Part shown: piece by piece, positions 1-64,000 of the stretch
How positions within the stretch are numbered: the stretch's first letter is position 1
How the letters are laid out: each line of letters opens with the position of its first letter
Virus record (IMG/VR): IMGVR_UViG_3300038560_000007
Location: 1 to 64,000 of that record
Strand: one strand, 5' to 3'
Source: a virus
DNA: 64,000 nt
The notes under the pieces: generated by a model
The model's database searches: none
Told to the model about the DNA's origin: nothing
The model's input: the letters and a program-made list of their open reading frames with translations, nothing else
Translations under genes and position numbers: made by a program

Positions 1-84
1 CCCTATGCAGCCCTATGCAGAGGCAAGGAGGGCTTGATCTGACTATGCAGTCAGAGGCAAGGAGGGCTTGATCTGACTATGCAG
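1..84. repeat. short direct repeats at the left edge
   Basis: CCCTATGCAG occurs twice in tandem (1-20). A 30-bp unit beginning AGGCAAGGAGGGC and ending CTATGCAG then occurs at 21-50 and, exactly, at 55-84. The unit contains an RBS-like AAGGAGGGC but no start codon follows in frame, so it looks like a duplicated gene leader or a genome-end repeat. No gene is seen in 1-237 apart from the promoter at 140-168. CACACCCTA also recurs (87 and 123). Confidence 0.8.
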
Positions 85-106
85 GCACACCCTACCCCTG
101 CATTTT

Positions 107-120
107 AAAAGATCTTGAAG
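107..120 (+). promoter_or_regulatory. AAGATCTTGAA box upstream of first promoter
   Basis: AAAAGATCTTGAAG lies about 20 bp before the -35 of the 140-168 promoter. The same core recurs at 1617-1628 and 4762-4773, again just before promoters, and in a variant form at 39432-39443. Conservation outside the core promoter suggests an operator. The binding protein is unknown. Confidence 0.55.
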
Positions 121-139
121 CCACACCCTACTACACCCG

Positions 140-168
140 TTGTGAAATGATGATTCAGCCTATATAAT
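140..168 (+). promoter_or_regulatory. promoter P1
   Basis: -35 TTGTGA (140-145), 17-bp spacer, -10 TATAAT (163-168) within TATATAATA. It belongs to the ten-member promoter set on this strand and drives the gene at 238. Between the promoter and the gene, AAGATCCGGA-like direct repeats occur in the leader (190-215). Confidence 0.85.
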
Positions 169-237
169 AAAGATATAGGAAAACAGCAGAACAAGATCCG
201 GAGCAAGATCCGGATCAAGAACCGAAAGGATCATGCT

Positions 238-495
238 ATGTCCAACACGGAACTCGCAGTCATCGAGCGGACCGAAGAGTCCGTCACGATCTCCCCATAC
301 CGCGCGGCCCAGCTAGTCAACGAGATGTTCAGGGAGCTCGGACTCACGAAGCAGATCCCTCCGCAGATGATCTACACTTACGTCCGCAAGGGGTACATCA
401 CCGCAACGGACCGCCGGATCGACCGCCAGTCCTTCGAGACTTGGGCCCGCCCGTACATCGAGCGGACCGCCAAGCGGGCCATGAAGACAGCGTAG
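238..495 (+). CDS. small protein of four-member paralog family (member 1)
   Basis: 85 residues. The core reads ISPYRAAQLVNEMFRELG, then IPPQMIYTYVRKGYI, then a basic tail ending TAKRAMKTA. The same core (SPYQA..VN..L.E.G...PPQM.YTY...GK......F..W...YI.R..KR) occurs in the proteins at 2024 and 4907, and more distantly at 20690. It resembles a small helical, possibly helix-turn-helix, DNA-binding fold, but no named family is recognised. The start has GAAAGGA about 7 nt upstream and lies 70 nt after the -10 of P1. The position behind a promoter with an AAGATCTTGAA box suggests a regulatory or nucleoid role; that is inference. Confidence 0.85.
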   Translation: MSNTELAVIERTEESVTISPYRAAQLVNEMFRELGLTKQIPPQMIYTYVRKGYITATDRRIDRQSFETWARPYIERTAKRAMKTA

Positions 496-507
496 CCGGA
501 CCAGAGT

Positions 508-556
508 GGACAGGGGCTAAAGCCCCTAGTCCGCTCCGGACTTACTACGAAGTCCG
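508..556 (+). other. two RNA hairpins between genes
   Basis: GGACAGGGGCT (508-518), loop AA, AGCCCCT-A-GTCC (521-532) forms a long stem with one bulged A. CGGACTT (537-543) pairs with AAGTCCG (550-556). There is no U tract, so termination is uncertain. The pair fills the gap before the RBS of the gene at 576, as ribozymes do further on, and the GGAC/GTCC ends resemble hammerhead helix II. No GAAA or CUGANGA core is present. Confidence 0.5.
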
Positions 557-575
557 ATTAAGGAGGGAGGGAACG

Positions 576-884
576 ATGTCCGACATCGACTACGATGCCC
601 TAGCGGCAGCGATCCTGAACCGCGAGTTCGGTCCGAGGAACGATCGGATCACGCAACGCGACCTGACCACGTCGTCAGTTCCGCCAAAGCGGGACGGCAA
701 GCGGCACAACGATCGGGTCAAGGAACGCGGGTCCGAACTGCCGAAGGATTTCATCAGAGCGGCCTACACCGACCACCTACAAGCAGAAGCCCAAACCGCT
801 CGGTTGCCGCGAGAAAGCGGCCCGCGATGGAACGGGATCGTCACCCGATCGAACACCAGCTTCGGCCCAGGCCGAGCGCATTAG
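576..884 (+). CDS. hypothetical protein, 102 aa
   Basis: The start ATG at 576 follows AAGGAGGGAGGGAACG, a near-perfect RBS, so the longer in-frame extension back to 441 is rejected. The protein starts MSDIDYDALAAAILNREFG and is hydrophilic and rich in Arg, Lys and Asp, with no Cys cluster or membrane segment. No family is recognised. It is the second gene of the P1 unit and ends 8 nt before the next start. Confidence 0.75.
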   Translation: MSDIDYDALAAAILNREFGPRNDRITQRDLTTSSVPPKRDGKRHNDRVKERGSELPKDFIRAAYTDHLQAEAQTARLPRESGPRWNGIVTRSNTSFGPGRAH

Positions 885-892
885 GAGGAAAA

Positions 893-1027
893 ATGGCCAG
901 CATCATGACGCCAGAGATTGGTGTCGGAACGACCGGCCCGACCATCACCATTCGCATGAGGCAGGTTGTATTCGGCCAGTCCTTCTGGACTGACTGCATC
1001 ATCCACCCTGTTGTCACCCGCCCCTAG
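893..1027 (+). CDS. hypothetical small protein, 44 aa
   Basis: The start ATG at 893 follows TTAGGAGGAAAA. The product has a short beta-rich stretch (GPTITIRMRQVVFG) and one Cys, and no recognisable domain. It is tightly linked to the preceding gene. The strong RBS and the Thr/Ile/Val-rich beta pattern favour a real gene despite its size. Confidence 0.6.
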   Translation: MASIMTPEIGVGTTGPTITIRMRQVVFGQSFWTDCIIHPVVTRP

Positions 1028-1203
1028 GCAAGCGAACCCACGTAGCAGGCAGCCGTCACGGTGCAACCGATGACCACGTCGATCGGGAACCGGAGTAGCG
1101 GAAGCCAGGACCGAAAGTTAGCGAGCCTACCCACCCTCTAGACGCCGGGACGCAAGCGCCGACCGATTCCACATCGGCAACGAACAAAGCTACGTACGGC
1201 ATC
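1028..1203 (+). other. non-coding gap upstream of ribozyme 1
   Basis: This 176-nt stretch has no start with an RBS. It shows small possible hairpins, such as CCGA (1169-1172) with TCGG about 10 nt later, and scattered GAAA and CCGATGA words that do not pair as a hammerhead. It may be a structured leader or a decayed array unit. No function can be assigned. Confidence 0.4.
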
Positions 1204-1257
1204 AGGACGAAACCTGCGACGGCAGGTCCACGGCTAGAAGCCGTGCCGATGAGTCCT
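1204..1257 (+). ncRNA. type II hammerhead ribozyme 1
   Basis: Helix II is AGGAC (1204-1208) with GTCCT (1253-1257). GAAA is at 1209-1212. Helix III is CCTGC (1213-1217) with GCAGG (1222-1226). The cleavage triplet GTC is at 1226-1228, with predicted cleavage after C1228. Helix I is CACGGCT/AGCCGTG. The second conserved strand is CCGATGA (1246-1252), where the consensus is CUGANGA, so position 4 is C not U and activity may be reduced. The ribozyme sits 20 nt before the start at 1278. Confidence 0.9.
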
Positions 1258-1277
1258 AGCAAAGAAGGAGACCAGCC

Positions 1278-1568
1278 ATGAAGAAGTTCGTAGTCCGAGT
1301 ATACGAAGTGACCATCAAGGACACCGATCAGTACAATAACCTGATGGACCAGATGATCTCAGACGACCCGGAGATCGAGACCGGCAACAACGGAGACCCG
1401 TCCAGAGAGTGGCTGGACGAGCAACTGGCGCTCCGGATGACGTACCAGTACGACATGGGCAATTACGTGACCGCGGACGCGGCCGTCAACGGAGTCCTTG
1501 AAGGGGACGCGTACGTGGTCAGCCTGGACCAAGTCAATCGCATCCAGAACATCCTGCTAGAACGGTGA
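1278..1568 (+). CDS. hypothetical protein, 96 aa
   Basis: The start follows GAAGGAGACCAGCC, just behind ribozyme 1. The protein is acidic and starts with a beta strand (KKFVVRVYEVTIK), followed by a helix and ending with DQVNRIQNILLER. It has no Cys cluster or membrane segment and no family is recognised. After predicted cleavage its mRNA would begin with the helix I hairpin directly before the RBS. Confidence 0.8.
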   Translation: MKKFVVRVYEVTIKDTDQYNNLMDQMISDDPEIETGNNGDPSREWLDEQLALRMTYQYDMGNYVTADAAVNGVLEGDAYVVSLDQVNRIQNILLER

Positions 1569-1616
1569 CGTCACCAAGCTAAGTCACACCCGCCTACATC
1601 AGCCCCCTTCAAAATT

Positions 1617-1628
1617 AAAGATCTTGAA
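1617..1628 (+). promoter_or_regulatory. AAGATCTTGAA box before P2
   Basis: AAAGATCTTGAA ends 8 bp before the -35 of P2. It matches the boxes at 107-120 and 4762-4773. It is a candidate operator; the binding protein is not known. Confidence 0.55.
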
Positions 1629-1636
1629 AAAAGTCC

Positions 1637-1666
1637 TTGAAGGGGCCGCGAGGTCCGCGCTATAAT
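1637..1666 (+). promoter_or_regulatory. promoter P2
   Basis: -35 TTGAAG (1637-1642), 18-bp spacer, -10 TATAAT (1661-1666), followed by AAAAGTAGAAGC as in the other members of the set. It would transcribe 1712-4082 as one ribozyme-punctuated unit up to P3. Confidence 0.85.
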
Positions 1667-1711
1667 AAAAGTAGAAGCAAAAAACCAACACAAATCCGAG
1701 GCAGGATCAAG

Positions 1712-1933
1712 ATGAAGATTTCGTACCTCAAGGATCAGAAGTTCAGGCCAAAGCCGGTTACGACGAACATGAACTACGTCCGTTGTCCGTGCGAGCCTAA
1801 GACCAACGTACCAGGTTGGTTGCTGGACAAGATCGCCGAGGAGCGCCTGACCGGAAGGTTCAACGTACGAAAGTCAAACCTATGCCCCGGGTGCGGAGAG
1901 TACCGCTCCGTGAACGGTACATGTAGCTGCTAG
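1712..1933 (+). CDS. small zinc-ribbon protein, 73 aa
   Basis: Two cysteine pairs suggest a zinc ribbon: CPC in the first half and CPGCGEY...CSC at the end. The body is basic (MKISYLKDQKFRPKP). The ATG at 1712 is chosen because the in-frame start at 1637 lies inside promoter P2; GAGGCAGGATC precedes it at a weak RBS. Zinc-ribbon peptides of this kind in phages often bind nucleic acid or host transcription factors, but no specific family is recognised. Ribozyme 2 starts immediately after the stop codon. Confidence 0.75.
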   Translation: MKISYLKDQKFRPKPVTTNMNYVRCPCEPKTNVPGWLLDKIAEERLTGRFNVRKSNLCPGCGEYRSVNGTCSC

Positions 1934-1935
1934 GA

Positions 1936-1999
1936 CCGAACAGGACGAAACGTACGAGAGTACGTCCACGACTGAGAGTCGTGCCGATGAGTCCATCGG
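1936..1999 (+). ncRNA. type II hammerhead ribozyme 2
   Basis: Helix II core is GGAC (1943-1946) with GTCC (1991-1994). It extends beyond an internal loop by CCGA (1936-1939) with TCGG (1996-1999). GAAA is at 1947-1950. Helix III is CGTAC-GAGA-GTACG. Cleavage is predicted after C1966. Helix I is CACGACT/AGTCGTG. The conserved strand is CCGATGA, again C at position 4. It lies between the stop at 1933 and the RBS of 2024. Confidence 0.92.
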
Positions 2000-2023
2000 A
2001 ACAAACACGGAAGGAATCCCGTC

Positions 2024-2467
2024 ATGAGTGCAAACCGCAATCGCCGGCCCACGCGTCCGCAGGCCCCGAAGGCGCAGGAGCCCAAGACCGGCACCGAGCT
2101 CGTCCTCTACGGGGACGGCAAGGAGGAGTTGATCGAGGGAACCTTCGTCGAGGAGCCCGAGACCAACGAGCCAGAGACCGACGCCGAAGAGGCCGACGTC
2201 ACCGAGACGGCCGAGGACGCTCCCAAGCGGAAGCGCGTGTTCGTCCTCACACCGTACCAGGCGGCCAAGATCGTGAACCGCAAGCTGATCGAGGCAGGCA
2301 TCGAGAAGGTGCTGCCGCCCCAGATGCTGTACACGTACCGCAAGCAGGGCAAGTTCACCTCGCTGAAGGCCGAAGACGGCCGCTACATGGTGGAGCCGAT
2401 GAGCTTCCTGGCCTGGTGCGACAGCTACATCGCCCGAGTCGCCAAGCGCGAGGCCGAGGCAGCCTGA
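2024..2467 (+). CDS. paralog family member 2 with acidic N-terminus, 147 aa
   Basis: The N-terminal 70 residues are rich in Glu/Asp and Pro and probably disordered. The family core follows at about residue 73 (VFVLTPYQAAKIVNRKLIEAG, then LPPQMLYTYRKQGKF, then FLAWCDSYIARVAKRE). It is clearly related to 238-495 and 4907-5353. The start has GGAAGGA upstream, behind ribozyme 2. An acidic tail joined to a conserved basic core is seen in DNA-mimic and nucleoid proteins, but the role here is unknown. Confidence 0.88.
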   Translation: MSANRNRRPTRPQAPKAQEPKTGTELVLYGDGKEELIEGTFVEEPETNEPETDAEEADVTETAEDAPKRKRVFVLTPYQAAKIVNRKLIEAGIEKVLPPQMLYTYRKQGKFTSLKAEDGRYMVEPMSFLAWCDSYIARVAKREAEAA

Positions 2468-2476
2468 CCGAGAGAA

Positions 2477-2528
2477 AGGACGAAACCGCTTCGGCGGTCC
2501 ACGGATTAGATCCGTGCTGACGAGTCCT
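2477..2528 (+). ncRNA. type II hammerhead ribozyme 3
   Basis: Helix II is AGGAC (2477-2481) with GTCCT (2524-2528). GAAA is at 2482-2485. Helix III is CCGC with a TTCG tetraloop and GCGG. Cleavage is predicted after C2499. Helix I is CACGGAT/ATCCGTG. The conserved strand CTGACGA matches consensus. It begins 9 nt after one stop codon and ends 19 nt before the next start. Confidence 0.96.
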
Positions 2529-2547
2529 AGAAAGGCAGGAATCAGAA

Positions 2548-2781
2548 ATGGCCAGCATCTTTGCCGGGCTCACGCCCGAGCAGATCAAAGCCCTTACCCC
2601 TCAGGAGATCGGCGACCTGGTAGACAAGTCAATGGTGGGGCGTGTCTGGATCTCCAGGAGCAGCATCACCTGGAGCGGTACTCTCCGCAGGGTCGGAGAG
2701 GCACGAGCAGTGCCGGAGGCGGAGGTTGAGCAGTTTCTCGCTGACGGGTGGCACCTAGTCACACCCGAGTCTGGTGACTGA
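2548..2781 (+). CDS. hypothetical protein, 77 aa
   Basis: It starts MASIFAGLTPEQIKALTPQEI and ends EVEQFLADGWHLVTPESGD, with a beta-rich middle (GRVWISRSSITWSGTLRRV). AAAGGCAGGAATCAGAA is upstream. Proteins ending with a residue run like FLADGWHLV are common small phage products of unknown role. Ribozyme 3 directly precedes it. Confidence 0.8.
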   Translation: MASIFAGLTPEQIKALTPQEIGDLVDKSMVGRVWISRSSITWSGTLRRVGEARAVPEAEVEQFLADGWHLVTPESGD

Positions 2782-2788
2782 CGTGAAC

Positions 2789-2917
2789 ATGGAGACGCTG
2801 TGGCCGTGCCTCATGCACATCGCCACGTGTGGACACCATCTCGCGTACACGCTTCACGTGTTCCACGAGGGTGGACGAACGTTCGGAGCGTACTACTTCA
2901 AGCTAGTACGCAACTAA
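2789..2917 (+). CDS. small His/Cys-containing protein, 42 aa
   Basis: An ATG frame from 2789 to a TAA at 2915-2917 encodes METLWPCLMHIATCGHHLAY and then an aromatic, basic tail ending YYFKLVRN. It begins 7 nt after the preceding stop, so translation may be coupled; there is no strong RBS. The next gene starts 9 nt later with its RBS in the gap. It fits the spacing better than the longer overlapping frame at 2800-3156. Confidence 0.5.
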   Translation: METLWPCLMHIATCGHHLAYTLHVFHEGGRTFGAYYFKLVRN

Positions 2918-2926
2918 GGAGGGAAC

Positions 2927-3214
2927 ATGGAACACAAGAGCTCCGACGGCCACGCGATCGAGGTCGGCAAGAAGTTCTGGAACAACGACCTTCGCGTGTG
3001 CGAGATCACCGAGGTTGCTTCCTGGAGCAACGAGTACGCCGACACCGGGTGCACGCAGACGTGGCACGACACCAACAAGGGCCACTTCGACACGCTGGAC
3101 GGATCGATGAAGCCGTACGGCAGGCTAGCCCGCTACTACGGCGGCAAGGATGCTGAGCGGTACGAAGCAGGTACGTACTACGGAGACATCAGCGGTCTTC
3201 CCAATCCGCTGTAA
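2927..3214 (+). CDS. hypothetical protein, 95 aa
   Basis: The start follows AACTAAGGAGGGAAC, a strong RBS. The sequence is rich in aromatic residues and Gly (VGKKFWNNDLRVCEIT, ending GDISGLPNPL) and looks like a compact beta domain. No family is recognised. It ends 3 nt before ribozyme 4. Confidence 0.82.
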   Translation: MEHKSSDGHAIEVGKKFWNNDLRVCEITEVASWSNEYADTGCTQTWHDTNKGHFDTLDGSMKPYGRLARYYGGKDAERYEAGTYYGDISGLPNPL

Positions 3215-3217
3215 CCA

Positions 3218-3270
3218 AGGACGAAACGGCGAGAGCCGTCCACGGCTAGAGAGCCGTGCTGAAGAGTCCT
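3218..3270 (+). ncRNA. type II hammerhead ribozyme 4
   Basis: Helix II is AGGAC (3218-3222) with GTCCT (3266-3270). GAAA is at 3223-3226. Helix III is CGGC-GAGA-GCCG. Cleavage is predicted after C3240. Helix I is CACGGCT/AGCCGTG. The conserved strand is CTGAAGA. An 18-nt piece (3228-3245) recurs exactly in the leader at 4845-4862. Confidence 0.96.
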
Positions 3271-3311
3271 GTAGGAGGACGACCATAGAGCAGTTCAAGG
3301 GAGAGTAGAAG

Positions 3312-3644
3312 ATGAAAGTCAAAGTATGCAAGTGTGGCCACGGTGACTATGAGCATATCGGGTCCGAGAAGAACGGCCCGTGTTCTCATTTGCTGCTAGT
3401 CTCAGAGCGCCATAGGTTCTGCGACTGCATGAAGTTCGAAGAGGAGGTGACAAAACTGGATATGGACGAGGCACACCTGAAGGCCGTCAAGGTCTTCCGC
3501 GAGGCCATGCAGGCCCGCATCGAAGAGTACATCAGCGAGTTCGAGCGCGAGGACGTCGACATCGATGGAGACTACGACCAGCCGATCCTAATGTACGACT
3601 TCGGCCTGTACCTACAGGTCGCCAGCGGGCACCACCCCGAGTAG
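3312..3644 (+). CDS. zinc-binding N-terminal domain protein, 110 aa
   Basis: The first 40 residues carry CKCGHGDYEH, CSHLL and FCDC, a likely zinc site of the kind seen in small phage proteins with a CxCGH..H motif. The rest is helical and acidic. Residues EYISEFERED are encoded by a 32-nt stretch (3524-3555) that is identical to 34172-34203 in an unrelated gene. The RBS is weak (GGGAGAGTAGAAG) and sits behind ribozyme 4. No named family. Confidence 0.82.
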   Translation: MKVKVCKCGHGDYEHIGSEKNGPCSHLLLVSERHRFCDCMKFEEEVTKLDMDEAHLKAVKVFREAMQARIEEYISEFEREDVDIDGDYDQPILMYDFGLYLQVASGHHPE

Positions 3645-3653
3645 CAAGGGACA

Positions 3654-3706
3654 GGGCGAAACGCGCTTCGGCGCGTCCACAGGTAAGTGCCTGTGCTGAT
3701 GAGCCC
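3654..3706 (+). ncRNA. type II hammerhead ribozyme 5
   Basis: Helix II is GGGC (3654-3657) with GCCC (3703-3706), a full compensatory change from the usual GGAC/GTCC. GAAA is at 3658-3661. Helix III is CGCGC, TTCG, GCGCG. Cleavage is predicted after C3677. Helix I is CACAGG/CCTGTG. CTGATGA is perfect consensus. It ends 11 nt before the next start. Confidence 0.97.
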
Positions 3707-3717
3707 AAGGAGGGCAC

Positions 3718-3990
3718 ATGTCAAAGATCCAGATCGAGCTGGACCTGACGACGATGCAATATCGTCGCCTGGTCGAGGACGCCGAAGAGGCGATGGACGC
3801 TGCGAGTAACCCGAACTCGTATGAGGCGTTCTACCAGCTTGCCAAGGCCATTTCCGACGCCAAGGGCTGGGAGCTCACCGCTCGCGACCCGGCTACGTGG
3901 AAAGAGGACCAGAGCGCCGAGTGGCGTGAGGAGCAGCAGGCGCAGTACGACGAGCAGTATCCGACACTCCCAGACATGCCGGCTCCATGA
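3718..3990 (+). CDS. hypothetical protein, 90 aa
   Basis: The start follows CCAAGGAGGGCAC. The protein is acidic and mostly helical (MSKIQIELDLTTMQYRRLV, ending QYPTLPDMPAP) with no Cys. No family is recognised. Its stop overlaps the next small gene as ATGA. Confidence 0.82.
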   Translation: MSKIQIELDLTTMQYRRLVEDAEEAMDAASNPNSYEAFYQLAKAISDAKGWELTARDPATWKEDQSAEWREEQQAQYDEQYPTLPDMPAP

Positions 3991-4082
3991 GAGAGCGGTT
4001 CCACGACTTCGTCTCCGAGATGCTGGTCGCCTTCTTCGAGGCGTACCAGCTCGCGAAGGCACAGAAAAGTTCCCATCGTTAG
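3987..4082 (+). CDS. small helical peptide, 31 aa
   Basis: It starts in an ATGA overlap with the previous stop and ends TAG just before promoter P3. The sequence MRERFHDFVSEMLVAFFEAY is an amphipathic helix. The overlap is the usual coupling arrangement in this genome. The size makes it tentative. Confidence 0.5.
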   Translation: MRERFHDFVSEMLVAFFEAYQLAKAQKSSHR

Positions 4083-4086
4083 GGCC

Positions 4087-4116
4087 TTGCTTTTTGCTCG
4101 AGAGCCCCTATATAAT
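4087..4116 (+). promoter_or_regulatory. promoter P3
   Basis: -35 TTGCTT (4087-4092), 18-bp spacer containing GCTCGAG, -10 TATAAT (4111-4116), then AGAAGTAGAGCC. It is nearly identical to P5 at 11274 over the -35 and spacer, and drives the gene at 4147. Confidence 0.9.
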
Positions 4117-4146
4117 AGAAGTAGAGCCAAACTCCAAGGAGATACC

Positions 4147-4305
4147 GTGACCACACACAGGCGGCTACAGAAGACCATGCGCAGCCCGGCACGCGCGAAG
4201 CGCCGGGCCAAGAAGACGCCTTCGGCCATGCGCGAGCGCATGTACATGGCGTTCAGGGCACCACGTGAGGAGCTGGACAGTCTGTTCCTGCACCTCAAGG
4301 GCTAA
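4147..4305 (+). CDS. small basic protein, 52 aa
   Basis: The GTG at 4147 follows CAAGGAGATACC; an in-frame ATG at 4087 lies inside the promoter and is rejected. The N-terminal half is strongly basic (RRLQKTMRSPARAKRRAKK), suggesting nucleic-acid binding. The C-terminal half is a short acidic helix ending DSLFLHLKG. It ends 2 nt before ribozyme 6. No family is recognised. Confidence 0.72.
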   Translation: MTTHRRLQKTMRSPARAKRRAKKTPSAMRERMYMAFRAPREELDSLFLHLKG

Positions 4306-4307
4306 CA

Positions 4308-4360
4308 GGACGAAACGCGGAGTGTCCGCGTCCTAGCGTAAGGCGCTAGCTGACGAGTCC
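4308..4360 (+). ncRNA. type II hammerhead ribozyme 6
   Basis: Helix II is GGAC (4308-4311) with GTCC (4357-4360). GAAA is at 4312-4315. Helix III is CGCGGA-GTG-TCCGCG. Cleavage is predicted after C4332. Helix I is CTAGCG/CGCTAG. The conserved strand is CTGACGA. It starts 2 nt after a stop codon and ends 22 nt before the next start. Confidence 0.96.
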
Positions 4361-4382
4361 GTCAGTACAACAAGGAGGGCAC

Positions 4383-4685
4383 ATGCCAGGAGACCCTAAG
4401 CCATCGCTGAATGCAGTCGAATTCGCTGCCGCGTTCGCGAAGGTATTCGCCCACGCGATCAGCCGAATAGGGCTAGAATGCCCCATTTTCGTCGACGACT
4501 CTGTGGGCACCACGTACGTAGTCGACAGCGTTACGTACGAGGAAGACATGGCGGGAGCCGTCGTAGTTCGTATCCACGAGCTGCCCAAGAGTCGGCATGA
4601 GCTACCTCGAGATGCGCAGGTCATCAGCGAGACGTGGGCCGAGTTCATCGAAGACACCGGTTCCTGTCTACGTACCGGAGCATGA
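4383..4685 (+). CDS. hypothetical protein, 100 aa
   Basis: The start follows CAAGGAGGGCAC behind ribozyme 6. It is a mixed alpha/beta sequence (ISRIGLECPIFVDDSVGTTY) ending TWAEFIEDTGSCLRTGA. The WAEFIEDT segment is encoded by 26 nt (4634-4659) identical to 25374-25399 in the gene at 25189. No family is recognised. Confidence 0.82.
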   Translation: MPGDPKPSLNAVEFAAAFAKVFAHAISRIGLECPIFVDDSVGTTYVVDSVTYEEDMAGAVVVRIHELPKSRHELPRDAQVISETWAEFIEDTGSCLRTGA

Positions 4686-4761
4686 AGAGCCGGTCATGGC
4701 AATCCGCTTGGATGACCCCTACTCGAGATAGGTCATCAATTGATTTGCCCAAAAACAATTC

Positions 4762-4773
4762 AAAGATCTTGAA
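4762..4773 (+). promoter_or_regulatory. AAGATCTTGAA box before P4
   Basis: AAAGATCTTGAA, flanked by CAATTC and TTGG, lies 8 bp before the -35 of P4. It matches the boxes at 107-120 and 1617-1628. All three precede units that contain a member of the four-paralog family. Confidence 0.55.
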
Positions 4774-4781
4774 TTGGAGCC

Positions 4782-4811
4782 TTGCTAAGTCCGCTAGGTC
4801 TCCTATATAAT
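4782..4811 (+). promoter_or_regulatory. promoter P4
   Basis: -35 TTGCTA (4782-4787), 18-bp spacer, -10 TATAAT (4806-4811) in TATATAAT, then TGAAGTATAAGC. It drives the gene at 4907 through a 90-nt structured leader. Confidence 0.88.
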
Positions 4812-4829
4812 TGAAGTATAAGCAAGAAC

Positions 4830-4887
4830 GATCTGCGAGAGGTAGGCGAGAGCCGTCCACGGACGGTTGTCGGGTGCAACTCGCATC
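4830..4887 (+). ncRNA. structured leader with hammerhead remnant
   Basis: GAT-CT-GCGAG (4830-4839) pairs with CTCGCATC (4880-4887). Inside, 4845-4862 is an exact 18-nt copy of helix III plus cleavage site of ribozyme 4 (3228-3245). The GAAA core, the CUGANGA strand and helix II are missing, so self-cleavage is not expected. It looks like a decayed ribozyme kept in, or turned into, a hairpin leader. Confidence 0.6.
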
Positions 4888-4906
4888 GGGAAGAGAGGTG
4901 ATACAC

Positions 4907-5353
4907 ATGACTGACACCGACACCAAGGCTCCGGAGACCGAGGCCAAGGTCGAGAAGAAGGCCAAGCGCGCCTACGTCTTCACGCCGTTCCAGGCGATGA
5001 AGAAGGTGAACGCGATGCTGGCAGAGGCGGGTGTTGAGCGGACCCTTCAGGGCCCCATGCTCTACTCCTACGCCAACTCCGGCAAGTTCAAGGTCGCTCC
5101 GGCGCAGGTCGACATCGATGCCAAGGCTGAGAAGCCGAGGCAGGAGGTCGACGAGGAGTCCTTCACCGAGTGGGCAAAGGCGTTCGTTGAGAGTGCCAAG
5201 AACGGTACCCGCAACACCTCCAAGAAGGCGGACAAGGCCGATGAGGCCGAGGACGCTGACGACAACGAGGTCGACGACGAAGACGAGTCCGATGAGGACG
5301 AGGACGCCGACGAGCTCGAGGACGACGACGAGGAGCTCGACGAGGCCGAGTAG
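4907..5353 (+). CDS. paralog family member 3 with acidic C-terminus, 148 aa
   Basis: The family core lies at residues 24-65 (YVFTPFQAMKKVNAMLAEAG, then GPMLYSYANSGKF) and continues in FTEWAKAFVESAKN near residue 90. The last 40 residues are almost all Asp/Glu. The ATG at 4907 follows AAGAGAGGTGATACAC; the in-frame start at 4811 is at the transcription start and is rejected. A terminator-like hairpin follows. It is probably a DNA-associated protein whose acidic tail tunes binding; that is inference. Confidence 0.87.
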   Translation: MTDTDTKAPETEAKVEKKAKRAYVFTPFQAMKKVNAMLAEAGVERTLQGPMLYSYANSGKFKVAPAQVDIDAKAEKPRQEVDEESFTEWAKAFVESAKNGTRNTSKKADKADEAEDADDNEVDDEDESDEDEDADELEDDDEELDEAE

Positions 5354-5375
5354 GTCAGGAGCTCCTCCGGTAACT

Positions 5376-5401
5376 GAGTGGGCCTCTTCGGAGGCCCACT
5401 C
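5376..5401 (+). terminator. strong hairpin, probable terminator
   Basis: GAGTGGGCCTC (5376-5386), TTCG tetraloop, GAGGCCCACTC (5391-5401): 11 perfect base pairs, 22 nt after the stop of the gene at 4907. No U tract follows, as is common for terminators in high-GC actinobacteria, so it may instead protect a 3' end. Confidence 0.7.
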
Positions 5402-5406
5402 GGTAC

Positions 5407-5439
5407 AGGACAGTACCAACCACGGCTAGTAAGCCGAGC
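5407..5439 (+). other. probable hammerhead remnant
   Basis: AGGAC is at 5407-5411, followed after 9 nt by CCACGGCTAGTAAGCCGAGC, which resembles the cleavage side and helix I of ribozyme 1 (CCACGGCTAGAAGCCGTGC). GAAA, helix III and CUGANGA are missing. Further on, GCCCC (5493-5497) and GGGGC (5501-5505) form a small hairpin before the gene at 5512. Confidence 0.45.
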
Positions 5440-5511
5440 ACAATCCCGGGAACAATCCCGGACAAAAAGGCAGACACAAGAGCCCCAAAGGGGCAGGAAG
5501 CAAGGTCCAAA

Positions 5512-5865
5512 ATGCAGGACACAACCAAAGAGCATGGCACGGACTTCAGGCCGGGTAAGGCCCCCCTGAGGGTCACGCTGACCGGCAACGTCGCCCAGTT
5601 CCTGGCGAACGCTGGGCAGGAGATCGCGGACGCGTACGATGCGGCCGACGACGTCGACGAGCTGATCAAGCTCCTGGAAGGCCATGCCGACTGGACGTCG
5701 TACGACATGGACTGGACGCCTCCGCGTGGCGGCGCGAAGCAGACGTTCCACAACGTCTACCGGTCCACCCAGACCTCCGCTACGGAGGAGCTCCGCGTCA
5801 TCGTGACCAAGAGCAGCCGCGGCGACCTCAGCGTCACCTTCCACACCTGGTGGAAGCCGGCGTAA
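5512..5865 (+). CDS. hypothetical protein, 117 aa
   Basis: It begins MQDTTKEHGTDFRPGKAPLR, then a helical middle (VAQFLANAGQEIADAYDAAD) and a beta-rich C-terminus with DLSVTFHTWWKPA. There are no Cys residues or membrane segment. Upstream, GGGGCAGGAAGCAAGG is the likely RBS, partly within a hairpin. No family is recognised. Confidence 0.78.
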   Translation: MQDTTKEHGTDFRPGKAPLRVTLTGNVAQFLANAGQEIADAYDAADDVDELIKLLEGHADWTSYDMDWTPPRGGAKQTFHNVYRSTQTSATEELRVIVTKSSRGDLSVTFHTWWKPA

Positions 5866-6009
5866 CAAGCCCCCGGTCCGGGGTGAAAGTGCACTGCAAG
5901 AGAGCCACACGTGCGGGACGACAGCCTGGTGCGGTTGCGCGCCCAGGCAAGAGAACCTGCGGGTGAGGACGACGGCAGGGCCAAGTACCCTCGGATCGGG
6001 TCCAACCAA
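5866..6009 (+). other. structured non-coding gap before ribozyme 7
   Basis: Several helices can form: CCCCG-GTC-CGGGG near 5872, and GCCTGG with CCAGGC around 5926-5947. CCTGC (5956-5960) and GACGGCAGG (5971-5979) echo helix III of ribozyme 1 with about 10 extra nt between the strands. A 27-codon GTG frame from 5883 exists but lacks a clear RBS. It may be a decayed array unit or a separate structured RNA. Confidence 0.45.
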
Positions 6010-6062
6010 GGTCGAAACGCCCTGTGAGGGCGTCGGCGGATTATGTCCGTCCTGATGAGACC
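6010..6062 (+). ncRNA. type II hammerhead ribozyme 7
   Basis: Helix II is GGTC (6010-6013) with GACC (6059-6062), a compensatory change from GGAC/GTCC. GAAA is at 6014-6017. Helix III is CGCCC-TGTGA-GGGCG. Cleavage is predicted after C6034. Helix I is GGCGGA/TCCGTC. CTGATGA is perfect consensus. The RBS of the gene at 6074 follows immediately. Confidence 0.97.
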
Positions 6063-6073
6063 AAGGAGGCACA

Positions 6074-6322
6074 ATGGCTAGGCACGCTCGCGAAGAGGTC
6101 CTCGCAGAAATCGTCGAGGCCGACAAGCACGAGGCCCTGCTTATCGACACGATGTCCGCTCAGGATGTCGCCGAGGTTCTATTCGGCCTCTTCGGCGAAG
6201 CGACACTCGACGACGTCGGCGTGTTTCTCCGAACACGAAACGATGCCGAGTTCGCGATCCGATCAATCCGGCCGATTCTTCCCAACGAGGACATCATGGA
6301 CGGGAACACCGGAGCCGAGTAG
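6074..6322 (+). CDS. hypothetical protein, 82 aa
   Basis: It starts behind CCAAGGAGGCACA. The protein is helical and acidic (MARHAREEVLAEIVEADKHE, ending DIMDGNTGAE) with no Cys. No family is recognised. Its stop is 1 nt before ribozyme 8. Confidence 0.82.
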   Translation: MARHAREEVLAEIVEADKHEALLIDTMSAQDVAEVLFGLFGEATLDDVGVFLRTRNDAEFAIRSIRPILPNEDIMDGNTGAE

Positions 6323-6323
6323 A

Positions 6324-6376
6324 GGACGAAACGCCCGCCGAGGGCGTCCACGGGTAAGGCCCGTGCTGACGAGTCC
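6324..6376 (+). ncRNA. type II hammerhead ribozyme 8
   Basis: Helix II is GGAC (6324-6327) with GTCC (6373-6376). GAAA is at 6328-6331. Helix III is CGCCC/GGGCG. Cleavage is predicted after C6348. Helix I is CACGGG/CCCGTG. The conserved strand is CTGACGA. It fills the gap between the stop at 6322 and the RBS of the ATPase gene at 6400. Confidence 0.97.
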
Positions 6377-6399
6377 GTCAGAGGCAAGGAGGGCACAGC

Positions 6400-7572
6400 A
6401 TGGAAGACACCACCCGAGAGGGGGTGAATCCCACGACTGAACGTACTGGCCTGGACAAGGCTATGTGCGAGGCTGAAACAGTCTATGAAGACTTCAGCCC
6501 GAACATGAGGAAGGCTTACAGGACGGTATTGGTTACCTTCGCGACGCATACACACTGTGTCGACATGGAAGGCAAGCTAGTATCCGACGCGACGCCGATA
6601 CCGGCGATCTTGAGCGACAAGCCGAACAGCGGTAAGACGACAGTCCTAGAACTAACGCGGCTGATGTCTCGCCGGGGCTACAAGGTCAGCGCGCGGAACA
6701 CGACCGCGCCCGGCATGCTCAGGGCCATCCAGGAGGAAAAGGCATCATTGTTCCTCGATCAGTTCGAAAGAATGATCAGTCATACTGGTCAGGGATTCGC
6801 CAACCGCCTAGACATCATCGAGACGGGGTATGAGAGGACAGGACAAAGCCTGGACGCGAATGGATTCCACTCGACGTTCTGCGCAAAGGCTCTAACGAGT
6901 CTACAGTCAATGTTCCTTGGCAATCCGAACCTCGAGGCAGTACGATCAAGATCGATTCCGATCTTCGTCGAGCCCATGCCCAGCGGCATGATGAATGACG
7001 ACGATTGGTACGATCCGGCGTTCCACGCCGCGATGGTCAAGAGCATAGGTGAACGCCTCGACAACGAGGTGCGAGTCGCGCTCGAGGACATCATGGTGGC
7101 ACGACCCTCAATGGAAGGCATCTCATCTAGGATGCGCCAGATCTGGAGGCCGCTTTTCCGTATCGCCCACGTGGCGGGTGGAGAATGGCCAGAGAGAGTC
7201 AAGGCCGCGTGCCGAGAGATCGCCCTAGGGCTGGAGACGAGCAAGAAGGTCCTCAGTCCACAGGAGCAGTTGATCGAGGACATCGGAATGGTCGTTGGCC
7301 TGACAGAAGGCGACCTCACGATCGGACAGATTGTTGATCGAGTCTTCGAAGAGGGTCTGCTCAGTGGGAAGTACTGGTCCAGTGAAGGGCAGGGATCCAG
7401 GGCCGTTGGTCGAGCGATGCGAGAGCTCGATGTTGACCAGTGGCGAATCTGGAAGGATGGAACTAACCGGCCAGGCTTCAAGAGGGCGGACCTAGAAAAG
7501 TCACCCTCGCTCGCTCGCTTCATCGCTTCACCAGATCTTGCAGAGCAAGATGAAGCTGCAGATGTAGCCTGA
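6400..7572 (+). CDS. DUF3631-type P-loop ATPase, 390 aa
   Basis: A Walker A motif (SDKPNSGKTTV) lies near residue 80 and a likely Walker B (ASLFLDQFE) near residue 120. The C-terminal half has the DUF3631 signature (RMRQIWRPLFRIAHVAGGEW, then ERVKAACREIALGL). This family occurs in actinobacterial phages and mobile elements, often beside or fused to primase-helicase domains, and is thought to act in replication. The start follows AAGGAGGGCACAGC behind ribozyme 8. It is the largest gene of the ribozyme-punctuated region. Confidence 0.85.
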   Translation: MEDTTREGVNPTTERTGLDKAMCEAETVYEDFSPNMRKAYRTVLVTFATHTHCVDMEGKLVSDATPIPAILSDKPNSGKTTVLELTRLMSRRGYKVSARNTTAPGMLRAIQEEKASLFLDQFERMISHTGQGFANRLDIIETGYERTGQSLDANGFHSTFCAKALTSLQSMFLGNPNLEAVRSRSIPIFVEPMPSGMMNDDDWYDPAFHAAMVKSIGERLDNEVRVALEDIMVARPSMEGISSRMRQIWRPLFRIAHVAGGEWPERVKAACREIALGLETSKKVLSPQEQLIEDIGMVVGLTEGDLTIGQIVDRVFEEGLLSGKYWSSEGQGSRAVGRAMRELDVDQWRIWKDGTNRPGFKRADLEKSPSLARFIASPDLAEQDEAADVA

Positions 7573-7581
7573 GGAGACGAA

Positions 7582-7635
7582 AGGTCGAAACGCCCTTCGG
7601 GGCGTCCACGTCTGAGAGACGTGCTGAAGAGACCT
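7582..7635 (+). ncRNA. type II hammerhead ribozyme 9
   Basis: Helix II is AGGTC (7582-7586) with GACCT (7631-7635). GAAA is at 7587-7590. Helix III is CGCCC, TTCG, GGGCG. Cleavage is predicted after C7606. Helix I is CACGTCT/AGACGTG. The conserved strand is CTGAAGA. It is the last unit of the array. Confidence 0.97.
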
Positions 7636-7657
7636 GACAAAGGGAGGTGAACAGGAA

Positions 7658-7990
7658 ATGGGAATGATGGGATTTATGGCGCGGACTTACATTCGCCAGT
7701 CCATCAACGACGGTAGGCGCATACCTACCACACTGAACCAGCGGGAGCGGAACATCCTGAACAGGGAGATCCGCAAGGCTGGGATCATGCACGACCACTC
7801 GAAGGGCCGTAATCGGTGCAGGGCTTGTGCTGAGTACAACTCCGCAGCACGACGCATTCTGAAGGGAGAGAATCTCCTGGCCACCTCCACGAAGCAAGGT
7901 AACCGAGTGGTCATCAATGGTCACAGGCCAGGAACCAAGGTCACTGGCAGTGGCATGGGGACAGGGACTCCTCTGGACCTATTCATTTAG
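7658..7990 (+). CDS. hypothetical basic protein, 110 aa
   Basis: It begins MGMMGFMARTYIRQSINDGR, followed by a helical NQRERNILNREIRKAG and HDHSKGRNRCRACAEYN, a possible His/Cys metal site resembling an HNH-like zinc knuckle. It is basic overall and probably binds nucleic acid. RBS GGGAGGTGAACAGGAA. An internal start at residue 4 is possible. It is too short for an HNH enzyme. Confidence 0.8.
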   Translation: MGMMGFMARTYIRQSINDGRRIPTTLNQRERNILNREIRKAGIMHDHSKGRNRCRACAEYNSAARRILKGENLLATSTKQGNRVVINGHRPGTKVTGSGMGTGTPLDLFI

Positions 7991-7999
7991 GGAGGAACT

Positions 8000-8182
8000 A
8001 TGCCGGTTGAGCCGGTAGATGTATGGGACGACCGAGGCTGTCCCATGCCCAAGGTCAGCCTCGTGGAGGCGAAGGCCTACATCGAAGCTGCGGCGCCTGC
8101 CGTCGCGGTCCAGCTCTACATTACGGACCAGGAGCAGAACGATTTCGTTCTTCTCGAGTCCGGCGAGTGGGAGGCAGCCTGA
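8000..8182 (+). CDS. hypothetical protein, 60 aa
   Basis: The start follows AGGGAGGAACT. It is acidic with an alpha-beta pattern (VEAKAYIEAAAPAVAVQLY) ending VLLESGEWEAA. Its stop overlaps the Lsr2-like gene as TGATG, so the two are probably translationally coupled. No family is recognised. Confidence 0.75.
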   Translation: MPVEPVDVWDDRGCPMPKVSLVEAKAYIEAAAPAVAVQLYITDQEQNDFVLLESGEWEAA

Positions 8183-8565
8183 TGAGGAAGGAATCCAAGG
8201 TCCTCTTCGACGACATCCTCGGGGAACCACATCCCGCGGATATCACCATCCCGTTCAGTGTTGGCGACGCGAGCTACGAGATTGACCTGAACACGGGTCA
8301 TGCGGCAGCGTTCTACGCCGCACTCGAACTGTTCACGTCGAAGGCACGTCTGGTCGGGACTACGGAGAGGCCGAAGCCGAGGGTGATCCGTCGGCGAGGC
8401 GAGAAGCTGACCCCGAGCGGGTACAGGTCTCGTCCCATGCCTCAGCGCAGGCATGCGCAGGCAGTCAGAGACTGGGCTCGAGCGGACCCCGAGTGGCGTA
8501 AGCTCGTGCAGCCGAAGGGCCGCATACCTAACCGCGTCTACGAGGCGTATGACAAGGTGCACTGA
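8182..8565 (+). CDS. lsr2: Lsr2-like nucleoid-associated protein, 127 aa
   Basis: The N-terminal domain has the Lsr2 beta-hairpin and helix pattern (PADITIPFSVGDASYEIDLN, then HAAAFYAALELFTSKARLV). The C-terminal DNA-binding domain has QAVRDWARADPEWRKLVQPK followed by GRIPNRVYEAYDKVH, where Lsr2 carries an RGR minor-groove hook; here it reads PKGR. Lsr2 is the actinobacterial xenogeneic silencer of AT-rich DNA. Phage copies may condense phage DNA, regulate phage genes or interfere with host Lsr2. The start at 8182 overlaps the previous stop. Confidence 0.9.
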   Translation: MRKESKVLFDDILGEPHPADITIPFSVGDASYEIDLNTGHAAAFYAALELFTSKARLVGTTERPKPRVIRRRGEKLTPSGYRSRPMPQRRHAQAVRDWARADPEWRKLVQPKGRIPNRVYEAYDKVH

Positions 8566-8579
8566 CCTTCAGTGCTGAT

Positions 8580-8607
8580 CAGGCTCATTCTCAGGGGCAT
8601 GAGCCTG
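8580..8607 (+). terminator. 9-bp hairpin after lsr2
   Basis: CAGGCTCAT (8580-8588) pairs perfectly with ATGAGCCTG (8599-8607) over a 10-nt loop. It lies between the lsr2 stop and the RBS of the next gene. No U tract follows, so it may be an attenuator or an mRNA-end stabiliser instead of a terminator. Confidence 0.55.
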
Positions 8608-8626
8608 TTCAGGAAGGGAGGTAGGC

Positions 8627-8839
8627 ATGTCTAATCTATTCGAATCAGTACCGAATGGCAGCCTTACCGAACTCAATCGTTGGCTTACCGAAGTCCACGA
8701 GACGACATCCGCGGCCTGGGTACAGGCGGCTACAAGGGGCTTGAGAAGTGCACCGCTCTATGGTGTGCTGAAAGACACTACGGAGCTTCTAAAGGAAGCC
8801 GCACGTGAAATGAGGAAGCGAAATGGCATGGGGCAGTAA
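8627..8839 (+). CDS. hypothetical helical protein, 70 aa
   Basis: RBS AGGAAGGGAGGTAGGC. Mostly helical (GSLTELNRWLTEVHETTSAA, then VLKDTTELLKEAAREMRKR). No metal site or membrane segment. The next gene begins in another frame within its last 17 nt. No family is recognised. Confidence 0.75.
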   Translation: MSNLFESVPNGSLTELNRWLTEVHETTSAAWVQAATRGLRSAPLYGVLKDTTELLKEAAREMRKRNGMGQ

Positions 8840-9332
8840 GGACCCGAGCAGCGGCAACTGGGCTGAGAACGCGAAGGCAGCCCGGCGAAGGGCAAGGGCG
8901 GCTGGGGCAAGCCGCAGAGGAGACACCGTGACCGAGAACCTGCAAGACGTCGTGTTCGACGGCGAGGGCGAGTATCACCCGGCCGGATCGTGCGATGCAT
9001 GCGCGGAGCCGCCCGACCTGGACGCGCTGAAGCGCGAGCCCGGCGAGCCGCTGTGGAAGTTCTCGCAGCGCGTGGACGACGAGATGAAGTCGCGGCCCTG
9101 CACCTGCGATCCGTCTCCTGATGGCATTCACCACTGGTACTGCGGGCTCGACGGCGACGAGATCCAGGAAGCGATCCGCGCTGCGACGAAGGATAGAAGG
9201 CCGGCCGACTCTACCGAGTCGCAAAGCGGCTTCCCGGCATGCCGTCAGCGCGGTGCCACGGCCGCCCTCCGATCCGATGGTACCGAGGACTTCTGCCCGG
9301 CACACAAGCCCGGCAGCGGCGGTGAGCGATGA
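8823..9332 (+). CDS. hypothetical Cys-rich protein, 169 aa
   Basis: A basic N-terminus (NAKAARRRARAAGASRRG) is followed by an acidic body with scattered Cys motifs (CDACAEPP, CTCDPS, HHWYCGLDG, a later CRQR and a final CPAHK), suggesting zinc binding. GC content rises sharply here and stays high to about 10140, unlike the neighbouring genes. An alternative GTG start at 8929 has a better RBS (AGAGGAGACACC) and would give 134 residues. The start is therefore uncertain. Confidence 0.72.
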   Translation: MAWGSKDPSSGNWAENAKAARRRARAAGASRRGDTVTENLQDVVFDGEGEYHPAGSCDACAEPPDLDALKREPGEPLWKFSQRVDDEMKSRPCTCDPSPDGIHHWYCGLDGDEIQEAIRAATKDRRPADSTESQSGFPACRQRGATAALRSDGTEDFCPAHKPGSGGER

Positions 9333-9526
9333 GAGCCTTCGACACTCTCGTCGCAAGCTACGGCCGGGACGCCTACTGGGTCGGGCCGTTCGAGGACGAC
9401 ATAACCGAGCTCGGCATCCGCGCGGCCCGATGGGAAGTCGAGGAGAACGACGGCGGAAACCCCGCTGACCTGATGCTCGAAGACTGGGCCGCCAGCGGCT
9501 ACGGCCCGATCGGCGGTGCGTCGTGA
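9329..9526 (+). CDS. hypothetical acidic protein, 65 aa
   Basis: An ATGA overlap joins it to the previous gene. Sequence MRAFDTLVASYGRDAYWVGP, ending DWAASGYGPIGGAS. It is acidic and aromatic, in the GC-rich block. No family is recognised. Confidence 0.72.
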   Translation: MRAFDTLVASYGRDAYWVGPFEDDITELGIRAARWEVEENDGGNPADLMLEDWAASGYGPIGGAS

Positions 9527-9648
9527 ACGGCTACGACGTGATCGCCATCTACCTCGTCACCGAAACCGTCATCCGGATCCTGGCCGCCGTGCTCCGGCAC
9601 CTTGCGACCCAGGCCGCCGCCAGGCGAAAGGCAGGCACCCAGACATGA
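9523..9648 (+). CDS. small membrane-type peptide, 41 aa
   Basis: A GTG start in a GTGA overlap with the previous stop. It encodes VNGYDVIAIYLVTETVIRIL, a likely single membrane helix, followed by a basic tail (HLATQAAARRKAGTQT). It ends in an ATGA overlap with the HIT gene, so it fits an uninterrupted coupled series. Confidence 0.6.
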   Translation: MNGYDVIAIYLVTETVIRILAAVLRHLATQAAARRKAGTQT

Positions 9649-10070
9649 ACGAACGGACGAACTGCCCATTCTGCAAGCGCATCGCGGCAGGCGAGTATGA
9701 CTACGAGGACACCTGGTCTGTCGCGTTCCAGCCACTGCTCCCGGTCACGCCAGGCCATTTCCTGGTCGTGCCGCGCAAGCATGTCGCGCACGCCCTGGAG
9801 AGTCCCGGGTCGGCCGGCAAAGCGCTGGAATTCGCCGGTTACCTGGCGAACCAGATGGGCCTGGAGGCGGCGAACTTCATCACGTCGGCCGGACTGGCAG
9901 CCACGCAGTCGGTCTTCCACCTGCATGTCCACGTCGTGCCGAGGCACGCCGACGACGGCCTTGTCCTGCCGTGGACTCATCAGCGGGACGAGCTTCTGAA
10001 GCTGCCCGGAGCCGTTTCAGGCGAGCTTCTGAAGCTGCCCGGAGCAGTTTCACCGGAGGTGCCATCATGA
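9645..10070 (+). CDS. HIT-family nucleotide hydrolase/transferase, 141 aa
   Basis: The HIT signature HLHVHVVPR is near residue 98, and the N-terminus has CPFCKRI and later GHFLVVPRKHVAHAL, the usual HIT fold order with a zinc CxxC. HIT enzymes cleave or transfer nucleoside monophosphates from dinucleotides or adenylylated substrates. The start at 9645 overlaps the preceding stop. The C-terminus carries a tandem duplication (LLKLPGAVS twice). High GC suggests recent capture from the host. Confidence 0.88.
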   Translation: MNERTNCPFCKRIAAGEYDYEDTWSVAFQPLLPVTPGHFLVVPRKHVAHALESPGSAGKALEFAGYLANQMGLEAANFITSAGLAATQSVFHLHVHVVPRHADDGLVLPWTHQRDELLKLPGAVSGELLKLPGAVSPEVPS

Positions 10071-10144
10071 TCGTCCGCTGGCTTGACCGTCTCCTCGCGC
10101 GCCTCCTGCCCGTCCGCACCCGGACCCATCCCGCATCTCGGTGA
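10067..10144 (+). CDS. possible basic peptide, 25 aa
   Basis: An ATGA overlap with the HIT stop gives MIVRWLDRLLARLLPVRTRT and five more residues: an Arg/Leu amphipathic helix. It has the genome's usual coupled start with GGAGGTGCCATC upstream. It is very short, so it may be only a re-initiation peptide for 10083-10292. Confidence 0.4.
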   Translation: MIVRWLDRLLARLLPVRTRTHPASR

Positions 10145-10292
10145 CTTCACCAACGCCATTCAGTGCGTTGCCGTTAACTACGGTCACGTGGTCACGGTCA
10201 CGCTTAACGCCGATGGTGACGAGCCTGCTCCCATGGGCGGAGTCGGATGGTGCGGCTATCTCGCCGAGCACGGTTTCTCAGTATCATCATAA
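10083..10292 (+). CDS. hypothetical protein, up to 69 aa, start uncertain
   Basis: The stretch DFTNAIQCVAVNYGHVVTVT...GVGWCGYLAEHGFSVSS looks like real protein, but no ATG is available. A TTG at 10083 or an internal GTG would be needed, and it overlaps 10067-10144. A frameshift that once joined it to that peptide is also possible. No family is recognised. Confidence 0.4.
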   Translation: MTVSSRASCPSAPGPIPHLGDFTNAIQCVAVNYGHVVTVTLNADGDEPAPMGGVGWCGYLAEHGFSVSS

Positions 10293-10303
10293 AAGGAGGA
10301 GTA

Positions 10304-10534
10304 ATGCCAGGAACATGGACCGAACGGGAGCGGAGGATGCTACACGGCGTCACCGAATTCCGTCGACGTATCAGGGAGCAGGACGAGTTAATCGCCCAGC
10401 TCCAAAGTGACCTCGAGAGAGCCGGCGACAAGAACGCCGCACTCGAGCGGGAGAACATCCGACTCAACAGTGAACTCAACCAGCATATCCTCAGCGGCAT
10501 GGCCGGGGGTCAGGCAAAGGGATGGGATCAATGA
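10304..10534 (+). CDS. coiled-coil protein, 76 aa
   Basis: ATG at 10304 after AAAAGGAGGAGTA, a near-ideal RBS. A continuous heptad pattern runs through REQDELIAQLQSDLERAGDK and ALERENIRLNSELNQHIL, so it is probably a dimeric coiled coil. No enzyme domain. Its stop overlaps the next start as ATGA. Confidence 0.8.
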   Translation: MPGTWTERERRMLHGVTEFRRRIREQDELIAQLQSDLERAGDKNAALERENIRLNSELNQHILSGMAGGQAKGWDQ

Positions 10535-10734
10535 GGCTCGAACAAGTTCAGACGGCGGTGAACAAAATCCGCGTGGCTGTGTACCAAGGTGACTTCGAGA
10601 AGGCACACGTCCTGGAGGATGACCTATACAAGAGCGTGCTCTTCGACGTAGCTCGAGGCTCAGCCGATGCAAGGAAGAAGGCATCGGTGGCGCTGACTTC
10701 TCAGCACATTGACTTCGCGAGGGTGTGTTCATGA
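10531..10734 (+). CDS. hypothetical helical protein, 67 aa
   Basis: ATGA overlap with the previous gene. Helical sequence (MRLEQVQTAVNKIRVAVYQG, then KAHVLEDDLYKSVLFDVARG). It resembles small phage proteins that count or pair alpha helices, but no family can be named. An alternative ATG lies 9 nt upstream. Confidence 0.72.
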   Translation: MRLEQVQTAVNKIRVAVYQGDFEKAHVLEDDLYKSVLFDVARGSADARKKASVALTSQHIDFARVCS

Positions 10735-10988
10735 ACACACGCAAGGAACCGTCCGACATGTATGTAGCGTTCACATGTCTGGCTGCCCTTTCAGAGTTCG
10801 CTCTCGAGCCAGAGATGCTACCAGTGTACTCCGAGTATGTCTCGAGGAAGGCACTCGAAGTAAACGGGGCCGTCATTGAGATAACTCCCGAGACGGTCGA
10901 GTTCCTCCGAGCGAACATAGTGCTCGGGATGCAGTACGCCAGAACAGTCCTGGCAGGCCTGGAAGCGAGAGGAGAAGACTTCGTATGA
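10731..10988 (+). CDS. hypothetical protein, 85 aa
   Basis: ATGA overlap start (MNTRKEPSDMYVAFTCLAAL). Helical, with a single Cys, ending LAGLEARGEDFV. It is one of a run of coupled genes from 10304 to 11266. No family is recognised. Confidence 0.75.
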   Translation: MNTRKEPSDMYVAFTCLAALSEFALEPEMLPVYSEYVSRKALEVNGAVIEITPETVEFLRANIVLGMQYARTVLAGLEARGEDFV

Positions 10989-11266
10989 CCATGAAGGATC
11001 TCACGTGGGAACCTGAGTGGCTCCTGAAGATCGAACGCAAGTTCTGGTTCTACGTATACTGGATCAGGCATCCGCGTGACGCCTACTTCCTCCACAAGAA
11101 GTGGCGCGACCGGCCACACATCGGTGACGAGGTCCTCGTACACGGTACGGAGATCAAGATCGTTGCCATGTTCGGGGAGTCTCAAGACGACCTGATCTTC
11201 ACCGACGACAGGCATGACTCCTGGATGAGCTGCTGCAGTAGGGTGACGCCAGAAGATCGCGCTTGA
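10985..11266 (+). CDS. hypothetical protein, 93 aa
   Basis: ATGA overlap start. The aromatic and basic N-terminal half (WLLKIERKFWFYVYWIRHPR) is followed by a beta-rich half (GDEVLVHGTEIKIVAMFG) ending near SWMSCCSRV. It is the last gene before promoter P5. No family is recognised. Confidence 0.75.
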   Translation: MTMKDLTWEPEWLLKIERKFWFYVYWIRHPRDAYFLHKKWRDRPHIGDEVLVHGTEIKIVAMFGESQDDLIFTDDRHDSWMSCCSRVTPEDRA

Positions 11267-11273
11267 GGGTGCC

Positions 11274-11302
11274 TTGCTTTTTGCTCGAGGATACTATATA
11301 AT
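11274..11302 (+). promoter_or_regulatory. promoter P5
   Basis: -35 TTGCTT (11274-11279), 17-bp spacer with GCTCGAG, -10 TATAAT (11297-11302), then AGAAAGTAGAGG. It drives the coupled series 11327-14039. Confidence 0.9.
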
Positions 11303-11326
11303 AGAAAGTAGAGGGGAGAAAACGCT

Positions 11327-11587
11327 ATGGCATGGATAAAGATGGCTGGCAGCCAGACGATTATCAACACGAACTTCATCGTGCGTGGCGAGGTTGGGGG
11401 CCGGGAAACTAGCTGTCAGGTGGTCCTGACCGACTCGCTTGGGAAGGAACACCGAGGAGCGTTCTGTCAGTCCTTTTCTCAGGCTGAGGAGGCACTCCGA
11501 AAGTTCCTTGAGGCTGTAGTAGAAGACGAAGGAGGCCTAGATGAGGCTATCACCCTCTACGATCGAAGAGGCAGTCACACTACCTGA
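11327..11587 (+). CDS. hypothetical beta-rich protein, 86 aa
   Basis: First gene behind P5, RBS GAGGGGAGAAAACGCT. Strand-rich N-terminus (SQTIINTNFIVRGEVGGRET) and helical C-terminus (SQAEEALRKFLEAVVEDEGG). No family is recognised. The next gene starts inside its last 47 nt. Confidence 0.78.
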   Translation: MAWIKMAGSQTIINTNFIVRGEVGGRETSCQVVLTDSLGKEHRGAFCQSFSQAEEALRKFLEAVVEDEGGLDEAITLYDRRGSHTT

Positions 11588-11810
11588 CTGGCAGAGGTTC
11601 CGGATCTCGCTTAAGGGCCGGACGACTCAGATCAAACTGGCCATGCTACGCCTCTGGATGGTGAACAGGGCTCCTCTTTCGACACCGAAGCAGAAGCAGA
11701 TTCAGGTACAGAACTACCTGAACGCTCTCGCTCGGGGAGGGCTCATCGAGACATGTGACAAGGAACTGCCCGTCTCGGTGCAGTGTAGAGATGCGGAGAT
11801 CATTCGATGA
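11541..11810 (+). CDS. winged-helix-like protein, 89 aa
   Basis: ATG at 11541 with GAAGGAGGCCTAG upstream, inside the end of the previous gene. The pattern TTQIKLAMLRLWMVNRAPLS, then VQNYLNALARGGLIETCD, resembles a winged-helix domain in which a recognition helix is followed by the LARGGLIE turn. It is possibly a DNA-binding regulator; no specific family. Confidence 0.7.
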   Translation: MRLSPSTIEEAVTLPDWQRFRISLKGRTTQIKLAMLRLWMVNRAPLSTPKQKQIQVQNYLNALARGGLIETCDKELPVSVQCRDAEIIR

Positions 11811-12061
11811 CAGTACAACCATACGACATCAAGAGCTTGTACAATAAGCTCGGAGGAATCTATGTCCCCTCGGACACGGCATATATAGCGACGGCACGCA
11901 TGGCGAACGAGGCCGGATGGCAGATCCTGACTCCAGAAGAGGATCCCGAAATAGACCGGGAAGACCTCGCCTACCAGGCGGAGAACAAGGAGATTATCGC
12001 CGTCCTGATGCGTCTTCGCCAGATCGAGAGTGACCAGGTCCCCGGCTTCAAGAGGGAGTGA
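11807..12061 (+). CDS. hypothetical protein, 84 aa
   Basis: ATGA overlap start. Sequence MTVQPYDIKSLYNKLGGIYV, a helical middle and an acidic C-terminus (EENKEI-like) ending VPGFKRE. No family is recognised. Confidence 0.75.
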   Translation: MTVQPYDIKSLYNKLGGIYVPSDTAYIATARMANEAGWQILTPEEDPEIDREDLAYQAENKEIIAVLMRLRQIESDQVPGFKRE

Positions 12062-12066
12062 CTAGA

Positions 12067-12180
12067 ATGCTTACCAACATTCTTATCGGAGCAATCTGCT
12101 TCGCGTCAGGCTTTATCCTCTGTGAAGTCGTACTACTTCACGATATGAGGATGTACGAGAGAGGAAGGTGGAAGAAATGA
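12067..12180 (+). CDS. small single-pass membrane protein, 37 aa
   Basis: ATG at 12067, 5 nt after the previous stop. MLTNILIGAICFASGFILCE forms a membrane helix, followed by a basic cytoplasmic tail (MRMYERGRWKK). It ends in an ATGA overlap with the next gene. Confidence 0.65.
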   Translation: MLTNILIGAICFASGFILCEVVLLHDMRMYERGRWKK

Positions 12181-12374
12181 GCGAAGAGAACCTCGGAGAT
12201 ATCGTCTTCAACGAAGACGAGAGGCACCTGTTCGGAGGCTTCAACGAGAGCTACTACGACATCTTTCCCTCACAAGCCGAACTCGAGACCGCGTCCGCGC
12301 CGGACACAGGTTCGGCCTACATCGCAAACCTGCAGAAGGAACACGCGAACAGGATGGCCGAGGCTGAGATCTGA
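12177..12374 (+). CDS. hypothetical acidic protein, 65 aa
   Basis: ATGA overlap start; GAGGAAGGTGG upstream. Acidic and aromatic (MSEENLGDIVFNEDERHLFG) with a helical end (LQKEHANRMAEAEI). No family is recognised. Confidence 0.72.
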   Translation: MSEENLGDIVFNEDERHLFGGFNESYYDIFPSQAELETASAPDTGSAYIANLQKEHANRMAEAEI

Positions 12375-12380
12375 AGGATC

Positions 12381-12599
12381 ATGCAGGACGACAAGGTCGA
12401 TCGACGATCAGCTGCCTGGCGTGCATCAGCCGCATGGGCGCTAAGCATCGCTACCGCCCTTGCAGACGGAGAGAGAGTCTGGGCCCCGTCCCTGCTCAAG
12501 TTCCAGTACGCGCGGGAACAGTTCGACGCGTTCTATCTCGATGACGACGGCAAGCCGAGGCGGAAGCATGACCTAATGGGCGAGAGTAATGCTACTTGA
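12381..12599 (+). CDS. hypothetical protein, 72 aa
   Basis: It starts 6 nt after the previous stop, with GATCTGAAGGATC upstream. The Trp/Ala-rich helix (SAAWRASAAWALSIATALAD) may be amphipathic or membrane-associated. The C-terminus is charged. The next start lies in its last 11 nt. Confidence 0.7.
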   Translation: MQDDKVDRRSAAWRASAAWALSIATALADGERVWAPSLLKFQYAREQFDAFYLDDDGKPRRKHDLMGESNAT

Positions 12600-13146
12600 G
12601 TATCATTCTCAGTCTCCGCACGGCCGACCTGTTCCTTACGGTCAGAAAGGACAGCATCCTGTGCCGCAAGTCAAGGCCCAGCCTCTCACCCAGGCTGAGA
12701 AGGTCGCTGGTCGCAAGTTCCGTGACGACGCGCAGCAAGCACTGCTTGACAGTGTGAACACTAAGGAGGTCCTCATGACGAAGCCCAAGAGCACTGACCC
12801 AGTCGCTCAGGCTCTAGGTGACTGGGCCGAAGGCAAGCTAGGTTCCGATGAGGCTGGTGCTGCTAACCTCGTTGGCGCCATAGTCCAGAAGAACTACAAC
12901 GACTACGCAACCAATACCCAGCAGCTCCTGGAAAATTACCGGCGCCAGGAGGCCGAGGCCAAGGCGACCATCGATCTGATTCGGTCTGACATCGACGCCC
13001 TGTTCCTCCAGCCGTGGATACCGCAGCCACACATGGTGCTGAAGGCGCTGTTCCCTGCGAGAGCTAGGGTCGAAGCGCTAGTGGAAGAGCGTGAGACTGA
13101 CCTGAATGCTCAGGCTAGCTCGCCGTACAGGAGCTATCTCCAGTGA
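12589..13146 (+). CDS. hypothetical protein, 185 aa
   Basis: A Pro/Gln-rich N-terminus (EYHSQSPHGRPVPYGQKGQH) is followed by a long helical region (QQLLENYRRQEAEAKATIDL, then IRSDIDALFLQPW) and a second helix ending LNAQASSPYRSYLQ. It is probably an extended coiled-coil protein. An internal ATG at residue 63 with AAGGAGGTCCTC upstream could give a shorter second product. No family is recognised. Confidence 0.75.
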   Translation: MLLEYHSQSPHGRPVPYGQKGQHPVPQVKAQPLTQAEKVAGRKFRDDAQQALLDSVNTKEVLMTKPKSTDPVAQALGDWAEGKLGSDEAGAANLVGAIVQKNYNDYATNTQQLLENYRRQEAEAKATIDLIRSDIDALFLQPWIPQPHMVLKALFPARARVEALVEERETDLNAQASSPYRSYLQ

Positions 13147-13463
13147 AGGATCAGTACCACACTGAGCACGGCGAGTGCGTAATCGACCTAATGCCGATAC
13201 CTAACTATGGCGAGAACTGGTGGCTCATGACAGGTTGCCAGACGTACTGGAAGTATCGAGGCCGAGGCTATGCAAGTCACCTCATGAGGCAGGTCATCAA
13301 AGACGCCGATGAAGAAGGTGCACGCATTGCGCTACAGGCTGATGCACAGCCTCACGACAACAGGAAGAAGCCTGGGCTGAACCAGATGCAGCTCATGGCC
13401 TTCTATCGAAGATACGGGTTCCGAAGTGGATCCGGAGATGACGAAAGGATGATGGTCCGATAA
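13143..13463 (+). CDS. GNAT-family acetyltransferase, 106 aa
   Basis: The acetyl-CoA binding motif A is clear (YRGRGYASHLMRQVIKDADE), followed by the beta-strand IALQADAQPH and the motif B helix LMAFYRRYGFRSGSG. It is short because the N-terminal strands are reduced. GNAT proteins transfer acetyl groups to small molecules or protein amines; the substrate here is unknown. GTG start in a GTGA overlap with the preceding gene. Confidence 0.85.
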   Translation: MKDQYHTEHGECVIDLMPIPNYGENWWLMTGCQTYWKYRGRGYASHLMRQVIKDADEEGARIALQADAQPHDNRKKPGLNQMQLMAFYRRYGFRSGSGDDERMMVR

Positions 13464-13666
13464 TGGAAAACGACGAAGAGCCGATCACCCTCATGGCTCG
13501 AACCTTGTGGGAGTTTCTGAAGCCCGCCTGGCAACGACGAACCTGGGAAGAGATCACTGACGACGAACGTCACAGGTTTGAAGTGGCAGCTACCAAGAGC
13601 CACACTGCATACCACGACCAGTACGAGAGGATGCAGGACCGATCCGCTCGAGGGATGAGGTCATGA
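13463..13666 (+). CDS. hypothetical protein, 67 aa
   Basis: TAATG overlap with the acetyltransferase stop. Helical and charged (MENDEEPITLMARTLWEFLK, then EEITDDERHRFEVAATKSH). No family is recognised. Confidence 0.72.
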   Translation: MENDEEPITLMARTLWEFLKPAWQRRTWEEITDDERHRFEVAATKSHTAYHDQYERMQDRSARGMRS

Positions 13667-13833
13667 GGCGCTTGTATCTTGGAGCCCTCATAGGTTTCAT
13701 AGTCGGCGCCACGCCCTGGCTTATCGTTGTCTGGAATTGGAATAGTTCTTGGACAGTGCTACTCAGCGTCCTCGTAGGCGGAGTGTCCGCCCTCGTAGGC
13801 ATGTGGGTCGCGAGCGCGACGGAAAAACTATGA
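13663..13833 (+). CDS. two-helix membrane protein, 56 aa
   Basis: ATGA overlaps at both ends tie it into the series. Two hydrophobic segments: LYLGALIGFIVGATPWLIVV, then WTVLLSVLVGGVSALVGMWV. The arrangement resembles small phage membrane proteins of unknown role. It could be holin-like, but it lies far from the lysis block. Confidence 0.72.
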   Translation: MRRLYLGALIGFIVGATPWLIVVWNWNSSWTVLLSVLVGGVSALVGMWVASATEKL

Positions 13834-14039
13834 CGCTTACGGACTTGTCAGATGCCAGACGCGCTCTCAAGTCTACCCTTGGTGAAGACGATAGGGATGT
13901 AACTAACGAGCGCGTTAAGGAAGACGAAAACGGGCTTCCTGTCTGCGTACTGCACGGGGCTATGAACCGCGTGCATCCGACAGAGCAGTACTGGCGATGC
14001 TCGGAATGGCACTGCGGAGTCGGAGCACAGATCGTCTGA
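13830..14039 (+). CDS. small protein with C-terminal zinc motif, 69 aa
   Basis: ATG at 13830 in an ATGA overlap; the longer frame from 13749 is a shadow. Residues CVLHGAMNRV and YWRCSEWHCGVGAQIV provide three Cys and His ligands for a probable zinc finger. The N-terminal half is a charged helix. It is the last gene of the P5 unit. Confidence 0.75.
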   Translation: MTLTDLSDARRALKSTLGEDDRDVTNERVKEDENGLPVCVLHGAMNRVHPTEQYWRCSEWHCGVGAQIV

Positions 14040-14062
14040 GAAAAATTCACCAAAAAGGGGCC

Positions 14063-14092
14063 TAGCTTTCACCGCGAGGTCCCCTATATAAT
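14063..14092 (+). promoter_or_regulatory. promoter P6
   Basis: -35 TAGCTT (14063-14068), 18-bp spacer, -10 TATAAT (14087-14092), then AGAAGTATAGCC. With P7 and P10 it forms a TAGCTT sub-class of the promoter set. Confidence 0.88.
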
Positions 14093-14140
14093 AGAAGTAT
14101 AGCCACGAGAAGAAAAAAAGACAGAAAGAAAGAAGGGCAC

Positions 14141-14398
14141 GTGTCCGCTTACACCAGTATCCAGGATCCTCACGAGGGTCGGAACGTCGACTTTATGCTC
14201 GAGATTGGCATGGACGCAACCAACGCCTTCTTCAAGAACGCCACCCCCGATGATGTCCTCGGCGCCATTGAGTCCAACGAGGAGAAGTGGCCTCTCGAGA
14301 AGCTGATAGAGCTCCGTGACAAGCTCCAGGACGTGATCCTCCACGAGGCGGCGCAGACAGGTCCTGAGCGGCTCCGGCTCATGACCAACGACAGCTAA
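14141..14398 (+). CDS. hypothetical protein, 85 aa
   Basis: GTG start behind AAGAAAGAAGGGCAC, first gene after P6. Acidic and helical (MLEIGMDATNAFFKNATPDD, then KLIELRDKLQDVILHEAAQT). No family is recognised. A structured RNA follows its stop. Confidence 0.75.
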   Translation: MSAYTSIQDPHEGRNVDFMLEIGMDATNAFFKNATPDDVLGAIESNEEKWPLEKLIELRDKLQDVILHEAAQTGPERLRLMTNDS

Positions 14399-14412
14399 CC
14401 CTTCCCTGAACC

Positions 14413-14514
14413 CCTGGCTAGAACGTCTCGGAAATCCAGTCTAGCTAACTGGCCTGGCCGACTGCAGTGATGGATTAGAATCCCTCTAATCGAGAGAGGC
14501 GCGTTCTAGTCAGG
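14413..14514 (+). ncRNA. clamp-closed structured RNA A
   Basis: CCTGGCTAGAACG (14413-14425) pairs over 13 bp with CGTTCTAGTCAGG (14502-14514), one G-U. Inside, TCTCG (14426-14430) pairs with CGAGA (14491-14495), CCAGT with ACTGG, and ATTAGA with TCTAAT, giving a branched fold. It is followed by TTTTGAGGAG, then the RBS of the gene at 14536. The clamp resembles those of the elements at 19175 and 21187. The function could be a cis-regulator or processed RNA; no known family is recognised. Confidence 0.75.
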
Positions 14515-14535
14515 TTTTGAGGAGAAGGAGGGCAT

Positions 14536-15273
14536 ATGACCAGTCTCATGACTACCAAACTGGTAGTTTCACTAGATGAGTACCTTAGATCACGGACGAT
14601 GGCTGGTAGCCGTGTGCAGGTCACGAACGATCACATCGCGACGCACCTGAACGTAACAGTCGAGGCAGCAACCAAGGCACTGCAATTGCTCACGCGAATC
14701 GAGGGCTCAGGCCTTACCCGGATCAAGAGCCTGAACGGGAACGGGTACGAGTACAGGATGCCTGAGAAGTATCCATCAAGGCTAGGGGAGATGAGGAACG
14801 CTTTGCTCCGAGACGAGAAGCGCGAACAGGACTCAAGACGTCGAGGCCAGCTGACAGGTGAAATCCTGACCTGGATTAGGGAGCATCCTAACAAGATGCC
14901 CGCTTCGATTCGCATGATCGCCGAGGAGATCGAGGCCGATCCCAACTCAGTGGCGAACTGCCTGCTGAAGCTGTCGAGGAACGGCTTCATTGAGAGGTGT
15001 CCGATACAGTCAGGCTGGTATCAGATTCCGGCTATGCACGACGAGCTCGAGTCGCTGACTAAGCCACACGATTACCAGGAAGGCTCAACGACGCTAGCAG
15101 AGGTGCTTAGCATCGCGAAGCCTGAGCCCAGTGCGAGCGGCTATGCGCTTACTGAGCCTAGGTCCGCTCGAGTTCCCTACTGGCCTCACATCGAGATCGT
15201 CGCGGAAATGGAAGATGGATTCGTCGCTAAGGACGTAAACACCGCTAAGGCGTATAGGGTGACTGAGCTATGA
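14536..15273 (+). CDS. two-domain winged-helix DNA-binding protein, 245 aa
   Basis: Two helix-turn-helix regions: residues 28-60 (NDHIATHLNVTVEAATKALQ) and residues 120-160 (ASIRMIAEEIEADPNSVANC, then LLKLSRNGFIERCPIQ). Both end in a winged-helix style RNGFI/LTRIKS turn. It is probably a transcription or replication regulator. RBS GAGAAGGAGGGCAT, immediately after structured RNA A. The C-terminal 80 residues are unlike any domain I recognise. Confidence 0.8.
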   Translation: MTSLMTTKLVVSLDEYLRSRTMAGSRVQVTNDHIATHLNVTVEAATKALQLLTRIEGSGLTRIKSLNGNGYEYRMPEKYPSRLGEMRNALLRDEKREQDSRRRGQLTGEILTWIREHPNKMPASIRMIAEEIEADPNSVANCLLKLSRNGFIERCPIQSGWYQIPAMHDELESLTKPHDYQEGSTTLAEVLSIAKPEPSASGYALTEPRSARVPYWPHIEIVAEMEDGFVAKDVNTAKAYRVTEL

Positions 15274-15515
15274 AGGGACATGCGCTGGTCAGGTACGGAC
15301 CACGCGACTGGCGCTGCAAGTGCGGGATTCCCCTGTCTGACGGCCCGCTCGGCGGGGGCCGAACGGGCGCCCGCGACGTCATGCGCTTCCACCGGTTCGA
15401 CCTCCAGCAGGCTATCCTGGAGGCGCGGCTGAACGAACTGGAGAACACCATGCTCGGCGACTTCAAGCATGCGAAGGAGACCCCGCTCAAAGGGATTAGA
15501 AATCGAAGGAGGTGA
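15270..15515 (+). CDS. hypothetical protein, 81 aa
   Basis: ATGA overlap start. An early CKCGIPL motif after a short beta region (RYGPRDWRCKCGIPLS) suggests a zinc knuckle completed by His. The C-terminal half is a charged helix (LQQAILEARLNELENTMLGD). No family is recognised. Confidence 0.75.
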   Translation: MKGHALVRYGPRDWRCKCGIPLSDGPLGGGRTGARDVMRFHRFDLQQAILEARLNELENTMLGDFKHAKETPLKGIRNRRR

Positions 15516-15518
15516 AAC

Positions 15519-15938
15519 ATGGCAAGGGAAATCTACCTGTTGATTCAGGACAACAAGGTTGCGGAAGAGTTTGCTAAGGCGATGCTCGTAACCGAACGTG
15601 ATGGCATGCCATTTGTCCCTAGAGGGACAACGATCGATGCGATCGTCGCTAGGCCGACACTGTACTGCAAGTGCTCTTCAACCAAGAGGAAGCGGGGTCG
15701 GCAAAAGCCACTGGATGACTTCACACAAGTCAAGAAGTTCGGATGGTGGGTGCACGCGCTGTGCAATCGGCCTACGAAGTACGTAGTCGAGCACTGGCTC
15801 GAGAACCACATAGGCGGATACAGAAACTTGCTATCCGACTTGAGGAAGCAGAGGGCAGGCACAGATGCAGATAAGGAGGACACAAATGAAGGACGCAGAG
15901 GTAGTTCCGCTGAAGAAGAAGGTAAGCGAGTTCCCTGA
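15519..15938 (+). CDS. hypothetical protein with possible zinc site, 139 aa
   Basis: RBS GAAGGAGGTGAAAC. The body carries LYCKCSSTKRKRGRQKP and GWWVHALCNRPTKYVVEH, a possible CxC/HxxxC zinc site with a basic loop. The C-terminus is helical and charged and overlaps the next gene by 53 nt. No family is recognised. Confidence 0.78.
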   Translation: MAREIYLLIQDNKVAEEFAKAMLVTERDGMPFVPRGTTIDAIVARPTLYCKCSSTKRKRGRQKPLDDFTQVKKFGWWVHALCNRPTKYVVEHWLENHIGGYRNLLSDLRKQRAGTDADKEDTNEGRRGSSAEEEGKRVP

Positions 15939-16062
15939 GGACATGGACCCCGCTATTAAGCGGGCGATTCTGCACCAGCGTGAGCTCGCCGCCGAGATCG
16001 TTCGCGGCGTGGGGCCTTTCCGACTCAAGACTAAGGCAAAGGCCAAAACGGAGGACAAATGA
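15886..16062 (+). CDS. hypothetical helical protein, 58 aa
   Basis: ATG at 15886 with AAGGAGGACACAA upstream, inside the preceding gene. Charged helices (MKDAEVVPLKKKVSEFPEDM, then KRAILHQRELAAEIVRGVGP) and a Lys-rich end. ATGA overlap with the next gene. Confidence 0.7.
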   Translation: MKDAEVVPLKKKVSEFPEDMDPAIKRAILHQRELAAEIVRGVGPFRLKTKAKAKTEDK

Positions 16063-16520
16063 AGTGGCTAGACATTGTAGCCTGGATTGTGCTCGCTGTG
16101 GTCGGGGTCGTGATCCTCGGATGGATTCTAGGGCACATCCTAAGACGAGTGCACAGGAAGGTGCAGCGTCGAGAATACGAGAGCACTAGCGAGACCCAAA
16201 CGCAGAGCAGGCACATCATTGATGATGGCGTAGTCCGAGTTCTCCCCAAACCGACTGATGAGTGGACTGATGTCGGGCCCACCGAAGGCGGAGTCACACT
16301 CGGGTATGGCACCATCCGCGTAGGACTGGAAGGATGCGGCGGCGGCGGAGGCCAACTCCCTAGTCAGCCCTACCATATCACAGGCATACGCACCGAACGC
16401 GCTGAGCAGTCTGGAGCTGGTGTTGACTGGCACCGCTACCACGGTGAGCCCTGCATCATCGGTGTCGACCCTGCGAACTGTCCCGGGTGTCATCCGGAGT
16501 GGAAGTATGACGAGCTATGA
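16059..16520 (+). CDS. membrane-anchored protein, 153 aa
   Basis: An N-terminal membrane helix (IVAWIVLAVVGVVILGWILG) is followed by a basic stop-transfer stretch (RRVHRKVQRREYE) and a soluble domain. That domain includes a Gly run (GLEGCGGGGGQ) and a C-terminal CIIGVDPANCPGCHPEW cysteine cluster. It is probably an inner-membrane protein with a cytoplasmic metal-binding tail. No family is recognised. Confidence 0.77.
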   Translation: MKWLDIVAWIVLAVVGVVILGWILGHILRRVHRKVQRREYESTSETQTQSRHIIDDGVVRVLPKPTDEWTDVGPTEGGVTLGYGTIRVGLEGCGGGGGQLPSQPYHITGIRTERAEQSGAGVDWHRYHGEPCIIGVDPANCPGCHPEWKYDEL

Positions 16521-16538
16521 CCTACGTGAGGATCTGCA

Positions 16539-16730
16539 ATGGCAAAGGCAATCGACCAGCGTGCCGAGACGGAGTCGCGTCCAGCGATGGAGATCCATCT
16601 CGGTGAAGCATTCGGGCCTCTTGAAGAGCAGGCTGGCTGGCAGCTGAACACCGCCAGGCACTGCATCATCTGGATGAACGGTAAGCGGTGGGAAGGCACG
16701 CTGTTCGAGCACACAGAGCGTGACCTATAA
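16539..16730 (+). CDS. hypothetical protein, 63 aa
   Basis: GTGAGGATCTGCA precedes the ATG. Sequence MAKAIDQRAETESRPAMEIH, ending GTLFEHTERDL, with a Trp-rich middle. TAATG overlap with the next gene. No family is recognised. Confidence 0.7.
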   Translation: MAKAIDQRAETESRPAMEIHLGEAFGPLEEQAGWQLNTARHCIIWMNGKRWEGTLFEHTERDL

Positions 16731-17092
16731 TGGATCGAACGCTCTGGGATGAACTATACAAGGAAGCCGACGAACTTCTGAAGAACACAGCCATCGCCGA
16801 GGCTGCGGAGAGTCTTTCGACTGACCTAGTCTGGCAAAGCGAGTGCAGGACTCTAGCTAGGCAGTTCAGTCGAAAGGGGAGACGCCTCGCATCCAGGCTG
16901 GTCCCGTGCACGCATTGTGGAGCCCTCCCGGTCGAGTACTGCCAGACCGAGACAGGCCTGGACCTCCGTTATGTACACGCCACGCGAGAAGCCAGGGCAG
17001 AACTCAAGGGTTTCCTACCGAAGATGTACGTTCACGTTCATGCCGAGAACAGGGAATACAAAGGAGCCGACGAGATCAATGGACAGTCTTGA
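16730..17092 (+). CDS. hypothetical protein with zinc finger, 120 aa
   Basis: A helical N-terminus (MDRTLWDELYKEADELLKNT) precedes VPCTHCGALPVEYCQTETGL and a later HATREARAEL. The CxxC...C...H arrangement is common in actinobacteriophage proteins that begin with a charged helix and contain a single zinc knuckle. The function is unknown. Confidence 0.77.
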   Translation: MDRTLWDELYKEADELLKNTAIAEAAESLSTDLVWQSECRTLARQFSRKGRRLASRLVPCTHCGALPVEYCQTETGLDLRYVHATREARAELKGFLPKMYVHVHAENREYKGADEINGQS

Positions 17093-17396
17093 GCCTCACG
17101 AGCTCGATGAAGCAGCCGAGGTCGCAAACGACACCGGGCACATGTCTGGGTGGGCAGCCCTCGCCCTTGAGTACTGCTCAAAGAACGGCTTTGAAGGGTT
17201 CAAGGCCTGGATGGAAGAGCCTCTAGGCGATGAGTCTCCGGAGCAGTATGCATACCGGATGGAGATCGCCGGGGGAATATACCGAGAGGGCCTAAGGGGC
17301 ATCGCGATTCAATATGCAAACCAGTCCCTCGCCATGCAGGTAACGCACCGCGAGCTACACGACCAGGCCAACAACATACGAAGGAGAATGTCGTGA
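17079..17396 (+). CDS. hypothetical protein, 105 aa
   Basis: ATG at 17079, AAAGGAGCCGACGAG upstream, overlapping the previous gene by 14 nt; the upstream in-frame extension is a shadow. Helical throughout (MDSLEPHELDEAAEVANDTG, then GFEGFKAWMEEPLGDES) with a C-terminal charged helix. No family is recognised. Confidence 0.75.
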   Translation: MDSLEPHELDEAAEVANDTGHMSGWAALALEYCSKNGFEGFKAWMEEPLGDESPEQYAYRMEIAGGIYREGLRGIAIQYANQSLAMQVTHRELHDQANNIRRRMS

Positions 17397-17458
17397 CCGA
17401 AACGAGACAAGCGCCAGACTCACGCTACAGACCTGGAGATAATGAAGTACGCAGTTAG
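17393..17458 (+). CDS. possible 21-aa peptide
   Basis: A GTG start in a GTGA overlap encodes VTETRQAPDSRYRPGDNEVR and Ser, then stops 15 nt before the next start. It fits the coupling style but is too short to judge; it may only bridge ribosomes to the gene at 17474. Confidence 0.35.
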   Translation: MTETRQAPDSRYRPGDNEVRS

Positions 17459-17473
17459 ACATTGGAGTGAACT

Positions 17474-17857
17474 ATGACTCTCTACGCAGGTGGCCTGCGT
17501 AAGGACGAAGCTGGTCGAATAGTGTCGAACGTTCGCCAGCACGGCCAGAACATCGACGAGGTCGTCATCTGCCAGTCTCACACGATCTGGGACGTCCTGA
17601 ACTTCCTGGGTAGTGAATACACAGACGTGATGCAGAAGTGGATTGCGGCTCACGCTCCGGAGAACAAAGTCATCCACGTCAAGTGGGCTGACGTTATCTT
17701 TGACGTCCCCTCTAGGACTAGAGGGGACAGGATGCATATCGTCACCAAGCAGGGTGACCGATGGTCCTGTACATGCGAAGGCTATGGCTACCGAGGAACC
17801 TGCTGGGCTATAGCTGCCTGTATGGAGGGCGTATACGAACCGAGGAAACCACTATGA
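17474..17857 (+). CDS. SWIM-like zinc-finger protein, 127 aa
   Basis: Near the end it reads RWSCTCEGYGYRGTCWAIAA, a CxC(n)C arrangement like SWIM zinc fingers, although the final His is not obvious. The N-terminal half is alpha/beta (GQNIDEVVICQSHTIWDVLN). SWIM domains bind DNA or proteins in transposases and recombination factors. Assignment is tentative; RBS TGGAGTGAACT. Confidence 0.72.
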   Translation: MTLYAGGLRKDEAGRIVSNVRQHGQNIDEVVICQSHTIWDVLNFLGSEYTDVMQKWIAAHAPENKVIHVKWADVIFDVPSRTRGDRMHIVTKQGDRWSCTCEGYGYRGTCWAIAACMEGVYEPRKPL

Positions 17858-18306
17858 GGTCAGAATCCTTCCCCTGCATCATCTGCGGAGTGACACTACA
17901 TCGCGCCTGGGATGAAGGTCTCGAGCAGCAGCCCGAAGATGGGATCATGTGTGAGACCGCAGGCAACTACGGCTCAACGGTATGGGACAGGACAAACGGA
18001 GAGCGTCTCGCTTTCAACATCTGTGACCCTTGTATGGTTAACGCCGGCATTCAGGGTCGCGTCATGACCTATCGTAAGTTCCGCGTGCTACTTATTGACA
18101 ACGGTGGTCCCGCCCCCATCGTGATCGGTAGGGAATGGCTACGGGACAGGCCTTACGTTCCGTGGCATAACGGCCTGGAGAGCGATGACGAGAACGTCGT
18201 TCTTTCCCTAGATGAGGTGGAGCACCTGCCAGATCACTGTGAGCTACAGCATGACCTTACGGTCGAAGACATACGAATGATGATTCGAGGTGAAACCGAT
18301 GAGTAG
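17854..18306 (+). CDS. hypothetical protein with zinc site, 150 aa
   Basis: ATG at 17854 in an ATGA overlap. CIICGVTLHRAWDE near the N-terminus and FNICDPCMVNAG at about residue 55 form a four-Cys zinc site. The middle is beta-rich and the C-terminus acidic. No family is recognised. Confidence 0.77.
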   Translation: MRSESFPCIICGVTLHRAWDEGLEQQPEDGIMCETAGNYGSTVWDRTNGERLAFNICDPCMVNAGIQGRVMTYRKFRVLLIDNGGPAPIVIGREWLRDRPYVPWHNGLESDDENVVLSLDEVEHLPDHCELQHDLTVEDIRMMIRGETDE

Positions 18307-18856
18307 AATGACTGAACTCACAGCTAGGATGCCCTGGGTAGAGCGACTCCAGCTACCAGTCGACTGCCAAGGGTTCATGTCCCATACGCCCTTGAAGGCC
18401 ATCTATCGGATGGCCAACAACCCACCAGTCGGCCTAGATGCCTATCGGTGTAAGAAGCACGCGTACTGGAAGTTCACCTCAGTCTCGAACCGGCGAGGCC
18501 CTCGTATCCTATGCTGGGCCCACCTCTGGAGCGAGATGCGAGGCACCATAGAGGACTGGACCCGCCTCAAGAAGTGGATGCGAGCACATCGAGACCCAGT
18601 CGCCTCGATCGATATGACAGCCTTTAACCGTGAACAGGCTGACATCGAGATCTGCATTCTCGCCTATGGCACCGTCAAAGGCTCCCGGGAGTTCTACATG
18701 CCTCGAGGTGAGATGGCTACGGACGCCTTTGACCGGGAGCTAGACGAGGCCTGGAATAGACTGACCCCTAATCAGCAGGCTGCAATCCTCGATGGAAGGT
18801 TCAGCATGAAGGTCGGGACCTGGACCGACGCTATGACGGGGAAGGTTCTACCATAA
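18299..18856 (+). CDS. hypothetical protein, 185 aa
   Basis: ATG at 18299 (MSRMTELTARM) with GAGGTGAAACCG upstream; an in-frame ATG 9 nt earlier is less well placed. It contains YRCKKHAYWKFTSVSNRRGP and later ILCWAHLWSEM, giving a possible C..H...C..H metal site. The C-terminal 80 residues include helices near DRELDEAWNRLTPNQQAAIL. No family is recognised. Confidence 0.77.
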   Translation: MSRMTELTARMPWVERLQLPVDCQGFMSHTPLKAIYRMANNPPVGLDAYRCKKHAYWKFTSVSNRRGPRILCWAHLWSEMRGTIEDWTRLKKWMRAHRDPVASIDMTAFNREQADIEICILAYGTVKGSREFYMPRGEMATDAFDRELDEAWNRLTPNQQAAILDGRFSMKVGTWTDAMTGKVLP

Positions 18857-19107
18857 TGGAGGGGACTTTGCAACACAGTGCGAAGAGAGGTCGGCCAGCC
18901 CTGTATGACTGGGACTACCTGATCGAGAGGTCCCTGAAGCACACGGAGGAGCATGACTTCGTTCAAGGCGAAAACTTCCTATGCACGCCAGACTCTTTCG
19001 CTTCCCTTGTCCGAAGGACCGCACGCGTTCGTCACCTAGACGCTGGCGTGAGCATCGATGGAGATCATGTATACTTCATCTTCCTCCCGGAAAGAAAAAG
19101 ATCCTAG
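18856..19107 (+). CDS. hypothetical protein, 83 aa
   Basis: TAATG overlap start. It begins MEGTLQHSAKRGRPALYDWD; the KRGRPALYDW string resembles an AT-hook-like GRP loop. The C-terminus has a beta pair (VSIDGDHVYFIFLPERKRS). It is a possible DNA-binding protein at the end of the P6 unit, just before P7. Confidence 0.72.
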   Translation: MEGTLQHSAKRGRPALYDWDYLIERSLKHTEEHDFVQGENFLCTPDSFASLVRRTARVRHLDAGVSIDGDHVYFIFLPERKRS

Positions 19108-19117
19108 CGTAGGGGCC

Positions 19118-19147
19118 TAGCTTTCCACATGAGTCTCGCTATATAAT
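19118..19147 (+). promoter_or_regulatory. promoter P7 (drives large RNA)
   Basis: -35 TAGCTT (19118-19123), 18-bp spacer, -10 TATAAT (19142-19147) in TATATAATAG, then ACTTATAATTG. Transcription would start near 19154 and enter the 550-nt structured region. No protein start is credible before 19721. Confidence 0.88.
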
Positions 19148-19149
19148 AG

Positions 19150-19700
19150 ACTTATAATTGAATTTGATAAAGCTCCTGGCTCGGACGTTGGGCGTATGCC
19201 TGGCCCCCCGTAGGCATGCGTTTGTTCTGCGAGGGCGTTCGAGCCAGGTTAAGCAGGGTGGTGGGGAGTAGTGACCCCCGAGACGCCTTACACTGAGACG
19301 TCGAAGTTGCATGGGAGCGGGTTTGATGACCTCGCCATGAGAGCCACCCGTCGACGGGCTCCTGGGCTGAAAGCCCGTGACGTTGGAGAAGGCGACACGG
19401 TCAAGTACGACAGGAGCCCACCAAAGTGAGTGCCTGCGATCCTCGGCGTTCGGGAACGAGCATCCGGATGGGTGGAGGTAAGGGCAGGGCGGTGGGCCGC
19501 CAGAGAAACCGCCCTGGAGGGTTCGAGTGAGGATGATCCTCGCCACCAGGCACTCACCCAAGCGCTCGACCTAGCAAGTCACGTACCCCATGCGTGCGCC
19601 GCGCCCCCCGATCGCGGCTGGCTGACCTAGGTCGAGTGAGGCCCTGGCCGGGAGATATGCGAGCTTCCCACGCTATGCTACCTCTCCTGACCAGGGTACC
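19150..19700 (+). ncRNA. large multi-domain structured RNA (six tandem domains)
   Basis: A 613-nt interval between genes holds six long-range helices in tandem, each closing a domain. 1: 19175-19187 with 19236-19248, 13 bp. 2: GGGTGG 19256-19261 with CCACCC 19344-19349. 3: GGGCTCCTG 19356-19364 with CAGGAGCCC 19411-19419. 4: GTGAGTGCCTG 19426-19436 with CAGGCACTCAC 19547-19557. 5: CTCGACCTAG 19565-19574 with CTAGGTCGAG 19627-19636. 6: CCCTGG 19642-19647 with CCAGGG 19691-19696. Internal hairpins include AGGGCGGT/ACCGCCCT (domain 4) and CACG/CGTG plus CCGCG/CGCGG (domain 5). Open frames here lack an RBS. It lies behind strong promoter P7. Size and ornate fold recall giant phage RNAs such as ROOL and GOLLD, but no known motif is recognised. 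Confidence 0.8.
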
Positions 19701-19720
19701 TATATCTAGAGAGGACGGAA

Positions 19721-19849
19721 ATGAAGATCGGTTGTTGGCCAAGCGTGGCACTGGGAGCTCTTGGAGGGCTCACAGTTCTCATGGGACTCAAGGTCTGGAA
19801 GACGATAAGGAGGTCGAAGGATGCCGACCGTCTTGTGCGCGGAGTGCGG
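19721..19849 (+). CDS. small membrane protein, 42 aa
   Basis: ATG at 19721 with GAGAGGACGGAA upstream, directly after the structured RNA. A membrane helix (CWPSVALGALGGLTVLMGLK) and a basic tail (KTIRRSKDADRLVRGVR). It overlaps the start of the methyltransferase by 29 nt. It is probably the first protein read from the P7 transcript. Confidence 0.62.
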
Positions 19850-20591
19850 TAAGGCTGCGCCGTGCCCCGATGGACACTACGCAGTCGTAGACATCGCCGG
19901 GACGCAGATCGACTGGATCAAGAAGCTTCCGGAGACATCGTGGATTCCTGCCCTGAACTTGCTCAACGAACTGATCGGCATTGAGGCTAGCTATACGAAC
20001 ACGAACGAGAACGACGTTCAGTTCGGCTACAGACCCTACCCGCTAGGCACGTTCGGCAGCCTACTCATGACTGCTCGCGCGAACGTCCAACAGGGCAACT
20101 GGGCAAGGCCGCGCTTCCTCGAGGTCGGATGTGGCCCTGGTACCAAGCTCGTTCTGGCCAACAAGGTCTTCGGCCTCGAAGTCTCTGGCTTCGACGTTGA
20201 CGCGCAATACATCAAGGACGCTGCGGATCTCCTAGTCAGCCAGACACTCATAGACTTCCAGGTCAGGGTCGACGACGCAGAGGACTTCGACGACTATGGT
20301 CTGTTCGACATCGTCTTCCTGAATCGTCCACTGCGTGACTACGACCGCCAGCTCCAGCTGGAACAGCACGTCATGAGTCGAATGGGGAACGGGGCAGTCC
20401 TGATCCTCGCCAACTCGCTGACGCACCCTCCATACTGGAAGTGCCTACAGCAAGCAGTCGCTTGCTCTGTCTACCAGAAGACCTGTCGCTGTTACGAAGC
20501 CGAGAGCTATCTGACCTTTCCTGGAGACCAGGCTAACCTAGTGTCATGCAAGCTCTGTGGCCGAGTACTCTGGGCTACAGGACCCAGCTAG
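19821..20591 (+). CDS. SAM-dependent methyltransferase-like protein with zinc ribbon, 256 aa
   Basis: A Rossmann SAM motif I is present (RPRFLEVGCGPGTKLVLANK) near residue 95, followed by motif II-like VSGFDVDAQY and a motif IV-like FDIVFLNRPLRD. The N-terminal CAECGKAAPCPDG and C-terminal VSCKLCGRVLW give two Cys pairs that could form one zinc ribbon. The substrate could be nucleic acid or a small molecule. RBS AAGGAGGTCGAAGG. It lies downstream of the large RNA. Confidence 0.85.
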   Translation: MPTVLCAECGKAAPCPDGHYAVVDIAGTQIDWIKKLPETSWIPALNLLNELIGIEASYTNTNENDVQFGYRPYPLGTFGSLLMTARANVQQGNWARPRFLEVGCGPGTKLVLANKVFGLEVSGFDVDAQYIKDAADLLVSQTLIDFQVRVDDAEDFDDYGLFDIVFLNRPLRDYDRQLQLEQHVMSRMGNGAVLILANSLTHPPYWKCLQQAVACSVYQKTCRCYEAESYLTFPGDQANLVSCKLCGRVLWATGPS

Positions 20592-20600
20592 GTCTTGAAA
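20591..20600 (+). promoter_or_regulatory. degenerate TCTTGAA box before P8
   Basis: GGTCTTGAAA, about 20 bp before the -35 of P8, resembles the 3' half of AAGATCTTGAA. It again precedes a paralog-family gene. Weak on its own. Confidence 0.35.
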
Positions 20601-20618
20601 AAATCCTCATTGGGGGCC

Positions 20619-20648
20619 TTGATTTTTGCTTGAAGCCCCCTATATAAT
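20619..20648 (+). promoter_or_regulatory. promoter P8
   Basis: -35 TTGATT (20619-20624), 18-bp spacer, -10 TATAAT (20643-20648), then AGTAGTAGAGGC. It drives the paralog-family gene at 20690. Confidence 0.88.
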
Positions 20649-20689
20649 AGTAGTAGAGGCAAACAATCCAGAGAGGGGCGACGTCTACA

Positions 20690-21175
20690 ATGGCGGGCGT
20701 TAAGGAAGCAGAGAAGAAGGTCGAAGAGAAGGCTGAAAAGGCCACCAAGCACAAGGTGCCCGAAGGTCACATCACTCCGGTCGAGGCTACTCATCGACTC
20801 AAGAAGGAGACCAACCCGAAGACCGGGAAGCCCTACGCCGAGGACAAGCTGACCAGCCAGCAGGTCTACACACTACTCCGCACGTCGGAGAGCAACGGCA
20901 TGCCGGTGAAGCACTTCACCCCAGACGGCAAGTCTCACAAGACTCGTCAGGTCGATGGCGAGGGCAACCTCATCTCGCGTCCCGGATTCAACTGGGACGA
21001 GCTCGCTGCGTGGTGGGCCGATCGTCCGGCGCGTGGATCCAAGAAGGCCAAGGACGAGGAGAAGAGCGGCGGCGAGGCCTCTGACGAGGCGGACGGCGAC
21101 GACTCCGAGGACGAGATCGACGAGGACGAGCTCGAGGACGACGGCGAAGAGGGCTCGCTCATCGAGGCCGAGTAG
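20690..21175 (+). CDS. paralog family member 4 (diverged), 161 aa
   Basis: A Lys/Glu-rich N-terminus is followed by a distant version of the family core: ITPVEATHRLKKETNPKTGK, then KLTSQQVYTLLRTSESNG, then FNWDELAAWWADRPARGSKK, and an acidic Asp/Glu tail. Core order matches the proteins at 238, 2024 and 4907. The start has GAGAGGGGCGACGTCTACA upstream. It is probably DNA-associated. Structured RNA C follows its stop. Confidence 0.82.
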   Translation: MAGVKEAEKKVEEKAEKATKHKVPEGHITPVEATHRLKKETNPKTGKPYAEDKLTSQQVYTLLRTSESNGMPVKHFTPDGKSHKTRQVDGEGNLISRPGFNWDELAAWWADRPARGSKKAKDEEKSGGEASDEADGDDSEDEIDEDELEDDGEEGSLIEAE

Positions 21176-21186
21176 TTCTCTGAACG

Positions 21187-21291
21187 CCTGGCTCGGGCGA
21201 CGTTACGAAGGACGAGAGCGGCATCCTAGGATACTGCCGGCTATGATAGAACCTCGTACCGATGTGTGGTCAGTGGAGGCTCCGAGCCAGG
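21187..21291 (+). ncRNA. clamp-closed structured RNA C
   Basis: CCTGGCTCGG (21187-21196) pairs perfectly with CCGAGCCAGG (21282-21291). Inside, CGGCA pairs with TGCCG around 21219-21239, and ACGAG with CTCGT. It is followed by TTTTGAGGG, almost the same 3' flank as RNA A, then the RBS of the gene at 21327. It shares the CCTGGCTCG clamp with the first domain of the 19-kb RNA. Confidence 0.75.
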
Positions 21292-21326
21292 TTTTGAGGG
21301 AATTACCGGAAAGGAGGTGAATTAGG

Positions 21327-21695
21327 ATGGTACCAAAGATCTACGAGCAGGCCTGCGTCACCTATGCCGCAATGCTTGAAAGGTCTGAGCCTGCGAAGGA
21401 GCCTGGAAGCCCTCCCGTGTACAGAGGGTACATTACGTACCTGGTTGAGGAGCTCGGCTTCGGCATCTCACACTACACTGTCATCATGCGTCGGCTTGTG
21501 GCAATGGGTTGTATCAACCAGCTAGTAGCGGGCGGACGCGCTGTGCCCAGCGAGTGGGAGATGCTACACGAACCAACTCCGGCACTGTTCGCAGCGAACA
21601 GTGGCAGGAAGCACAGCCGAATCGACGACCTGGAGAAGAGAGTCGCTCAGCTCGAGGAAGAGATGGAACGAGACCCGGAGGAGCAGGCTTCCTAG
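21327..21695 (+). CDS. winged-helix/coiled-coil protein, 122 aa
   Basis: RBS AAAGGAGGTGAATTAGG. Residues 30-65 (YITYLVEELGFGISHYTVIM, then RRLVAMGCINQLV) match a winged-helix MarR-like layout. The C-terminus is a coiled coil (RIDDLEKRVAQLEEEMERD). It is probably a dimeric DNA-binding regulator, preceded by structured RNA C. Confidence 0.77.
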   Translation: MVPKIYEQACVTYAAMLERSEPAKEPGSPPVYRGYITYLVEELGFGISHYTVIMRRLVAMGCINQLVAGGRAVPSEWEMLHEPTPALFAANSGRKHSRIDDLEKRVAQLEEEMERDPEEQAS

Positions 21696-21982
21696 TGGCT
21701 AGAACAAACGAAGAGTTGAAGGCATACGTCGGCTTCATGCTGGAATGCCCTCGCGAAGATGTCCTAGGCTTTGCTCTCGTTGTCGTCAAGACAGATAGTA
21801 ACGTCGCTATCCTGTCTAATGGCAACAAATACCAAGTTTCAGACCTGTTGGAGAGTGCAAGAGATACCATCTTTAACATAACGGAGGAGGAATACCTCAG
21901 TGGCAAGCAAGGACCAGAAGGGCCAGAATCCTTTCAATCCGAACTGGAACAGCACGTTCCTGAGACTCAACCAGAACTGTGA
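21695..21982 (+). CDS. hypothetical protein, 95 aa
   Basis: GTG at 21695 overlaps the previous stop (CTAGTGG); the longer frame upstream is a shadow. It begins VARTNEELKAYVGFMLECPR and has a beta hairpin around VVVKTDSNVAILSNGNKYQV. No family is recognised. The next gene begins inside it. Confidence 0.7.
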   Translation: MARTNEELKAYVGFMLECPREDVLGFALVVVKTDSNVAILSNGNKYQVSDLLESARDTIFNITEEEYLSGKQGPEGPESFQSELEQHVPETQPEL

Positions 21983-22241
21983 GGACTGGAAGGTTCCGAG
22001 TGATCACCGAGGCGTAACCTTCGAGGAGTGGGTGGAAGGACTACCGCTTCAACTCAACCGCGAAGAGATTACGCTTGCTGAGTCAGCCTGGAGGGCTTCG
22101 ATTACACATCACACGGCAACGCTTCGTCGCATCGGCTGGATTGATCAGAAGGGTCGCGTCTGGCTAGAGGTTCCTTCCGCGAAGGACTTCGATGGCGGAA
22201 GCCTCACGCCTTTGCTAGTTGACGTTCGAGGCGATGACTAA
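21900..22241 (+). CDS. hypothetical protein, 113 aa
   Basis: GTG at 21900 with CGGAGGAGGAATACCTCA upstream; it overlaps the preceding gene by 83 nt, a long overlap but with the best RBS nearby. It contains LAESAWRASITHHTATLRRI, then GWIDQKGRVWLEV, a winged-helix-like end. Possible DNA-binding protein. Confidence 0.7.
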   Translation: MASKDQKGQNPFNPNWNSTFLRLNQNCEDWKVPSDHRGVTFEEWVEGLPLQLNREEITLAESAWRASITHHTATLRRIGWIDQKGRVWLEVPSAKDFDGGSLTPLLVDVRGDD

Positions 22242-22447
22242 TGGCGAGACTACGGCTAGGCCGAAAGCTTAGCCAGACTGAAGGTTTGCAGACGCTTTAT
22301 CTTCAGAATGGGGAAGAGCCTTCCGACGATGACCCTTGTGTAGGTGTAGTCATATCACCTGCTCTGGCAAGGTACATCGTGCGAGGGACCAATGATGATG
22401 GAGCGTTCCGGAGGCTGACAGAACTATGGAGGCTGACAGAACTATGA
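22241..22447 (+). CDS. hypothetical protein, 68 aa
   Basis: TAATG overlap start. MARLRLGRKLSQTEGLQTLY and then an acidic middle. Its end has a tandem duplication of about 18 bp (GGAGGCTGACAGAACTAT) that repeats the residues RLTEL and also sets the start of the helicase. No family is recognised. Confidence 0.7.
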   Translation: MARLRLGRKLSQTEGLQTLYLQNGEEPSDDDPCVGVVISPALARYIVRGTNDDGAFRRLTELWRLTEL

Positions 22448-23844
22448 AGCCCTATCCGTTTCAGCAAGAGCTCATCGACTTTCTAGGCGACCCTGAGAAG
22501 AAGGGCCGTCTTATCGGCGATGACATGGGCCTAGGTAAGACCCTCGAAGGCCTCGCCATCGACAAGAAGCTCCGTCAGCGCGTCAAGGGTCGCCGGAAGA
22601 CTCTGATCATCGCACCTCGACAAACACATGAGGAGCCGTGGGCTGAGACCATCCAGGAGTTCTTGGGTGCAAAGGCTTGCGTCATAGACCGAAAGAACCG
22701 AGCTCCGTTCCTCAGGGCGATTACGTCTAACGACGGTGAGTACGAGTACTTCGTTTGTCACTACGAAGCATTGCGTTTGATGCCACAGCTAAAGCAAGTC
22801 CCGTTGTTCCATCTGATCCTGGATGAGACTCACCGGATCAAGAACCGTAAGGCCCAAGTCACTCGCACTGTCAAGGGCTATAGCACGGTCTACAAGACTT
22901 CGATGTCAGGTACGCCTGCAGACGACAAGCCACAAGACCTCTGGTCGACGCTGAACTTCCTGTACCCGGGACGCTACCCTTCGTACAACCGATTCGTTCA
23001 AGAGTACTGCCTAACCGAGCCACTCCAGATTCGGAGTCGCTTCGGAGGCATGATGACTGTGAACAAGGTTATCGGAGCGAACCCCAATACCGTGCCGAAG
23101 CTTCTGGAGGGCATGAAGCCCTTCTACATGCGGAGGCTCAAGGAAGAAGTCCTCAGAGATCTCCCGGACAAGTATTATTCCCGGATCCTGGTCGATCTAC
23201 CCTCGCCTCAGCGAAAGATCTACGACGATCTTCGCGAAGAGATGCTGGCCTGGATCGGAGAGCATGAGGACCAACCTCTTCAGGTCGCACTTGTCGTAAC
23301 ACAGCTCGTACGACTCCAGCAGGCAGCTCTGGCTACACTAGAGTTCGACGAGAACGGTAAGGTTCGTCTGATCGAACCCTCAGCTAAGCTGGACTCTCTA
23401 GTCGAGGTTATACAGGACGAGAGTGTTCATCCCTTTGTCGTCTTCTCCCAGAGCAAGTCAATGATCAACCTAGCAGCCACTAGACTGGCTAAGGAAGGTC
23501 TACGCGTCGCTAAGTTCCATGGCGACGTGCGGGATGCTGATCGACTAGATGCCGTACGAGGCTTCAAGGCAGGTAAATACGACGTCTTCGCATCGACGAT
23601 CGCTGCCGGCGGTGAAGGCATCGACCTGACTCGAGCCTGCACGGAGTTCTTCTTCGACCGTTCTTGGAGTCCATCCAAGAACAGGCAGGCGGAAGACCGC
23701 TGTCATCGAGTGACACAGAAGAATGCAGTTCAGGTTATCGATCTGGTCGCTAGAGACTCCGTCGACCAGCGCGTGCGTGAAACGAATATTCACAAGTGGA
23801 CACAGCTCCGCACAATTCTAGGAGACAGCAGACGTGGTAGATGA
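22444..23844 (+). CDS. SNF2-family DEAD/DEAH-type helicase, 466 aa
   Basis: Motif I is GDDMGLGKTLEGLA near residue 30, motif II is LILDETHRIKN near residue 130, motif III is SMSGTPADD, and the helicase C domain has VVFSQSKSMINLAATRLAKE then ASTIAAGGEGIDLTRA and QAEDRCHRVTQKN (motifs V and VI). This is the SNF2/SWI2 order of a compact phage translocase, without accessory domains. It acts on double-stranded DNA in replication or recombination. Start ATG at 22444 in an ATGA overlap. Confidence 0.95.
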   Translation: MKPYPFQQELIDFLGDPEKKGRLIGDDMGLGKTLEGLAIDKKLRQRVKGRRKTLIIAPRQTHEEPWAETIQEFLGAKACVIDRKNRAPFLRAITSNDGEYEYFVCHYEALRLMPQLKQVPLFHLILDETHRIKNRKAQVTRTVKGYSTVYKTSMSGTPADDKPQDLWSTLNFLYPGRYPSYNRFVQEYCLTEPLQIRSRFGGMMTVNKVIGANPNTVPKLLEGMKPFYMRRLKEEVLRDLPDKYYSRILVDLPSPQRKIYDDLREEMLAWIGEHEDQPLQVALVVTQLVRLQQAALATLEFDENGKVRLIEPSAKLDSLVEVIQDESVHPFVVFSQSKSMINLAATRLAKEGLRVAKFHGDVRDADRLDAVRGFKAGKYDVFASTIAAGGEGIDLTRACTEFFFDRSWSPSKNRQAEDRCHRVTQKNAVQVIDLVARDSVDQRVRETNIHKWTQLRTILGDSRRGR

Positions 23845-24265
23845 CTCGAAGGCCGTCGAGCTTGGCGGAGACAGCAGCACCGGCGGGAAGATCGTCCCGC
23901 ACGGAATACTTCCCGCACCTTTGAGCCTCCGCATGTACGACGCCGTGATCAAGCGCGCCGAAGCCCACAAAGGCCACCTAGGAGACCCGCTACATGGTCT
24001 CGACATCATTGGCTTTGACGTGACCTATGGACACGCTCACGTACCGCAGGGTCTCGTCGAAGGCTACTTCATGCAGATCACCGCACGAGGCCTCCTGCTC
24101 GGCCCACAGTACTACGTCACATCGGTACACCCCCTAGGCAGGGCGATCCCATCGGATCAGGAGATCGACATGGGTCTCACTCTGTCAGCTCAAGTTCTCC
24201 ACCAACAGAGGGACCGACAGAGAGGATCAGGAAATGGCTCTGGGCCCGCTCAATCCTTCGGGTGA
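23834..24265 (+). CDS. hypothetical protein, 143 aa
   Basis: GTG at 23834 with CTAGGAGACAGCAGAC upstream, overlapping the helicase end by 11 nt. A beta-rich middle (LHGLDIIGFDVTYGHAHVPQ, then GYFMQITARGLLLGPQYYVT) and a Gln/Gly-rich C-terminus. No family is recognised. Confidence 0.75.
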   Translation: MVDDSKAVELGGDSSTGGKIVPHGILPAPLSLRMYDAVIKRAEAHKGHLGDPLHGLDIIGFDVTYGHAHVPQGLVEGYFMQITARGLLLGPQYYVTSVHPLGRAIPSDQEIDMGLTLSAQVLHQQRDRQRGSGNGSGPAQSFG

Positions 24266-24581
24266 CCCTCCCGAGACCAAAGTCGTTGCTACAGCCAGCA
24301 TGGGTGGTCTCATCGGGATCGTCCTACAGCTTCTGGCGACGTACTTCCCTCACCTGACGTTGCCTTCTCCAGCTACGGCGACACTGATCGCTACCGCCCT
24401 GGGGGGCCTCATCGGCTACCTCGCGCCACACACGGACCGGGCGTCCGAGATGATCAACTCGGCAATGGAACAGCTTCTGAAGAACTACATCGCCAAGGTA
24501 GTGCCTACGGGAACTGTTCGAGAGCAGACTCTAGAGGGGCACCCTGACGGGCCGACGCGCCATGTTGACACTCAGGCCTAA
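24234..24581 (+). CDS. two-helix membrane protein, holin-like, 115 aa
   Basis: Two membrane helices (MGGLIGIVLQLLATYFPHLT, then ATLIATALGGLIGYLAPHTD) separated by a short Pro-containing turn, with a charged C-terminal tail. This topology is typical of class II phage holins in actinobacteriophages, but here it lies away from the lysis block at 40-42 kb. RBS AGGATCAGGAA. Holin activity is inferred only from topology. Confidence 0.65.
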   Translation: MALGPLNPSGDPPETKVVATASMGGLIGIVLQLLATYFPHLTLPSPATATLIATALGGLIGYLAPHTDRASEMINSAMEQLLKNYIAKVVPTGTVREQTLEGHPDGPTRHVDTQA

Positions 24582-24601
24582 AAGAATTTCTCGATGGGGC
24601 C

Positions 24602-24631
24602 TTGCGATCACCCTCGATGACGCTATATAAT
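24602..24631 (+). promoter_or_regulatory. promoter P9
   Basis: -35 TTGCGA (24602-24607), 18-bp spacer, -10 TATAAT (24626-24631), then AGATCTATAAGC. It drives the series from 24661. Confidence 0.88.
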
Positions 24632-24660
24632 AGATCTATAAGCGAAATAAGGAGGGCGCC

Positions 24661-24984
24661 GTGGGAGACTTCGTTGAAGAGATTAGGATCGCGAACGAGG
24701 CTGCAAAGCTTGTGCACGACAGGAATGAACTAGACAGAATGATGAAGCTCCACCCACGAGCTCGCGCAGTCCTGAGACGTACGGTCGAGTTCGAGTACGA
24801 ACTAAACATCGCTGACTATACGCACCTCACACTACCCGAGGCTGTCGAGAGGGAGCGGAAGATGCAGGTCTCGGCACTGTTTCGCTCAACCGACACGGAA
24901 GTCGTCGAGGACAAGCTAGAGATAGTCTGGGAACTGCCAGACGAAATGAACCGCTACCGTTCAGATCCAGAGGCAGCTCCATGA
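24661..24984 (+). CDS. hypothetical protein, 107 aa
   Basis: GTG start after AAGGAGGGCGCC. Mostly helical and charged (MGDFVEEIRIANEAAKLVHD, then EAVERERKMQVSALFRSTD). No Cys. No family is recognised. Confidence 0.77.
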   Translation: MGDFVEEIRIANEAAKLVHDRNELDRMMKLHPRARAVLRRTVEFEYELNIADYTHLTLPEAVERERKMQVSALFRSTDTEVVEDKLEIVWELPDEMNRYRSDPEAAP

Positions 24985-25214
24985 GCCTGCATTCATATAG
25001 GGTGTCACTCGAACTCGCAGGGCAAGATCTGCCGTTCAGCGCCTTGATCATGGCGGCTATGAGAAAGGCTGACACAGAGAATCAGATTATCCTGAAGTAT
25101 GCATACCCAGAGATCTGGACCGAGCTAGAGGCACGGTACAACGCCCCAGGTGGCGCACTCGATGACGAGAGAAGAGAAAGTGACGACTATGGCGTCTGGC
25201 CAAGTTCCCGTTAG
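24981..25214 (+). CDS. hypothetical protein, 77 aa
   Basis: ATGA overlap start. MSLHSYRVSLELAGQDLPFS, then a helical LIMAAMRKADTENQIILKYA. No family is recognised. The next gene starts within its last part. Confidence 0.72.
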   Translation: MSLHSYRVSLELAGQDLPFSALIMAAMRKADTENQIILKYAYPEIWTELEARYNAPGGALDDERRESDDYGVWPSSR

Positions 25215-25518
25215 GGAACTAACCTTCTTCGACATGCTACTCACCGGCAAGTGGAGTCCTAGCTTCGTTCAGGACCAGCTTAGCCGAGCGATTATCACTG
25301 ACGCTCCGCTGGTGATGCCCATAGCTGAAGTCATCGAAGTCATCGATGAATCAGTTCCCGATGACCCTAAGAAGTGGGCCGAGTTCATCGAAGACACCGA
25401 GGCTGAACGGGAAGACACAGACCTAACTCAGGTTATCTCCAACAAGCCACTCACTAGGCGACAGGAGAGAGCCGAGCGTAAGGCTACGAACAAGAGGAGG
25501 AGGAATTACGACCTATGA
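25189..25518 (+). CDS. hypothetical protein, about 109 aa, start uncertain
   Basis: ATG at 25189 gives MASGQVPVRELTFFDMLLTG. An earlier in-frame ATG at 25162 is also possible. Residues KKWAEFIEDTEAERED contain WAEFIEDT, encoded by 26 nt identical to 4634-4659. The C-terminus is basic (RRQERAERKATNKRRRNYDL). No family is recognised. Confidence 0.7.
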   Translation: MASGQVPVRELTFFDMLLTGKWSPSFVQDQLSRAIITDAPLVMPIAEVIEVIDESVPDDPKKWAEFIEDTEAEREDTDLTQVISNKPLTRRQERAERKATNKRRRNYDL

Positions 25519-25703
25519 CACCTGACATGTCATTCTACGTCAGCGCCGGAATTGACAAGCACAAGTGTCAGGCAGACGCTGAGGTGCGAGCCCGCAATGG
25601 AGAGGTCGTTGTCGTTCACGATCATCGCAAGGGCGGAGAGTGCCAAGGCAGCTGCTACATCTACGAAGGAAGCACTGCCAAGCCCTACGAGGAGGGCACA
25701 TGA
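25515..25703 (+). CDS. small Cys/His protein, 62 aa
   Basis: ATGA overlap start. SAGIDKHKCQADAEVRARNG and then VHDHRKGGECQGSCYIY could form a zinc site. No family is recognised. Confidence 0.7.
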   Translation: MTPDMSFYVSAGIDKHKCQADAEVRARNGEVVVVHDHRKGGECQGSCYIYEGSTAKPYEEGT

Positions 25704-25840
25704 CTAACGAGAACAACCTGTTGCCTCAGGACGATGACATCGAAGAGAACGACGGAGACATCGAGGAGGACGAGGATGACGATGACTGGATCGACGACGA
25801 GGACTACTACGACGAGGACGACGATGGAGACGACGACTAA
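25700..25840 (+). CDS. acidic protein, 46 aa
   Basis: ATGA overlap start. After MTNENNLLPQDDDIEENDGD nearly every residue is Asp, Glu or Tyr, ending in Asp repeats. Such tails mimic DNA phosphate; no family can be named. Confidence 0.65.
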   Translation: MTNENNLLPQDDDIEENDGDIEEDEDDDDWIDDEDYYDEDDDGDDD

Positions 25841-25985
25841 GCAAGTCCCGTTCTGCACGCACAAGGACGACGACGGCGTCGAGGACTGCGGGGTTCGAAT
25901 GATCAGGTTCCTGAACCCGTTCCGCTTCGTCTGCCCACGCGGGCATGGCAATACGCATCGGCTCCTGCGCATTGTGGTTCGGTGA
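25824..25985 (+). CDS. small zinc-finger protein, 53 aa
   Basis: ATG at 25824 (METTTKQVPFCTHKDDDGVE), overlapping the acidic gene by 17 nt. Residues CTH, CGVR and FVCPRGHGNTH give a likely C-H-C-C-H zinc site. GTGA overlap with queE follows. Confidence 0.65.
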   Translation: METTTKQVPFCTHKDDDGVEDCGVRMIRFLNPFRFVCPRGHGNTHRLLRIVVR

Positions 25986-26758
25986 TGTCAGACCTCTTGA
26001 ACGTTAACGAAATCTTTGGCCCGACTATCCAGGGGGAAGGTCCGGCGACTGGAAGGCTGGCTGCCTTCGTTCGCCTGGCCAATTGCAACCTGACTTGTAA
26101 GTGGTGCGACACGCCATACACATGGGCCTTTACGTCCAACAAGGCAGGGCATCATCAGTCTGGGAAGCAGTACGACAAGGCTGAAGAGGTTCACTCTATG
26201 AACCCGCTCGAGATCATGGAGCGCCTCCACGAGATCGTTCCGCCTCGGCAGAACCGATTTGGGTCGATCGGCAGGATCGGGACGCTCGTTGTCATCTCTG
26301 GAGGCGAGCCTCTTATTCAGGCAGTCCCACTCCTGGCGCTAGCTAGGCTAATGTGGGCGCAAGGCTACACCGTCCACATTGAGACGGCAGGCACACGTTA
26401 TCCAGGACAGCTAGCTAGCTTCGTCGACACGTTCGTCGTTTCTCCGAAGTTGGAGAACTCAGGCAACCTGATCGACAAGAGATTCAGGCCAGCCATCCTC
26501 CGAGAGTTTGCGACGACGCTATCGAACCAGACCTGGTTCAAGTTCGTCGTAGAGGGAGTAGCCGACCTCAAAGAGGTCGACTACATCGTGAATGAATGCA
26601 ACATCCGACGCGACCGAGTAATGATCATGCCCGAAGGTACCAAGACGGACAAGATCATCGCGAAGGCCCAAGAGATCGTCGTGGACGTCCTGGGAAGGGG
26701 CTACGGTCTCACTCTACGAAACCATGTCTTTATCTGGGATGACGTGAGGGCACACTAG
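25982..26758 (+). CDS. queE: QueE-type 7-carboxy-7-deazaguanine synthase, 258 aa
   Basis: Radical SAM cluster CxxxCxxC is present as CNLTCKWCD near residue 38, preceded by the QueE-type substrate loop FGPTIQGEGPATGRLAAFVR. SGGEPLIQ near residue 108 is the SAM-binding GGE. QueE converts 6-carboxy-tetrahydropterin to 7-carboxy-7-deazaguanine (CDG), the first pyrrolopyrimidine base of the pathway. It belongs with queD and folE at 32.9-34.0 kb. GTG at 25982 or ATG at 25985 is the start. Confidence 0.95.
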   Translation: MMSDLLNVNEIFGPTIQGEGPATGRLAAFVRLANCNLTCKWCDTPYTWAFTSNKAGHHQSGKQYDKAEEVHSMNPLEIMERLHEIVPPRQNRFGSIGRIGTLVVISGGEPLIQAVPLLALARLMWAQGYTVHIETAGTRYPGQLASFVDTFVVSPKLENSGNLIDKRFRPAILREFATTLSNQTWFKFVVEGVADLKEVDYIVNECNIRRDRVMIMPEGTKTDKIIAKAQEIVVDVLGRGYGLTLRNHVFIWDDVRAH

Positions 26759-26775
26759 GCGGACTAGGAGATACC

Positions 26776-27093
26776 ATGCCCTTGTTTGGAAGGAGAGACC
26801 CGAAGGCTATCAACGCCTCGGTCAACGATGGCGAGGTAATCGTACTCGTCACCACCTACAGTGAGTGGCACTGGCTGCCACGCGAGGGCAAGGTCCAACG
26901 GTGGATCCTTGACACCGAACTAGGAACCTCCATCAAGATGAAGGGCGAGGATGCAATCCTGTTCTCGACCCACAACAACTTGGAGGGGGCTACTCAGATA
27001 GCAGCGAACCGAGAGTATCGCCTGCTTCTGGCAGCACTCAACCTCCGAGCTGCACAGCCGCACCACGTGGGGGGTGATGCACCTAAGGATTGA
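26776..27093 (+). CDS. hypothetical protein, 105 aa
   Basis: RBS CTAGGAGATACC. Beta-rich (SVNDGEVIVLVTTYSEWHWL, then QRWILDTELGTSIKMKGEDA) with a helical C-terminus. No family is recognised. Confidence 0.75.
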   Translation: MPLFGRRDPKAINASVNDGEVIVLVTTYSEWHWLPREGKVQRWILDTELGTSIKMKGEDAILFSTHNNLEGATQIAANREYRLLLAALNLRAAQPHHVGGDAPKD

Positions 27094-27138
27094 CGCACGG
27101 CTGTACAGAACACGACTACAAGTTTCCGAAAGGAAGAC

Positions 27139-28041
27139 ATGTCTAGGTTCATCAAGTTCGCAGCCACGGTGGCTGCGATCGGCGGTCTCACGGGCTATGG
27201 CCTGATGGCGGCTAGCTCGGCAGGCGCAGCTACGGCTCATGCGTCCCTGGCCAAGCCTCTCGTAGTGGAAGGCGCTCCGGCCGAGACGACCTACCTGGCC
27301 GGCTACGCCACGATCAACGAAGGCGACAGCCACTTCTACGACTTCCGATCGAACATCAGCGTCCCGAGCCAGATGGCCTCCGGCGTTACGCCGGACTCTT
27401 TCGCAGCGGGTATCTCTCAGCAGGACCGAGAGAACGCGAGCGGCGAGACCGACTATACCACGGCGCTTGGCTGGGTCTGGGACGACACCTCGGGAGATGC
27501 GTGCGGAGCCAATACCTACACGCTGGAATACGGCGATGGGGACAGCTACGCCTACGTTCCGCTGAACGGAAGCGATCTGCGGGTAGTCCTAGTGACCGAC
27601 CCGGACACCGACCCGACTACCCAGGTGCCGATCTGCAACGCGAACCCGGTCGATACGTACCTGGAGCTGGAGTACGACGCCACCACGCATCACCTGCACT
27701 TCTATGAGGGCACCGCTTACAACAACAAGACTCTCATCGCAAGCTGCTACGTGCCAAGTGATGGACGCAGCTTCAACGTACTCGGCGTTGGTCTAGACAC
27801 GGCTGTGGACGGTACGAACGGTGCAGCGGCGCTGAACTCTGGCACCTTGGCATCCTTCGGCCGCGCTCGGTTCACCCTGAGCGATGGCAAGATCGGCAAG
27901 CTGCAGGCACTCAACCTGGAGCAGTTCGACGGCACCGAGTTCGGTGGTGCTCCGTCAGTCTCCAACCCGGCTACGCTGACCACGAGTGGTCTCGTCACCG
28001 GCGGCATCAGCGCGACTGGCTTCCACGTCGTCGCGCCGTAG
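27139..28041 (+). CDS. secreted beta-rich protein, 300 aa
   Basis: A signal peptide is clear: basic start MSRFIKFAATVAAIGGLTGY, hydrophobic core and an Ala-rich cleavage region near residues 30-36. The mature part is rich in beta strands, Thr, Ser and Asp, with cysteines near DACGANTYTLEYG, PICNANPV and IASCYVPSDG. It resembles a secreted jelly-roll or concanavalin-like fold, but no family is certain. Secretion from the infected cell is unusual for a middle-region phage gene and may modify the host surface or the medium. RBS CGAAAGGAAGAC. Confidence 0.82.
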   Translation: MSRFIKFAATVAAIGGLTGYGLMAASSAGAATAHASLAKPLVVEGAPAETTYLAGYATINEGDSHFYDFRSNISVPSQMASGVTPDSFAAGISQQDRENASGETDYTTALGWVWDDTSGDACGANTYTLEYGDGDSYAYVPLNGSDLRVVLVTDPDTDPTTQVPICNANPVDTYLELEYDATTHHLHFYEGTAYNNKTLIASCYVPSDGRSFNVLGVGLDTAVDGTNGAAALNSGTLASFGRARFTLSDGKIGKLQALNLEQFDGTEFGGAPSVSNPATLTTSGLVTGGISATGFHVVAP

Positions 28042-28052
28042 TAGCTAGCGTT

Positions 28053-28094
28053 CCAGGGTCAAGCTGGAAGCGAGAGCCTCCAGCTTGGCTCTGG
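28053..28094 (+). terminator. 16-bp hairpin after secreted protein gene
   Basis: CCAGGGTCAAGCTGGA (28053-28068) pairs with TCCAGCTTGGCTCTGG (28079-28094) with two wobble pairs. It lies 11 nt after the stop and has no U tract. It is a probable terminator or 3'-end stabiliser. The following 100 nt (28095-28196) has no gene with a good start. Confidence 0.7.
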
Positions 28095-28196
28095 GATACT
28101 AGTTAACGGAAGTACGACATCGCCCACCGAGGGGTGAAGACTGGTAGCCATCAACACAGAAACTAACGAGTACATATTCGAGAGGCAGACCCACTG

Positions 28197-28364
28197 ATGT
28201 CGCTGGTGACAGTCGAGATGGTCGAGGAGAGATCTTGCCCTGACTGCTGGAGTGGAACAAACGTGCCCTGCGTTCCGATTAGGAACGTAGCAGGCTCTAA
28301 GGAACTGTACGACCTCGACCGAATGTATCACGCAAGCAGGAGGTATGGGACAGGACAACGATGA
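28197..28364 (+). CDS. small Cys protein, 55 aa
   Basis: ATG at 28197; it encodes MSLVTVEMVEERSCPDCWSG and continues to RMYHASRRYGTGQR. CPDC plus a later Cys suggests metal binding. Its stop overlaps the next gene as ATGA, in the style of this genome. Confidence 0.6.
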   Translation: MSLVTVEMVEERSCPDCWSGTNVPCVPIRNVAGSKELYDLDRMYHASRRYGTGQR

Positions 28365-28612
28365 GCATTGAGCAGGTAACAGGGCTGATGTTCATTGGTG
28401 TCGTGGTTCTCGCCGTTCTCTGGTACAGAATCCTCCTCAAGAAGTCGAACGTTCAACGGCTTGATAGGATCCCATACAACTACGCCATCTGCATATGTGG
28501 ACGGCACTACATTCGAGGCTGTAACCACAGCCGCGGAGTAGTCTCCACGTGGGTAGATGTACGTACCGGATTGCATTATCACCCAGACGGAAGCCCGGTG
28601 GAGCATCGATAA
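28361..28612 (+). CDS. membrane protein with zinc tail, 83 aa
   Basis: ATGA overlap start. One membrane helix (TGLMFIGVVVLAVLWYRILL) is followed by a soluble region with ICICGRHYIRGCNHSRG and later HYHP, a likely zinc site. No family is recognised. Confidence 0.72.
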   Translation: MSIEQVTGLMFIGVVVLAVLWYRILLKKSNVQRLDRIPYNYAICICGRHYIRGCNHSRGVVSTWVDVRTGLHYHPDGSPVEHR

Positions 28613-28809
28613 TGTGGATAATACGAGGCCTAATAATTGACGCAGGTCTATTCAGCCTGATAGTAGCGGCCGGCACATATGGATGTGCCGGCCTTAAACA
28701 TCTTCGAGAGAAGAGAAAGGAACGGAGAGATGCTAAGGGAAAGGATCTTCAAGCTGCTGACTGCGATGTTGGCTATCATAGCCATGATCTTCACAGCGGG
28801 ACAATCTAG
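28612..28809 (+). CDS. small membrane protein, up to 65 aa
   Basis: TAATG overlap start (MWIIRGLIIDAGLFSLIVAA), one membrane helix and a basic tail (HLREKRKERRDAKGKD). The frame runs 80 nt into the next gene, so the natural product may be fully translated despite the overlap. A perfect 11-bp hairpin (28668-28693) lies inside it. Confidence 0.6.
   Translation: MWIIRGLIIDAGLFSLIVAAGTYGCAGLKHLREKRKERRDAKGKDLQAADCDVGYHSHDLHSGTI
28668..28693 (+). terminator. 11-bp hairpin inside gene overlap
   Basis: GGCCGGCACAT (28668-28678), loop ATGG, ATGTGCCGGCC (28683-28693), followed by TTAAAC. It is a strong stem with a short T/A-rich 3' flank. It may attenuate transcription or mask the RBS region of the gene at 28730. 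Confidence 0.55.
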
Positions 28810-29557
28810 CCCTGCACATGCGCAGACTCAAACGACCAAGCAACTAGTTCCGAGGGAACTTATGGTTCAAGGTAACGACTTGGCAAACCTGAACTCGCTG
28901 GGCACTGGTTATACATCAGACTTCACGTACATTACCTGCGGTGGTAACTCTGGCGTTTGCTCCCCCGGTGACATCAACTCCTATACTAGCGAGGCCGTGT
29001 TCGCCGCTGCCATAGCTGACGGCACGCAGCCGCCCGGGTCGACGGCGCTGCTGGACCTGGAACCGTGGGACCTGACCCCCGCCAGCGAGTCGGCGCACAT
29101 CGAGTACTACGACAAGCTCGCAACTGAGGCAGCTATCGCGAATGGGATCAACCTAATCTTGAGCCCGGTCGATTACGTAGACGGCCTACCAGAGGCAGCC
29201 GAGGCTGAGGCAGCCTATGCAGGCGCGGGCACGATCATCGAGATTCAGTCACAGGGTCACGACGCTACTCCAACCAAGCTCTACGACTACGTCGACCCGA
29301 TTGTCAAGGCTATTCGAGCTCAGAACAAGACCGTGCCAATCATGATTGGACTAGCTACGGACGCAGGAGGATGGAACGTCATCTCTGGCACTACGCTATA
29401 CGATGACTACCTGACAACCTACGGCCTAGCATCCGCATTCTGGCTAAACGCCGCTACATGGACAGACGTGAACGCTAAGCCCTGTGCAGCAACAGGCTGT
29501 CCAGTAGATGGCGATGCCTTCCTCGACCTCTGGGTGACAGGAGCTACGTCGTCATGA
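28730..29557 (+). CDS. secreted glycoside-hydrolase-like protein, 275 aa
   Basis: ATG at 28730 (MLRERIFKLLTAMLAIIAMI) with AAGGAACGGAGAG upstream; the in-frame start at 28679 lies in the hairpin and is rejected. A signal peptide ends near SSPAHAQ. The mature part has a TIM-barrel-like alternation with LLDLEPWDLTPAS (acidic catalytic candidates D and E), NGINLILSPVDYVDG and VPIMIGLATDAGGW. It resembles GH25/DUF1906-type barrels but with no clear family. It is the second secreted protein of the region; a role outside the host membrane is likely. Confidence 0.78.
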   Translation: MLRERIFKLLTAMLAIIAMIFTAGQSSPAHAQTQTTKQLVPRELMVQGNDLANLNSLGTGYTSDFTYITCGGNSGVCSPGDINSYTSEAVFAAAIADGTQPPGSTALLDLEPWDLTPASESAHIEYYDKLATEAAIANGINLILSPVDYVDGLPEAAEAEAAYAGAGTIIEIQSQGHDATPTKLYDYVDPIVKAIRAQNKTVPIMIGLATDAGGWNVISGTTLYDDYLTTYGLASAFWLNAATWTDVNAKPCAATGCPVDGDAFLDLWVTGATSS

Positions 29558-29649
29558 GCAAGACCCAAACCTCAGCTCACTATCATATCTGGGCGGTGAT
29601 GATACTATGTCTGCTAGTCCTGATCGCAGTCCTGATAGCAATGAACTAG
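29554..29649 (+). CDS. small single-pass membrane peptide, 31 aa
   Basis: ATGA overlap with the glycosidase gene. MSKTQTSAHYHIWAVMILCL then LVLIAVLIAMN: one strong membrane helix. It could be a holin-antiholin-like or regulatory peptide. Overlap with the next gene is 43 nt. Confidence 0.6.
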   Translation: MSKTQTSAHYHIWAVMILCLLVLIAVLIAMN

Positions 29650-29843
29650 CAGAACACGAACTGCTTATCGTTCACTCACACAGAGAGGATGATGGCCGTT
29701 ACATCGTAGAAGGACGATGCCTCTGCGGTGAAGGGCCTTTCACCGGGATGTCTACAGTGAGCTTCCGCATCGCGCGCTCGCACGTTAGCCAGTCGCCCTA
29801 CAAGAAGCACTTGGAAGCGCAGGTCAAGAAAGCTTCCTCGTAA
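29607..29843 (+). CDS. hypothetical protein, 78 aa
   Basis: ATG at 29607 (MSASPDRSPDSNELAEHELL). The middle IVEGRCLCGEGPFTGMSTVS with a following HVSQSPYKKHLE gives a CxC..H..H pattern of a small zinc finger. It is the last gene before promoter P10. Confidence 0.68.
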   Translation: MSASPDRSPDSNELAEHELLIVHSHREDDGRYIVEGRCLCGEGPFTGMSTVSFRIARSHVSQSPYKKHLEAQVKKASS

Positions 29844-29849
29844 GGGTCC

Positions 29850-29879
29850 TAGCTTGACCTCGTGGAGTACATATATAAT
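29850..29879 (+). promoter_or_regulatory. promoter P10
   Basis: -35 TAGCTT (29850-29855), 18-bp spacer, -10 TATAAT (29874-29879) in TATATAATAG, then ATGTATAAC. It drives the recombination and DNA-modification genes from 29911. Confidence 0.88.
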
Positions 29880-29910
29880 AGATGTATAACAATGAGGAGG
29901 GCACCCGGTT

Positions 29911-31086
29911 TTGATTGATCCTACCCAAATCCATGAAGTGCACGGAAGCGTGCTCAAGTCGTTTCAGGGCTGCCGCCTTCAGTACAAATGGAACTTCATC
30001 GACGGGTACACTCCGCCGACCGTCGCTGCTCCATTGGAGTTTGGCTCGGCATTCCACCGTGGGATGGAAGTCCTCTATAACCCAGACACCTGGGACCTCC
30101 CGCTATTGGAACTCTACCGTCTGGCTAAGGAAGAGTTCACTAACGTTTGCATGCACCAGTTGGAAGCCTTCCTCAATAGAGCCGCGCTGTATCAGCTAGA
30201 CCACGAAGCTGAAGTTGACTACCTCAAGCGCATCGAGCTCGGATGCGGCATGCTCCGCAAGGTCGCTCGGACTATGGATCGTAAGAGCTTCAAGCCCGTT
30301 CTAACCGAGAAGGAGATCTTTGTCCCGATCAAGTATCCTACCACTGATCAACAGTTGCATTGTCGGTGCAACGATTGCTGGGATAAGTCCAGTAAAGCTG
30401 ACCCTGATCTCATCCCTACCGAGTGGTCCGGTCTTCCAGTCTACTACGGACTACGTGTCGATGCCGTACTCGTGGACGAAGACGGAGGCTACTGGCTCGT
30501 CGACTGGAAAACCGCCAGTCAGCTCTTGAAGGATCAACTCATCCTCGAGCTCGACGGCCAGATCATCAACTACCTCTGGGCGCTCAAGCTCGCCTCAGGT
30601 CTAGACCTCCGAGGCTTCAAGTACGTCCAGATCCTAAAGGACTTCCCCCACAAGCCGAGGGAGCTAGTAAACGTCCGTCTCGGACGTAAGTTCAGCGTGG
30701 CCAAGAACGCTCGAACAGATGCTGCCACGTTCTCTACCTATGTCAAGAAGCACGACAGCGATGCTTTTAAGGCTGGACTCTACGCCGAGCATATCGAATA
30801 CCTTCGCAACTTCGGCCCCATGTTCATTAACTGGATGACAGTCTACAAGACCGACCAACAGCTCGAAGTCGTCGGTACAGACTTGGCCTATGCAGTTAAG
30901 GACTTGCTAGACTCTCCGGACATCTACGCTACTGGTGGTCGAATGGTTTGCCAGCGTTGCGTCTTCCAGGAACCTTGCCTCGAACGGCAATCAGGAGGTG
31001 ATTTCCAAGACATCCTAGACTCGCAGTACGAGAAGCTCCCACCGTACTTCATAATCGAACGAGAGCGCAGGAAGGCGGACGCGTGA
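29911..31086 (+). CDS. Cas4/RecB-like PD-(D/E)XK nuclease, 391 aa
   Basis: An early Cys (FQGCRLQYKW, near residue 22) with a C-terminal cluster CQRCVFQEPC is the Cas4/AddB-type iron-sulfur arrangement. The nuclease core is DAVLVDEDGGYWLVDWKTAS (D...DxK). A second Cys group CRCNDCWDKS is inserted. Such phage nucleases work beside single-strand annealing or RecA-like proteins; the Sak4-like gene is next but one. TTG start, with GAGGAGGGCACCCGG upstream. Confidence 0.9.
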   Translation: MIDPTQIHEVHGSVLKSFQGCRLQYKWNFIDGYTPPTVAAPLEFGSAFHRGMEVLYNPDTWDLPLLELYRLAKEEFTNVCMHQLEAFLNRAALYQLDHEAEVDYLKRIELGCGMLRKVARTMDRKSFKPVLTEKEIFVPIKYPTTDQQLHCRCNDCWDKSSKADPDLIPTEWSGLPVYYGLRVDAVLVDEDGGYWLVDWKTASQLLKDQLILELDGQIINYLWALKLASGLDLRGFKYVQILKDFPHKPRELVNVRLGRKFSVAKNARTDAATFSTYVKKHDSDAFKAGLYAEHIEYLRNFGPMFINWMTVYKTDQQLEVVGTDLAYAVKDLLDSPDIYATGGRMVCQRCVFQEPCLERQSGGDFQDILDSQYEKLPPYFIIERERRKADA

Positions 31087-31259
31087 ACGTTGCAATGTTC
31101 AGAGAGCAAGTCCAGAAGGCTCACGAAGAATTCGACGAGACGGTTGACGCGGCACGAGCTAGCTACCGGCAAAGGATGCGAGAGATCCACTCCGAATTTC
31201 TCGGAGAGCCTTACCCTAATGACATAGCTGTCGATGAGCACCCCAAGAGGGCTCACTGA
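31083..31259 (+). CDS. small helical protein, 58 aa
   Basis: GTG start in a GTGA overlap with the nuclease stop and a TGATG overlap with the next gene. The sequence VNVAMFREQVQKAHEEFDET and then ARASYRQRMREIHSEFLGE is a charged helix, probably a coiled coil. No family is recognised. Confidence 0.7.
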   Translation: MNVAMFREQVQKAHEEFDETVDAARASYRQRMREIHSEFLGEPYPNDIAVDEHPKRAH

Positions 31260-32065
31260 TGACTCTGGTTATTCCGGAAGCATTCGGAGGCATCCCACTC
31301 AAGCGCGTCGGAGATCTCCAGCCCTACATCAAGGGTCTTCTCTATGGCAAGCCTGGAGCAGGCAAGACGTTCTTCTCTGCGCAAGCGTCTAAGGTCCCGG
31401 CCATGAGTCCTTGCCTAGTCATGACGCCAGATGCTACCGAAGCTGACACATTGCGCGAAGCGGCCCCAGATGCAGTCCATGCCAAGATCAACAACTTCGA
31501 AGAGTTCTGGGACATCTACAGAGCCTGCGCAGTCGGTCTAGATGATCCTGACAAGATCCCGTTCAAGACGATCATCATGGATACAGGCACCGAAGCCCAG
31601 AAGATGAACATGCGTGACATCATGGCTAAGCTCATGATCACTGGTCGCCCTGGCGGTGGCGAGGTCAACATGGACGTGCCCAGCGTTCGCGAGTGGGGCC
31701 AGTCCAGCAGTGAGATGCGTCGCATCCTCAGGTCCTTCCGAGACTTGCCTGTCAACTTCATAGTCAACTGCCACGAGCAGGAGAGTCGCGACAACCGCGG
31801 AGTGAACTGGTACAAGCCAGACCTCCCCGGCAAGCTCACCAACCAGGTTGCCGGCATGTTCTCCCTCGTGGGTTATGTCTACATCAATGCCAAGTATGAG
31901 AAGCAGGATGGTCGCAACGTCGTCGTAGACGAGAAGCGTTGCCTACTGACTGGCTTCGTAGACGGGTTTGTCACGAAGTCTAGAGCCGGCACTCTACCTA
32001 GGGTCATGGAGGACCCACAAATGGCTACGCTGTACGAGCTCATAACCGGCAAGCCTGCCGCGTAG
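31259..32065 (+). CDS. Sak4-like RecA-fold recombinase/ATPase, 268 aa
   Basis: Walker A near residue 30 (YGKPGAGKTFFSAQA), a Walker B-like TIIMDTGTEAQKM near residue 102, and the Sak4-type block RSFRDLPVNFIVNCHEQESR. C-terminal KLTNQVAGMFSLVGYVYINA matches the conserved phage family. These single-domain ATPases promote homologous pairing together with an SSB and a PD-(D/E)XK nuclease, both present beside it. TGATG overlap start. Confidence 0.88.
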   Translation: MTLVIPEAFGGIPLKRVGDLQPYIKGLLYGKPGAGKTFFSAQASKVPAMSPCLVMTPDATEADTLREAAPDAVHAKINNFEEFWDIYRACAVGLDDPDKIPFKTIIMDTGTEAQKMNMRDIMAKLMITGRPGGGEVNMDVPSVREWGQSSSEMRRILRSFRDLPVNFIVNCHEQESRDNRGVNWYKPDLPGKLTNQVAGMFSLVGYVYINAKYEKQDGRNVVVDEKRCLLTGFVDGFVTKSRAGTLPRVMEDPQMATLYELITGKPAA

Positions 32066-32105
32066 CAAGACATCTCGTAAACGTACTCGAAACGGAGAAA
32101 CGTAA

Positions 32106-32657
32106 ATGGGTTTCAAGGTCGATGTTAGCGAGCGGGAAGCGGCTGCTGGCGACAGGTCATCACTCCCGATCGGCAAGTTCCACATGGCGATCACGAACGT
32201 CGAGACGGGCACTCCAGCACAGGGAGACAACGTCGGCAGGCCGATGCTCATCTTCGAGTTCACTGTTCAGGACTCGGACCTTACCTCAGTTCAGCTCCCC
32301 GACGCGAGCGGTAGGCTCCAGCCGCCAAAGCAGACGAACGACTTCGTCAACCGGAAGGACTTCGTCAACGCGATGTGCTGGGAGGGTGCCCTGTACACCA
32401 TCGTCAACATCCTCAAGGCGATGGGTAAGTACCAGGACTGCCTCGACAACCAGGGCAAGCTGGACATCCCGTCGGATCCAGAGTTCTACCTCGGCGAGCA
32501 GATGATCGTTCGTCGCGGCATCAACAAGAAGTCCCAGCAGGCGAACCCTGACAACCCGGACTACTGGGTCCAGGCTCAGGGCTTCTCGCCCGTCAAGGGA
32601 GCGGCGGCAGTGAGTGCTGGGGCGTCTAGCTCCGGCGAAGGGTCACTGCTTCCGTAG
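32106..32657 (+). CDS. single-stranded DNA-binding-like protein, 183 aa
   Basis: The N-terminus (PIGKFHMAITNVETGTPAQG, then RPMLIFEFTVQDSDL) and the Ser/Gly-rich tail match the DUF669-like SSB partners that accompany Sak4 recombinases. It has a beta-barrel pattern and an unstructured, small-residue C-terminus rather than a strongly acidic tip. RBS AACGGAGAAACGTAA. Confidence 0.75.
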   Translation: MGFKVDVSEREAAAGDRSSLPIGKFHMAITNVETGTPAQGDNVGRPMLIFEFTVQDSDLTSVQLPDASGRLQPPKQTNDFVNRKDFVNAMCWEGALYTIVNILKAMGKYQDCLDNQGKLDIPSDPEFYLGEQMIVRRGINKKSQQANPDNPDYWVQAQGFSPVKGAAAVSAGASSSGEGSLLP

Positions 32658-32708
32658 CGAGGTCGGCGGCCAGATGATTTTGGATGCCCTCCTTGCATCT
32701 GGCCGCCT

Positions 32709-32779
32709 CGGGAGGTAGCTTAATGGCAGAGCAGGCAGAGGCGCCACCATGGATCCGGGTTCGAGTCCCGGCCTCCCAC
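32709..32779 (+). tRNA. tRNA-like element with unpairable anticodon arm
   Basis: Acceptor GGGAGG pairs with CCTCCC (six pairs, the outermost position a C-A mismatch, as in bacterial initiator tRNA). U8 is followed by a D arm GCTT/GAGC with loop AATGGCA. The T arm is perfect: CCGGG, TTCGAGT, CCCGG. The 22 nt where an anticodon arm and variable loop should be (32734-32755) have the right length but cannot pair, and no U33 context is seen. An overlapping reading frame (32723-32896, RBS GGGAGGT) would encode MAEQAEAPPWIRVRVPASHA and 37 more residues. It is likely a decayed tRNA or tRNA mimic. Confidence 0.6.
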
Positions 32780-32905
32780 GCGTATACGATTTATGACTGC
32801 TATCTCGGCTGGATAATTCAGTCGACGTACAATCGAAACCGAACACCGCCGTATAGGCCTGCAGATCCTATTCAGTGGCTATGGCTAACTAGGTGAAGGG
32901 ACTAC

Positions 32906-33448
32906 ATGTACCGCATATCAAAGAAGTTCGAGTTCAGTGCAGATCACGCACTCAAAGGACTTCCTCCGGAGCACCAGTGCTCTAGGTTCCATGGACATAA
33001 CTACGTAGTTGACGTAGTGCTCGAGTCGGCCGTTCTAAATGAGGCCGACTTCGTTCGAGACTACGGTGAACTCAGTCCAATCAAGGATTGGATCAACAAG
33101 ACGCTCGATCATCGCTGGCTTGGCTGGGGAATGATCGCTCGCCTAGAAGGTACGGAGCCATGTACGGAGCCATGTACGGAGTGCGAGAACGGCCCCTGGC
33201 ACGTTAGCCAGATTACTAAGCCTGTTCTTGATTTCAACCCGACGGCCGAGAACATGGCGAAGTTCATCTACACCTTCGCCTGTACGATTGCACCCGAAGT
33301 CTCCATGGTCGGAGTGAGTGAGACACCGAAGACGTGGGCCTGGTACACCCCAAACAACCTCACGCTCGACGTCTTAGAGCACGCGGTAGCTACGTTGCCT
33401 CAACCTCTCAGGACCAGCTTCCGCGCCGCGCTTAGGGACAATACATGA
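32906..33448 (+). CDS. queD: QueD, 6-carboxy-5,6,7,8-tetrahydropterin synthase, 180 aa
   Basis: The family core is FEFSADHALKGLPPEHQC, then SRFHGHNYVVDVVLE: zinc His residues and the catalytic Cys precede HGH. Later HRWLGWGM carries further conserved residues. QueD converts the FolE product to 6-carboxy-tetrahydropterin, the QueE substrate. A 12-bp tandem repeat gives TEPCTEPCTEC near residue 80, an internal duplication that adds cysteines. RBS AGGTGAAGGGACTAC. It overlaps folE by ATGA. Confidence 0.93.
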   Translation: MYRISKKFEFSADHALKGLPPEHQCSRFHGHNYVVDVVLESAVLNEADFVRDYGELSPIKDWINKTLDHRWLGWGMIARLEGTEPCTEPCTECENGPWHVSQITKPVLDFNPTAENMAKFIYTFACTIAPEVSMVGVSETPKTWAWYTPNNLTLDVLEHAVATLPQPLRTSFRAALRDNT

Positions 33449-34041
33449 CATCACCCTCCTGGTCTACATCGATGCCGCTTCTAGCAGATGCTTCTCCTGA
33501 AGAACTCATCCACGAGTTCCTGATGAAGACCTGCCCTGACATCTACAATCCTGACTCGGAGCATTTCAGGGACACTCCGAGACGCTTCACCAAGATGATT
33601 ACGGAGCTCACTTCCTCGGAGGACTTCAAGTTCACTACCTTCGAGGCTTCGGCCAGTGAGATGGTAATCGTTCGCGCGATCAACTTCGTCAGTATGTGTG
33701 CACATCACATCGCGCCGTTCGTCGGGACCTGCCATGTCGGTTATATCCCTGCAGAGAAGGTCGCTGGCATTTCGAAGTTCTCCAGGCATGTCAGACAGTA
33801 CGCACACACTCTGACTAACCAGGAGGCGCTGACGACGAACATCGCAGACTCGCTCGATGATATCCTGGAGCCTCGCGGTGTCGCCGTCATCATGCAGGCA
33901 AGCCACTCGTGTATGAGTACACGCGGGGCGCTGGCTCATGGATCCGATACGGTGACTAGCGCTATGCGAGGCGTGTTCATCGATCACACCAAGACGGCCA
34001 AGTCCGAGTTCATGGCTATCGTAGGTCCGAAGCTCCAATGA
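33445..34041 (+). CDS. folE: GTP cyclohydrolase I (FolE), 198 aa
   Basis: Zinc ligands are in MCAHHIAPF and QASHSCMSTRG, and the central helix is GISKFSRHVRQYAHTLTNQE. The enzyme opens GTP to dihydroneopterin triphosphate, the entry step of folate and 7-deazaguanine synthesis. Placement directly after queD makes the deazaguanine role the likely one. The start overlaps the queD stop; an in-frame ATG nine codons later is an alternative. Confidence 0.93.
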   Translation: MTSPSWSTSMPLLADASPEELIHEFLMKTCPDIYNPDSEHFRDTPRRFTKMITELTSSEDFKFTTFEASASEMVIVRAINFVSMCAHHIAPFVGTCHVGYIPAEKVAGISKFSRHVRQYAHTLTNQEALTTNIADSLDDILEPRGVAVIMQASHSCMSTRGALAHGSDTVTSAMRGVFIDHTKTAKSEFMAIVGPKLQ

Positions 34042-34088
34042 TCCCGACGGCAGGTTGGTGCATTAGACCACTGAGGAGGAGGAAGCGA

Positions 34089-34643
34089 GTGTCTGGGAAC
34101 GAAAAGCCTGTCCCATCAGGCTCTGCAGGCGCTATGGGCAGCGCGGGCGGCGGAGGCGGAGGCGGAGGCGGAGAGTACATCAGCGAGTTCGAGCGCGAGG
34201 ACGGAGGCGGAGGCGTGTCGCCGGCGACGTTCATCGTCAGCGCGATGGAGGAAAAGGCAGAGAGAATGGCTGCTGCCTACGGTGGGGTAAGCATGGCGGA
34301 AGCGAACGCCGCCTTCACGGCAGCAGCACAGAAGCTTGAAGGCCATCGCCACTCACGGTGGATCATGTGTACGCCAAGCTGTCCAGGCTTCGAGAAGCTT
34401 CAGGAGGAGCTGAAGGCCTCCGTGCAGGGCGATGCGGTTAATCACCCTCCACACTACAACCAGCACCCGAGCGGCATCGAATGCATGACCGTCGTGGAGT
34501 GGTTCAACTTCTGTCGAGGCAACGCCATCAAGTACATCTGGCGAGCCGGCTCCAAGGGCGATGAGATCGAAGACCTAAAGAAGGCTCGATACTACCTCGA
34601 CACAGAGATCGCACGACTGGAGAAGAAGCGAGATGCCAAGTAG
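34089..34643 (+). CDS. DUF3310-type phage protein with Gly-rich insert, 184 aa
   Basis: The C-terminal 60 residues (DAVNHPPHYNQHPSGIECMT, then FCRGNAIKYIWRAGSKGDEI) match the DUF3310 phage family, often labelled nucleotide-kinase-like. The N-terminal part has a run of nine Gly, then EYISEFERED, then GGGG. The EYISEFERED segment is encoded by 32 nt (34172-34203) identical to 3524-3555. The GTG at 34089 with GAGGAGGAAGCGA upstream is preferred; an ATG at 34038 overlaps the folE stop but lacks an RBS. Confidence 0.82.
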   Translation: MSGNEKPVPSGSAGAMGSAGGGGGGGGGEYISEFEREDGGGGVSPATFIVSAMEEKAERMAAAYGGVSMAEANAAFTAAAQKLEGHRHSRWIMCTPSCPGFEKLQEELKASVQGDAVNHPPHYNQHPSGIECMTVVEWFNFCRGNAIKYIWRAGSKGDEIEDLKKARYYLDTEIARLEKKRDAK

Positions 34644-34974
34644 ACCTCCTGTAGCTACGCCGAAGAATGCACGATACTGGATTCACTGTATGCGTCTAGC
34701 TAAGTCCGAACAGCGCCTCGAGCGCATAGCACAGGCGCGCGAGCTCGACGGACAGGGACTACCAAGACGACTAATAGCCGAGAAGCTCGGCGTGTCTGAA
34801 GACACAATCCTCCGATACCTCTGGCCTGGCTCAGAGAAGGGTTGTGATCACGGCAAGCGAACTTACCCAAGAGCAAAAGGGCAGTCGCGATACACAGGCC
34901 GTGAAGAGCCAACCGAGAGAGATGTAGCAACCGGCAGAGTTGACCCTGAATCACTGCTCTTGAAAGGGGCATGA
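34633..34974 (+). CDS. helix-turn-helix protein, 113 aa
   Basis: Residues 43-63 (PRRLIAEKLGVSEDTILRYL) are a classic helix-turn-helix of the sigma/resolvase type. The rest is basic (KRTYPRAKGQSRYTGREEPT). It may regulate the modification genes or recruit them to DNA. It overlaps the previous gene by 11 nt, and the next start overlaps its stop. Confidence 0.78.
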   Translation: MPSRPPVATPKNARYWIHCMRLAKSEQRLERIAQARELDGQGLPRRLIAEKLGVSEDTILRYLWPGSEKGCDHGKRTYPRAKGQSRYTGREEPTERDVATGRVDPESLLLKGA

Positions 34975-35768
34975 TGGAAATCGCCCTGATACCGCCCGTC
35001 AGCATGCTTGAGAAGACACTCGGGCGAAAGTTTCAGATGTTGATTCCACAGCCTCTAACGGATCCAACGGACTGGAACTTCTATCACACGATCGGCCATC
35101 GCGACGGATACTACGTCATGATGGACAACGGGATGTTCGAGAAAACAGAAGTCGAACCGAAGGTCCTCGTATCGATGGCTCATCGATTCAACGTCCAGGA
35201 GATTGTCCTTCCTGATGTCTGGTCAGAGCCATCCGCAACGACCGACGTCATTGCGGAATTCTTCCTCAAGGCAGGAGAGCCTCCGGAAGACTTCCACCCA
35301 GTGCTAGCCGCGGTAGCGCATGGGGGAACACTTCGCGATGCGCAGGCCTTCGTAGACTATATATCCAGGCTGCCTGCCATCGACGCGATTCACATTAGCC
35401 GCTCAGGAACGTACGCGACGAAGAATTACAACTTCCGTATTGATCTCGCCGACTGGATCGATGAGGAGTACCCAGGACGCTTCGACATCCACTTCCTCGG
35501 CTTCGACGATACCTGGCATGGAGAGGTCTCCGTCGCAGCCGATATCGGCTGCGTCCGCAGCCTAGATACGGTAGCTCCGTTCACGGCAGCTTGGGCGAAC
35601 ATGAAGTTGTCACCCGCTGGACCACTACGAATACTACGCCCGGATGACTACTTCTTCCGTCGAGCAGAAGAGTTCCCAGACGCCCTCGTAGACCGCAACA
35701 TCGCTTACCTCGACTTCCTAGCGAAGGGAGAGATGCCAAGTGAGATCAGCCGAAACCTGGGGCAATGA
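34971..35768 (+). CDS. dpdA: DpdA-type DNA-guanine transglycosylase, 265 aa
   Basis: The TGT-like barrel shows phage DpdA features: YVMMDNGMFEKTE, the counterpart of the aTGT DSGGF motif, EIVLPDVWSEP and CVRSLDTVAPF carrying the likely nucleophile Asp. DpdA swaps guanine in DNA for a 7-deazaguanine base made by FolE-QueD-QueE (and QueC). Because no QueC is seen here, the base could be CDG, or preQ0 made with a host QueC. ATG at 34971 or 34974. Confidence 0.85.
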   Translation: MMEIALIPPVSMLEKTLGRKFQMLIPQPLTDPTDWNFYHTIGHRDGYYVMMDNGMFEKTEVEPKVLVSMAHRFNVQEIVLPDVWSEPSATTDVIAEFFLKAGEPPEDFHPVLAAVAHGGTLRDAQAFVDYISRLPAIDAIHISRSGTYATKNYNFRIDLADWIDEEYPGRFDIHFLGFDDTWHGEVSVAADIGCVRSLDTVAPFTAAWANMKLSPAGPLRILRPDDYFFRRAEEFPDALVDRNIAYLDFLAKGEMPSEISRNLGQ

Positions 35769-36009
35769 TTACTGGCCTTGGGCGCTCCTCGCAGTCGTCC
35801 TGATCATCATGATCCCTGAGACGATTGCACTCGCGACTAACGCCGCGAACACCCTATCCGACTGGGTCTGGCGAGTCCTTCACGTCAACCCAGGCGGAGG
35901 CGCCATCAGTGGATGGACGTTCCTCCACTACGCGTTCTTCGTCCTCTGGGTCGGCCTATTCGTCTGGCTGACCTATCACTTCTTCTTCCGGGACATCACA
36001 GTTGTCTAG
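35740..36009 (+). CDS. two-helix membrane protein, 89 aa
   Basis: GTG at 35740 within the end of dpdA, RBS GAAGGGAGAG. Membrane helices WALLAVVLIIMIPETIALAT and HYAFFVLWVGLFVWLTYHFF flank a periplasmic-type loop. No family is recognised. Confidence 0.72.
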   Translation: MRSAETWGNDYWPWALLAVVLIIMIPETIALATNAANTLSDWVWRVLHVNPGGGAISGWTFLHYAFFVLWVGLFVWLTYHFFFRDITVV

Positions 36010-36220
36010 ACTCAGAGCCTGGCTCCTCCGAAGGCTTACGCAGCCTGAGATAGGCGAGATCCGTAGGTTCCATGACATCGACTTCGAGTTGGTCGGTTAC
36101 CAACTCGACTACAGCCTTTACTCTACGACTTCGCTTACGCTCCAGTACTGCCCAAGGATGTGGATCGAGGACATGGTGATCGGACATGAGGACGAGGTGT
36201 TTCATGACGGAACAGGATAG
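36002..36220 (+). CDS. hypothetical protein, 72 aa
   Basis: TTG start in an 8-nt overlap. MSRLRAWLLRRLTQPEIGEI, a beta middle (YSTTSLTLQYCPRMWIED) and an acidic end. No family is recognised. Confidence 0.65.
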   Translation: MSRLRAWLLRRLTQPEIGEIRRFHDIDFELVGYQLDYSLYSTTSLTLQYCPRMWIEDMVIGHEDEVFHDGTG

Positions 36221-36371
36221 TAAACAACCGATAGATAGCCTGAAGCACTGCACTGGATTCTGGGGCTGGGACAGTTGGTTCCCGCTTATCTGGATCTACC
36301 ACGCTCTCTTCGACGGCACATGGCTCTGTAAATGCGAACACTCCAAGTGGTACAAGGAGAAGACGTTTTGA
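36204..36371 (+). CDS. hypothetical Trp-rich protein, 55 aa
   Basis: ATG at 36204 after GACGAGGTGTTTC. The Trp-rich middle (HCTGFWGWDSWFPLIWIYHA) may be membrane-associated, with a Cys/His end WLCKCEHSKWYKEKTF. No family is recognised. Confidence 0.65.
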   Translation: MTEQDSKQPIDSLKHCTGFWGWDSWFPLIWIYHALFDGTWLCKCEHSKWYKEKTF

Positions 36372-36399
36372 GTAGAGTCAAGACTATGGGAGCGATGAT

Positions 36400-39078
36400 T
36401 TGACTACTGAGGCCCTAGAAGTACATCTAGATCCCAAACGCCTCGCTGCTACCGCTCTAGGCGCAAACTGCGCTGGCTGTCCAATGAACGACAACCGAGA
36501 GTACGGCTGCGTTAGCTCAACAGGTCCGCAGAAGGCAGACATTGGCGTCGTAGGGCAGAACCCTGGCCAGCAGGAGATCAGGACTGGCAAGCCTTTCATG
36601 GGACCTTCGGGTCGACTACTCGACCAAGTACTGAAGCACTACAATCTAGATCGTTCAAAGATGTTCATAACGAACGCCTGCCTTTGCGTACATCGGAACG
36701 AGAACATCACACCGCCAGCTGCTGCAGTCGCCGCATGCCGACCTAGACTCATTAACGAATTGCGAGGCCGAGATGTCAAGCAAGTCATCAACCTCGGAAA
36801 GGTCCCAGCTCAAGGACTCTTCGGAGTCAGAGATTCGATCACCTCACTTCGGGTGGGCTCATTCCGAGAGGTGTACGACCTGCCAGGCGTACAAGTCTAT
36901 TCTACGTTCCACCCTGCAGCTTGTCTTCGTAGTTCCGGATTCTTCCCTAGCCTTGTTGCTGATTTTGGTAAGCTTGTCAATCCACCTCCACCTTGGCGGG
37001 AACCTCAGTTCGTGGTATGGGAAGATCCTCATACCGCTATACGAGGCATCCGAGAGATGGAGCGCAGACATATTGATGTCATCACTCTCGACCTCGAGTG
37101 GGCAACACCTTTCGACAAGGACGTCTCTTTCGATCACCCTTACCGATACAAGCTCCTCTGTATCGGCATGGCATACGCAACAGATAAGGCAGTCATCATT
37201 GGCAAGACAGCAAGCCAGTCGATCGCGGTACTAGAGGTACTCCGGCAGTACCTGTCGACCTGCAAAAAGATCGTCTGCCAAAACGGGAAGTCGGACAAGC
37301 AGGGCGCGTACGCCAAGGGCTTCAACTTTGACTTCACCGATGACACCATGCTGTCGAACTACGTTATGGACGAAAGGCCAAGCATCCATGGACTCAAGGT
37401 TCAGCTGGAGGAGAAACTCGGATACCCTCGTTACGGGGATGAGATCAAGCAGTACCTCGGAAAAGGAAAGGCCAGGTCCTTTGCTAACATCCCCCTGGAT
37501 ATCCTGTATCGTTACAACGCGTTCGACACGTGTGGAACTTTCGCTCTCGAGGAGCACAACGGAAAGCTACTGGCTAGCGACGACTGGGCCGAACCGATAC
37601 GGCCTCGAGCTGACGGTGAACGCTGGGGCCTTGTTCGTCTTCACAGCTTCCATGTCGAGACGGCCAACAACCTCGCATACGTTGAGCTCAACGGTTTTCC
37701 CGTTGACCTAGAATGCAACGCCAAGCTGACTGAGAAGTACGACACGATCCTCGCCGGGCTCGAGCAGAACATGTTCGACGCGCTAGCAGGCGTTCGGGAG
37801 GATCCGAAGTTCAATCCTAGATCCCCTCAACAGTTGAAGAAGATCTTTGCCGAGCTAGGTGTTCCGCTCCCTAAGGTTCGTCGACCTAACGGAACGATGT
37901 CGGAGACGACAGACGCAGCGACGCTGAACGACCTGTATGACAAGTACAGATCGATGAAGCAGGTCACACTACAGGCACACATCCTCGACTCGGAAGATAA
38001 CGCTCTCGGTCCCGAGGTGGCTGAAGTCGAAACGCGATCAGTCGAAGTACGATTTCTCGAAGCGCTACTGGCTTATCGCAAGGCGGCTAAGACGAACGGC
38101 ACGTACGTTCGAGGACTGAAAAAGCATGTCTGGAAAGGTCGCGTCTTCCCGACCGTAATGATCCACTCCACCGTCTCTGGGCGTACGAGCCAGAAGAAGC
38201 CATCGCTTCAGGTCATCCCTCACGCCGACGAGATCAAGCGACAGTTCGTCGTGTCCGATTATCACCAGTGGAAGTATGGCTGGAAGCCTCATGAGGACTA
38301 TCACCTGCTAGCCGAGTTCGACTTCAAGCAGATCGAACTGCGAGTCCTCACGTGGCTCGCGGAAGAGGATTACTTCCGAGACATCTTCGAAGATCCTAGT
38401 CGGGACTTGTTTACGGAGCTAGCGGACGTCGTCCACCCTGAGCGTTCATCTAGGACGACAATGCATAAGAAGGACAGGCGTAACATCGTGAAGGCGTTTG
38501 TCTACGGACTCGCTTACGGTCGCGAGGCTGGATCGATCGCCGACGAGTTCAATATTCCTCTCCGGGAAGCCCAACGCATGCAGCGAGAGTTCTTCCAGGT
38601 CATTCCGAAGGTTGCAGCCTTCCGAGAGCAGGTCAAGTGGGCAGCTACGTCTCAGGACGACTTGGTAACTCCGTTCGGCAGGCGCAGACGATTCATGCTT
38701 GTTACCAGTGAGAACAAGAAGGACATTCAGAATGAAGCACTGTCATTCTATCCGCAGTCGATCGCGAGTGACATTTGCATCCAGGCCTTTGATTGGTTGC
38801 GGCCTAAGCTCAAAGGCGTTGCGTGGTGTCGCAATCTTGTTCACGACGCCTTGTTCTGGGAATTTCGCGAAGCCGATCTCGAGTACGTTGCCAACACAGT
38901 CATCACCACTATGCGTGAATCAGCCCGACGGGTCATGGGAGACTACGTACGAATCGATGTAGATGCCGAAGTGGGGCGAACCTGGGGAGACCTAATTAGC
39001 CTGGAGGAGTGGAGAGAAGGAAAGCGACCTTACCCGACATCGATAGTAAAGTGGGAACCAAGTGAACGAGCCAGCTAG
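36400..39078 (+). CDS. uracil-DNA glycosylase fused to DNA polymerase I, 892 aa
   Basis: Residues 20-215 match family 4/5 uracil-DNA glycosylases: CAGCPM cluster, GVVGQNPGQQE (motif A), GKPFMGPSGRLLDQVL, and TFHPAACLR (motif B). Next comes a 3'-5' exonuclease domain (ITLDLEWATPF, then YNAFDTCGTF) and a family A polymerase with DFKQIELRVL (motif A), KAFVYGLAYGREAG (motif B) and NLVHDALFWEF (motif C, Ala where Glu is usual). It replicates phage DNA and can remove uracil. TTG start at 36400; TGGGAGCGA upstream. Confidence 0.93.
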   Translation: MTTEALEVHLDPKRLAATALGANCAGCPMNDNREYGCVSSTGPQKADIGVVGQNPGQQEIRTGKPFMGPSGRLLDQVLKHYNLDRSKMFITNACLCVHRNENITPPAAAVAACRPRLINELRGRDVKQVINLGKVPAQGLFGVRDSITSLRVGSFREVYDLPGVQVYSTFHPAACLRSSGFFPSLVADFGKLVNPPPPWREPQFVVWEDPHTAIRGIREMERRHIDVITLDLEWATPFDKDVSFDHPYRYKLLCIGMAYATDKAVIIGKTASQSIAVLEVLRQYLSTCKKIVCQNGKSDKQGAYAKGFNFDFTDDTMLSNYVMDERPSIHGLKVQLEEKLGYPRYGDEIKQYLGKGKARSFANIPLDILYRYNAFDTCGTFALEEHNGKLLASDDWAEPIRPRADGERWGLVRLHSFHVETANNLAYVELNGFPVDLECNAKLTEKYDTILAGLEQNMFDALAGVREDPKFNPRSPQQLKKIFAELGVPLPKVRRPNGTMSETTDAATLNDLYDKYRSMKQVTLQAHILDSEDNALGPEVAEVETRSVEVRFLEALLAYRKAAKTNGTYVRGLKKHVWKGRVFPTVMIHSTVSGRTSQKKPSLQVIPHADEIKRQFVVSDYHQWKYGWKPHEDYHLLAEFDFKQIELRVLTWLAEEDYFRDIFEDPSRDLFTELADVVHPERSSRTTMHKKDRRNIVKAFVYGLAYGREAGSIADEFNIPLREAQRMQREFFQVIPKVAAFREQVKWAATSQDDLVTPFGRRRRFMLVTSENKKDIQNEALSFYPQSIASDICIQAFDWLRPKLKGVAWCRNLVHDALFWEFREADLEYVANTVITTMRESARRVMGDYVRIDVDAEVGRTWGDLISLEEWREGKRPYPTSIVKWEPSERAS

Positions 39079-39442
39079 GCGTACGGATCTTGCCCAAGGC
39101 TTCCTCGGCTCTGGCGAGGGAGGCTTCATGCGACCCGACTGGGTCATGTGCGGTGCTCCTCAGCCAGGAGGCGTAGGGGTCCGCCTCATAGCCAGCAAGA
39201 GCCTGTCCTTCGCCGAGCTTCGATACGAAGCGAGGTATCAAGACATCATTCTTGAGGACCCTCTTCCACATGATATAGGTCGTCGAATACTTACTTGGCA
39301 AGATCTCTCGCTAACCGTTCACATGATGCCGATGAGAAACGGAGACGTCATCATCCTTGATGGACCTGACTATCCGACGGTAATAGAGGCACTGTTCAAG
39401 GAGTGGTCGCCCACGCCGTCGAAGGCTATTGAAGGATCTTGA
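39062..39442 (+). CDS. hypothetical protein, 126 aa
   Basis: GTG start inside the end of the polymerase gene. Beta-rich body (GVRLIASKSLSFAELRYEAR, then RRILTWQDLSLTVHMMPMRN) with a conserved-looking GDVIILDGPDYPTVIEALF. No family is recognised. Confidence 0.75.
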   Translation: MNEPARRTDLAQGFLGSGEGGFMRPDWVMCGAPQPGGVGVRLIASKSLSFAELRYEARYQDIILEDPLPHDIGRRILTWQDLSLTVHMMPMRNGDVIILDGPDYPTVIEALFKEWSPTPSKAIEGS

Positions 39443-39574
39443 AACTCTAGCTCTAGCTGAGCATTGGAATTTGCTATGAAGATAGCGCTCAGCAGCGCTC
39501 TAACAAGGGAAAACCATAGCTCGCGCGTGGATATGTAGAGCAAGATCCTTCCTTGTTTAAACTCAAGATCCTTA
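39431..39574 (+). promoter_or_regulatory. GATCTTG inverted-repeat region between genes
   Basis: GAAGGATCTTG (39431-39441) is an exact inverted match to CAAGATCCTTC (39541-39551), and CAAGATCCTTA follows at 39564-39574. The first half extends to GGATCTTGAA, a variant of the AAGATCTTGAA box seen before promoters P1, P2 and P4. The 163-nt gap (39443-39605) has no -10/-35 of the usual set, only AGCGCT-type hairpins. It could be an operator cluster, a loop or an origin-like site. Confidence 0.5.
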
Positions 39575-39605
39575 GACATAATGCCGAGCAGAAAGAAAGA
39601 AAGAA

Positions 39606-39821
39606 ATGCCAATAGATCCAAAGGACGTCGACCTTCTTCCGTTTATTGAAAACCTTGAACCTAGTCAGTTCCCGAACAAGCTACAGGGCTGGCTGGAGGA
39701 GAACTATCCAGACATCCAGGTCCTGCGTGTGATCGTCGATCCTGCCACGATGGGCAAAACGTATATCCACATCGAGGTCGGAGTGTGCCCTGAAGCCATA
39801 GAGAGGGCGATGCAAGAGTGA
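39606..39821 (+). CDS. hypothetical protein, 71 aa
   Basis: GA-rich RBS (AAAGAAAGAA). Helical and acidic start (PIDPKDVDLLPFIENLEPSQ), then an alpha-beta pair (IQVLRVIVDPATMGKTYIHI). GTGA overlap with the next gene. No family is recognised. Confidence 0.75.
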   Translation: MPIDPKDVDLLPFIENLEPSQFPNKLQGWLEENYPDIQVLRVIVDPATMGKTYIHIEVGVCPEAIERAMQE

Positions 39822-40261
39822 AGCTACTGGCTATCGTTCCAGGGCCTGTTACAGGCTGGGCCACCTTCAACGACGATCACTTCGGAGCTTCAGGAGAGTA
39901 CGGACCGAGAGAGCACCACGGCGACACCTTCACGGCGATCACTATCTACGACCCTGATGTCGTCATATGTGAAAGCTATGGAGTCGAGAACTCCTGGGTC
40001 AAGCTCGAGTACATCGGAGTAGTCAAGGCGGCAGCGATGCTGGCTGCCAAGAGACTTGTCCTTCAAGGGCTCGTAACCCAAGAGTGGGCTACCGACATCA
40101 AGCTGAAGCGTACAGGAGTGACGCACACCAACTGGTATCTAGTTCGCCAACAGGTCGCCGCCCAACGCCACATCCTGTACTACCTTGCGCACAATACATT
40201 CGTAGAAGATTCAATCCGTCGAGCTGTCCTACGAAGCATTAAGCCGAAGCCCGGCTCGTAA
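39818..40261 (+). CDS. RuvC-like Holliday junction resolvase, probably inactivated, 147 aa
   Basis: The RNase H-fold start MKLLAIVPGPVTGWATF matches phage RuvC-like proteins, but the first catalytic Asp (normally AIDPG) is Val. Later VVICESYGV keeps the second acidic residue and the C-terminal VEDSIRRAVLRSI the last part. Loss of the first metal ligand should abolish cleavage, so it may bind junctions without cutting, or carry a sequencing error. GTG start in a GTGA overlap. It is the last rightward gene. Confidence 0.82.
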   Translation: MKLLAIVPGPVTGWATFNDDHFGASGEYGPREHHGDTFTAITIYDPDVVICESYGVENSWVKLEYIGVVKAAAMLAAKRLVLQGLVTQEWATDIKLKRTGVTHTNWYLVRQQVAAQRHILYYLAHNTFVEDSIRRAVLRSIKPKPGS

Positions 40262-40324
40262 CGGACCCTCAAACAATTCGCTACGATGCAGCGGGCGGAC
40301 GTCGCTTTACCGGGCTTCGGCGCC

Positions 40325-41113
40325 CTACTGGTGGGCTTTGAGCAGCGCCACCAAATCCGTGAAGTCCGAATTGATCTGGTTGGCCTTCGCCAACGCCCGA
40401 GCCTGCCATGAAGCAGCAGGCGCGGCCGGAGGATACCAGCCAGGAAGGGTTACGCTGAGATCTACGTTCGCCTGCGCAAGAGTCAGGCTAGTTCCAGGCA
40501 CGAGGGTAGTCGGATTCTCAGTAGGACTTGCCCACTGAACCGCGACGACTTCGTTCCCGAGAGTGGCAACGGCCTGACTCTGATCCAGATCCCAGTTGGC
40601 AACCCAATAGCCAACCTTGTGCATCTTGACGCCGGCGTCCTTGAGCTTCGCCTGGAGCGCAGCCAGGTTGCCCGCGGCGACGTAGATCGTTGAGTACTCA
40701 CCACGCTTCTGCCTCTCGGGCACGCTCGTGACTGCGTCGGCATCAGTAGCCGCTCCAGTCTCGATGTCGAGTACCTGAGCTGTGCCAGCTGCGAAGGCGG
40801 CACCTCCTGCCGACTGGTCGATCCTAATCCGCACCTTGTCTGGATACTTGTCGAAGTCGGTAGCTGTCCACGGAACGATTCCGCTACCGGTGACGTAGCC
40901 TGCGACCTTACCTACTGTAAGGCTGGCTGGGACGCTAGCTACCGCTGCGCCTGTGAAGTCAGCCATCGTGTCGAATGACGCCATGTAGTCCGCCTTCTTC
41001 CTGAGACGCTCTAGCCACGCCTCGTCGCTCTCTTTCACTCGGTAACGTGAATCACCGAACGTTTCCACGAACTGGTGCCAGAGCCATCGGACGACCTTAC
41101 TTGATCTTCGCAT
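40325..41113 (-). CDS. GH25/DUF1906-like endolysin, 262 aa
   Basis: After an N-terminal charged helix, the enzyme part (residues 55-240) reads GKVAGYVTGSGIVPWTATDF, then AQVLDIETGAATDADAV (acidic catalytic pair), then KVGYWVANWDLDQSQAVATL and VVAVQWASPTEN, the order of GH25/DUF1906 lysozyme-like barrels. It probably cuts host peptidoglycan as the lysin. It lies at the convergent end next to a membrane protein, and its 5' end overlaps that gene. Confidence 0.82.
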   Translation of the reverse strand: MRRSSKVVRWLWHQFVETFGDSRYRVKESDEAWLERLRKKADYMASFDTMADFTGAAVASVPASLTVGKVAGYVTGSGIVPWTATDFDKYPDKVRIRIDQSAGGAAFAAGTAQVLDIETGAATDADAVTSVPERQKRGEYSTIYVAAGNLAALQAKLKDAGVKMHKVGYWVANWDLDQSQAVATLGNEVVAVQWASPTENPTTLVPGTSLTLAQANVDLSVTLPGWYPPAAPAASWQARALAKANQINSDFTDLVALLKAHQ

Positions 41114-41624
41114 CGATGGCGTTCAGCTTCTCGATGATGGTCTTGATACCTCCATCGGTGTTCTCATCTAGCCAGTCCTTGACTTGTTCAAGATCCTGGA
41201 ACTGCTTAGCCTGACGTGCATCAGCGGCCACTGCAGCGATGTTGCCCTGCACCATGATCGCAGGCATCAGCACCAGCTCCAGCCAGGTCGACAAGACCAG
41301 CGTAGCGAGCAGCTCGAAGCCGAACGTGGTGATGAAGCCAAACTTGCCGATATAGCCACCTGCGTACAGACAGGACGGGGCTACGAGAGCCGCTAGCAAG
41401 GTGAACAGCCAGAAGGCATTCATCGAGCCAACTCGCTTGGTAATCCAGATCGCGCAGCGCTTGTTGAAGCTCGTCCACCAGCCGTCTTCCGGGAGTGGCT
41501 TCAGATGATCGATCGTACGCGCGTGGACTGCAAACGTGTGACCACCCACATGAGCATAACCAAAGTGCGGTCGATGTGGATGCCCTTTGGGAAGCTCCGG
41601 GACTACTGAGTCCTGTGCAGTCAT
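41097..41624 (-). CDS. DUF1003-like membrane protein, possible holin partner, 175 aa
   Basis: A His-rich N-terminus (ELPKGHPHRPHFGYAHVGGH), two membrane helices (AFWLFTLLAALVAPSCLYAG and GFELLATLVLSTWLELVLMP) and a C-terminal coiled coil (FQDLEQVKDWLDENTDGGIK). It resembles DUF1003 membrane proteins found in phage lysis modules. The stop overlaps the endolysin gene by 17 nt. RBS AAAGGCGGACAGT. Confidence 0.75.
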   Translation of the reverse strand: MTAQDSVVPELPKGHPHRPHFGYAHVGGHTFAVHARTIDHLKPLPEDGWWTSFNKRCAIWITKRVGSMNAFWLFTLLAALVAPSCLYAGGYIGKFGFITTFGFELLATLVLSTWLELVLMPAIMVQGNIAAVAADARQAKQFQDLEQVKDWLDENTDGGIKTIIEKLNAIDAKIK

Positions 41625-41650
41625 ACTGTCCGCCTTTCGTATTTTCTAAC

Positions 41651-41842
41651 TTATGGAACCTCGCGAACGGATATCAACGCTACTGGCCCATGACCATTAG
41701 ACGCCTCCATCCACAGCACGTTCTCTACCGAGAGCGCCTTGTTGGCCCCTTCGAGGAGAACCTGCTCACCCTTTCGTGGTGTCGCCGAGAGAATCACCTC
41801 TTTGCGCTGACCATTCGGGAACAGGAGAATCACAAGCGTCAC
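41651..41842 (-). CDS. hypothetical beta-rich protein, 63 aa
   Basis: It starts in an ATGA overlap with the gene at 41839-42459. Beta strands throughout (LVILLFPNGQRKEVILSATP, ending VALISVREVP). It lies between two membrane proteins of the lysis-like block. No family is recognised. Confidence 0.7.
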   Translation of the reverse strand: MTLVILLFPNGQRKEVILSATPRKGEQVLLEGANKALSVENVLWMEASNGHGPVALISVREVP

Positions 41843-42459
41843 CCGTCCTCCCTCGCGCTGAGGCGGTCATATACGTCCTTGGCAGCTAGAGAACTACCGC
41901 CAGCGCCGGCATCGCTGACAACCCGCTGAGCCGCCTCTGCACGGTCAGCGAGAGCCGCCTTCAGTTCATTAATCTTAGTCTGCGTGGCATCAATAGCGCC
42001 TAGCGACTCTTCGGATGGAGGCCGACCAGCGGCCCCGTTGAGCGCCACTACCTCTCGCATCATGGCTAGTTCACGAACAGTGGCATCCAGCTCAGACTGC
42101 ATCGCCGTAGTCATATTCGAGTTTACCAGTGCATGAATAACGTCAAGCTTACTGTTAGTCTTAGCATTAGCCACCACTAGCGTGTCGGCAACTACCTTCT
42201 GCGACGCTATCAGGTCAACAGCAGCTTCTGCAGCCTTAGAGGCCACCTGTGTCTGTGACGCAGTCAAGGACACGGCGGCTTCTGCGGCCTTATGAGCAAC
42301 TTCCTTCGCCGCAGCTACTGCAATCTTATTGTCACTCCTGATCTTGCGAATCTGGAACGTCCCAGCTATGACGCCGAACGCGACCCCGAACACCGTAGCT
42401 ACGCTAGCGATAGAAGTAATGATACTGGGGATGGATGCCGGTGCTGCCGCAATGAACAT
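41839..42459 (-). CDS. membrane-anchored coiled-coil protein, 206 aa
   Basis: An N-terminal membrane helix (IASVATVFGVAFGVIAGTFQ) is followed by long Ala/Ser/Val helices with repeats (KAAEAAVSLTASQTQVASKA, then AAEAAVDLIASQKVVADTLV). This anchored coiled coil beside an endolysin suggests a holin, spanin-like or tail-tube-to-membrane role. RBS AAGGGAGGTAACTAT. Confidence 0.72.
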   Translation of the reverse strand: MFIAAAPASIPSIITSIASVATVFGVAFGVIAGTFQIRKIRSDNKIAVAAAKEVAHKAAEAAVSLTASQTQVASKAAEAAVDLIASQKVVADTLVVANAKTNSKLDVIHALVNSNMTTAMQSELDATVRELAMMREVVALNGAAGRPPSEESLGAIDATQTKINELKAALADRAEAAQRVVSDAGAGGSSLAAKDVYDRLSAREDG

Positions 42460-42524
42460 ATAGTTACCTCCCTTCCCTCCTTAGTACAAGTCGCGCTATC
42501 AATGATCAAGTTCGCCTCCTAGCA

Positions 42525-45281
42525 CTAAGTTGCCACGACCGGGAACAACATCATCATCGCTCCCGCTTCAATAGAATAGTTATCCGCAGAAGCTGACGTA
42601 TTAGCCTGAAGAGACAAAGTCCCTGAGGCTGTAAAGATCGCCCTTAGCCATATGTCTAGTACCTGATAGTGACTACCCATCACCGGACCAGCTATGGGGC
42701 CCAGAGCATTGATCTGATAACCTCCCCAGCTAGATGAACTACTGTTCACTGACCAGCTTGCGTCCAGGTCGGCCTGACTAAAGGTAGGGCCAATGAACTG
42801 GAATCTAGGAGTACCTGCTGTTGCTTCAGCATAGACTAGGCGAGCATGACAGATATAGGAACCTATGCCTACAGGCAAAGACAGACTAGGTCCCGAGCCC
42901 GGGCTTATGGTCTGATAAGAAGTGTTAACAACCGTAATGCCTACGCCGGTAGTCGTGAATACGGATAGGTGCCCTGTATCATAGGTGTTACCGTCCGCAC
43001 CCGAAACATAGTTGAGAATACCCTCGTTGGCGAACAGTGCAGCCCAGTCCGCCAAAGACTCAGGAGCCGTTGAGTTAGCTAGCCCAAAGCCCGGACCAGG
43101 AAAAGCCTGGCCCGTAGCAGGGTCCGTGCCGGCGTAAGCCGACAGGCTAGCCAGCAGGTTCGTACTGGCTGTAGTCACATACGTAATCTTAATCTGTCCA
43201 GTAGCTCCGACCTGAGTATTACCTCCCCCAGTTGCAGACCCTCCAGCGCCGCCCCCCGGGCCCATGGAAGGACTCTTACCTTGTTCGCTGGAGCTATAGT
43301 TACCTCCATGACCTCCCGGACCGCCTCCGTAGACCGCCGGACCTCCAGCACCGCCAGCGTTACCGGTAACGCTAATACCGCCATTACCTCCTGATAGAGG
43401 CCCGCCGGAGCTTCCGCCTCCGCCGCCGCCATTGCCAGTAGCTGTACCGCCTCCAGCTCCCGGGTTGGCGATCGTATTGGTACTACCGCTACCCCCGTTG
43501 CCTGGTGGAGCTGTACCCAACCCTCCATGCGCAGTAACCGTAACAGACGTGCCTACGAACGTCGTGGTGTTACCATTAGTAGCATCAGCGCCACCAGAAC
43601 CAACAACGTAAGCACAAGTCCCACTAGGAGTAACTGCTAGGTTGGGCTCGCAGGCGTACTCGCCCCCGCCGCCTCCGCCTGAGCCAGACGGCGCGTGCCC
43701 ACCCGAGCCGCCGCCCCAGCACTCAGATTGGACGGCATTAGCAACACCCGTAGGCGAAGTCACAGAGGCTGGAACTGCCCAGTTACCCGAGCCGCTCGAG
43801 ATCACCTGCTGCACCGTCGTAGTATCCCCATAGAGCAAGAACGGTCCAGGATCAAGAGTCAGGGTGTTCCCATTGAATGCAGACCCGTAGATAGCTCCGA
43901 CGTTCACGTACAAGCCTTGAGGGTACGAATTGCTATAGGAGTCAGAGCCACTCGCACCCGATATGGCACAGATCAAGTTACCGGTAGTGGGTATACCGTT
44001 GTAGATAAGGATCTCGCCGTTAGTACCATAAGCGAGAAACTGTGCGCCCTCAATCAGAGTACCGTTAACGATGCCTGCGACAATGATGCCTGCTGCGATC
44101 TGGATCGCAGTAATAGTACCTGCCTGAATGAGCTGACCCGGGACTTGAGGCAGAACTAGAATTGCCTCACCATAGATAGTATCACCTATGGTTCCTGGAG
44201 CCATCACTGCACAAGCCTGCGTTGCAGTCGTCGCCGGAGAAGCCTGAACGGTAGTAACCTGTGTCCACGTATTAGGAGTCACGGTAAATGACTGTGTGCT
44301 ATTGGACACTACCCCGCCTGAGGCATTGAGCCAGGAGAAACCCAGGACAGCTGTTGCGTCCGTAGAATACACCCATGCAGTAACAAGGTATTGCGTACTA
44401 GCCGTAATAGGGAATGGCTGAACGCTTTCCTCCATGTAGCCACCGGAGCCTGTTAGAGAAAAAGCCCCGGCGTAGCCATAGGGAGATCCTGCAGGAGGAG
44501 TTGCCGTAACTACAAAGTTCCCGTTAGTTCCAGTCCAACCTACGCCGCTGCCTCCTGCGAAATACGGATTGGAGTTAAGAACGCCAATGTTCCCAATCAA
44601 AGAGGCTGCAAGAGCACCAGTCAATAGTTCCGTAGGAACAGAGCCAGACCCGTTGTTATTAAGTGTCCAACCCAAGCCTATGTTACCTGGAGCATTAACT
44701 TGGACGTTATCAACGTAGAGCGCATACCCTGCCGGCGTAGTCTCATTATCATTAACCGAGACGATACAGTAGGACGTGTTATTAGGCACAGCCAGCGCAT
44801 TGAGCTGGAGTGTAGTCTCACCCTGCGCAGCCATAGCTAGACCCGTAGTGGGATAGCTATCCAACAGGACGCTACTAGAGTTATAGAACGCAATAGTAAG
44901 TGTAACTTGACCTAGAACCTGAGGCGCGTAAACGTCCGCCTGAACATTTATCTGTGTAACACTGCTAACAGGAACCGTAAGCTCAGGAGAACTAGCCCCC
45001 ATATTTGAGCCACCAGTACTGATTATCTCCAGAGAGTAACTACCTTCGGTAGCCCAAGCAACCGAAGAAGATAGAGTCGCTACGGATCCTACCCAACTAT
45101 CCGTTGAGTTCTCAAACGACCAGTTAATAAGCGAAGGCAGACTACTAAGGCTAGCTCGGTTTAGAACGCCCCCTATTTCAGTCGGGTTGTTAACTATATT
45201 CTCAATCCGCTTGAGGCGCTTGTTCAGACTATTGATAGTCGCAACGAGACGATCTTGAGCCCGTACTGGATGCCCGGTCAT
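42525..45281 (-). CDS. tail fibre / receptor-binding-like protein, 918 aa
   Basis: A short N-terminal coiled coil (VATINSLNKRLKRIENIVNN), then two carbohydrate-binding-like jelly-roll segments (LINWSFENSTDSWVG near residue 52, and GAFSLTGSGGYMEESVQP near residue 275), a long Gly/Ala-rich middle (about residues 520-700) and a C-terminal beta domain. This layout is usual for actinophage minor tail or fibre proteins that bind host glycans. It ends the tail gene cluster. ATGA overlap with the hub gene. Confidence 0.8.
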   Translation of the reverse strand: MTGHPVRAQDRLVATINSLNKRLKRIENIVNNPTEIGGVLNRASLSSLPSLINWSFENSTDSWVGSVATLSSSVAWATEGSYSLEIISTGGSNMGASSPELTVPVSSVTQINVQADVYAPQVLGQVTLTIAFYNSSSVLLDSYPTTGLAMAAQGETTLQLNALAVPNNTSYCIVSVNDNETTPAGYALYVDNVQVNAPGNIGLGWTLNNNGSGSVPTELLTGALAASLIGNIGVLNSNPYFAGGSGVGWTGTNGNFVVTATPPAGSPYGYAGAFSLTGSGGYMEESVQPFPITASTQYLVTAWVYSTDATAVLGFSWLNASGGVVSNSTQSFTVTPNTWTQVTTVQASPATTATQACAVMAPGTIGDTIYGEAILVLPQVPGQLIQAGTITAIQIAAGIIVAGIVNGTLIEGAQFLAYGTNGEILIYNGIPTTGNLICAISGASGSDSYSNSYPQGLYVNVGAIYGSAFNGNTLTLDPGPFLLYGDTTTVQQVISSGSGNWAVPASVTSPTGVANAVQSECWGGGSGGHAPSGSGGGGGGEYACEPNLAVTPSGTCAYVVGSGGADATNGNTTTFVGTSVTVTAHGGLGTAPPGNGGSGSTNTIANPGAGGGTATGNGGGGGGSSGGPLSGGNGGISVTGNAGGAGGPAVYGGGPGGHGGNYSSSEQGKSPSMGPGGGAGGSATGGGNTQVGATGQIKITYVTTASTNLLASLSAYAGTDPATGQAFPGPGFGLANSTAPESLADWAALFANEGILNYVSGADGNTYDTGHLSVFTTTGVGITVVNTSYQTISPGSGPSLSLPVGIGSYICHARLVYAEATAGTPRFQFIGPTFSQADLDASWSVNSSSSSWGGYQINALGPIAGPVMGSHYQVLDIWLRAIFTASGTLSLQANTSASADNYSIEAGAMMMLFPVVAT

Positions 45282-46576
45282 GGTGTAGGCCCAATCTGCA
45301 GACCGCCTAGAGTAAACTGAGTCTGCTCAGCTTGTTCCCCCGTAGGAAACGTTAGTGTCCAAGAGGTAATACGAAGCAACTCAGCTATTCCTGGTACGCC
45401 ATTAGCTCCAGCAGGATGAAGCGGTGAGGTCGCTATACAGTATACCTCATCGCCCAGCTGAGTGTCCTTAATCTGCACGGGGGCTTGAGGCCCCAACGTA
45501 AAGATAGGTTGCAATGACTTATTCACCGCTGTTGTATACAAAAGCTCTTTAGCATAGCCGTTAATCTGAGTCTGAGAAGTAACAGTGCCATAGAACGAAG
45601 ATGTAGCCTCCAACAAGGGCCAACCGGCGCTCAACTCACTACTGGCCAGAGCTACAGCGACATACGTCTTGGGATTAGTTCCTCCACCCTGACCCGTTAC
45701 AGTCATACTATTAGCTGGACTCGTAGGAATCCACTGCCAGGCGTAGTCCACCATTCCCTGGCCGGGGAAGACAAATTGAAGACCCGTATTCTGATACAAC
45801 CTACCCATCTGAGGTAGACCGAGCTGCACCTGGGTATACAAAGACCCAGCAGGCGTAATAGCCGGTGTGAGAGCGAACTCAAGGCCGTACGCGTTAACAA
45901 GATCATTCCAGTTGTCATAGATCGACTGATAACCCGCTTCCTCCGTAATGGAGGCAATGACGCCGGAGTACTCAACAGTATCCACGATACCTGAAGTGTT
46001 AGCATACTGCCCTGACCCTGCGATCTGGCCATTCGGGCTCTTGCTCAAGGCGTACTGAAGTTCATCCCGGAAGATCTCGAATACGTCCAGGTTAGTATAT
46101 GTCAACACCTTAGACGTTACACGACACTGGAACATCTGCTCCATAGAGGCAGCCTGAATAGGAAGTTGGCCGTCCATGATCGAGTCAGGAGACCAAGCAG
46201 TAATCGGGCCGTTAAAGATCGGCTGGCCATTCTGCAAGATCCAGAGTACAGACTTCCAAGGAATGCAAGCGTTGACCCAAGTCTGCACAATGCTGGAACT
46301 AGTAACGGGATCTATCCCAACCTCTAGCATCTGCGCATCCGCAGTTTTCAAAGCCAAATACCCTTGGAACTGTCCAACGTTATTAATCTGCCTAGTTGCA
46401 GTCTGTCCAATCATAGGGAGATTATCCGCGAGGACTGCACCGGTCAGGATATTCGTCGTAATGAACTGATACTCGTTAGCCTCCGGAGCGCCTGCAGCCG
46501 GAGATACCAGGGCATGCGCCATCTGCAAGGAATACGCAGCCAGCGCACCGCCCACAGGCTCCATGGACATCGTCAT
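45278..46576 (-). CDS. minor tail protein, ReqiPepy6 gp37-like hub, 432 aa
   Basis: Conserved stretch ILTGAVLADNLPMIGQTATR and ACIPWKSVLWILQNGQPIFN match the siphovirus ReqiPepy6 gp37-like family, a tail-tip or gp27-hub-like component. It lies downstream (in transcription) of the distal tail gene and upstream of the fibre gene, the usual order. Overlaps with both neighbours. Confidence 0.85.
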   Translation of the reverse strand: MTMSMEPVGGALAAYSLQMAHALVSPAAGAPEANEYQFITTNILTGAVLADNLPMIGQTATRQINNVGQFQGYLALKTADAQMLEVGIDPVTSSSIVQTWVNACIPWKSVLWILQNGQPIFNGPITAWSPDSIMDGQLPIQAASMEQMFQCRVTSKVLTYTNLDVFEIFRDELQYALSKSPNGQIAGSGQYANTSGIVDTVEYSGVIASITEEAGYQSIYDNWNDLVNAYGLEFALTPAITPAGSLYTQVQLGLPQMGRLYQNTGLQFVFPGQGMVDYAWQWIPTSPANSMTVTGQGGGTNPKTYVAVALASSELSAGWPLLEATSSFYGTVTSQTQINGYAKELLYTTAVNKSLQPIFTLGPQAPVQIKDTQLGDEVYCIATSPLHPAGANGVPGIAELLRITSWTLTFPTGEQAEQTQFTLGGLQIGPTP

Positions 46577-47640
46577 AGCGACGCCTGTGAAACGAAGAGG
46601 TCGATCGGGTAGCTAGAAGCCCCACCGAGCGTAACCGTGTTACCGGCCGACATGTACAGAGGCTGTCCACGGAACTGAATCGTGTGACTGCCAGCCGCAG
46701 GAGTTGTACCCTTGGCCGAGCTAGTCTGATAGAGCACTACCGAGTTGCCACACCTGTAGTTCGTACCATCGATCTTGGTAGTCGTACTGTAGTACGCACC
46801 CTGCTGAACCAGAGTCGAGTCGATGTAGATGCGTTGGTTGATCGCGAACGGGTTATTGGCAGACCACATGTCCATCGCCTGTGCGATGATCAGCAAGTCT
46901 ACGCCGCCAGGGCTAGTGATAGTACAAGACAGGAACGTCGTCTCGCTGCCATACGTCGCGGTCAGGTTAGTAGTCGAGATTGTCTCAGCCGCTGGGAAGG
47001 AGTAGACGTGAAGTGGCCCAGCACCGCTGGGACCTAGAGCAAACAGGCGACTATTCACGACGTCATAGCCGAGCTGTCCAGTTGCACCAGCCGGCAGACT
47101 AGCCATGTTCGGACAGACTAGAACACCGCCGGGAGCTATAGCGAAGAACCGCTCGTCAGTAATGTTCGTCTGCAGGATACTAGAGACGCCAGAGCCTACC
47201 GCGATCTGAGCCAGAACAAGTGAGTTGTTCGGAGCCGTAGGTGCAACACCCGGGTTCCCAGCTGTGCCCTCGACATAAAGCAACTGAGCATACGACGAAC
47301 TACTACCCAGGTCATCCACGTTGATACAGATCAAGTCGATTCGCGTGTTAGGCGAACCCGGTGCAGTCGCAACGGTCAATGTCTGCAACGAAGGACTCGT
47401 AGGACGATAAGCACCCTGAGTCGCACCCGAGTTACTCGGAATGACTGCCGACCCAGGATTGACAGTGATGTTCATGCCGCTAGAGGCAAGCACCTGAAGA
47501 GGGTTGCTAATGCTTTGCAGGACGCCTCCTACCGACCCGCCCAGATACGTACTAGCAGCGATATCTAGACGACCGATGGTATCGTTCCACGTAGACCCCG
47601 CAAGGTATCCGCAGTAGCCTAGGTTGATCGAAGTAGCCAA
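46573..47640 (-). CDS. minor tail / baseplate protein, 355 aa
   Basis: N-terminal beta region (MATSINLGYCGYLAGSTWND, then ITVNPGSAVIPSNSGATQGA) is typical of upper baseplate or receptor-binding-protein stems in actinophages (gp28-like). The C-terminal half (about residues 215-350) looks like a beta-sandwich tip. The exact family is uncertain. Confidence 0.78.
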   Translation of the reverse strand: MATSINLGYCGYLAGSTWNDTIGRLDIAASTYLGGSVGGVLQSISNPLQVLASSGMNITVNPGSAVIPSNSGATQGAYRPTSPSLQTLTVATAPGSPNTRIDLICINVDDLGSSSSYAQLLYVEGTAGNPGVAPTAPNNSLVLAQIAVGSGVSSILQTNITDERFFAIAPGGVLVCPNMASLPAGATGQLGYDVVNSRLFALGPSGAGPLHVYSFPAAETISTTNLTATYGSETTFLSCTITSPGGVDLLIIAQAMDMWSANNPFAINQRIYIDSTLVQQGAYYSTTTKIDGTNYRCGNSVVLYQTSSAKGTTPAAGSHTIQFRGQPLYMSAGNTVTLGGASSYPIDLFVSQASL

Positions 47641-47649
47641 GGCATTCTC

Positions 47650-48540
47650 CTATATCCAAGCATCTCGGTGCTGAATGATCATGAGTCCCTGATCGCCTGA
47701 GAGGTGATTACCTGTCAGCAACTGGACGGAATTAATACCTGGAGGCAGCGACCACCAGGACGAGGTGATGTCAGCAGGTACGTAGGCTCCGTTGTGCCAG
47801 GCCATCTTAGCATCAAAGTCAGCGATCAGCTGATCACCGCTGTTCAATGTTACAGTGCTCCAGGTCACCTGCTGACCCGTGTTTACCAGCTTAAGACCGG
47901 GAGCATGCATGGGGCCTACCACTTGAATGATCGGGCGCGTCTCGAAATTACCCGCATTCGTATTACCTGTAGCAGGCTGTACAACTCCAGCAGGAAAGAT
48001 CAGTGGAATGGTAAAGGGGATCGTGCTATAGTTCGGCGAGATAAGTGAAGCCGATGGCCATTGCTTCAGAACCGTAGAGTATTTACGGGGATCCGGCGCA
48101 ATCAAGACAACCGCGAAGACGACCTCGTTTAGGTTGTCATACTGCTCCACGATCTGACCTGAGCGCCTTACCGCCATCTGCTTCGGGATAGGCTCATTAT
48201 ACTGAAGCATAGCCAGGTCATTAACCGGAATGACCTGCTGTAGAATCGATCGAGACAGATCACGAATAGCCCACGTAGGGCTACTCGCTCGAAGCGACAG
48301 GGTCAAAGCTCTCGGGGCGTACCACTGGCCTGTAGCCCAGCCACCAGTGTCAGCCCCTCGCTGAAGAACCGCACCAGCAACGTCGGGACTATCCCACCCC
48401 TGAATGCCTTGCCAGATCCAGTCAATGCCATTCGCGTCAGGACCCGTACCAATGCTAACTACGAGAGGCGAGGTCATATAGGGCGCCTGGTAGCTAATCG
48501 AGCCTGACCAAAACCCTGCGTCCGTACTCATGACGCTCAT
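47650..48540 (-). CDS. distal tail protein (Dit-like), 296 aa
   Basis: The order [20 protein letters not shown] and [20 protein letters not shown], together with [16 protein letters not shown], matches siphovirus distal tail proteins (Dit/RIFT-related family) and the galectin-like C-terminal sandwich. It connects the tail tube to the hub. It follows the tape measure gene, as in other siphoviruses. Confidence 0.82.
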
Positions 48541-51500
48541 GGAGCCACCCCTAGCGCTAGAACCAGGTCCATCCTCATCTGAGCCCTCTGCTGCGGCGAA
48601 GGATACTGCGGACCGTAGTAGTTCATGTTGATCATAGGCCCGCCAGGATTGGCCCCGCCTCGCATGGGCCCTCCAGGGATAATCGTCGCGCCCTGATCAC
48701 CGGCCATGGCAAACTCAGGACCGTTCTCGCCTACGATGCCTATCTGACCTGGCGGAATATATCCACCGGCGGCATAGCCTACATACGGACGCCCCTGTTC
48801 GACGGCGATGACACCTGGCACGTTCCAGACGCTACCGTACCTAGCCTTGATATAGTTAATGGCTGCGGCAGCGTTAGCTACTGGATCATAAATGTTCCAG
48901 CTAGTGCCCGCCTGATGATAAGCATCGAACGTGGTCATGATGGTCTGCATTAGACCTCGCGAAGGATCGCCCGCTGCAGCGTTCGAGTCCGTCAGGTTGA
49001 TCGCGTTCGGGTTATCACCAGACTCGTGAGAGGCGATGATCTCCAGACCGCTAAGCCAGGAGGACGAAGTCTTAGTATCCTTCAGAGCGGTCATGAGCCA
49101 AGCTACAGTCTGCGCTGTGGTCGCAACACCACCCTTGCCTGGTGTACCGGCCATCATCTGCTGGGCCATAGCTGCCAAGGCATTCGCCGAAGCATTCAGC
49201 GTGTCCTGGTACTCCGTATCCGCCCAAGACCCTAGACCTGTAATACTGTCACTGTTATAGCTACCTACGACGCCGCCATCCTGATATCCGGGAACGCCCA
49301 TCTTCTTGAAGAGCGGAGCTAGCTTCTGACTAGTCTCCTTGGACACGACGGTCTCACCAGGCTCTGCCAGAAGCGGGAATATGTCCCCGCCGCCGTAGCC
49401 TGGGATCCTCATGCCTTCTCTAGCTGTCGACTGTGAGCCTCCGGGCGCGACGAGCTTACCCAGCGAAGTCTGATAACTCCACTGCCCAGTAGCACTAATG
49501 TGAATCGCTAGCTGCTTTTCCAGAGGCAACCTAGACAGGGCCTGACCGTACTTTTCCGTCTTCGAAGTAGCGATAACCGCAGCCTCGCTATCATCGCCCA
49601 ATGATCGAGCATACGTTTCAGCGATCGTGTTCGCCTGCTTGTTATTCCCCGTCACGTTCGTCAAGAGCTGAACTAGGTTCTGATAGTCCTGCCTAGTAAT
49701 GTTAGACTGCGCACCGTTCTTCTGAAGCGAGTTCGTGTAGTTCTCAGTCGCTTGCTGAACGTTATCAACCTTCAGCTTGGCCGCGTCCATCTGAGCGATG
49801 ATGTCCTGCGCCATGACGTTACCCAAGTTCTGAGCAACCTGAGCCATGTTGCCCATCTTCTGAGTCGTCGAATCGATGATCTCCTGAAGATTCTTCGTCG
49901 CGTCGTGAGTATTACCCAACCACTTTGTTAGGGTCGTAAGGTTATCGGTAGTCGGTCCACCGGCCTGCTGAGCCAGGGCATCCAGCTCCGTGATCGCCGT
50001 CTTGTTAGTTCCCACAAACGGGATCATCTCAGCGACCATGTCCTTGATAGCCTTTGTAAACTGACCGCCACTCAGTTCGCCTTCAGAGCCTGCCTCACGC
50101 AGCCAGTCGATTAGCTGCGGAGCAGAACTTCCGATTATCTGGTCCAAGTTCTGCCAAGCCTGTGCGCCCGTTGACCCTGCAGTATTTAGAGACTCTGCAA
50201 ACTTCTTCGTACTTAGGCTCATACCGGTCATAGACTCAGAAAACGAGAACTTCGAAGTGTCTGTAATGTTCGTTAGGTTAGTCAGTCCCTGAGTAAAGGA
50301 ACCTAGGTTACTAGTGCCACCAGTAATAGACTGCATCCAAGCATCCCAGGCCTGATTTAGCTCAGATACCTTCGTAGCCTGCTCACCCGCCTGGATAGCT
50401 AGCGCAGTCATGTCCCTACCGACTATGCCTGCAGGCTGGCCCATGGCCTGATACCCTGCAACTAGGTCAGCAATCTTCAGCCGGTTAATGTCGGCAGCTT
50501 CACTCGTTCCGGTAATACCGTCTGCCAAGTGAACGTTTGCCATCTGGGCCAAAGCGAGCGCACCGATATAAGAGGTGCCATACGTCTTTTCCAAGAAGGC
50601 AATGCCGCCGCCCACGCGAGCCGTAGTCTGTAGCAGATCCTTCTGCTCGGTATTAAGATCCGAAACCCTCTGCGTAACGATGCCCGCAACCTCGCCATAG
50701 CCTCGCATAGGCGTAGTGTCATACATACTGTTTAGGCTCTTCTGCGACTCCTGTGCATAGTCCATCTGCTGATCGAGCTGCTCAAAGGACTTAGCCAGCT
50801 TATCGATAACGTCAAAGTTAGAAGTAGACTGAATCGCCGCGTTGAGGCTCGATATCCATTCTTCCGTTGCAGTCTTCGCGGTCATGATCTTGTATGCGAG
50901 GAACCCAAACGCTGCAGCGCCAATGACAACTACGGAGGCCAACCCAGGACCCATACTGTTTGCGGCGTCACCTATCTCAACACCGGCCTTACCGATAGCG
51001 CCGCCAGCCTTATCAGCAGCTCCTCCTACTTCCCCGAAGCTGCCCACCATCGCGCCGATTCGCAGCATAAACGAGCCGATGATAGATCCAGCCGTACCTA
51101 GGATAGTCGAGAAGTACTCTCCAAACTTCGCGAGCAGCGGAATTCCCTCACCCAGTACCATCCCGCTAATGGCAGCGCCCATACGAGCAAACAGAGTAAT
51201 GAATAGACCACCCCAACGATAGAACTCTTCGATGACAATGATAGCCATAACAAGAGGCTTGGGCAGCTCGGAGAACCACTTAATGAGTTCTATAACACCA
51301 TCAACCATAGCCAACAAGACATGAACTAGTCCAGGCATATCGGCAGCGAGATGTACAATCGCATCACCGAGGTTACCGAAGATCCGAGCGATCTCGACCG
51401 CGTCTTCTGTCATGCCCCCGAGCAGACCCTTAGCCAGGCCCGCACCACCAGCAGACAGATCATATTGAACCTTCGCCAAGAAGGTGTCAAAGATGCCTAT

Positions 51501-52280
51501 AATCTTGAGACCTTCAGCAGCCAAGTCTACGGTGTGCATCCTGGCGACTTCGATCGCGGCACCCATAGCCTGATACACCATTGGGTTAGCCATGTTCTGA
51601 GCCCGTTGTAGCTCATTCCCAATGCCCAGAGCCTCACCCAACGTCTTATGAAACATGTTAGTAGTGGCTTCAGATGCAGTCCACAGAGACGTCATGTGCT
51701 GAGCAGCCATCTGAACGCCCTGCGCAGCATCAGCCGCTGCACCACCTAGAGCGACTGCCGCCGGGACTACGACTGCAGCCAGCTCCGCACCTGCAGCAAG
51801 GATCCAGTGCAGCCACTGAGCCCAGTTCTTTGTCCAGCCTCCGCCGCCAGCACCGAGGATGAAGTTGATCCCGCCCAGCTCTGCAGCAACGTCCCGAATC
51901 TTCTCAAAAGATTCCGCCGTGGCGCGCGCACTAGCATCCAGGAGCATGACATCCGTAATGGCTGTACTAATGCCATCCAGATTAACCTGGATGTTGAATT
52001 CCTTCTGAAGGACCTCGATCATTCCCATGATCTCAAGCCACTCAGCGTCGAACTCGGCCTTGTTAATGCCAACGTTAATAGAACGGTCGTGAAGGGCTGC
52101 TAGCCTGGCATTGATTACAGCAATAGTCGCATCGAGCTTTTGCTGGTCGATCGACACGCCAACCGCACGGTCCTTGATCTCTGCCAGCTTGGCCTCTACA
52201 ACACCTATCTGCTCATCAAGCCGTGCTTGGTCGATCTCGACGTCGACATAAGCACTAGCAATCCTAAAACCGTCTGGCAC
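48537..52280 (-). CDS. tail tape measure protein with lytic transglycosylase domain, 1247 aa
   Basis: Long helical protein starting with coiled-coil repeats ([20 protein letters not shown]-like), membrane-like helices near residues 300-480, and a C-terminal SLT domain ([20 protein letters not shown], then [20 protein letters not shown]) whose Glu in ASHES is the catalytic acid. The transglycosylase would open peptidoglycan during DNA injection. Its length sets tail length, about 190 nm at 1.5 A per residue. TGA/ATG overlap with the Dit gene. Confidence 0.95.
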
Positions 52281-53034
52281 TAGGTCATCTCCGCAATCTC
52301 AAACAACCCAACATCCTGACCGATAGCGGGAGCGGGGCGATACATCGCTGCCAACTGCTCGCGTGTCAAGGGAGGCACATCCGCCGATGGAGCCGACGAG
52401 GCTCTCGGATCCGACTGCTGAGGAGCCTGAGCCTCGGGAGCCTCCTGCTGTCGAGCCGTCTCGACGTCTCCGGGAATAGCCGAGGCGAAGACTGCGCCGT
52501 TGTAAGACACCAGCCTATGCGCCAGGAGGAAGAACGTCGGCCCATCAAGTTCATTGGCATCCCTTATCCCATGCAGAGCACTCAGATCACTAGCAATGTC
52601 CCCTAGGTAGTTGATGGTCCAGAGGATCTGCGCTGCGCGCTGCTTCCATTCTGGCCCGTTCTCGAACTCCCGTTGGAGCTCCTCTTCCGTTCTTTTGGGC
52701 CTGTAGAGATGGCAACTGCACGACTCATCACGTCGTCGAAGTCTTTCTGAGTCAACTTGTCGTACGTCATGAGCGCCCTGTAACCCTCGTTACCTAGCAG
52801 GCTGTTGAGAAGGAAGTAGTTCGCCTCAGCTTCACCCTTCGTATGCAAGAGGTAGAGGTATCGAAGCCCGACGTTCGGCGCCGGCTTGGCAGGTACCGTG
52901 TATTCCTTATCATCGATGTAGAACAACGGCATGCGCTTCGATGCCCCAACCTCTGCATCACTCCTAAGCCTAACCGCCGGAACAATTTGTCCGACGACCG
53001 AGCCTTCGATCGTGTCTTCGCTAGTGTCCGCCAT
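52280..53034 (-). CDS. tail assembly chaperone, long frameshift product (gpG-T-like)
   Basis: The short chaperone frame contains slippery CCCAAAA (minus strand; plus 52693-52699) in the correct X XXY YYZ phase. A -1 shift there opens a frame with no stop through [15 protein letters not shown] and [20 protein letters not shown] to 52280, giving about 251 residues. This is the standard siphovirus G/GT arrangement just before the tape measure gene. The acidic Pro/Ala-rich end is [20 protein letters not shown]. Confidence 0.82.
52603..53034 (-). CDS. tail assembly chaperone, short product (gpG-like), 143 aa
   Basis: Start ATG at 53034 with TAAGGAGGTGTCTTCA upstream; an in-frame start 9 nt earlier would lie in the RBS. 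Conserved-looking body [20 protein letters not shown] and [20 protein letters not shown], then [19 protein letters not shown]. It is the 0-frame product made when ribosomes do not slip at CCCAAAA. It folds the tail protein around the tape measure. Confidence 0.88.
   Translation of the reverse strand: MADTSEDTIEGSVVGQIVPAVRLRSDAEVGASKRMPLFYIDDKEYTVPAKPAPNVGLRYLYLLHTKGEAEANYFLLNSLLGNEGYRALMTYDKLTQKDFDDVMSRAVAISTGPKERKRSSNGSSRTGQNGSSAQRRSSGPSTT
52693..52699 (-). other. -1 frameshift slippery site CCCAAAA
   Basis: On the minus strand GGC CCA AAA GAA places CCCAAAA in X XXY YYZ phase. No strong downstream hairpin was worked out. It joins the short chaperone frame to the 52280 frame. Confidence 0.8.
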
Positions 53035-53047
53035 TGAAGACACCTCC

Positions 53048-53641
53048 TTACGCGGTCTGGTCTTGGATATGGAAGGGGGCGATCGTCGACGACACGTAGT
53101 ATGCCGTAAACGTACAGTCCCAGGTAACCTGATTGGTCAGGTCGTACTTCGCGCTCGCCTTCAGATCGTCAAGCACCTTCCGAACGATGATCCGACGGCG
53201 TGCCTGGAGGCCCGTAGCAAGCGTAGGCGCCCAGCCATCGATGATGAGCCCGATGTACGTCGGCTGCGTAGCTGACGTGGTAGTAATCGGGTCCAGGGTG
53301 GTAACTCCCGACAGCGGGTTCTGGATCGCGACCTGGTTCATCGCTAGCCACAGGTTCTGCATCGTGGCTTCCAGAAGGTTCGCCATCACCTGGATCGTCC
53401 TACCAGAGAGGCGAGCCCCGATGGGGTCGATGTTCTGATCGGCCTTGATCTGAGTATACGTATGCGCTACGCTCAGCGACACGCCTCCCGTAGTAGCACC
53501 CAGATCGGTCCAGTTGGCGTTTCCGGTGACCCACGGAGGCTGCGTAACAGCTGCGTTGGTGTCCGGAGGCTCCGCAGAGCCAAACGCGTTCCAGTACAGG
53601 ACTGCTGGTCCCTGGACCACGTTATTCGGGTTGACTGGCAT
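53048..53641 (-). CDS. major tail protein, 197 aa
   Basis: MPVNPNNVVQGPAVLYWNAF, then TGGVSLSVAHTYTQIKADQN and SGRTIQVMANLLEATMQNLW show the beta-rich tube-protein pattern of siphovirus major tail proteins. It lies directly before the tail chaperone genes, the normal position. RBS TAGGAGGTGAGAA. Confidence 0.87.
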   Translation of the reverse strand: MPVNPNNVVQGPAVLYWNAFGSAEPPDTNAAVTQPPWVTGNANWTDLGATTGGVSLSVAHTYTQIKADQNIDPIGARLSGRTIQVMANLLEATMQNLWLAMNQVAIQNPLSGVTTLDPITTTSATQPTYIGLIIDGWAPTLATGLQARRRIIVRKVLDDLKASAKYDLTNQVTWDCTFTAYYVSSTIAPFHIQDQTA

Positions 53642-53654
53642 TTCTCACCTCCTA

Positions 53655-54035
53655 TTAGTAGACGCCGGACGCCTGAAGAACGACGCAGAGAACGTTGGTG
53701 ACGGAGCTGAAGTCAACCGCGACCTGGCTCGTCCCCGCCTGGTCAAGCGCGGAGTGGAAGGGCCCAAGAAGTGACAGAGTCGAGACCGTCAGAGGCCCAA
53801 CCGAGAAGGCCGTGGCGGCTAGCCCGAAGAGCGTAGCGCCGATGTTGACCGTCAGGGTAGAGGCTGTCGTGCCCAGCTGAACTAGCAAGAACGTCTGGCC
53901 GGGAACGTTGGTGAACTGAACACCATTACCAGCACCCGTGCCGCCCGGTGCAACGCCTGCGGTAGCGAGCGTGTTCAGGTTAGCTGCCGTTGAGTCTGCC
54001 GTCAACAGTGTTGGCGTGAGAATGGTCCTAGCCAT
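53655..54035 (-). CDS. small structural protein paralog 2, 126 aa
   Basis: Beta-rich (MARTILTPTLLTADSTAANL, then TLSLLGPFHSALDQAGTSQV). It shares layout and GPFHSAL with the gene at 54035-54400, so they are tandem duplicates. Possible head-decoration or tail-tube accessory proteins in the head-tail region. It overlaps the neighbouring gene by a single base. Confidence 0.8.
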   Translation of the reverse strand: MARTILTPTLLTADSTAANLNTLATAGVAPGGTGAGNGVQFTNVPGQTFLLVQLGTTASTLTVNIGATLFGLAATAFSVGPLTVSTLSLLGPFHSALDQAGTSQVAVDFSSVTNVLCVVLQASGVY

Positions 54036-54400
54036 TAGTACACCCCCGACAGCTGAAGACAGGCCATGCTAGCGACTAGCCCAGCCGACGTAATGACCTG
54101 AACGACGTTACTGGCCCCCGGTAGCTCTAGCGCCGAGTGGAACGGGCCGAGAACGTAGATGGTCGACAGAGTCAGCGTCAGCGCCGTATAGGACGCAAAA
54201 GCCTGCCCGAAGATAGTCGATCCGACTGTAGTCTGAACGGTCCCACCCGTGCCGCCAACCGAGATAAGCAGGATGGTCTGACCAGGGAAGTTCGGGAACG
54301 CAACCGTGTTGCCGCCTGTAATCACAGTCAGCCCGGTGGTCACGTTGTTCGCTACCGAGTCAGCCCCGCACAGCTGAGCCGTCAGAGTCTGAGTTGCCAT
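54035..54400 (-). CDS. small structural protein paralog 1, 121 aa
   Basis: MATQTLTAQLCGADSVANNV and then TLSTIYVLGPFHSALELPGA, the same beta-sandwich plan as its downstream neighbour and of similar length. A tandem duplication is the simplest explanation. The role is unknown; decoration-like. Confidence 0.8.
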   Translation of the reverse strand: MATQTLTAQLCGADSVANNVTTGLTVITGGNTVAFPNFPGQTILLISVGGTGGTVQTTVGSTIFGQAFASYTALTLTLSTIYVLGPFHSALELPGASNVVQVITSAGLVASMACLQLSGVY

Positions 54401-54403
54401 TCG

Positions 54404-54613
54404 TCACCTCCTCTTCCTTCTCTTTGAAGCTCCGCCGAAGTTCTTAGCGAAGTTCGCCTGCCTCCGGGTGGAAGCAGGATACCGACCCTTCGGGGCTCGC
54501 AGGACCTTGCTGGCGTAAGCTTGAACGCCCATCCCAGCGGCCTTGGCCTTCTTGGTAAAAGCCCCCTTCTTGGACGGCTTGATCCTAATCGGCCGCCGCT
54601 TCCTTGCCGCCAT
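54404..54613 (-). CDS. small basic phage protein, 69 aa
   Basis: KKGAFTKKAKAAGMGVQAYA is a motif shared by small basic phage structural-region proteins of unknown function. Very basic at both ends (MAARKRRPIRIKPSKKGAFT, ending GGASKRRKRR), so it probably binds nucleic acid. Its 5' end overlaps the next gene by 29 nt. Confidence 0.78.
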   Translation of the reverse strand: MAARKRRPIRIKPSKKGAFTKKAKAAGMGVQAYASKVLRAPKGRYPASTRRQANFAKNFGGASKRRKRR

Positions 54614-54938
54614 CAGTCGGCACGCCTCCCTTCACCTCTACTCGTACCGGTCCCGGAACGGTAACATCTACCGGCGGCGGCTCGACCTTCGACTCCCCTC
54701 CCCCTGCGTACGTAGCTCGAGTCACCTCAGGAGTCACTACCTCACGCGGCTCCCCCAGCTTGCCTTCGGAGTCTCCGTCCTCGTCGTACAGGATCTCCTC
54801 GATCTCGCCGCGCTCTACCATCCCGTCGATGTCGTCGATATCAACGAGACGCGGCACGTCGCTGCCAACGACCTTCACCATGTTGCTGACTGGTTTGCCG
54901 TTAGACTGTCGCTTGATGTCCTTTTCAGTCAGTGGCAC
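54585..54938 (-). CDS. hypothetical acidic structural-region protein, 117 aa
   Basis: GTG at 54938 with AACTAAGGAGGCGAAC upstream; an in-frame start at 54965 lies before the RBS and is rejected. It is acidic with DVPRLVDIDDIDGMVERGEI and a Pro/Val-rich linker (EPPPVDVTVPGPVRVEVKGG). Possibly a head-tail adaptor or scaffold fragment; no family is certain. Confidence 0.72.
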   Translation of the reverse strand: MPLTEKDIKRQSNGKPVSNMVKVVGSDVPRLVDIDDIDGMVERGEIEEILYDEDGDSEGKLGEPREVVTPEVTRATYAGGGESKVEPPPVDVTVPGPVRVEVKGGVPTDGGKEAAAD

Positions 54939-54948
54939 GTTCGCCTCC

Positions 54949-55446
54949 TTAGTTGGAAATGACAAGGTTAACTTCCTTCCAAGTCACTCCCATGTCGAAT
55001 TGGTAAACCGCGTACTCTCGAGGATCACCATAGATCCTCCTAGGCTCCGTATGCATCACGGTCTCCAGGACTACAGCAGGGTTATAATCTAGGCCGTTCG
55101 CCTGAATAGTCAGAGCACGCCCGAACACTCCCAAGCCTCTACTATACATCGCGATACGAATTATCTCCGCCATGTTGTTAGCCGCGAACCAGGGAGGCTT
55201 AGTCGACGTCAGCTTTAGAGCCCAGCACTTTACTTCCATGACAGGCATAGCCAGGGGAGCCTGTCCAACAGGCTTAGGCGTACCCCCCACCACGCGACAG
55301 GTAATGAACTGACTGATACCGCCGACCGCCGGCCACTGTTCCTGTGGAGGGGCCTGAGTCGCCACCATGTTCGACGTGAAACCCGAGCCAGGGATCGAAG
55401 AGAGCCAAGCGCAAGTCACTAGCTCAGAGTTCGGATGGTAGGTCAA
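54949..55446 (-). CDS. tail terminator-like protein, 165 aa
   Basis: TTG start at 55446 in a TTGA overlap with the upstream gene, with GGAGG upstream; a longer TTG start at 55461 is possible. The order ITCRVVGGTPKPVGQAPLAM, then EIIRIAMYSRGLGVFGRALT, matches minor capsid/tail-terminator proteins that follow HK97 gp10-type proteins. It caps the tail tube. Confidence 0.77.
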   Translation of the reverse strand: MTYHPNSELVTCAWLSSIPGSGFTSNMVATQAPPQEQWPAVGGISQFITCRVVGGTPKPVGQAPLAMPVMEVKCWALKLTSTKPPWFAANNMAEIIRIAMYSRGLGVFGRALTIQANGLDYNPAVVLETVMHTEPRRIYGDPREYAVYQFDMGVTWKEVNLVISN

Positions 55447-55871
55447 TGGTCGAACCTCCAATGAAGATGAAACTCTTCATACGTAAAGAGGTTCGGATAG
55501 GAAATGCCGGGATGCGACACCGCAGTATTCATCGTCGCCGGAGGATCAGGAACCATCGGCGTACGATACTTATACAGGGCCGGTCGGAGGAAGGGCTCCT
55601 CTAGAACGACCTCAGGCCCTACGTTACCTGTACTTGGGTGAAACACTCGATGGCCTAGCTCAACCCATGCGGAGTAGGGAGCTGGCGAAATGATGTAGAG
55701 AGTGTCACCGTCAACACTATGATGAATAAGGGCGGCCATGACCCCCGTGCGCTTCGGTGCATAACGCTTAGCGTCTTCCACAATGAGCGGCCCAAGCCGA
55801 TCATCAAGAAAGACGCTGCCGGCCAGCTCAATTTGAGCAACCGCGCCTGCATCTATTACCACACGCGCCAC
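55443..55871 (-). CDS. HK97 gp10-like neck/head-tail completion protein, 142 aa
   Basis: DAKRYAPKRTGVMAALIHHS and then ISPAPYSAWVELGHRVFHPS are the conserved core of HK97 gp10-type proteins (PKRTG...W.E.G). It completes the head-to-tail joint. It sits between the tail-terminator and the gene at 55920-56297. Confidence 0.87.
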   Translation of the reverse strand: MARVVIDAGAVAQIELAGSVFLDDRLGPLIVEDAKRYAPKRTGVMAALIHHSVDGDTLYIISPAPYSAWVELGHRVFHPSTGNVGPEVVLEEPFLRPALYKYRTPMVPDPPATMNTAVSHPGISYPNLFTYEEFHLHWRFDH

Positions 55872-55919
55872 GGACCGTCCTCTACGTTAGGTCCTAATGC
55901 CCGCTGAACGTCTCTACGA

Positions 55920-56297
55920 CTAAGCGGGCTGTGTAGTTGTAATACGCCTCAGAGTCACCTGCATGTCCTGAACGATGCCACCTACATTCCCCAGCTGCGT
56001 CACCATATAGACAGGATAGGTAATGTTAGTGCCCTCGTCCAGTACTTGATCGTTTATAGTCAAGTCTGTATTACCTGGAAGGATAAGAGTGATAGCCCTC
56101 ACGATCGCCGGCATCTCCGTCGAAGGCGGATACGCTGTAGTACCCATGATCAACGGGCGCAGAGCACTCATACCAGGCGAGCTAAGGAAGGCTGGCACTC
56201 CGCTAGCGATGACTACAGGCTGATCCTCGATGTCGCCAAACGAATCGAAACCGGTCCCTCTCAGGATCGATATCGTCGTGTTGGCCATCACATACAA
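55920..56297 (-). CDS. head-tail joining-like protein, 125 aa
   Basis: First gene behind the minus-strand TATAAT at 56316-56321. The TTG at 56297 is 5 nt after the RBS AGGAGG; GTG and ATG starts 6-9 nt downstream are alternatives. NTTISILRGTGFDSFGDIED then PAIVRAITLILPGNTDLTIN. Position and length suggest a minor head-tail protein. Confidence 0.72.
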   Translation of the reverse strand: MYVMANTTISILRGTGFDSFGDIEDQPVVIASGVPAFLSSPGMSALRPLIMGTTAYPPSTEMPAIVRAITLILPGNTDLTINDQVLDEGTNITYPVYMVTQLGNVGGIVQDMQVTLRRITTTQPA

Positions 56298-56315
56298 ATA
56301 GTCCTCCTATCTACT

Positions 56316-56321
56316 ATTATA
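56316..56321 (-). promoter_or_regulatory. possible late promoter
   Basis: TATAAT on the minus strand in ATACTATAATAG, 19 nt before the start at 56297. A -35 in the expected place is not convincing, so it may need an activator or be an extended -10. It would transcribe the tail genes. Confidence 0.45.
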
Positions 56322-56367
56322 GTATGATTCATCCTGCGAAGGCCACGGATGTAAGGTAAGTGTCCTC

Positions 56368-59300
56368 TTAATCTATGTTCAGTACCCCCGCATACATAGC
56401 GGGAAGCTCTCCCGTACCAGTAGAGTTAACCTGCACCCAGGCATAGTACGTCCCCGCGGTCAGGCCTGTATTCGGAATGAGCGCCAGGTACGGAGGCTGA
56501 ACAGAGTTCGTCCCCCATGTTCCTCCAATCCACTGCCCCGAAGTAGGCTCACCTGTCACGTCAGGAGACCCCATCCCTGGAGGCGGCGTAGTCAGGAACG
56601 CACCCTTCACAGGGAGAGATGAAAGGACTACACCTAGAGGCCCCCACACGTTGATGGCGATGTTCTGTTGTGATACCAAAAAGACCGACGCTGTTGATGT
56701 CATAAGCTTAGCCTCCCAAATTCCGCTCGTTAGCTCGGCTGTCCATGTACAAGGCACGATTCTCGCCTCCCAAAGCGACGCCTGGATTATCGACACCCAG
56801 GGTGTTCCCTCAAGCTCTGTAGTCGACGTGACCACCGCAGTAGCCGAAAGATACCCCATGCCTGTCAAAAGGGCTGTCGATGCTATGTTCGATGTGACTA
56901 GGGCCTGTGACGTAAGGTTACCTACACCAGTTAGCGTCGTCCCACTAAGGAAGTTCACGACAGGTTGAGCCGTTAGAGTGCCCAACCCAACTAGAGTAGC
57001 CGCCCCGGGCAGACCTGTAATGCTCTGCGAAGTCAACGAGCCTATACCCGACATAGTCAACGCACCGAGGAAGTTCACTACAGGCTGAGTCGTCAGAGCC
57101 CCTATACCTGAAGTCACGCCCGCCGTAAGGAAGTTCACGATAGGCTGCGTGGTAAGCGTACCGGCACCGCTCAACACCGCAACCGAAAGGAAGTTAGCTA
57201 GCGCCTGAGAAGTCAAAGATCCTGTTCCGGTAAGGACTGATGCGTCTAGGAAGTTCACTACAGGCTGCGACGTAAGAGTGCCCGTGCCCGATACCGAAGC
57301 TGTTGCCGAGAAGGAACCGCTAACCGACGCATTGGCTGTAAGCGAGCCTATACCAGATAGCAACGCCGTCTCTAGGAAGTTCACAACAGGCTGAGACGTT
57401 AGCGCACCGAGACCTGACATGGATGAAGTCATCAGGAAGTTGACTACAACCTGTGACGTCAAAGACCCTGCGCCACTTATGCTCGCTGCGGTTAGGAAGT
57501 TCACAACAGGCTGAGACGTTAGCGTCCCCAGACCTACAAGGGCCGCCGCCTGATACATATTGACACTCGGCTGAGCTGTCAAGGTACCTAGGCCAGACAT
57601 CGAAGACGCACCGAGGAAGTTAACTACCGGCTGTGAGGTAAGCGTTCCAATGCCTGAGAACGATGCTGCATCCTTGAAGTTCACTACCGGCTGGGACGTA
57701 AGCGACCCTAGTCCACTAAGAGCCGCGTTGCCAAAGAGGTTAACGACCGGCTGAGCCGTTAGCGTACCAGCCCCAGTCATCGAAGAACTCTCGAAGAAGT
57801 TCACGACAGGCTGCGACGTAAGCGACCCTATGCCAGTCAGCGCCGCGTTGCCAAAGAAGTTCACGATAGGTTGTGAAGTAAGAGAACCGGTTCCGGATAT
57901 TGTCCCTGCCGAAACAAAGTTCACTACGGGCTGAGTAGTCAGCGTACCTGAACCGTTCAGCGAAGCGGTAGCGTTAAACGAACCACTAGTAGACACCGTA
58001 GCGCTCAGAGATCCTGTACCTACCAAGGACGCAGTCTCTAGGAAGTTCACCACAGGCTGACTGGTCAGACCCCCCATGCCAGACAGGGACGCAGCCTCAA
58101 TGAAGTTAGCGACTGGCTGCGACGTCAGAGTTCCCGAACCGCTTAGACTGGCATTACCGAAGAAGTTAACAACAGGCTGAGCAATCAACAAGCCGGAACC
58201 GCTCAAAGACGCTGTCGAAGCAAAGTTGATGACAGGCTGAGCAGTAAGCAGCCCACTGCCAGAGAGAGACGCTACCTCTAGGAAGTTCACCACAGGCTGA
58301 GCCGTTAGAGACCCGCTGCCAGACAGAATCACACTAACCTGAGCATACGCCTTCAACGAGCCCGTACCAGACAGAGCAGCAGCACCTAGGAAGTTCATTA
58401 CAGGCTGAGCCGTTAGAGACCCTGCCCCGCTGAGTGACGCCGTCTCAAGGAAGTTGACTACCGGCTGTGACGTTAGCAAACCGGAACCACTAATACTAGC
58501 CGCGGTAAGGAAGTTGACTACCGGCTGAGACGTCAACAACCCAGAGCCACTAAGCGCTACAGCAGTTAGGAAGTTTATGACTGGCTGCGCAGTAAGGGAA
58601 CCAACGCCCGATAGTGCAGCCGCGCCTTCTACACCCACAGTCCACAACGCTGTAAGCGATCCAGAGCCTGACAGCGAAGAAGTCTCTATGAAGCTAACGA
58701 CAGGCTGAGATGTCAGACCTCCTGAGCCACTAAGGCTCGACGCCTCTAGGAAGTTAACGACAGGCTGAGACATCAAGACGCCAGAGCCAGACAGCGACGC
58801 AGCATCCTCAAGATTGACTACAGGCTGTGCGCTAAGAGAGCCTGACCCTGATAGCGAGGCAGTCTCTACGAAGTTAACGACCGGCTGATCCGTTAGAGCA
58901 CCCGCACCGCTGAGGCTTGACGCCTCAACCTCGTTGACGACCGGCTGAGACGTAAGAGAACCTGAGCCCGAGATCGCCGCTGCGCCTAGGAAGTTTACGA
59001 CCGGCTGCGCAGTAAGCTGTCCGCTACCACTAATAGACGCGCCTGAAGGGAAGCCTACAGTCGTCGGAGGAGCAACAGCTTGGAACTTGGTCGGAGTCGG
59101 CTCCCACTGCTTCCGAACCTTATGAAGACCCGAGAGGACTGGAGGTCCCGCGACAGGACCCGCCGCAGCCTTGAACGCGAACAGGCCGGTAGCGCTATAG
59201 TTCGTCGTGCCGAACGTCACTGAGTACGACGTCGCAGCATTAGACGTAGCGGTCTGGTACGAGGTAATGCCCCAGATCTCACTGCCGGTATAACAGGTCT

Positions 59301-59940
59301 GATTAGCCTCATTCGTCCAGCCCGATGCCGGGCCGTTCAGCGCTGTCGTGAAGTAGCCGAGACTCAGACCAATCAGGAAGTCAGTTGAGGTAGCAAACGT
59401 CCCAGTCGTGCCCGACGTCTCCGGCGAGGTGCCAGTGCTTGAGCTATACCCGGTCGCCTTACTCGCGCTGTCGTAGCTACCTGTAGCCAGCAGACCGTTG
59501 ACCTCATAGACCCAACACTCGGAGTAGACCGTGCCGGTCGAGAAGGTGACCGTGAAGGTTGTCTGGCCTCCAGACATGGAGTCTTTGGACAGCGTACCGA
59601 TGTAGGCAACCAGGCCGCCGGCTGCCTCGGTGAAGCCATTGTTAGTCAGCGAGGTCGAACCGCAGGTCGCTGAGACCGTAGTACTACTAGTCGACGTCTG
59701 GTAGATAACCGCGATGATGATCGAATTACCGGCTTTAACTGCTGGGATAGTGCCAGACAGGGTCAGCCCAGCTGTCGTGCCGTTGGTCAACGGAGTGAGG
59801 TTGATCAGTGTCGGCCCAGCACCACCACCCTGGAGCCAAATTGGCATTCCGTTTTTACGATAACCAATAAGGTCACCGAACGTGGGCTTGCGGAATGGGT
59901 CAGCCAGAGTACGTCGGGCCGGCTCCAGGTCAACCGTCAC
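56368..59940 (-). CDS. giant 20-residue-repeat structural protein, 1190 aa
   Basis: After an N-terminal beta domain (residues 1-290), about 35 copies of a 20-residue repeat follow, consensus LSGSGSLTAQPVVNFLxAAS, encoded by near-perfect 60-bp DNA units (plus 56940-59040). A distinct C-terminal domain starts near residue 1030. The repeats, rich in Gly, Ser, Val and Asn, should form an extended beta-solenoid or fibre, perhaps a head or tail fibre, in the head-tail region. No known family covers the repeat. Confidence 0.85.
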   Translation of the reverse strand: MTVDLEPARRTLADPFRKPTFGDLIGYRKNGMPIWLQGGGAGPTLINLTPLTNGTTAGLTLSGTIPAVKAGNSIIIAVIYQTSTSSTTVSATCGSTSLTNNGFTEAAGGLVAYIGTLSKDSMSGGQTTFTVTFSTGTVYSECWVYEVNGLLATGSYDSASKATGYSSSTGTSPETSGTTGTFATSTDFLIGLSLGYFTTALNGPASGWTNEANQTCYTGSEIWGITSYQTATSNAATSYSVTFGTTNYSATGLFAFKAAAGPVAGPPVLSGLHKVRKQWEPTPTKFQAVAPPTTVGFPSGASISGSGQLTAQPVVNFLGAAAISGSGSLTSQPVVNEVEASSLSGAGALTDQPVVNFVETASLSGSGSLSAQPVVNLEDAASLSGSGVLMSQPVVNFLEASSLSGSGGLTSQPVVSFIETSSLSGSGSLTALWTVGVEGAAALSGVGSLTAQPVINFLTAVALSGSGLLTSQPVVNFLTAASISGSGLLTSQPVVNFLETASLSGAGSLTAQPVMNFLGAAALSGTGSLKAYAQVSVILSGSGSLTAQPVVNFLEVASLSGSGLLTAQPVINFASTASLSGSGLLIAQPVVNFFGNASLSGSGTLTSQPVANFIEAASLSGMGGLTSQPVVNFLETASLVGTGSLSATVSTSGSFNATASLNGSGTLTTQPVVNFVSAGTISGTGSLTSQPIVNFFGNAALTGIGSLTSQPVVNFFESSSMTGAGTLTAQPVVNLFGNAALSGLGSLTSQPVVNFKDAASFSGIGTLTSQPVVNFLGASSMSGLGTLTAQPSVNMYQAAALVGLGTLTSQPVVNFLTAASISGAGSLTSQVVVNFLMTSSMSGLGALTSQPVVNFLETALLSGIGSLTANASVSGSFSATASVSGTGTLTSQPVVNFLDASVLTGTGSLTSQALANFLSVAVLSGAGTLTTQPIVNFLTAGVTSGIGALTTQPVVNFLGALTMSGIGSLTSQSITGLPGAATLVGLGTLTAQPVVNFLSGTTLTGVGNLTSQALVTSNIASTALLTGMGYLSATAVVTSTTELEGTPWVSIIQASLWEARIVPCTWTAELTSGIWEAKLMTSTASVFLVSQQNIAINVWGPLGVVLSSLPVKGAFLTTPPPGMGSPDVTGEPTSGQWIGGTWGTNSVQPPYLALIPNTGLTAGTYYAWVQVNSTGTGELPAMYAGVLNID
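56940..59040 (-). repeat. array of about 35 tandem 60-bp coding repeats
   Basis: The unit on the plus strand carries AGGAAGTTCAC(T/G)ACAGGCTG at 60-bp spacing across the array, in frame with the repeat protein. Drift between units is high at third positions but the spacing is exact, so it is a coding tandem duplication and not a CRISPR array. Confidence 0.85.
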
Positions 59941-59960
59941 GCCTGCCTCCTGTCAGGCGG

Positions 59961-60539
59961 TTAGTTCTCTGCGTAGATCTTGAACTTGTTCAGGTAAAAA
60001 GCGGTAGGTGCCGTGTTGAACAACGACCACAGCTCAAAGTAGTACGGAGTTGTAGGAACCAGCACCACGGCCGTTGCCACTCCAGCCACATTCAAGCCGC
60101 CCATGGTGAAGACCGTCTGAGTCGCAGTCGACAGGTAAACGCCGTATGCGATAGTTCCATCTGCTATCCAGCCAGAGGTAGCTGCCCCGACAGTCACACA
60201 TGCCATGTCGACGTCTAGCTCAAACACACCAGTAGTCTGCGCACCGCTCGCGACTGCCGCTGCGCCCGAGGCCGCAACCACAACCTCACTAGACTGAGAC
60301 CCGGCTGTAACGTCAGCCCCTAGCGTGAGCGTATTGGTATAAGCTCCAGCGACATCGAAGGTGCCACTGCCATGAAACCGCAGTGACTTACCCAGCATGC
60401 GATCTTGCGACCAGAGGCTCGCCAGCGTAACGGGCTCCGCTGCAGCTGCCGAAATCATCGAAACCGCAGCCGTGGTCTTATTCGGACCGATCCCAGGCAT
60501 GGAGTAAATGAGCTCCATGTTCGACCAGATGCTGGTCAT
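59961..60539 (-). CDS. structural protein, 192 aa
   Basis: Beta-rich with Ala/Val/Thr runs (VTAGSQSSEVVVAASGAAAV, then GGLNVAGVATAVVLVPTTPY) ending FYLNKFKIYAEN. It resembles small beta-sandwich structural proteins in the actinophage head-tail region. Overlapping no neighbour; downstream (in transcription) of the 61353 gene. Confidence 0.75.
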   Translation of the reverse strand: MTSIWSNMELIYSMPGIGPNKTTAAVSMISAAAAEPVTLASLWSQDRMLGKSLRFHGSGTFDVAGAYTNTLTLGADVTAGSQSSEVVVAASGAAAVASGAQTTGVFELDVDMACVTVGAATSGWIADGTIAYGVYLSTATQTVFTMGGLNVAGVATAVVLVPTTPYYFELWSLFNTAPTAFYLNKFKIYAEN

Positions 60540-60543
60540 GCCG

Positions 60544-61353
60544 TCACCAGGTCGAGGCGTTAGCAGTAATGGACGCGGCCGCGAAGGTAATCGTGTCCGT
60601 GTTGGTAACGGCGTTAGCTATGATCGCTGTCGTCAACGCCCCCCACAGGATCCGAACGGCTGTAGAGGCTCCGTCGTAGACTTCGAGACCGGCCACGCCC
60701 AGTGACCACGTACCGGTCGCAGTCCACTGAACCTGGTTCGAGTTCGACGTCGACCCGGACGCACCTGCGCCGAACGCGTTGGCGCCCATGGACGAGCCGC
60801 CGGTTGCGTTCAGGCCACTCGTGTACCCAGGAGATGTAGCCGCTACGTTCTCAGTACCCGTGGCAGTCTCAGTACCGGTCGTAGACATCAGGTGAAGACG
60901 TAGAGGTGGAGTGATCGTCAGCGTCGTACCACCCGTACCTGGAGTCCACGTAGCCGTCGTAGAGGCGTGCAGAAGGTTCGACAGTAGTGTGTTGACTAGC
61001 GTCTGGTCCGTCATGCCGGCTGCAGCCATCATCAGGCGATAGACAGCGAATGCCTTCAGGAACAGGAGCTGCGTACCGATGAGGCCCAACGGCTTCTTAG
61101 GCACGACCCCCGATCGTGGCATGTTAGCGAACGACCAGTCGAGGCTATAACCGCTCTCGGGGTCATTCACGCAGTCGGGCCCGTGGTCATGCCGGAACTT
61201 AGTCCGATCATAGACTCCGTACATTCCCGTATCAGGGACGTACTTAACTGCAGGATGCCCCGGACCTACGAGGTCATAGGTCCCGCACTCATGGCACGTC
61301 ATCAGCCAGCCGTTCTGAAAGGCTGCGGGCGGTGAAGCTACAGGGGTCGTCAC
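60544..61353 (-). CDS. structural protein, tail-fibre-like C-terminus, 269 aa
   Basis: The N-terminus carries CHECGTYDL and later an aromatic/His-rich region (DRTKFRHDHGPDCVND) that could bind zinc. The C-terminus (AGLEVYDGASTAVRILWGAL, then TNTDTITFAAASITANAST) is the repeated actinophage pattern NTDTITFAAA seen in major and minor structural proteins. Its stop lies 4 nt before the next gene. Confidence 0.75.
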   Translation of the reverse strand: MTTPVASPPAAFQNGWLMTCHECGTYDLVGPGHPAVKYVPDTGMYGVYDRTKFRHDHGPDCVNDPESGYSLDWSFANMPRSGVVPKKPLGLIGTQLLFLKAFAVYRLMMAAAGMTDQTLVNTLLSNLLHASTTATWTPGTGGTTLTITPPLRLHLMSTTGTETATGTENVAATSPGYTSGLNATGGSSMGANAFGAGASGSTSNSNQVQWTATGTWSLGVAGLEVYDGASTAVRILWGALTTAIIANAVTNTDTITFAAASITANASTW

Positions 61354-61646
61354 GTACTCACCTCTTCTTGGCCTATAATTCGCACTCTAGGAGCGACGCC
61401 AGTCTTCTTCTTTACGGCTGAAGTCACTAGAGACTGAACAGCTTCAATGATGCCTTGATAGTCATCTGCATAGTTGAACGGAACTAGGACGCTCCCGCTC
61501 ACGCCTGTTTTATTACTCGGACTCACAATTACATAACAGGCATTAATCCAAACACCCGTGTAGACTACGCCCTCCTCGGGAGCGTCCATAGAACCTGGAT
61601 GGCCCTGAACGCTCCCGAGGGTGACGTATGCAATCGAAGCTGCCAT
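61350..61646 (-). CDS. hypothetical structural-region protein, 98 aa
   Basis: ATG at 61646 in a TGATG overlap with the membrane gene; the longer frame upstream is a shadow. MAASIAYVTLGSVQGHPGSM, then VPFNYADDYQGIIEAVQSLV and a basic end. No family is certain. Confidence 0.72.
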   Translation of the reverse strand: MAASIAYVTLGSVQGHPGSMDAPEEGVVYTGVWINACYVIVSPSNKTGVSGSVLVPFNYADDYQGIIEAVQSLVTSAVKKKTGVAPRVRIIGQEEVST

Positions 61647-61804
61647 CAGAACCAATGACTCCGACCACCGACTGCGTGATGTCCTACCGTGCCGACGAGC
61701 AGCAGGATGAGACCGATGACACAGATAATGATGCCGGCTGTAACGAGGATACCGATACCGGCAACAAAGCCGATAATCAGCAGGATTAGACCGAGGATGA
61801 TCAT
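61646..61804 (-). CDS. DUF6131-like small membrane protein, 52 aa
   Basis: MIILGLILLIIGFVAGIGIL, then IIICVIGLILLLVGTVGHHA and GGRSHWF match the actinobacterial DUF6131 family (two membrane helices and a GGR-HW end). Its host-like character supports an actinobacterial host. GGAGCC upstream; the start follows the previous stop by 2 nt. A longer form from 61831 is unlikely. Confidence 0.85.
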   Translation of the reverse strand: MIILGLILLIIGFVAGIGILVTAGIIICVIGLILLLVGTVGHHAVGGRSHWF

Positions 61805-61806
61805 GC

Positions 61807-61983
61807 TCAGACACCGGCTCCATGACGCCATGGGTACCAGCCCCACGTCAAGTGCAGACACAGGAACGCTGCGCCTGCGAACGCGAAGTCGATCGCGTAC
61901 TTCGCGTCGTGCCCAACTCCCTTGGTGATGATGAACATGATCAGCGCGATCAGGAAACACACGAACGCGATGAGACCGAACAT
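61807..61983 (-). CDS. two-helix membrane protein, 58 aa
   Basis: ATG at 61983 after GTAGGAGGCGAAA. MFGLIAFVCFLIALIMFIIT and AIDFAFAGAAFLCLHLTWGW are two membrane helices. It is read together with the DUF6131-like gene. Membrane proteins among head-tail genes are common in actinophages but unexplained. Confidence 0.8.
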   Translation of the reverse strand: MFGLIAFVCFLIALIMFIITKGVGHDAKYAIDFAFAGAAFLCLHLTWGWYPWRHGAGV

Positions 61984-61995
61984 TTTCGCCTCCTA

Positions 61996-62505
61996 CTAAT
62001 AATCAGGCCCCGACGGGAATCCGAAGCCTCCACCAATCGGAGACCATGGGAAGATCCACTCGCCGAAGTTGACTGAGTTCGCCGTGTACAAGTCTTCGAA
62101 CGGACTACGTACATGCAGCGCACGGCTACGGAGCCACGAGACTCGACCCAAGGCCTTCTTAGCCAAAGGGCCAACGGACAACGCATTCGCCTCGACAGGC
62201 AAAGGCTCACGCGTTGTCGGGATCCGCTTAACGTCTAGACGTGTCATGAGATCAGGCTGCTGAGTCATCCAGACCGTCTGGTAACACACAGCCAGCATCA
62301 TGTAGTACATGTCTGCTCCACCAACGTTCTGCCACCAGTTAAAGGTAGTAATCTCATCAGTGGAAGGATCAGTCCAGGAGAAAGAATACGGTCTCCCGGA
62401 GAACAGGTCGATGACGTAGCCGGCGATGGTCACTTGCTGATCTGTAACTGTTACTCCGGTGTACTGCAAAACCTGCTCCGAAGTTGCCCAGGTCGTCTGT
62501 GTCAT
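61996..62505 (-). CDS. head-tail connector (gp6-like adaptor), 169 aa
   Basis: Helical N-terminus (TTWATSEQVLQYTGVTVTDQ, then AGYVIDLFSGRPYS) and middle YYMMLAVCYQTVWMTQQPDL match phage head-tail adaptor proteins of the HK97 gp6 type. It lies between the acidic gene at 62523 and the membrane genes. Confidence 0.8.
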   Translation of the reverse strand: MTQTTWATSEQVLQYTGVTVTDQQVTIAGYVIDLFSGRPYSFSWTDPSTDEITTFNWWQNVGGADMYYMMLAVCYQTVWMTQQPDLMTRLDVKRIPTTREPLPVEANALSVGPLAKKALGRVSWLRSRALHVRSPFEDLYTANSVNFGEWIFPWSPIGGGFGFPSGPDY

Positions 62506-62522
62506 CGCCGGCTACCTCTCCC

Positions 62523-62942
62523 CTACTGCCTCTCCGCTGCGGAGGGAATCTCCGCCTGCGGCAGAGCGGCCTTGGCACGATCGAGGAAGCTAGGACTAGG
62601 ATCCTTAGCCTTCTCGGCCTCTTCAGCCTCCTGAGCCTTGGTAGTCCCTACAGCCTCACCCGGCGTGACTGACACCGTCGTTGGATAGGACTCACCCTTG
62701 TGAACGAGACCAGCCTCAGCCTCGTCCTCCTCTTCCTCATCATCCTCAGTGACGGTGTCTGGATGTGCCAGAGCCAAGTCCTCATCACTAAGAGGGTTCC
62801 CAGTAACATGGTCACCCTCGAAGTAGACCGGCTGAGCCGTCCCCGCGCCTTCGGAGCGCAGAACCTTACTGAGAAGACGGAACATCTTCTTCTCAGCAGC
62901 CTCGGATGTAGCGTGCCCCTCGGCACGCAAACTCCATGGCAT
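62523..62942 (-). CDS. acidic structural-region protein, 139 aa
   Basis: MPWSLRAEGHATSEAAEKKM, then a very acidic stretch (TVTEDDEEEEDEAEAGLVHK) and a Glu/Lys-rich C-terminus. It lies between structural genes; a scaffolding-like or minor head role is possible. RBS AAGGAGGTATCG. Confidence 0.72.
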   Translation of the reverse strand: MPWSLRAEGHATSEAAEKKMFRLLSKVLRSEGAGTAQPVYFEGDHVTGNPLSDEDLALAHPDTVTEDDEEEEDEAEAGLVHKGESYPTTVSVTPGEAVGTTKAQEAEEAEKAKDPSPSFLDRAKAALPQAEIPSAAERQ

Positions 62943-62952
62943 CGATACCTCC

Positions 62953-63762
62953 TTACAGAGCCGTGACGCAGTGGTTGGCGGTGAAGGTTGCAGACCCCGG
63001 CGTGCCGCTCACGATCGCGATCACGTAATACGGGGCCTTGACAGCAACCTCCTTGATGGCGACGTACGCGCCTGCGGCCGAGGTCACGTACGAATCCACA
63101 GGGTCTCCCCCGAAGAACGGAAGAGGGTTCGTAGACACGTTGTACGGAAGCCCCGTAAGGCTCCAGTAGATCTCGAATACCGGAGTCGTGAACGTATCAG
63201 CTGTCACGTTCAGCATGATCGCCAACCGAGAGACAGGCATGGGAGCCTGCTCACTCGGGACCGTTGGCACTGCCGTGATCGCTGAATACGTAGTCGTCGT
63301 AGCCTGCGCGAAGACCGCCGCCAGGGTCGTTGAAGCGACTGCCCCGAAGACGGGAACGCCTCCGACTGCAGAGCTAGCACCCAGAACGAACCCGTCCGGA
63401 GTACCAGAGGCTGCATAACCTGAAGGCATCGCCTGCGCGGTGAACGTGTACGCACCTGTCGTCCACGTCAGTCGGTAGTACGGAGCCTTACAGGTAACAG
63501 TCTTGATGACTTGACCGAGACCGTTCGTGAGCGCTGTGATGTTGACGAATGTGTCCTTCGGATCGGCGGAGTAGAAGTTCACTCCGTCGAAGGACCACTG
63601 CACTTCGAACGTAAGCGTACCGCTCGTGTAGGCAGTGACGTTGACGAGGACAGAGAACGTCGAGGAACCGTAAGGCGCCTCGAGAGCCGCTGTCGCACCT
63701 GAAGCCGAGACGACCGTCGACGGGACGATCGTATCGGCCCAGGCATTGCTTACTCCTGGCAC
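62953..63762 (-). CDS. tandem beta-sandwich structural protein, 269 aa
   Basis: GTG start after CTAGGAGGGTTC. Two related beta-sandwich halves (LTFEVQWSFDGVNFYSADPK and later PVFEIYWSLTGLPYNVSTNP), each ending KEVAVKAPYYVIAIV or KTVTCKAPYYRLTW. Such domains form head-decoration or minor fibre proteins. The C-terminus closely resembles the partial gene at 63771-64000, so a tandem duplication is present. Confidence 0.8.
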   Translation of the reverse strand: MPGVSNAWADTIVPSTVVSASGATAALEAPYGSSTFSVLVNVTAYTSGTLTFEVQWSFDGVNFYSADPKDTFVNITALTNGLGQVIKTVTCKAPYYRLTWTTGAYTFTAQAMPSGYAASGTPDGFVLGASSAVGGVPVFGAVASTTLAAVFAQATTTTYSAITAVPTVPSEQAPMPVSRLAIMLNVTADTFTTPVFEIYWSLTGLPYNVSTNPLPFFGGDPVDSYVTSAAGAYVAIKEVAVKAPYYVIAIVSGTPGSATFTANHCVTAL

Positions 63763-63770
63763 GAACCCTC

Positions 63771-64000
63771 CTAGAAAGCCGTAGGAATGGCGTCGACAGT
63801 GAACGTTGCCGTCCCCGGCGTCCCGACAGTCATAGCAACGACGAAGAACGGTGCCTTTACGGCCAGTTCCTTGATCGCCGTAAACGCGCCGGCCTGACTG
63901 GCAAAGATGTCCGTTGGGTCAGCATGCAGGATATTACCTACACCTCCAACGCCGGTTGGTACCCACAGAACCTCGAATTGTGGCGAGGCAGTCCAGGTGT
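63771..64000 (-). CDS. beta-sandwich structural protein, C-terminal part (runs off the window)
   Basis: The visible end reads QAGAFTAIKELAVKAPFFVV, then AMTVGTPGTATFTVDAIPTA and F, parallel to the C-terminus of the gene at 62953. The 5' end lies beyond 64000. It is probably a paralog of its neighbour. Confidence 0.8.
   Translation of the reverse strand, partial: TWTASPQFEVLWVPTGVGGVGNILHADPTDIFASQAGAFTAIKELAVKAPFFVVAMTVGTPGTATFTVDAIPTAF

Follow-up and report, generated by a model that had tools for sequence, protein, structure and literature searches.

A nine-copy array of compact type II hammerhead ribozymes at gene boundaries of a phage

The window analysed here (the whole stretch of 64,000 nt, part of a 79,614-bp contig with the phage hallmark genes portal, family A DNA polymerase and tail) contains nine type II hammerhead ribozymes, HH1 to HH9, situated at gene boundaries (Table 1). 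Their presence there, as claimed in the original prediction, is supported by a descriptor scan, a covariance model, covariation and minimum-energy folds. The nine copies belong to a compact type II subclass, marked by an A just before a 4-bp stem II and a U as the first base of loop I; the array itself represents a known kind of cluster, but is longer and differs in structure. We consider it likely that the array acts by boundary-specific self-cleavage, which would give short mRNAs with hairpin-capped ends.

Table 1. Ribozymes, promoters and other features of the array. Bits are from the covariance model of the nine copies and, where available, from Rfam.
Feature	Coordinates	Strand	Cut after	Bits	Rfam bits	Remarks
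HH1, type II hammerhead	1204..1257	+	C1228	71.8		U4C core CCGATGA
HH2, type II hammerhead	1942..1995	+	C1966	69.8		U4C core CCGATGA
HH3, type II hammerhead	2477..2528	+	C2499	67.6		cUUCGg loop III
HH4, type II hammerhead	3218..3270	+	C3240	64.3		
HH5, type II hammerhead	3653..3707	+	C3677	72.8	35.9	Stem II GGGC/GCCC
HH6, type II hammerhead	4307..4361	+	C4332	68.4		
HH7, type II hammerhead	6009..6063	+	C6034	68.7	26.9	Stem II GGTC/GACC
HH8, type II hammerhead	6323..6377	+	C6348	75.6	31.8	
HH9, type II hammerhead	7582..7635	+	C7606	74.9	26.9	Stem II GGTC/GACC, cUUCGg loop III
Sigma-70-like promoter 140-168 with upstream AAAGATCTTGAA	108..168	+				Consensus scan; ahead of the array
Sigma-70-like promoter 1637-1666 with upstream AAAGATCTTGAA	1617..1666	+				Consensus scan; between HH1 and HH2
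Weaker promoter-like stretch, TATAATA	about 4093..4116	+				By eye, missed by the consensus scan; between HH5 and HH6
Sigma-70-like promoter 4782-4811 with upstream AAAGATCTTGAA	4762..4811	+				Consensus scan; between HH6 and HH7
13-bp hairpin, UUCG loop, without U-tract	5374..5403	+				In the sole wide junction that has neither ribozyme nor promoter
Three closely spaced genes (2548-2781, 2783-2917, 2927-3214)	2548..3214	+				Between HH3 and HH4, without intervening ribozymes
DUF3631 gene	6400..7572	+				Alone between HH8 and HH9

Identification and structure of the ribozymes

In the 64-kb window, scanned on both strands, a descriptor composed of GAAA, helix III, a UH cleavage site, helix I, CNGANGA and helix II gave exactly nine matches, all on the + strand. 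In first-order Markov-simulated sequences of window length, chance matches averaged 0.075 over 40 runs with a loose version of the descriptor, and a stricter version gave none. The scan reproduced all nine of the cut sites originally predicted, and the start positions agreed in general, except for that of the second copy, whose stem II puts the start at 1943 and not at 1936. A covariance model trained on the nine copies, used without filters on the full contig, scored them at 64–76 bits, with the next-best match at 15.4 bits, which is the chance level. The same search found no tenth ribozyme in the whole 79.6-kb contig and, in the window, no copies within genes or in antisense. Two candidates for a decayed tenth copy, at 4842-4890 and 5404-5440, contain short stretches like HH4 or HH1, have no core and were not called by the model, and were discarded.

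The conserved core (C3 U4 G5 A6 N7 G8 A9 / G12 A13 A14, A15.1-U16.1 and H17) is complete in seven of the nine copies; HH1 and HH2 deviate from it by U4C only, which corresponds to the CCGATGA core noticed in the original prediction. Across all the loci examined, including those from other phages described below, position 4 was U in 285 cases, C in nine, and never A or G. The U4C change occurs in an infectious viroid, and in a viroid hammerhead it lowered activity in vitro, with enough left in vivo (PMC3088659).

In the alignment of the nine copies, 99.3% of the helix cells are paired, both sides have changed in 11 of the 16 helix base pairs, and every helix shows compensatory changes. None of 500 shuffles paired as well as the real alignment, and pairing dropped to 21–43% in slid registers; the earlier claim that helix sequences covary while pairing is kept is thus well founded. 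The minimum-energy fold is the hammerhead for each of the nine copies, all of which have the type II permutation, with stems I and III closed by loops and stem II open. Helix III is capped by cUUCGg in HH3, HH5 and HH9.

Organization of the array

The genes of the array run rightward, are mostly small and mostly without known function, and the ribozymes occupy gaps between these early genes. DUF3631 was the sole Pfam family above cut-off among the array genes tested. As originally described, most copies follow a stop codon closely (1–9 nt for seven of the nine; 144 and 176 nt for the other two), and all of them end 11–41 nt before the next start. Between positions 893 and 7658, every junction wider than 9 nt contains a ribozyme (nine junctions), a promoter (three, one of them identified by eye) or a strong hairpin (one), and the same audit found no ribozyme in the junctions of 9 nt or less.

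The sigma-70-like promoters detected by the consensus scan have in common the 12-mer AAAGATCTTGAA, present exactly at 108, 1617 and 4762, and a scan for terminator-like sites on the + strand found none in the array gaps. Because promoters are situated within it, the array is not one operon, contrary to what had been proposed. The further claim that cleavage would leave each gene on its own mRNA applies to four of the eight inter-ribozyme segments (HH2-HH3, HH4-HH5, HH7-HH8 and HH8-HH9), whereas the others contain two or three genes, most of them with an internal promoter: two genes with a promoter between them in HH1-HH2, three genes in HH3-HH4, two genes plus a promoter in HH5-HH6, and three genes plus a promoter in HH6-HH7.

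A compact subclass of type II hammerheads

The window copies share the permutation, the core and the cleavage site with the Rfam family Hammerhead_II (RF02276), but differ from it by their 4-bp stem II, their short loop I and the lack of a pseudoknot, with scores of 27–36 bits or lower where the cut-off is 37. Detection with a hammerhead_II covariance model, as envisaged in the original prediction, failed with Rfam at its own cut-off (0/9), with four of the nine appearing under a lax limit at 26.9–35.9 bits, whereas the model built from the nine copies separated them all. The failure is due to the absence of the Hammerhead_II pseudoknot, which in the published type II form joins loop I to the 3′ tail (PMC3088659). 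A test for pairings of four or more base pairs between these regions found no run of more than two Watson-Crick pairs in any copy of the array; likewise, pseudoknot potential in the compact set from Streptomyces phages was 5%, vs. 6% with shuffled tails.

In phage contigs fetched with a strict type II pattern, 179 of 190 distinct copies had A immediately 5′ of the 4-bp stem II, as did 107 of the 114 copies in which no stop codon covers that base; the first base of loop I was usually U. The two bases go together: of 179 distinct phage copies, 171 had both, seven had neither and one was discordant (Fisher p 8e-12, calculated as if copies were independent, which they are not fully). The seven double losses come from seven different contigs and have different loops, and all nine window copies carry both bases. 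This correlation suggests that a direct A-U contact from the stem II flank to loop I may replace the pseudoknot. A conserved reverse Hoogsteen pair has been reported in hammerheads of types I and III (PMC6155905), to which the proposed contact might, by analogy, be comparable. Helix III is often closed by a stable tetraloop, GNRA or UNCG, as in 67 of the 190 copies of the strict-pattern sample.

Arrays in other phages

Clusters of hammerheads flanking single phage or prophage genes, or short gene blocks, were described by Perreault et al. (2011), who proposed processing to gene-length mRNAs; three hammerhead sets were active in vitro and one in E. coli (PMC3088659). The window array resembles those clusters in having several hammerheads on one strand that flank single genes or short blocks, but the 2011 test sets were small, with a triple in A. 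tumefaciens, and the clusters contained more than one type, whereas the nine of the window are all compact type II without a pseudoknot. A review from 2017 repeats the 2011 clusters and leaves the role of phage hammerheads open (PMC6155905), and a paper from 2023 reports an enrichment of ribozymes in the vicinity of other ribozymes and of Mu-like phage genes, for reasons that it leaves open (PMC10085705).

With the model of the nine copies, matches were found in 118 of 120 IMG/VR records that came from a strict-pattern scan. The arrays comprised at least 10 (two records), 9, 8, 7, 7, 6 and 6 copies, counts that depend on a strict type II pattern and are lower bounds, not frequencies. A nine-copy array, which had been regarded as unusual, is not unique: other phages have 6–10 copies, and clusters were already published. 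Of 164 distinct copies in other phages, 94% lie within 60 nt of a preceding stop codon (mostly at −5 to +9), vs. 48% in an antisense control, and 87% are followed by a start with a ribosome-binding site, vs. 12%. Fifteen IMG/VR array loci containing dozens of copies yielded only two matches above the Rfam cut-off, and such arrays have therefore been largely overlooked. All the loci examined together contained two type I and five type III hammerheads vs. 285 of type II, a ratio that is biased because most loci were selected by a type II pattern. None of the array genes tested was common to other IMG/VR array loci, and the IMG/VR pattern search confirmed no relatives of the DUF3631 gene and the DNA polymerase. 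DNA similarity to named phages was limited to a short, low-complexity acidic stretch, and the DUF3631 gene had no tblastn match among them.

BLAST searches with single ribozymes and with the Yara region located compact copies in six cultured Streptomyces phages: Yara (8), Lizz (8), Dryad (7), Wentworth (6), Rooney (6) and phiRKBJ001 (6). The database records examined for these six phages carry no ribozyme annotation, no compact copy passed the Rfam cut-off in the two phages tested (Yara and phiRKBJ001), and a literature search that covered few subscription journals turned up no description of these arrays in Streptomyces phages. As in the window, these are type II hammerheads at gene boundaries, with A before stem II and U starting loop I, although the phages are of another lineage and their helix III is often longer. 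At orthologous sites of the six phages the ribozyme is kept, its helices vary with compensatory changes, and helix III has been exchanged wholesale; one site has CCGANGA, the U4C change of HH1 and HH2, in all five phages having it. A link with the aminoglycoside sensitivity of Streptomyces phages was considered and set aside, the literature containing only a passing mention (PMC9239200).

Pseudoknot-type arrays are found in the Arquatrovirinae, in the Streptomyces phages Daudau, Alvy, Caelum and Pablito, with 29 Rfam-passing matches across the four. Like those of the window, they consist of type II hammerheads between small early genes in a single direction, but their copies mostly have a 3-bp stem II and pseudoknot potential, and the 29 Rfam-passing matches contrast with none among the nine window copies. 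The occurrence of compact and pseudoknotted designs in one niche argues for selection on cutting at gene boundaries.

Possible function of the array

Transcripts from the promoters ahead of and within the array would traverse several small genes, and each ribozyme would fold in the interval from a stop codon to the following ribosome-binding site and cut after GUC. The downstream piece would then begin with a 5′-OH at base 1 of the helix I hairpin, 39–71 nt ahead of the start codon. The upstream piece would finish one C beyond the helix III hairpin, with a 2′,3′-cyclic phosphate. The products are predicted to be short mRNAs that mostly carry one to three genes and have hairpins at both ends; this capping had been anticipated and agrees, as a predicted structure, with stems I and III being closed in the folds. 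Because both stems at the cut are closed hairpins, no long single-stranded end would remain. A paired end with a 5′-OH is poorly attacked by 5′-end-dependent decay, as is a near-blunt 3′ hairpin with a cyclic phosphate by 3′ exonucleases, and we therefore favour processing into hairpin-capped short mRNAs. Hairpin ends should resist both 5′-end-dependent and 3′-exonuclease decay and uncouple neighbouring genes, the gain in stability of the cut mRNAs being argued only from the structure of their ends. The analysis establishes the structure, core, covariation, position, recurrence and conservation of the ribozymes; we infer cutting in the infected cell, and its effects. Ribozyme-based mRNA processing, as put forward in the original prediction, is still the best explanation, although the idea is not new (Perreault et al., 2011; PMC3088659). 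In its favour are the nine intact cores with compensatory helices, the filling of all wide junctions, the placement of copies in other phages, the compensated orthologous sites, the two designs in one niche, the lack of terminator-like sites in the + strand gaps, and the in vitro cleavage of clustered phage-associated hammerheads of the same type, one set of which also cut in E. coli (PMC3088659).

Counting against this reading are the U4C change in HH1 and HH2, the presence of a single gene in only four of the eight segments, and the predicted opening of the ribosome-binding site upon cutting, which showed no consistent trend among the nine copies. Pairing of the freed 3′ strand of stem II with the ribosome-binding site can be seen by eye in some copies, but is expected from composition (GTCC vs. 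GGA) and was dismissed.

The ribozymes might instead work mainly as down-regulators or timers, if the cut severs ribosome traffic from upstream and starts decay, and a terminating ribosome blocks the folding of stem II so that less translation leads to more cutting. In the 154 copies that follow a stop, the ribozyme mostly starts at −5 to +9 nt from it, inside the footprint of a terminating ribosome; however, compact genomes give the same spacing and blunt hairpin ends point to protection and not to decay, and we judge this role unlikely. The end chemistry of a segment cut twice would also fit its sealing into a circular mRNA, from 5′-OH to 2′,3′-cyclic phosphate, by an RtcB-type ligase. This possibility appears very unlikely to us: RtcB is absent from the phage contig, and Perreault et al. 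detected neither circular nor spliced products when they looked for them (PMC3088659).

We give even less credence to the elements being a selfish repeat or serving as punctuation in gene shuffling (recombination cassettes), with cutting as an incidental property. The wholesale exchange of helix III at orthologous sites and the lack of tested array genes in common with other array loci would agree with it, but the copies diverge and are conserved only at the positions that the ribozyme requires, their compensatory changes indicate selection on the fold, and none of the window copies is intragenic or antisense. That the elements are inactive, decayed or chance look-alikes of hammerheads seems the least credible of all, even if the nine fall under the Rfam gathering cut-off and two have U4C, because there are nearly no matches in simulated sequences, covariation is strong and scores below the cut-off are common to nearly all of the compact subclass; besides, neither A nor G occurs at position 4, and five phages retain U4C at one and the same orthologous site.

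Processing at gene boundaries into hairpin-capped mRNAs might be part of a broader scheme, which we propose only tentatively and regard as doubtful: the compact A-U hammerhead, mostly below the Rfam cut-off, could be a general gene separator, in which a ribosome at the stop codon would delay the cut and cutting would report the end of upstream translation. The A-U correlation provides a specific prediction about the structure of a ribozyme form that lacks the known pseudoknot, and the role of these ribozymes can be tested at the bench in culturable Streptomyces phages, whose arrays of 6–8 copies offer conserved sites and natural variants (U4C, swapped helix III).

Shared promoter element and paralogous proteins

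The sequence AAAGATCTTGAA occurs as three exact copies in the window, each with a sigma-70-like −35 box ca. 10–20 nt downstream, whereas 0.18 copies would be expected by chance with one mismatch allowed; it is likely a regulator site common to the early promoters. Three small proteins encoded in the region of the ribozyme array (HH1 to HH9) are paralogous, with 29–40 % identity and the core TPYQAAK.VN...LPPQMLYTY..GK. Short direct repeats (ccctatgcag; aggcaaggagggcttgatctgactatgcag) occupy the contig start, at positions 1–90.

Features in the window and in other loci (L-numbers)
Feature	Locus	Coordinates	Strand	Remark
AAAGATCTTGAA, exact copy 1	window	108–119	+	upstream of −35 box
AAAGATCTTGAA, exact copy 2	window	1617–1628	+	upstream of −35 box
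AAAGATCTTGAA, exact copy 3	window	4762–4773	+	upstream of −35 box
Small protein paralogue 1	window	238–495
Small protein paralogue 2	window	2024–2467
Small protein paralogue 3	window	4907–5353		long acidic tail
Non-coding stretch	window	1028–1203		between gene and HH1
Non-coding stretch	window	5866–6009		between gene and HH7; very stable fold
U4C core (CCGANGA), orthologous site	L155	6279
U4C core, same site	L159	6503
U4C core, same site	L160	7612
U4C core, same site	L161	7296
U4C core, same site	L158	6822
Radical SAM protein	window	25982–26758
6-pyruvoyl tetrahydropterin synthase/QueD-like	window	32906–33448
GTP cyclohydrolase I	window	33445–34041
QueC	L125	13406–14146
Family A DNA polymerase	window	36400–39078		N-terminal uracil-DNA glycosylase domain, single frame

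Non-coding stretches

Both non-coding stretches, that preceding HH7 having a fold energy of −69.6 kcal/mol over 144 nt, could be structured RNAs freed by ribozyme cleavage. The leader 3′ of the promoter at 4782 (4842–4890) has GGCGAGAGCCGTCCACGG in common with HH4 without the ribozyme core, and is perhaps a remnant.

Hammerheads in cultured Streptomyces phages

Five cultured Streptomyces phages have all retained the U4C core variant at a single orthologous site. In Streptomyces phage Yara (L154), the annotated start of gene 88 (4888–5139) lies upstream of a hammerhead at 4920–4989; translation of the gene therefore probably begins further downstream than annotated. Four Arquatrovirinae (L162 to L165), two of them with S. 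lividans JI 1326 as host, contain arrays of pseudoknot-type Hammerhead_II, with 29 Rfam matches across the four phages, whose records hold no annotation of these arrays.

7-deazaguanine genes

The QueD-like, GTP cyclohydrolase I, radical SAM and QueC genes are parts of the 7-deazaguanine pathway, and therefore the phage DNA may contain a modified guanine.
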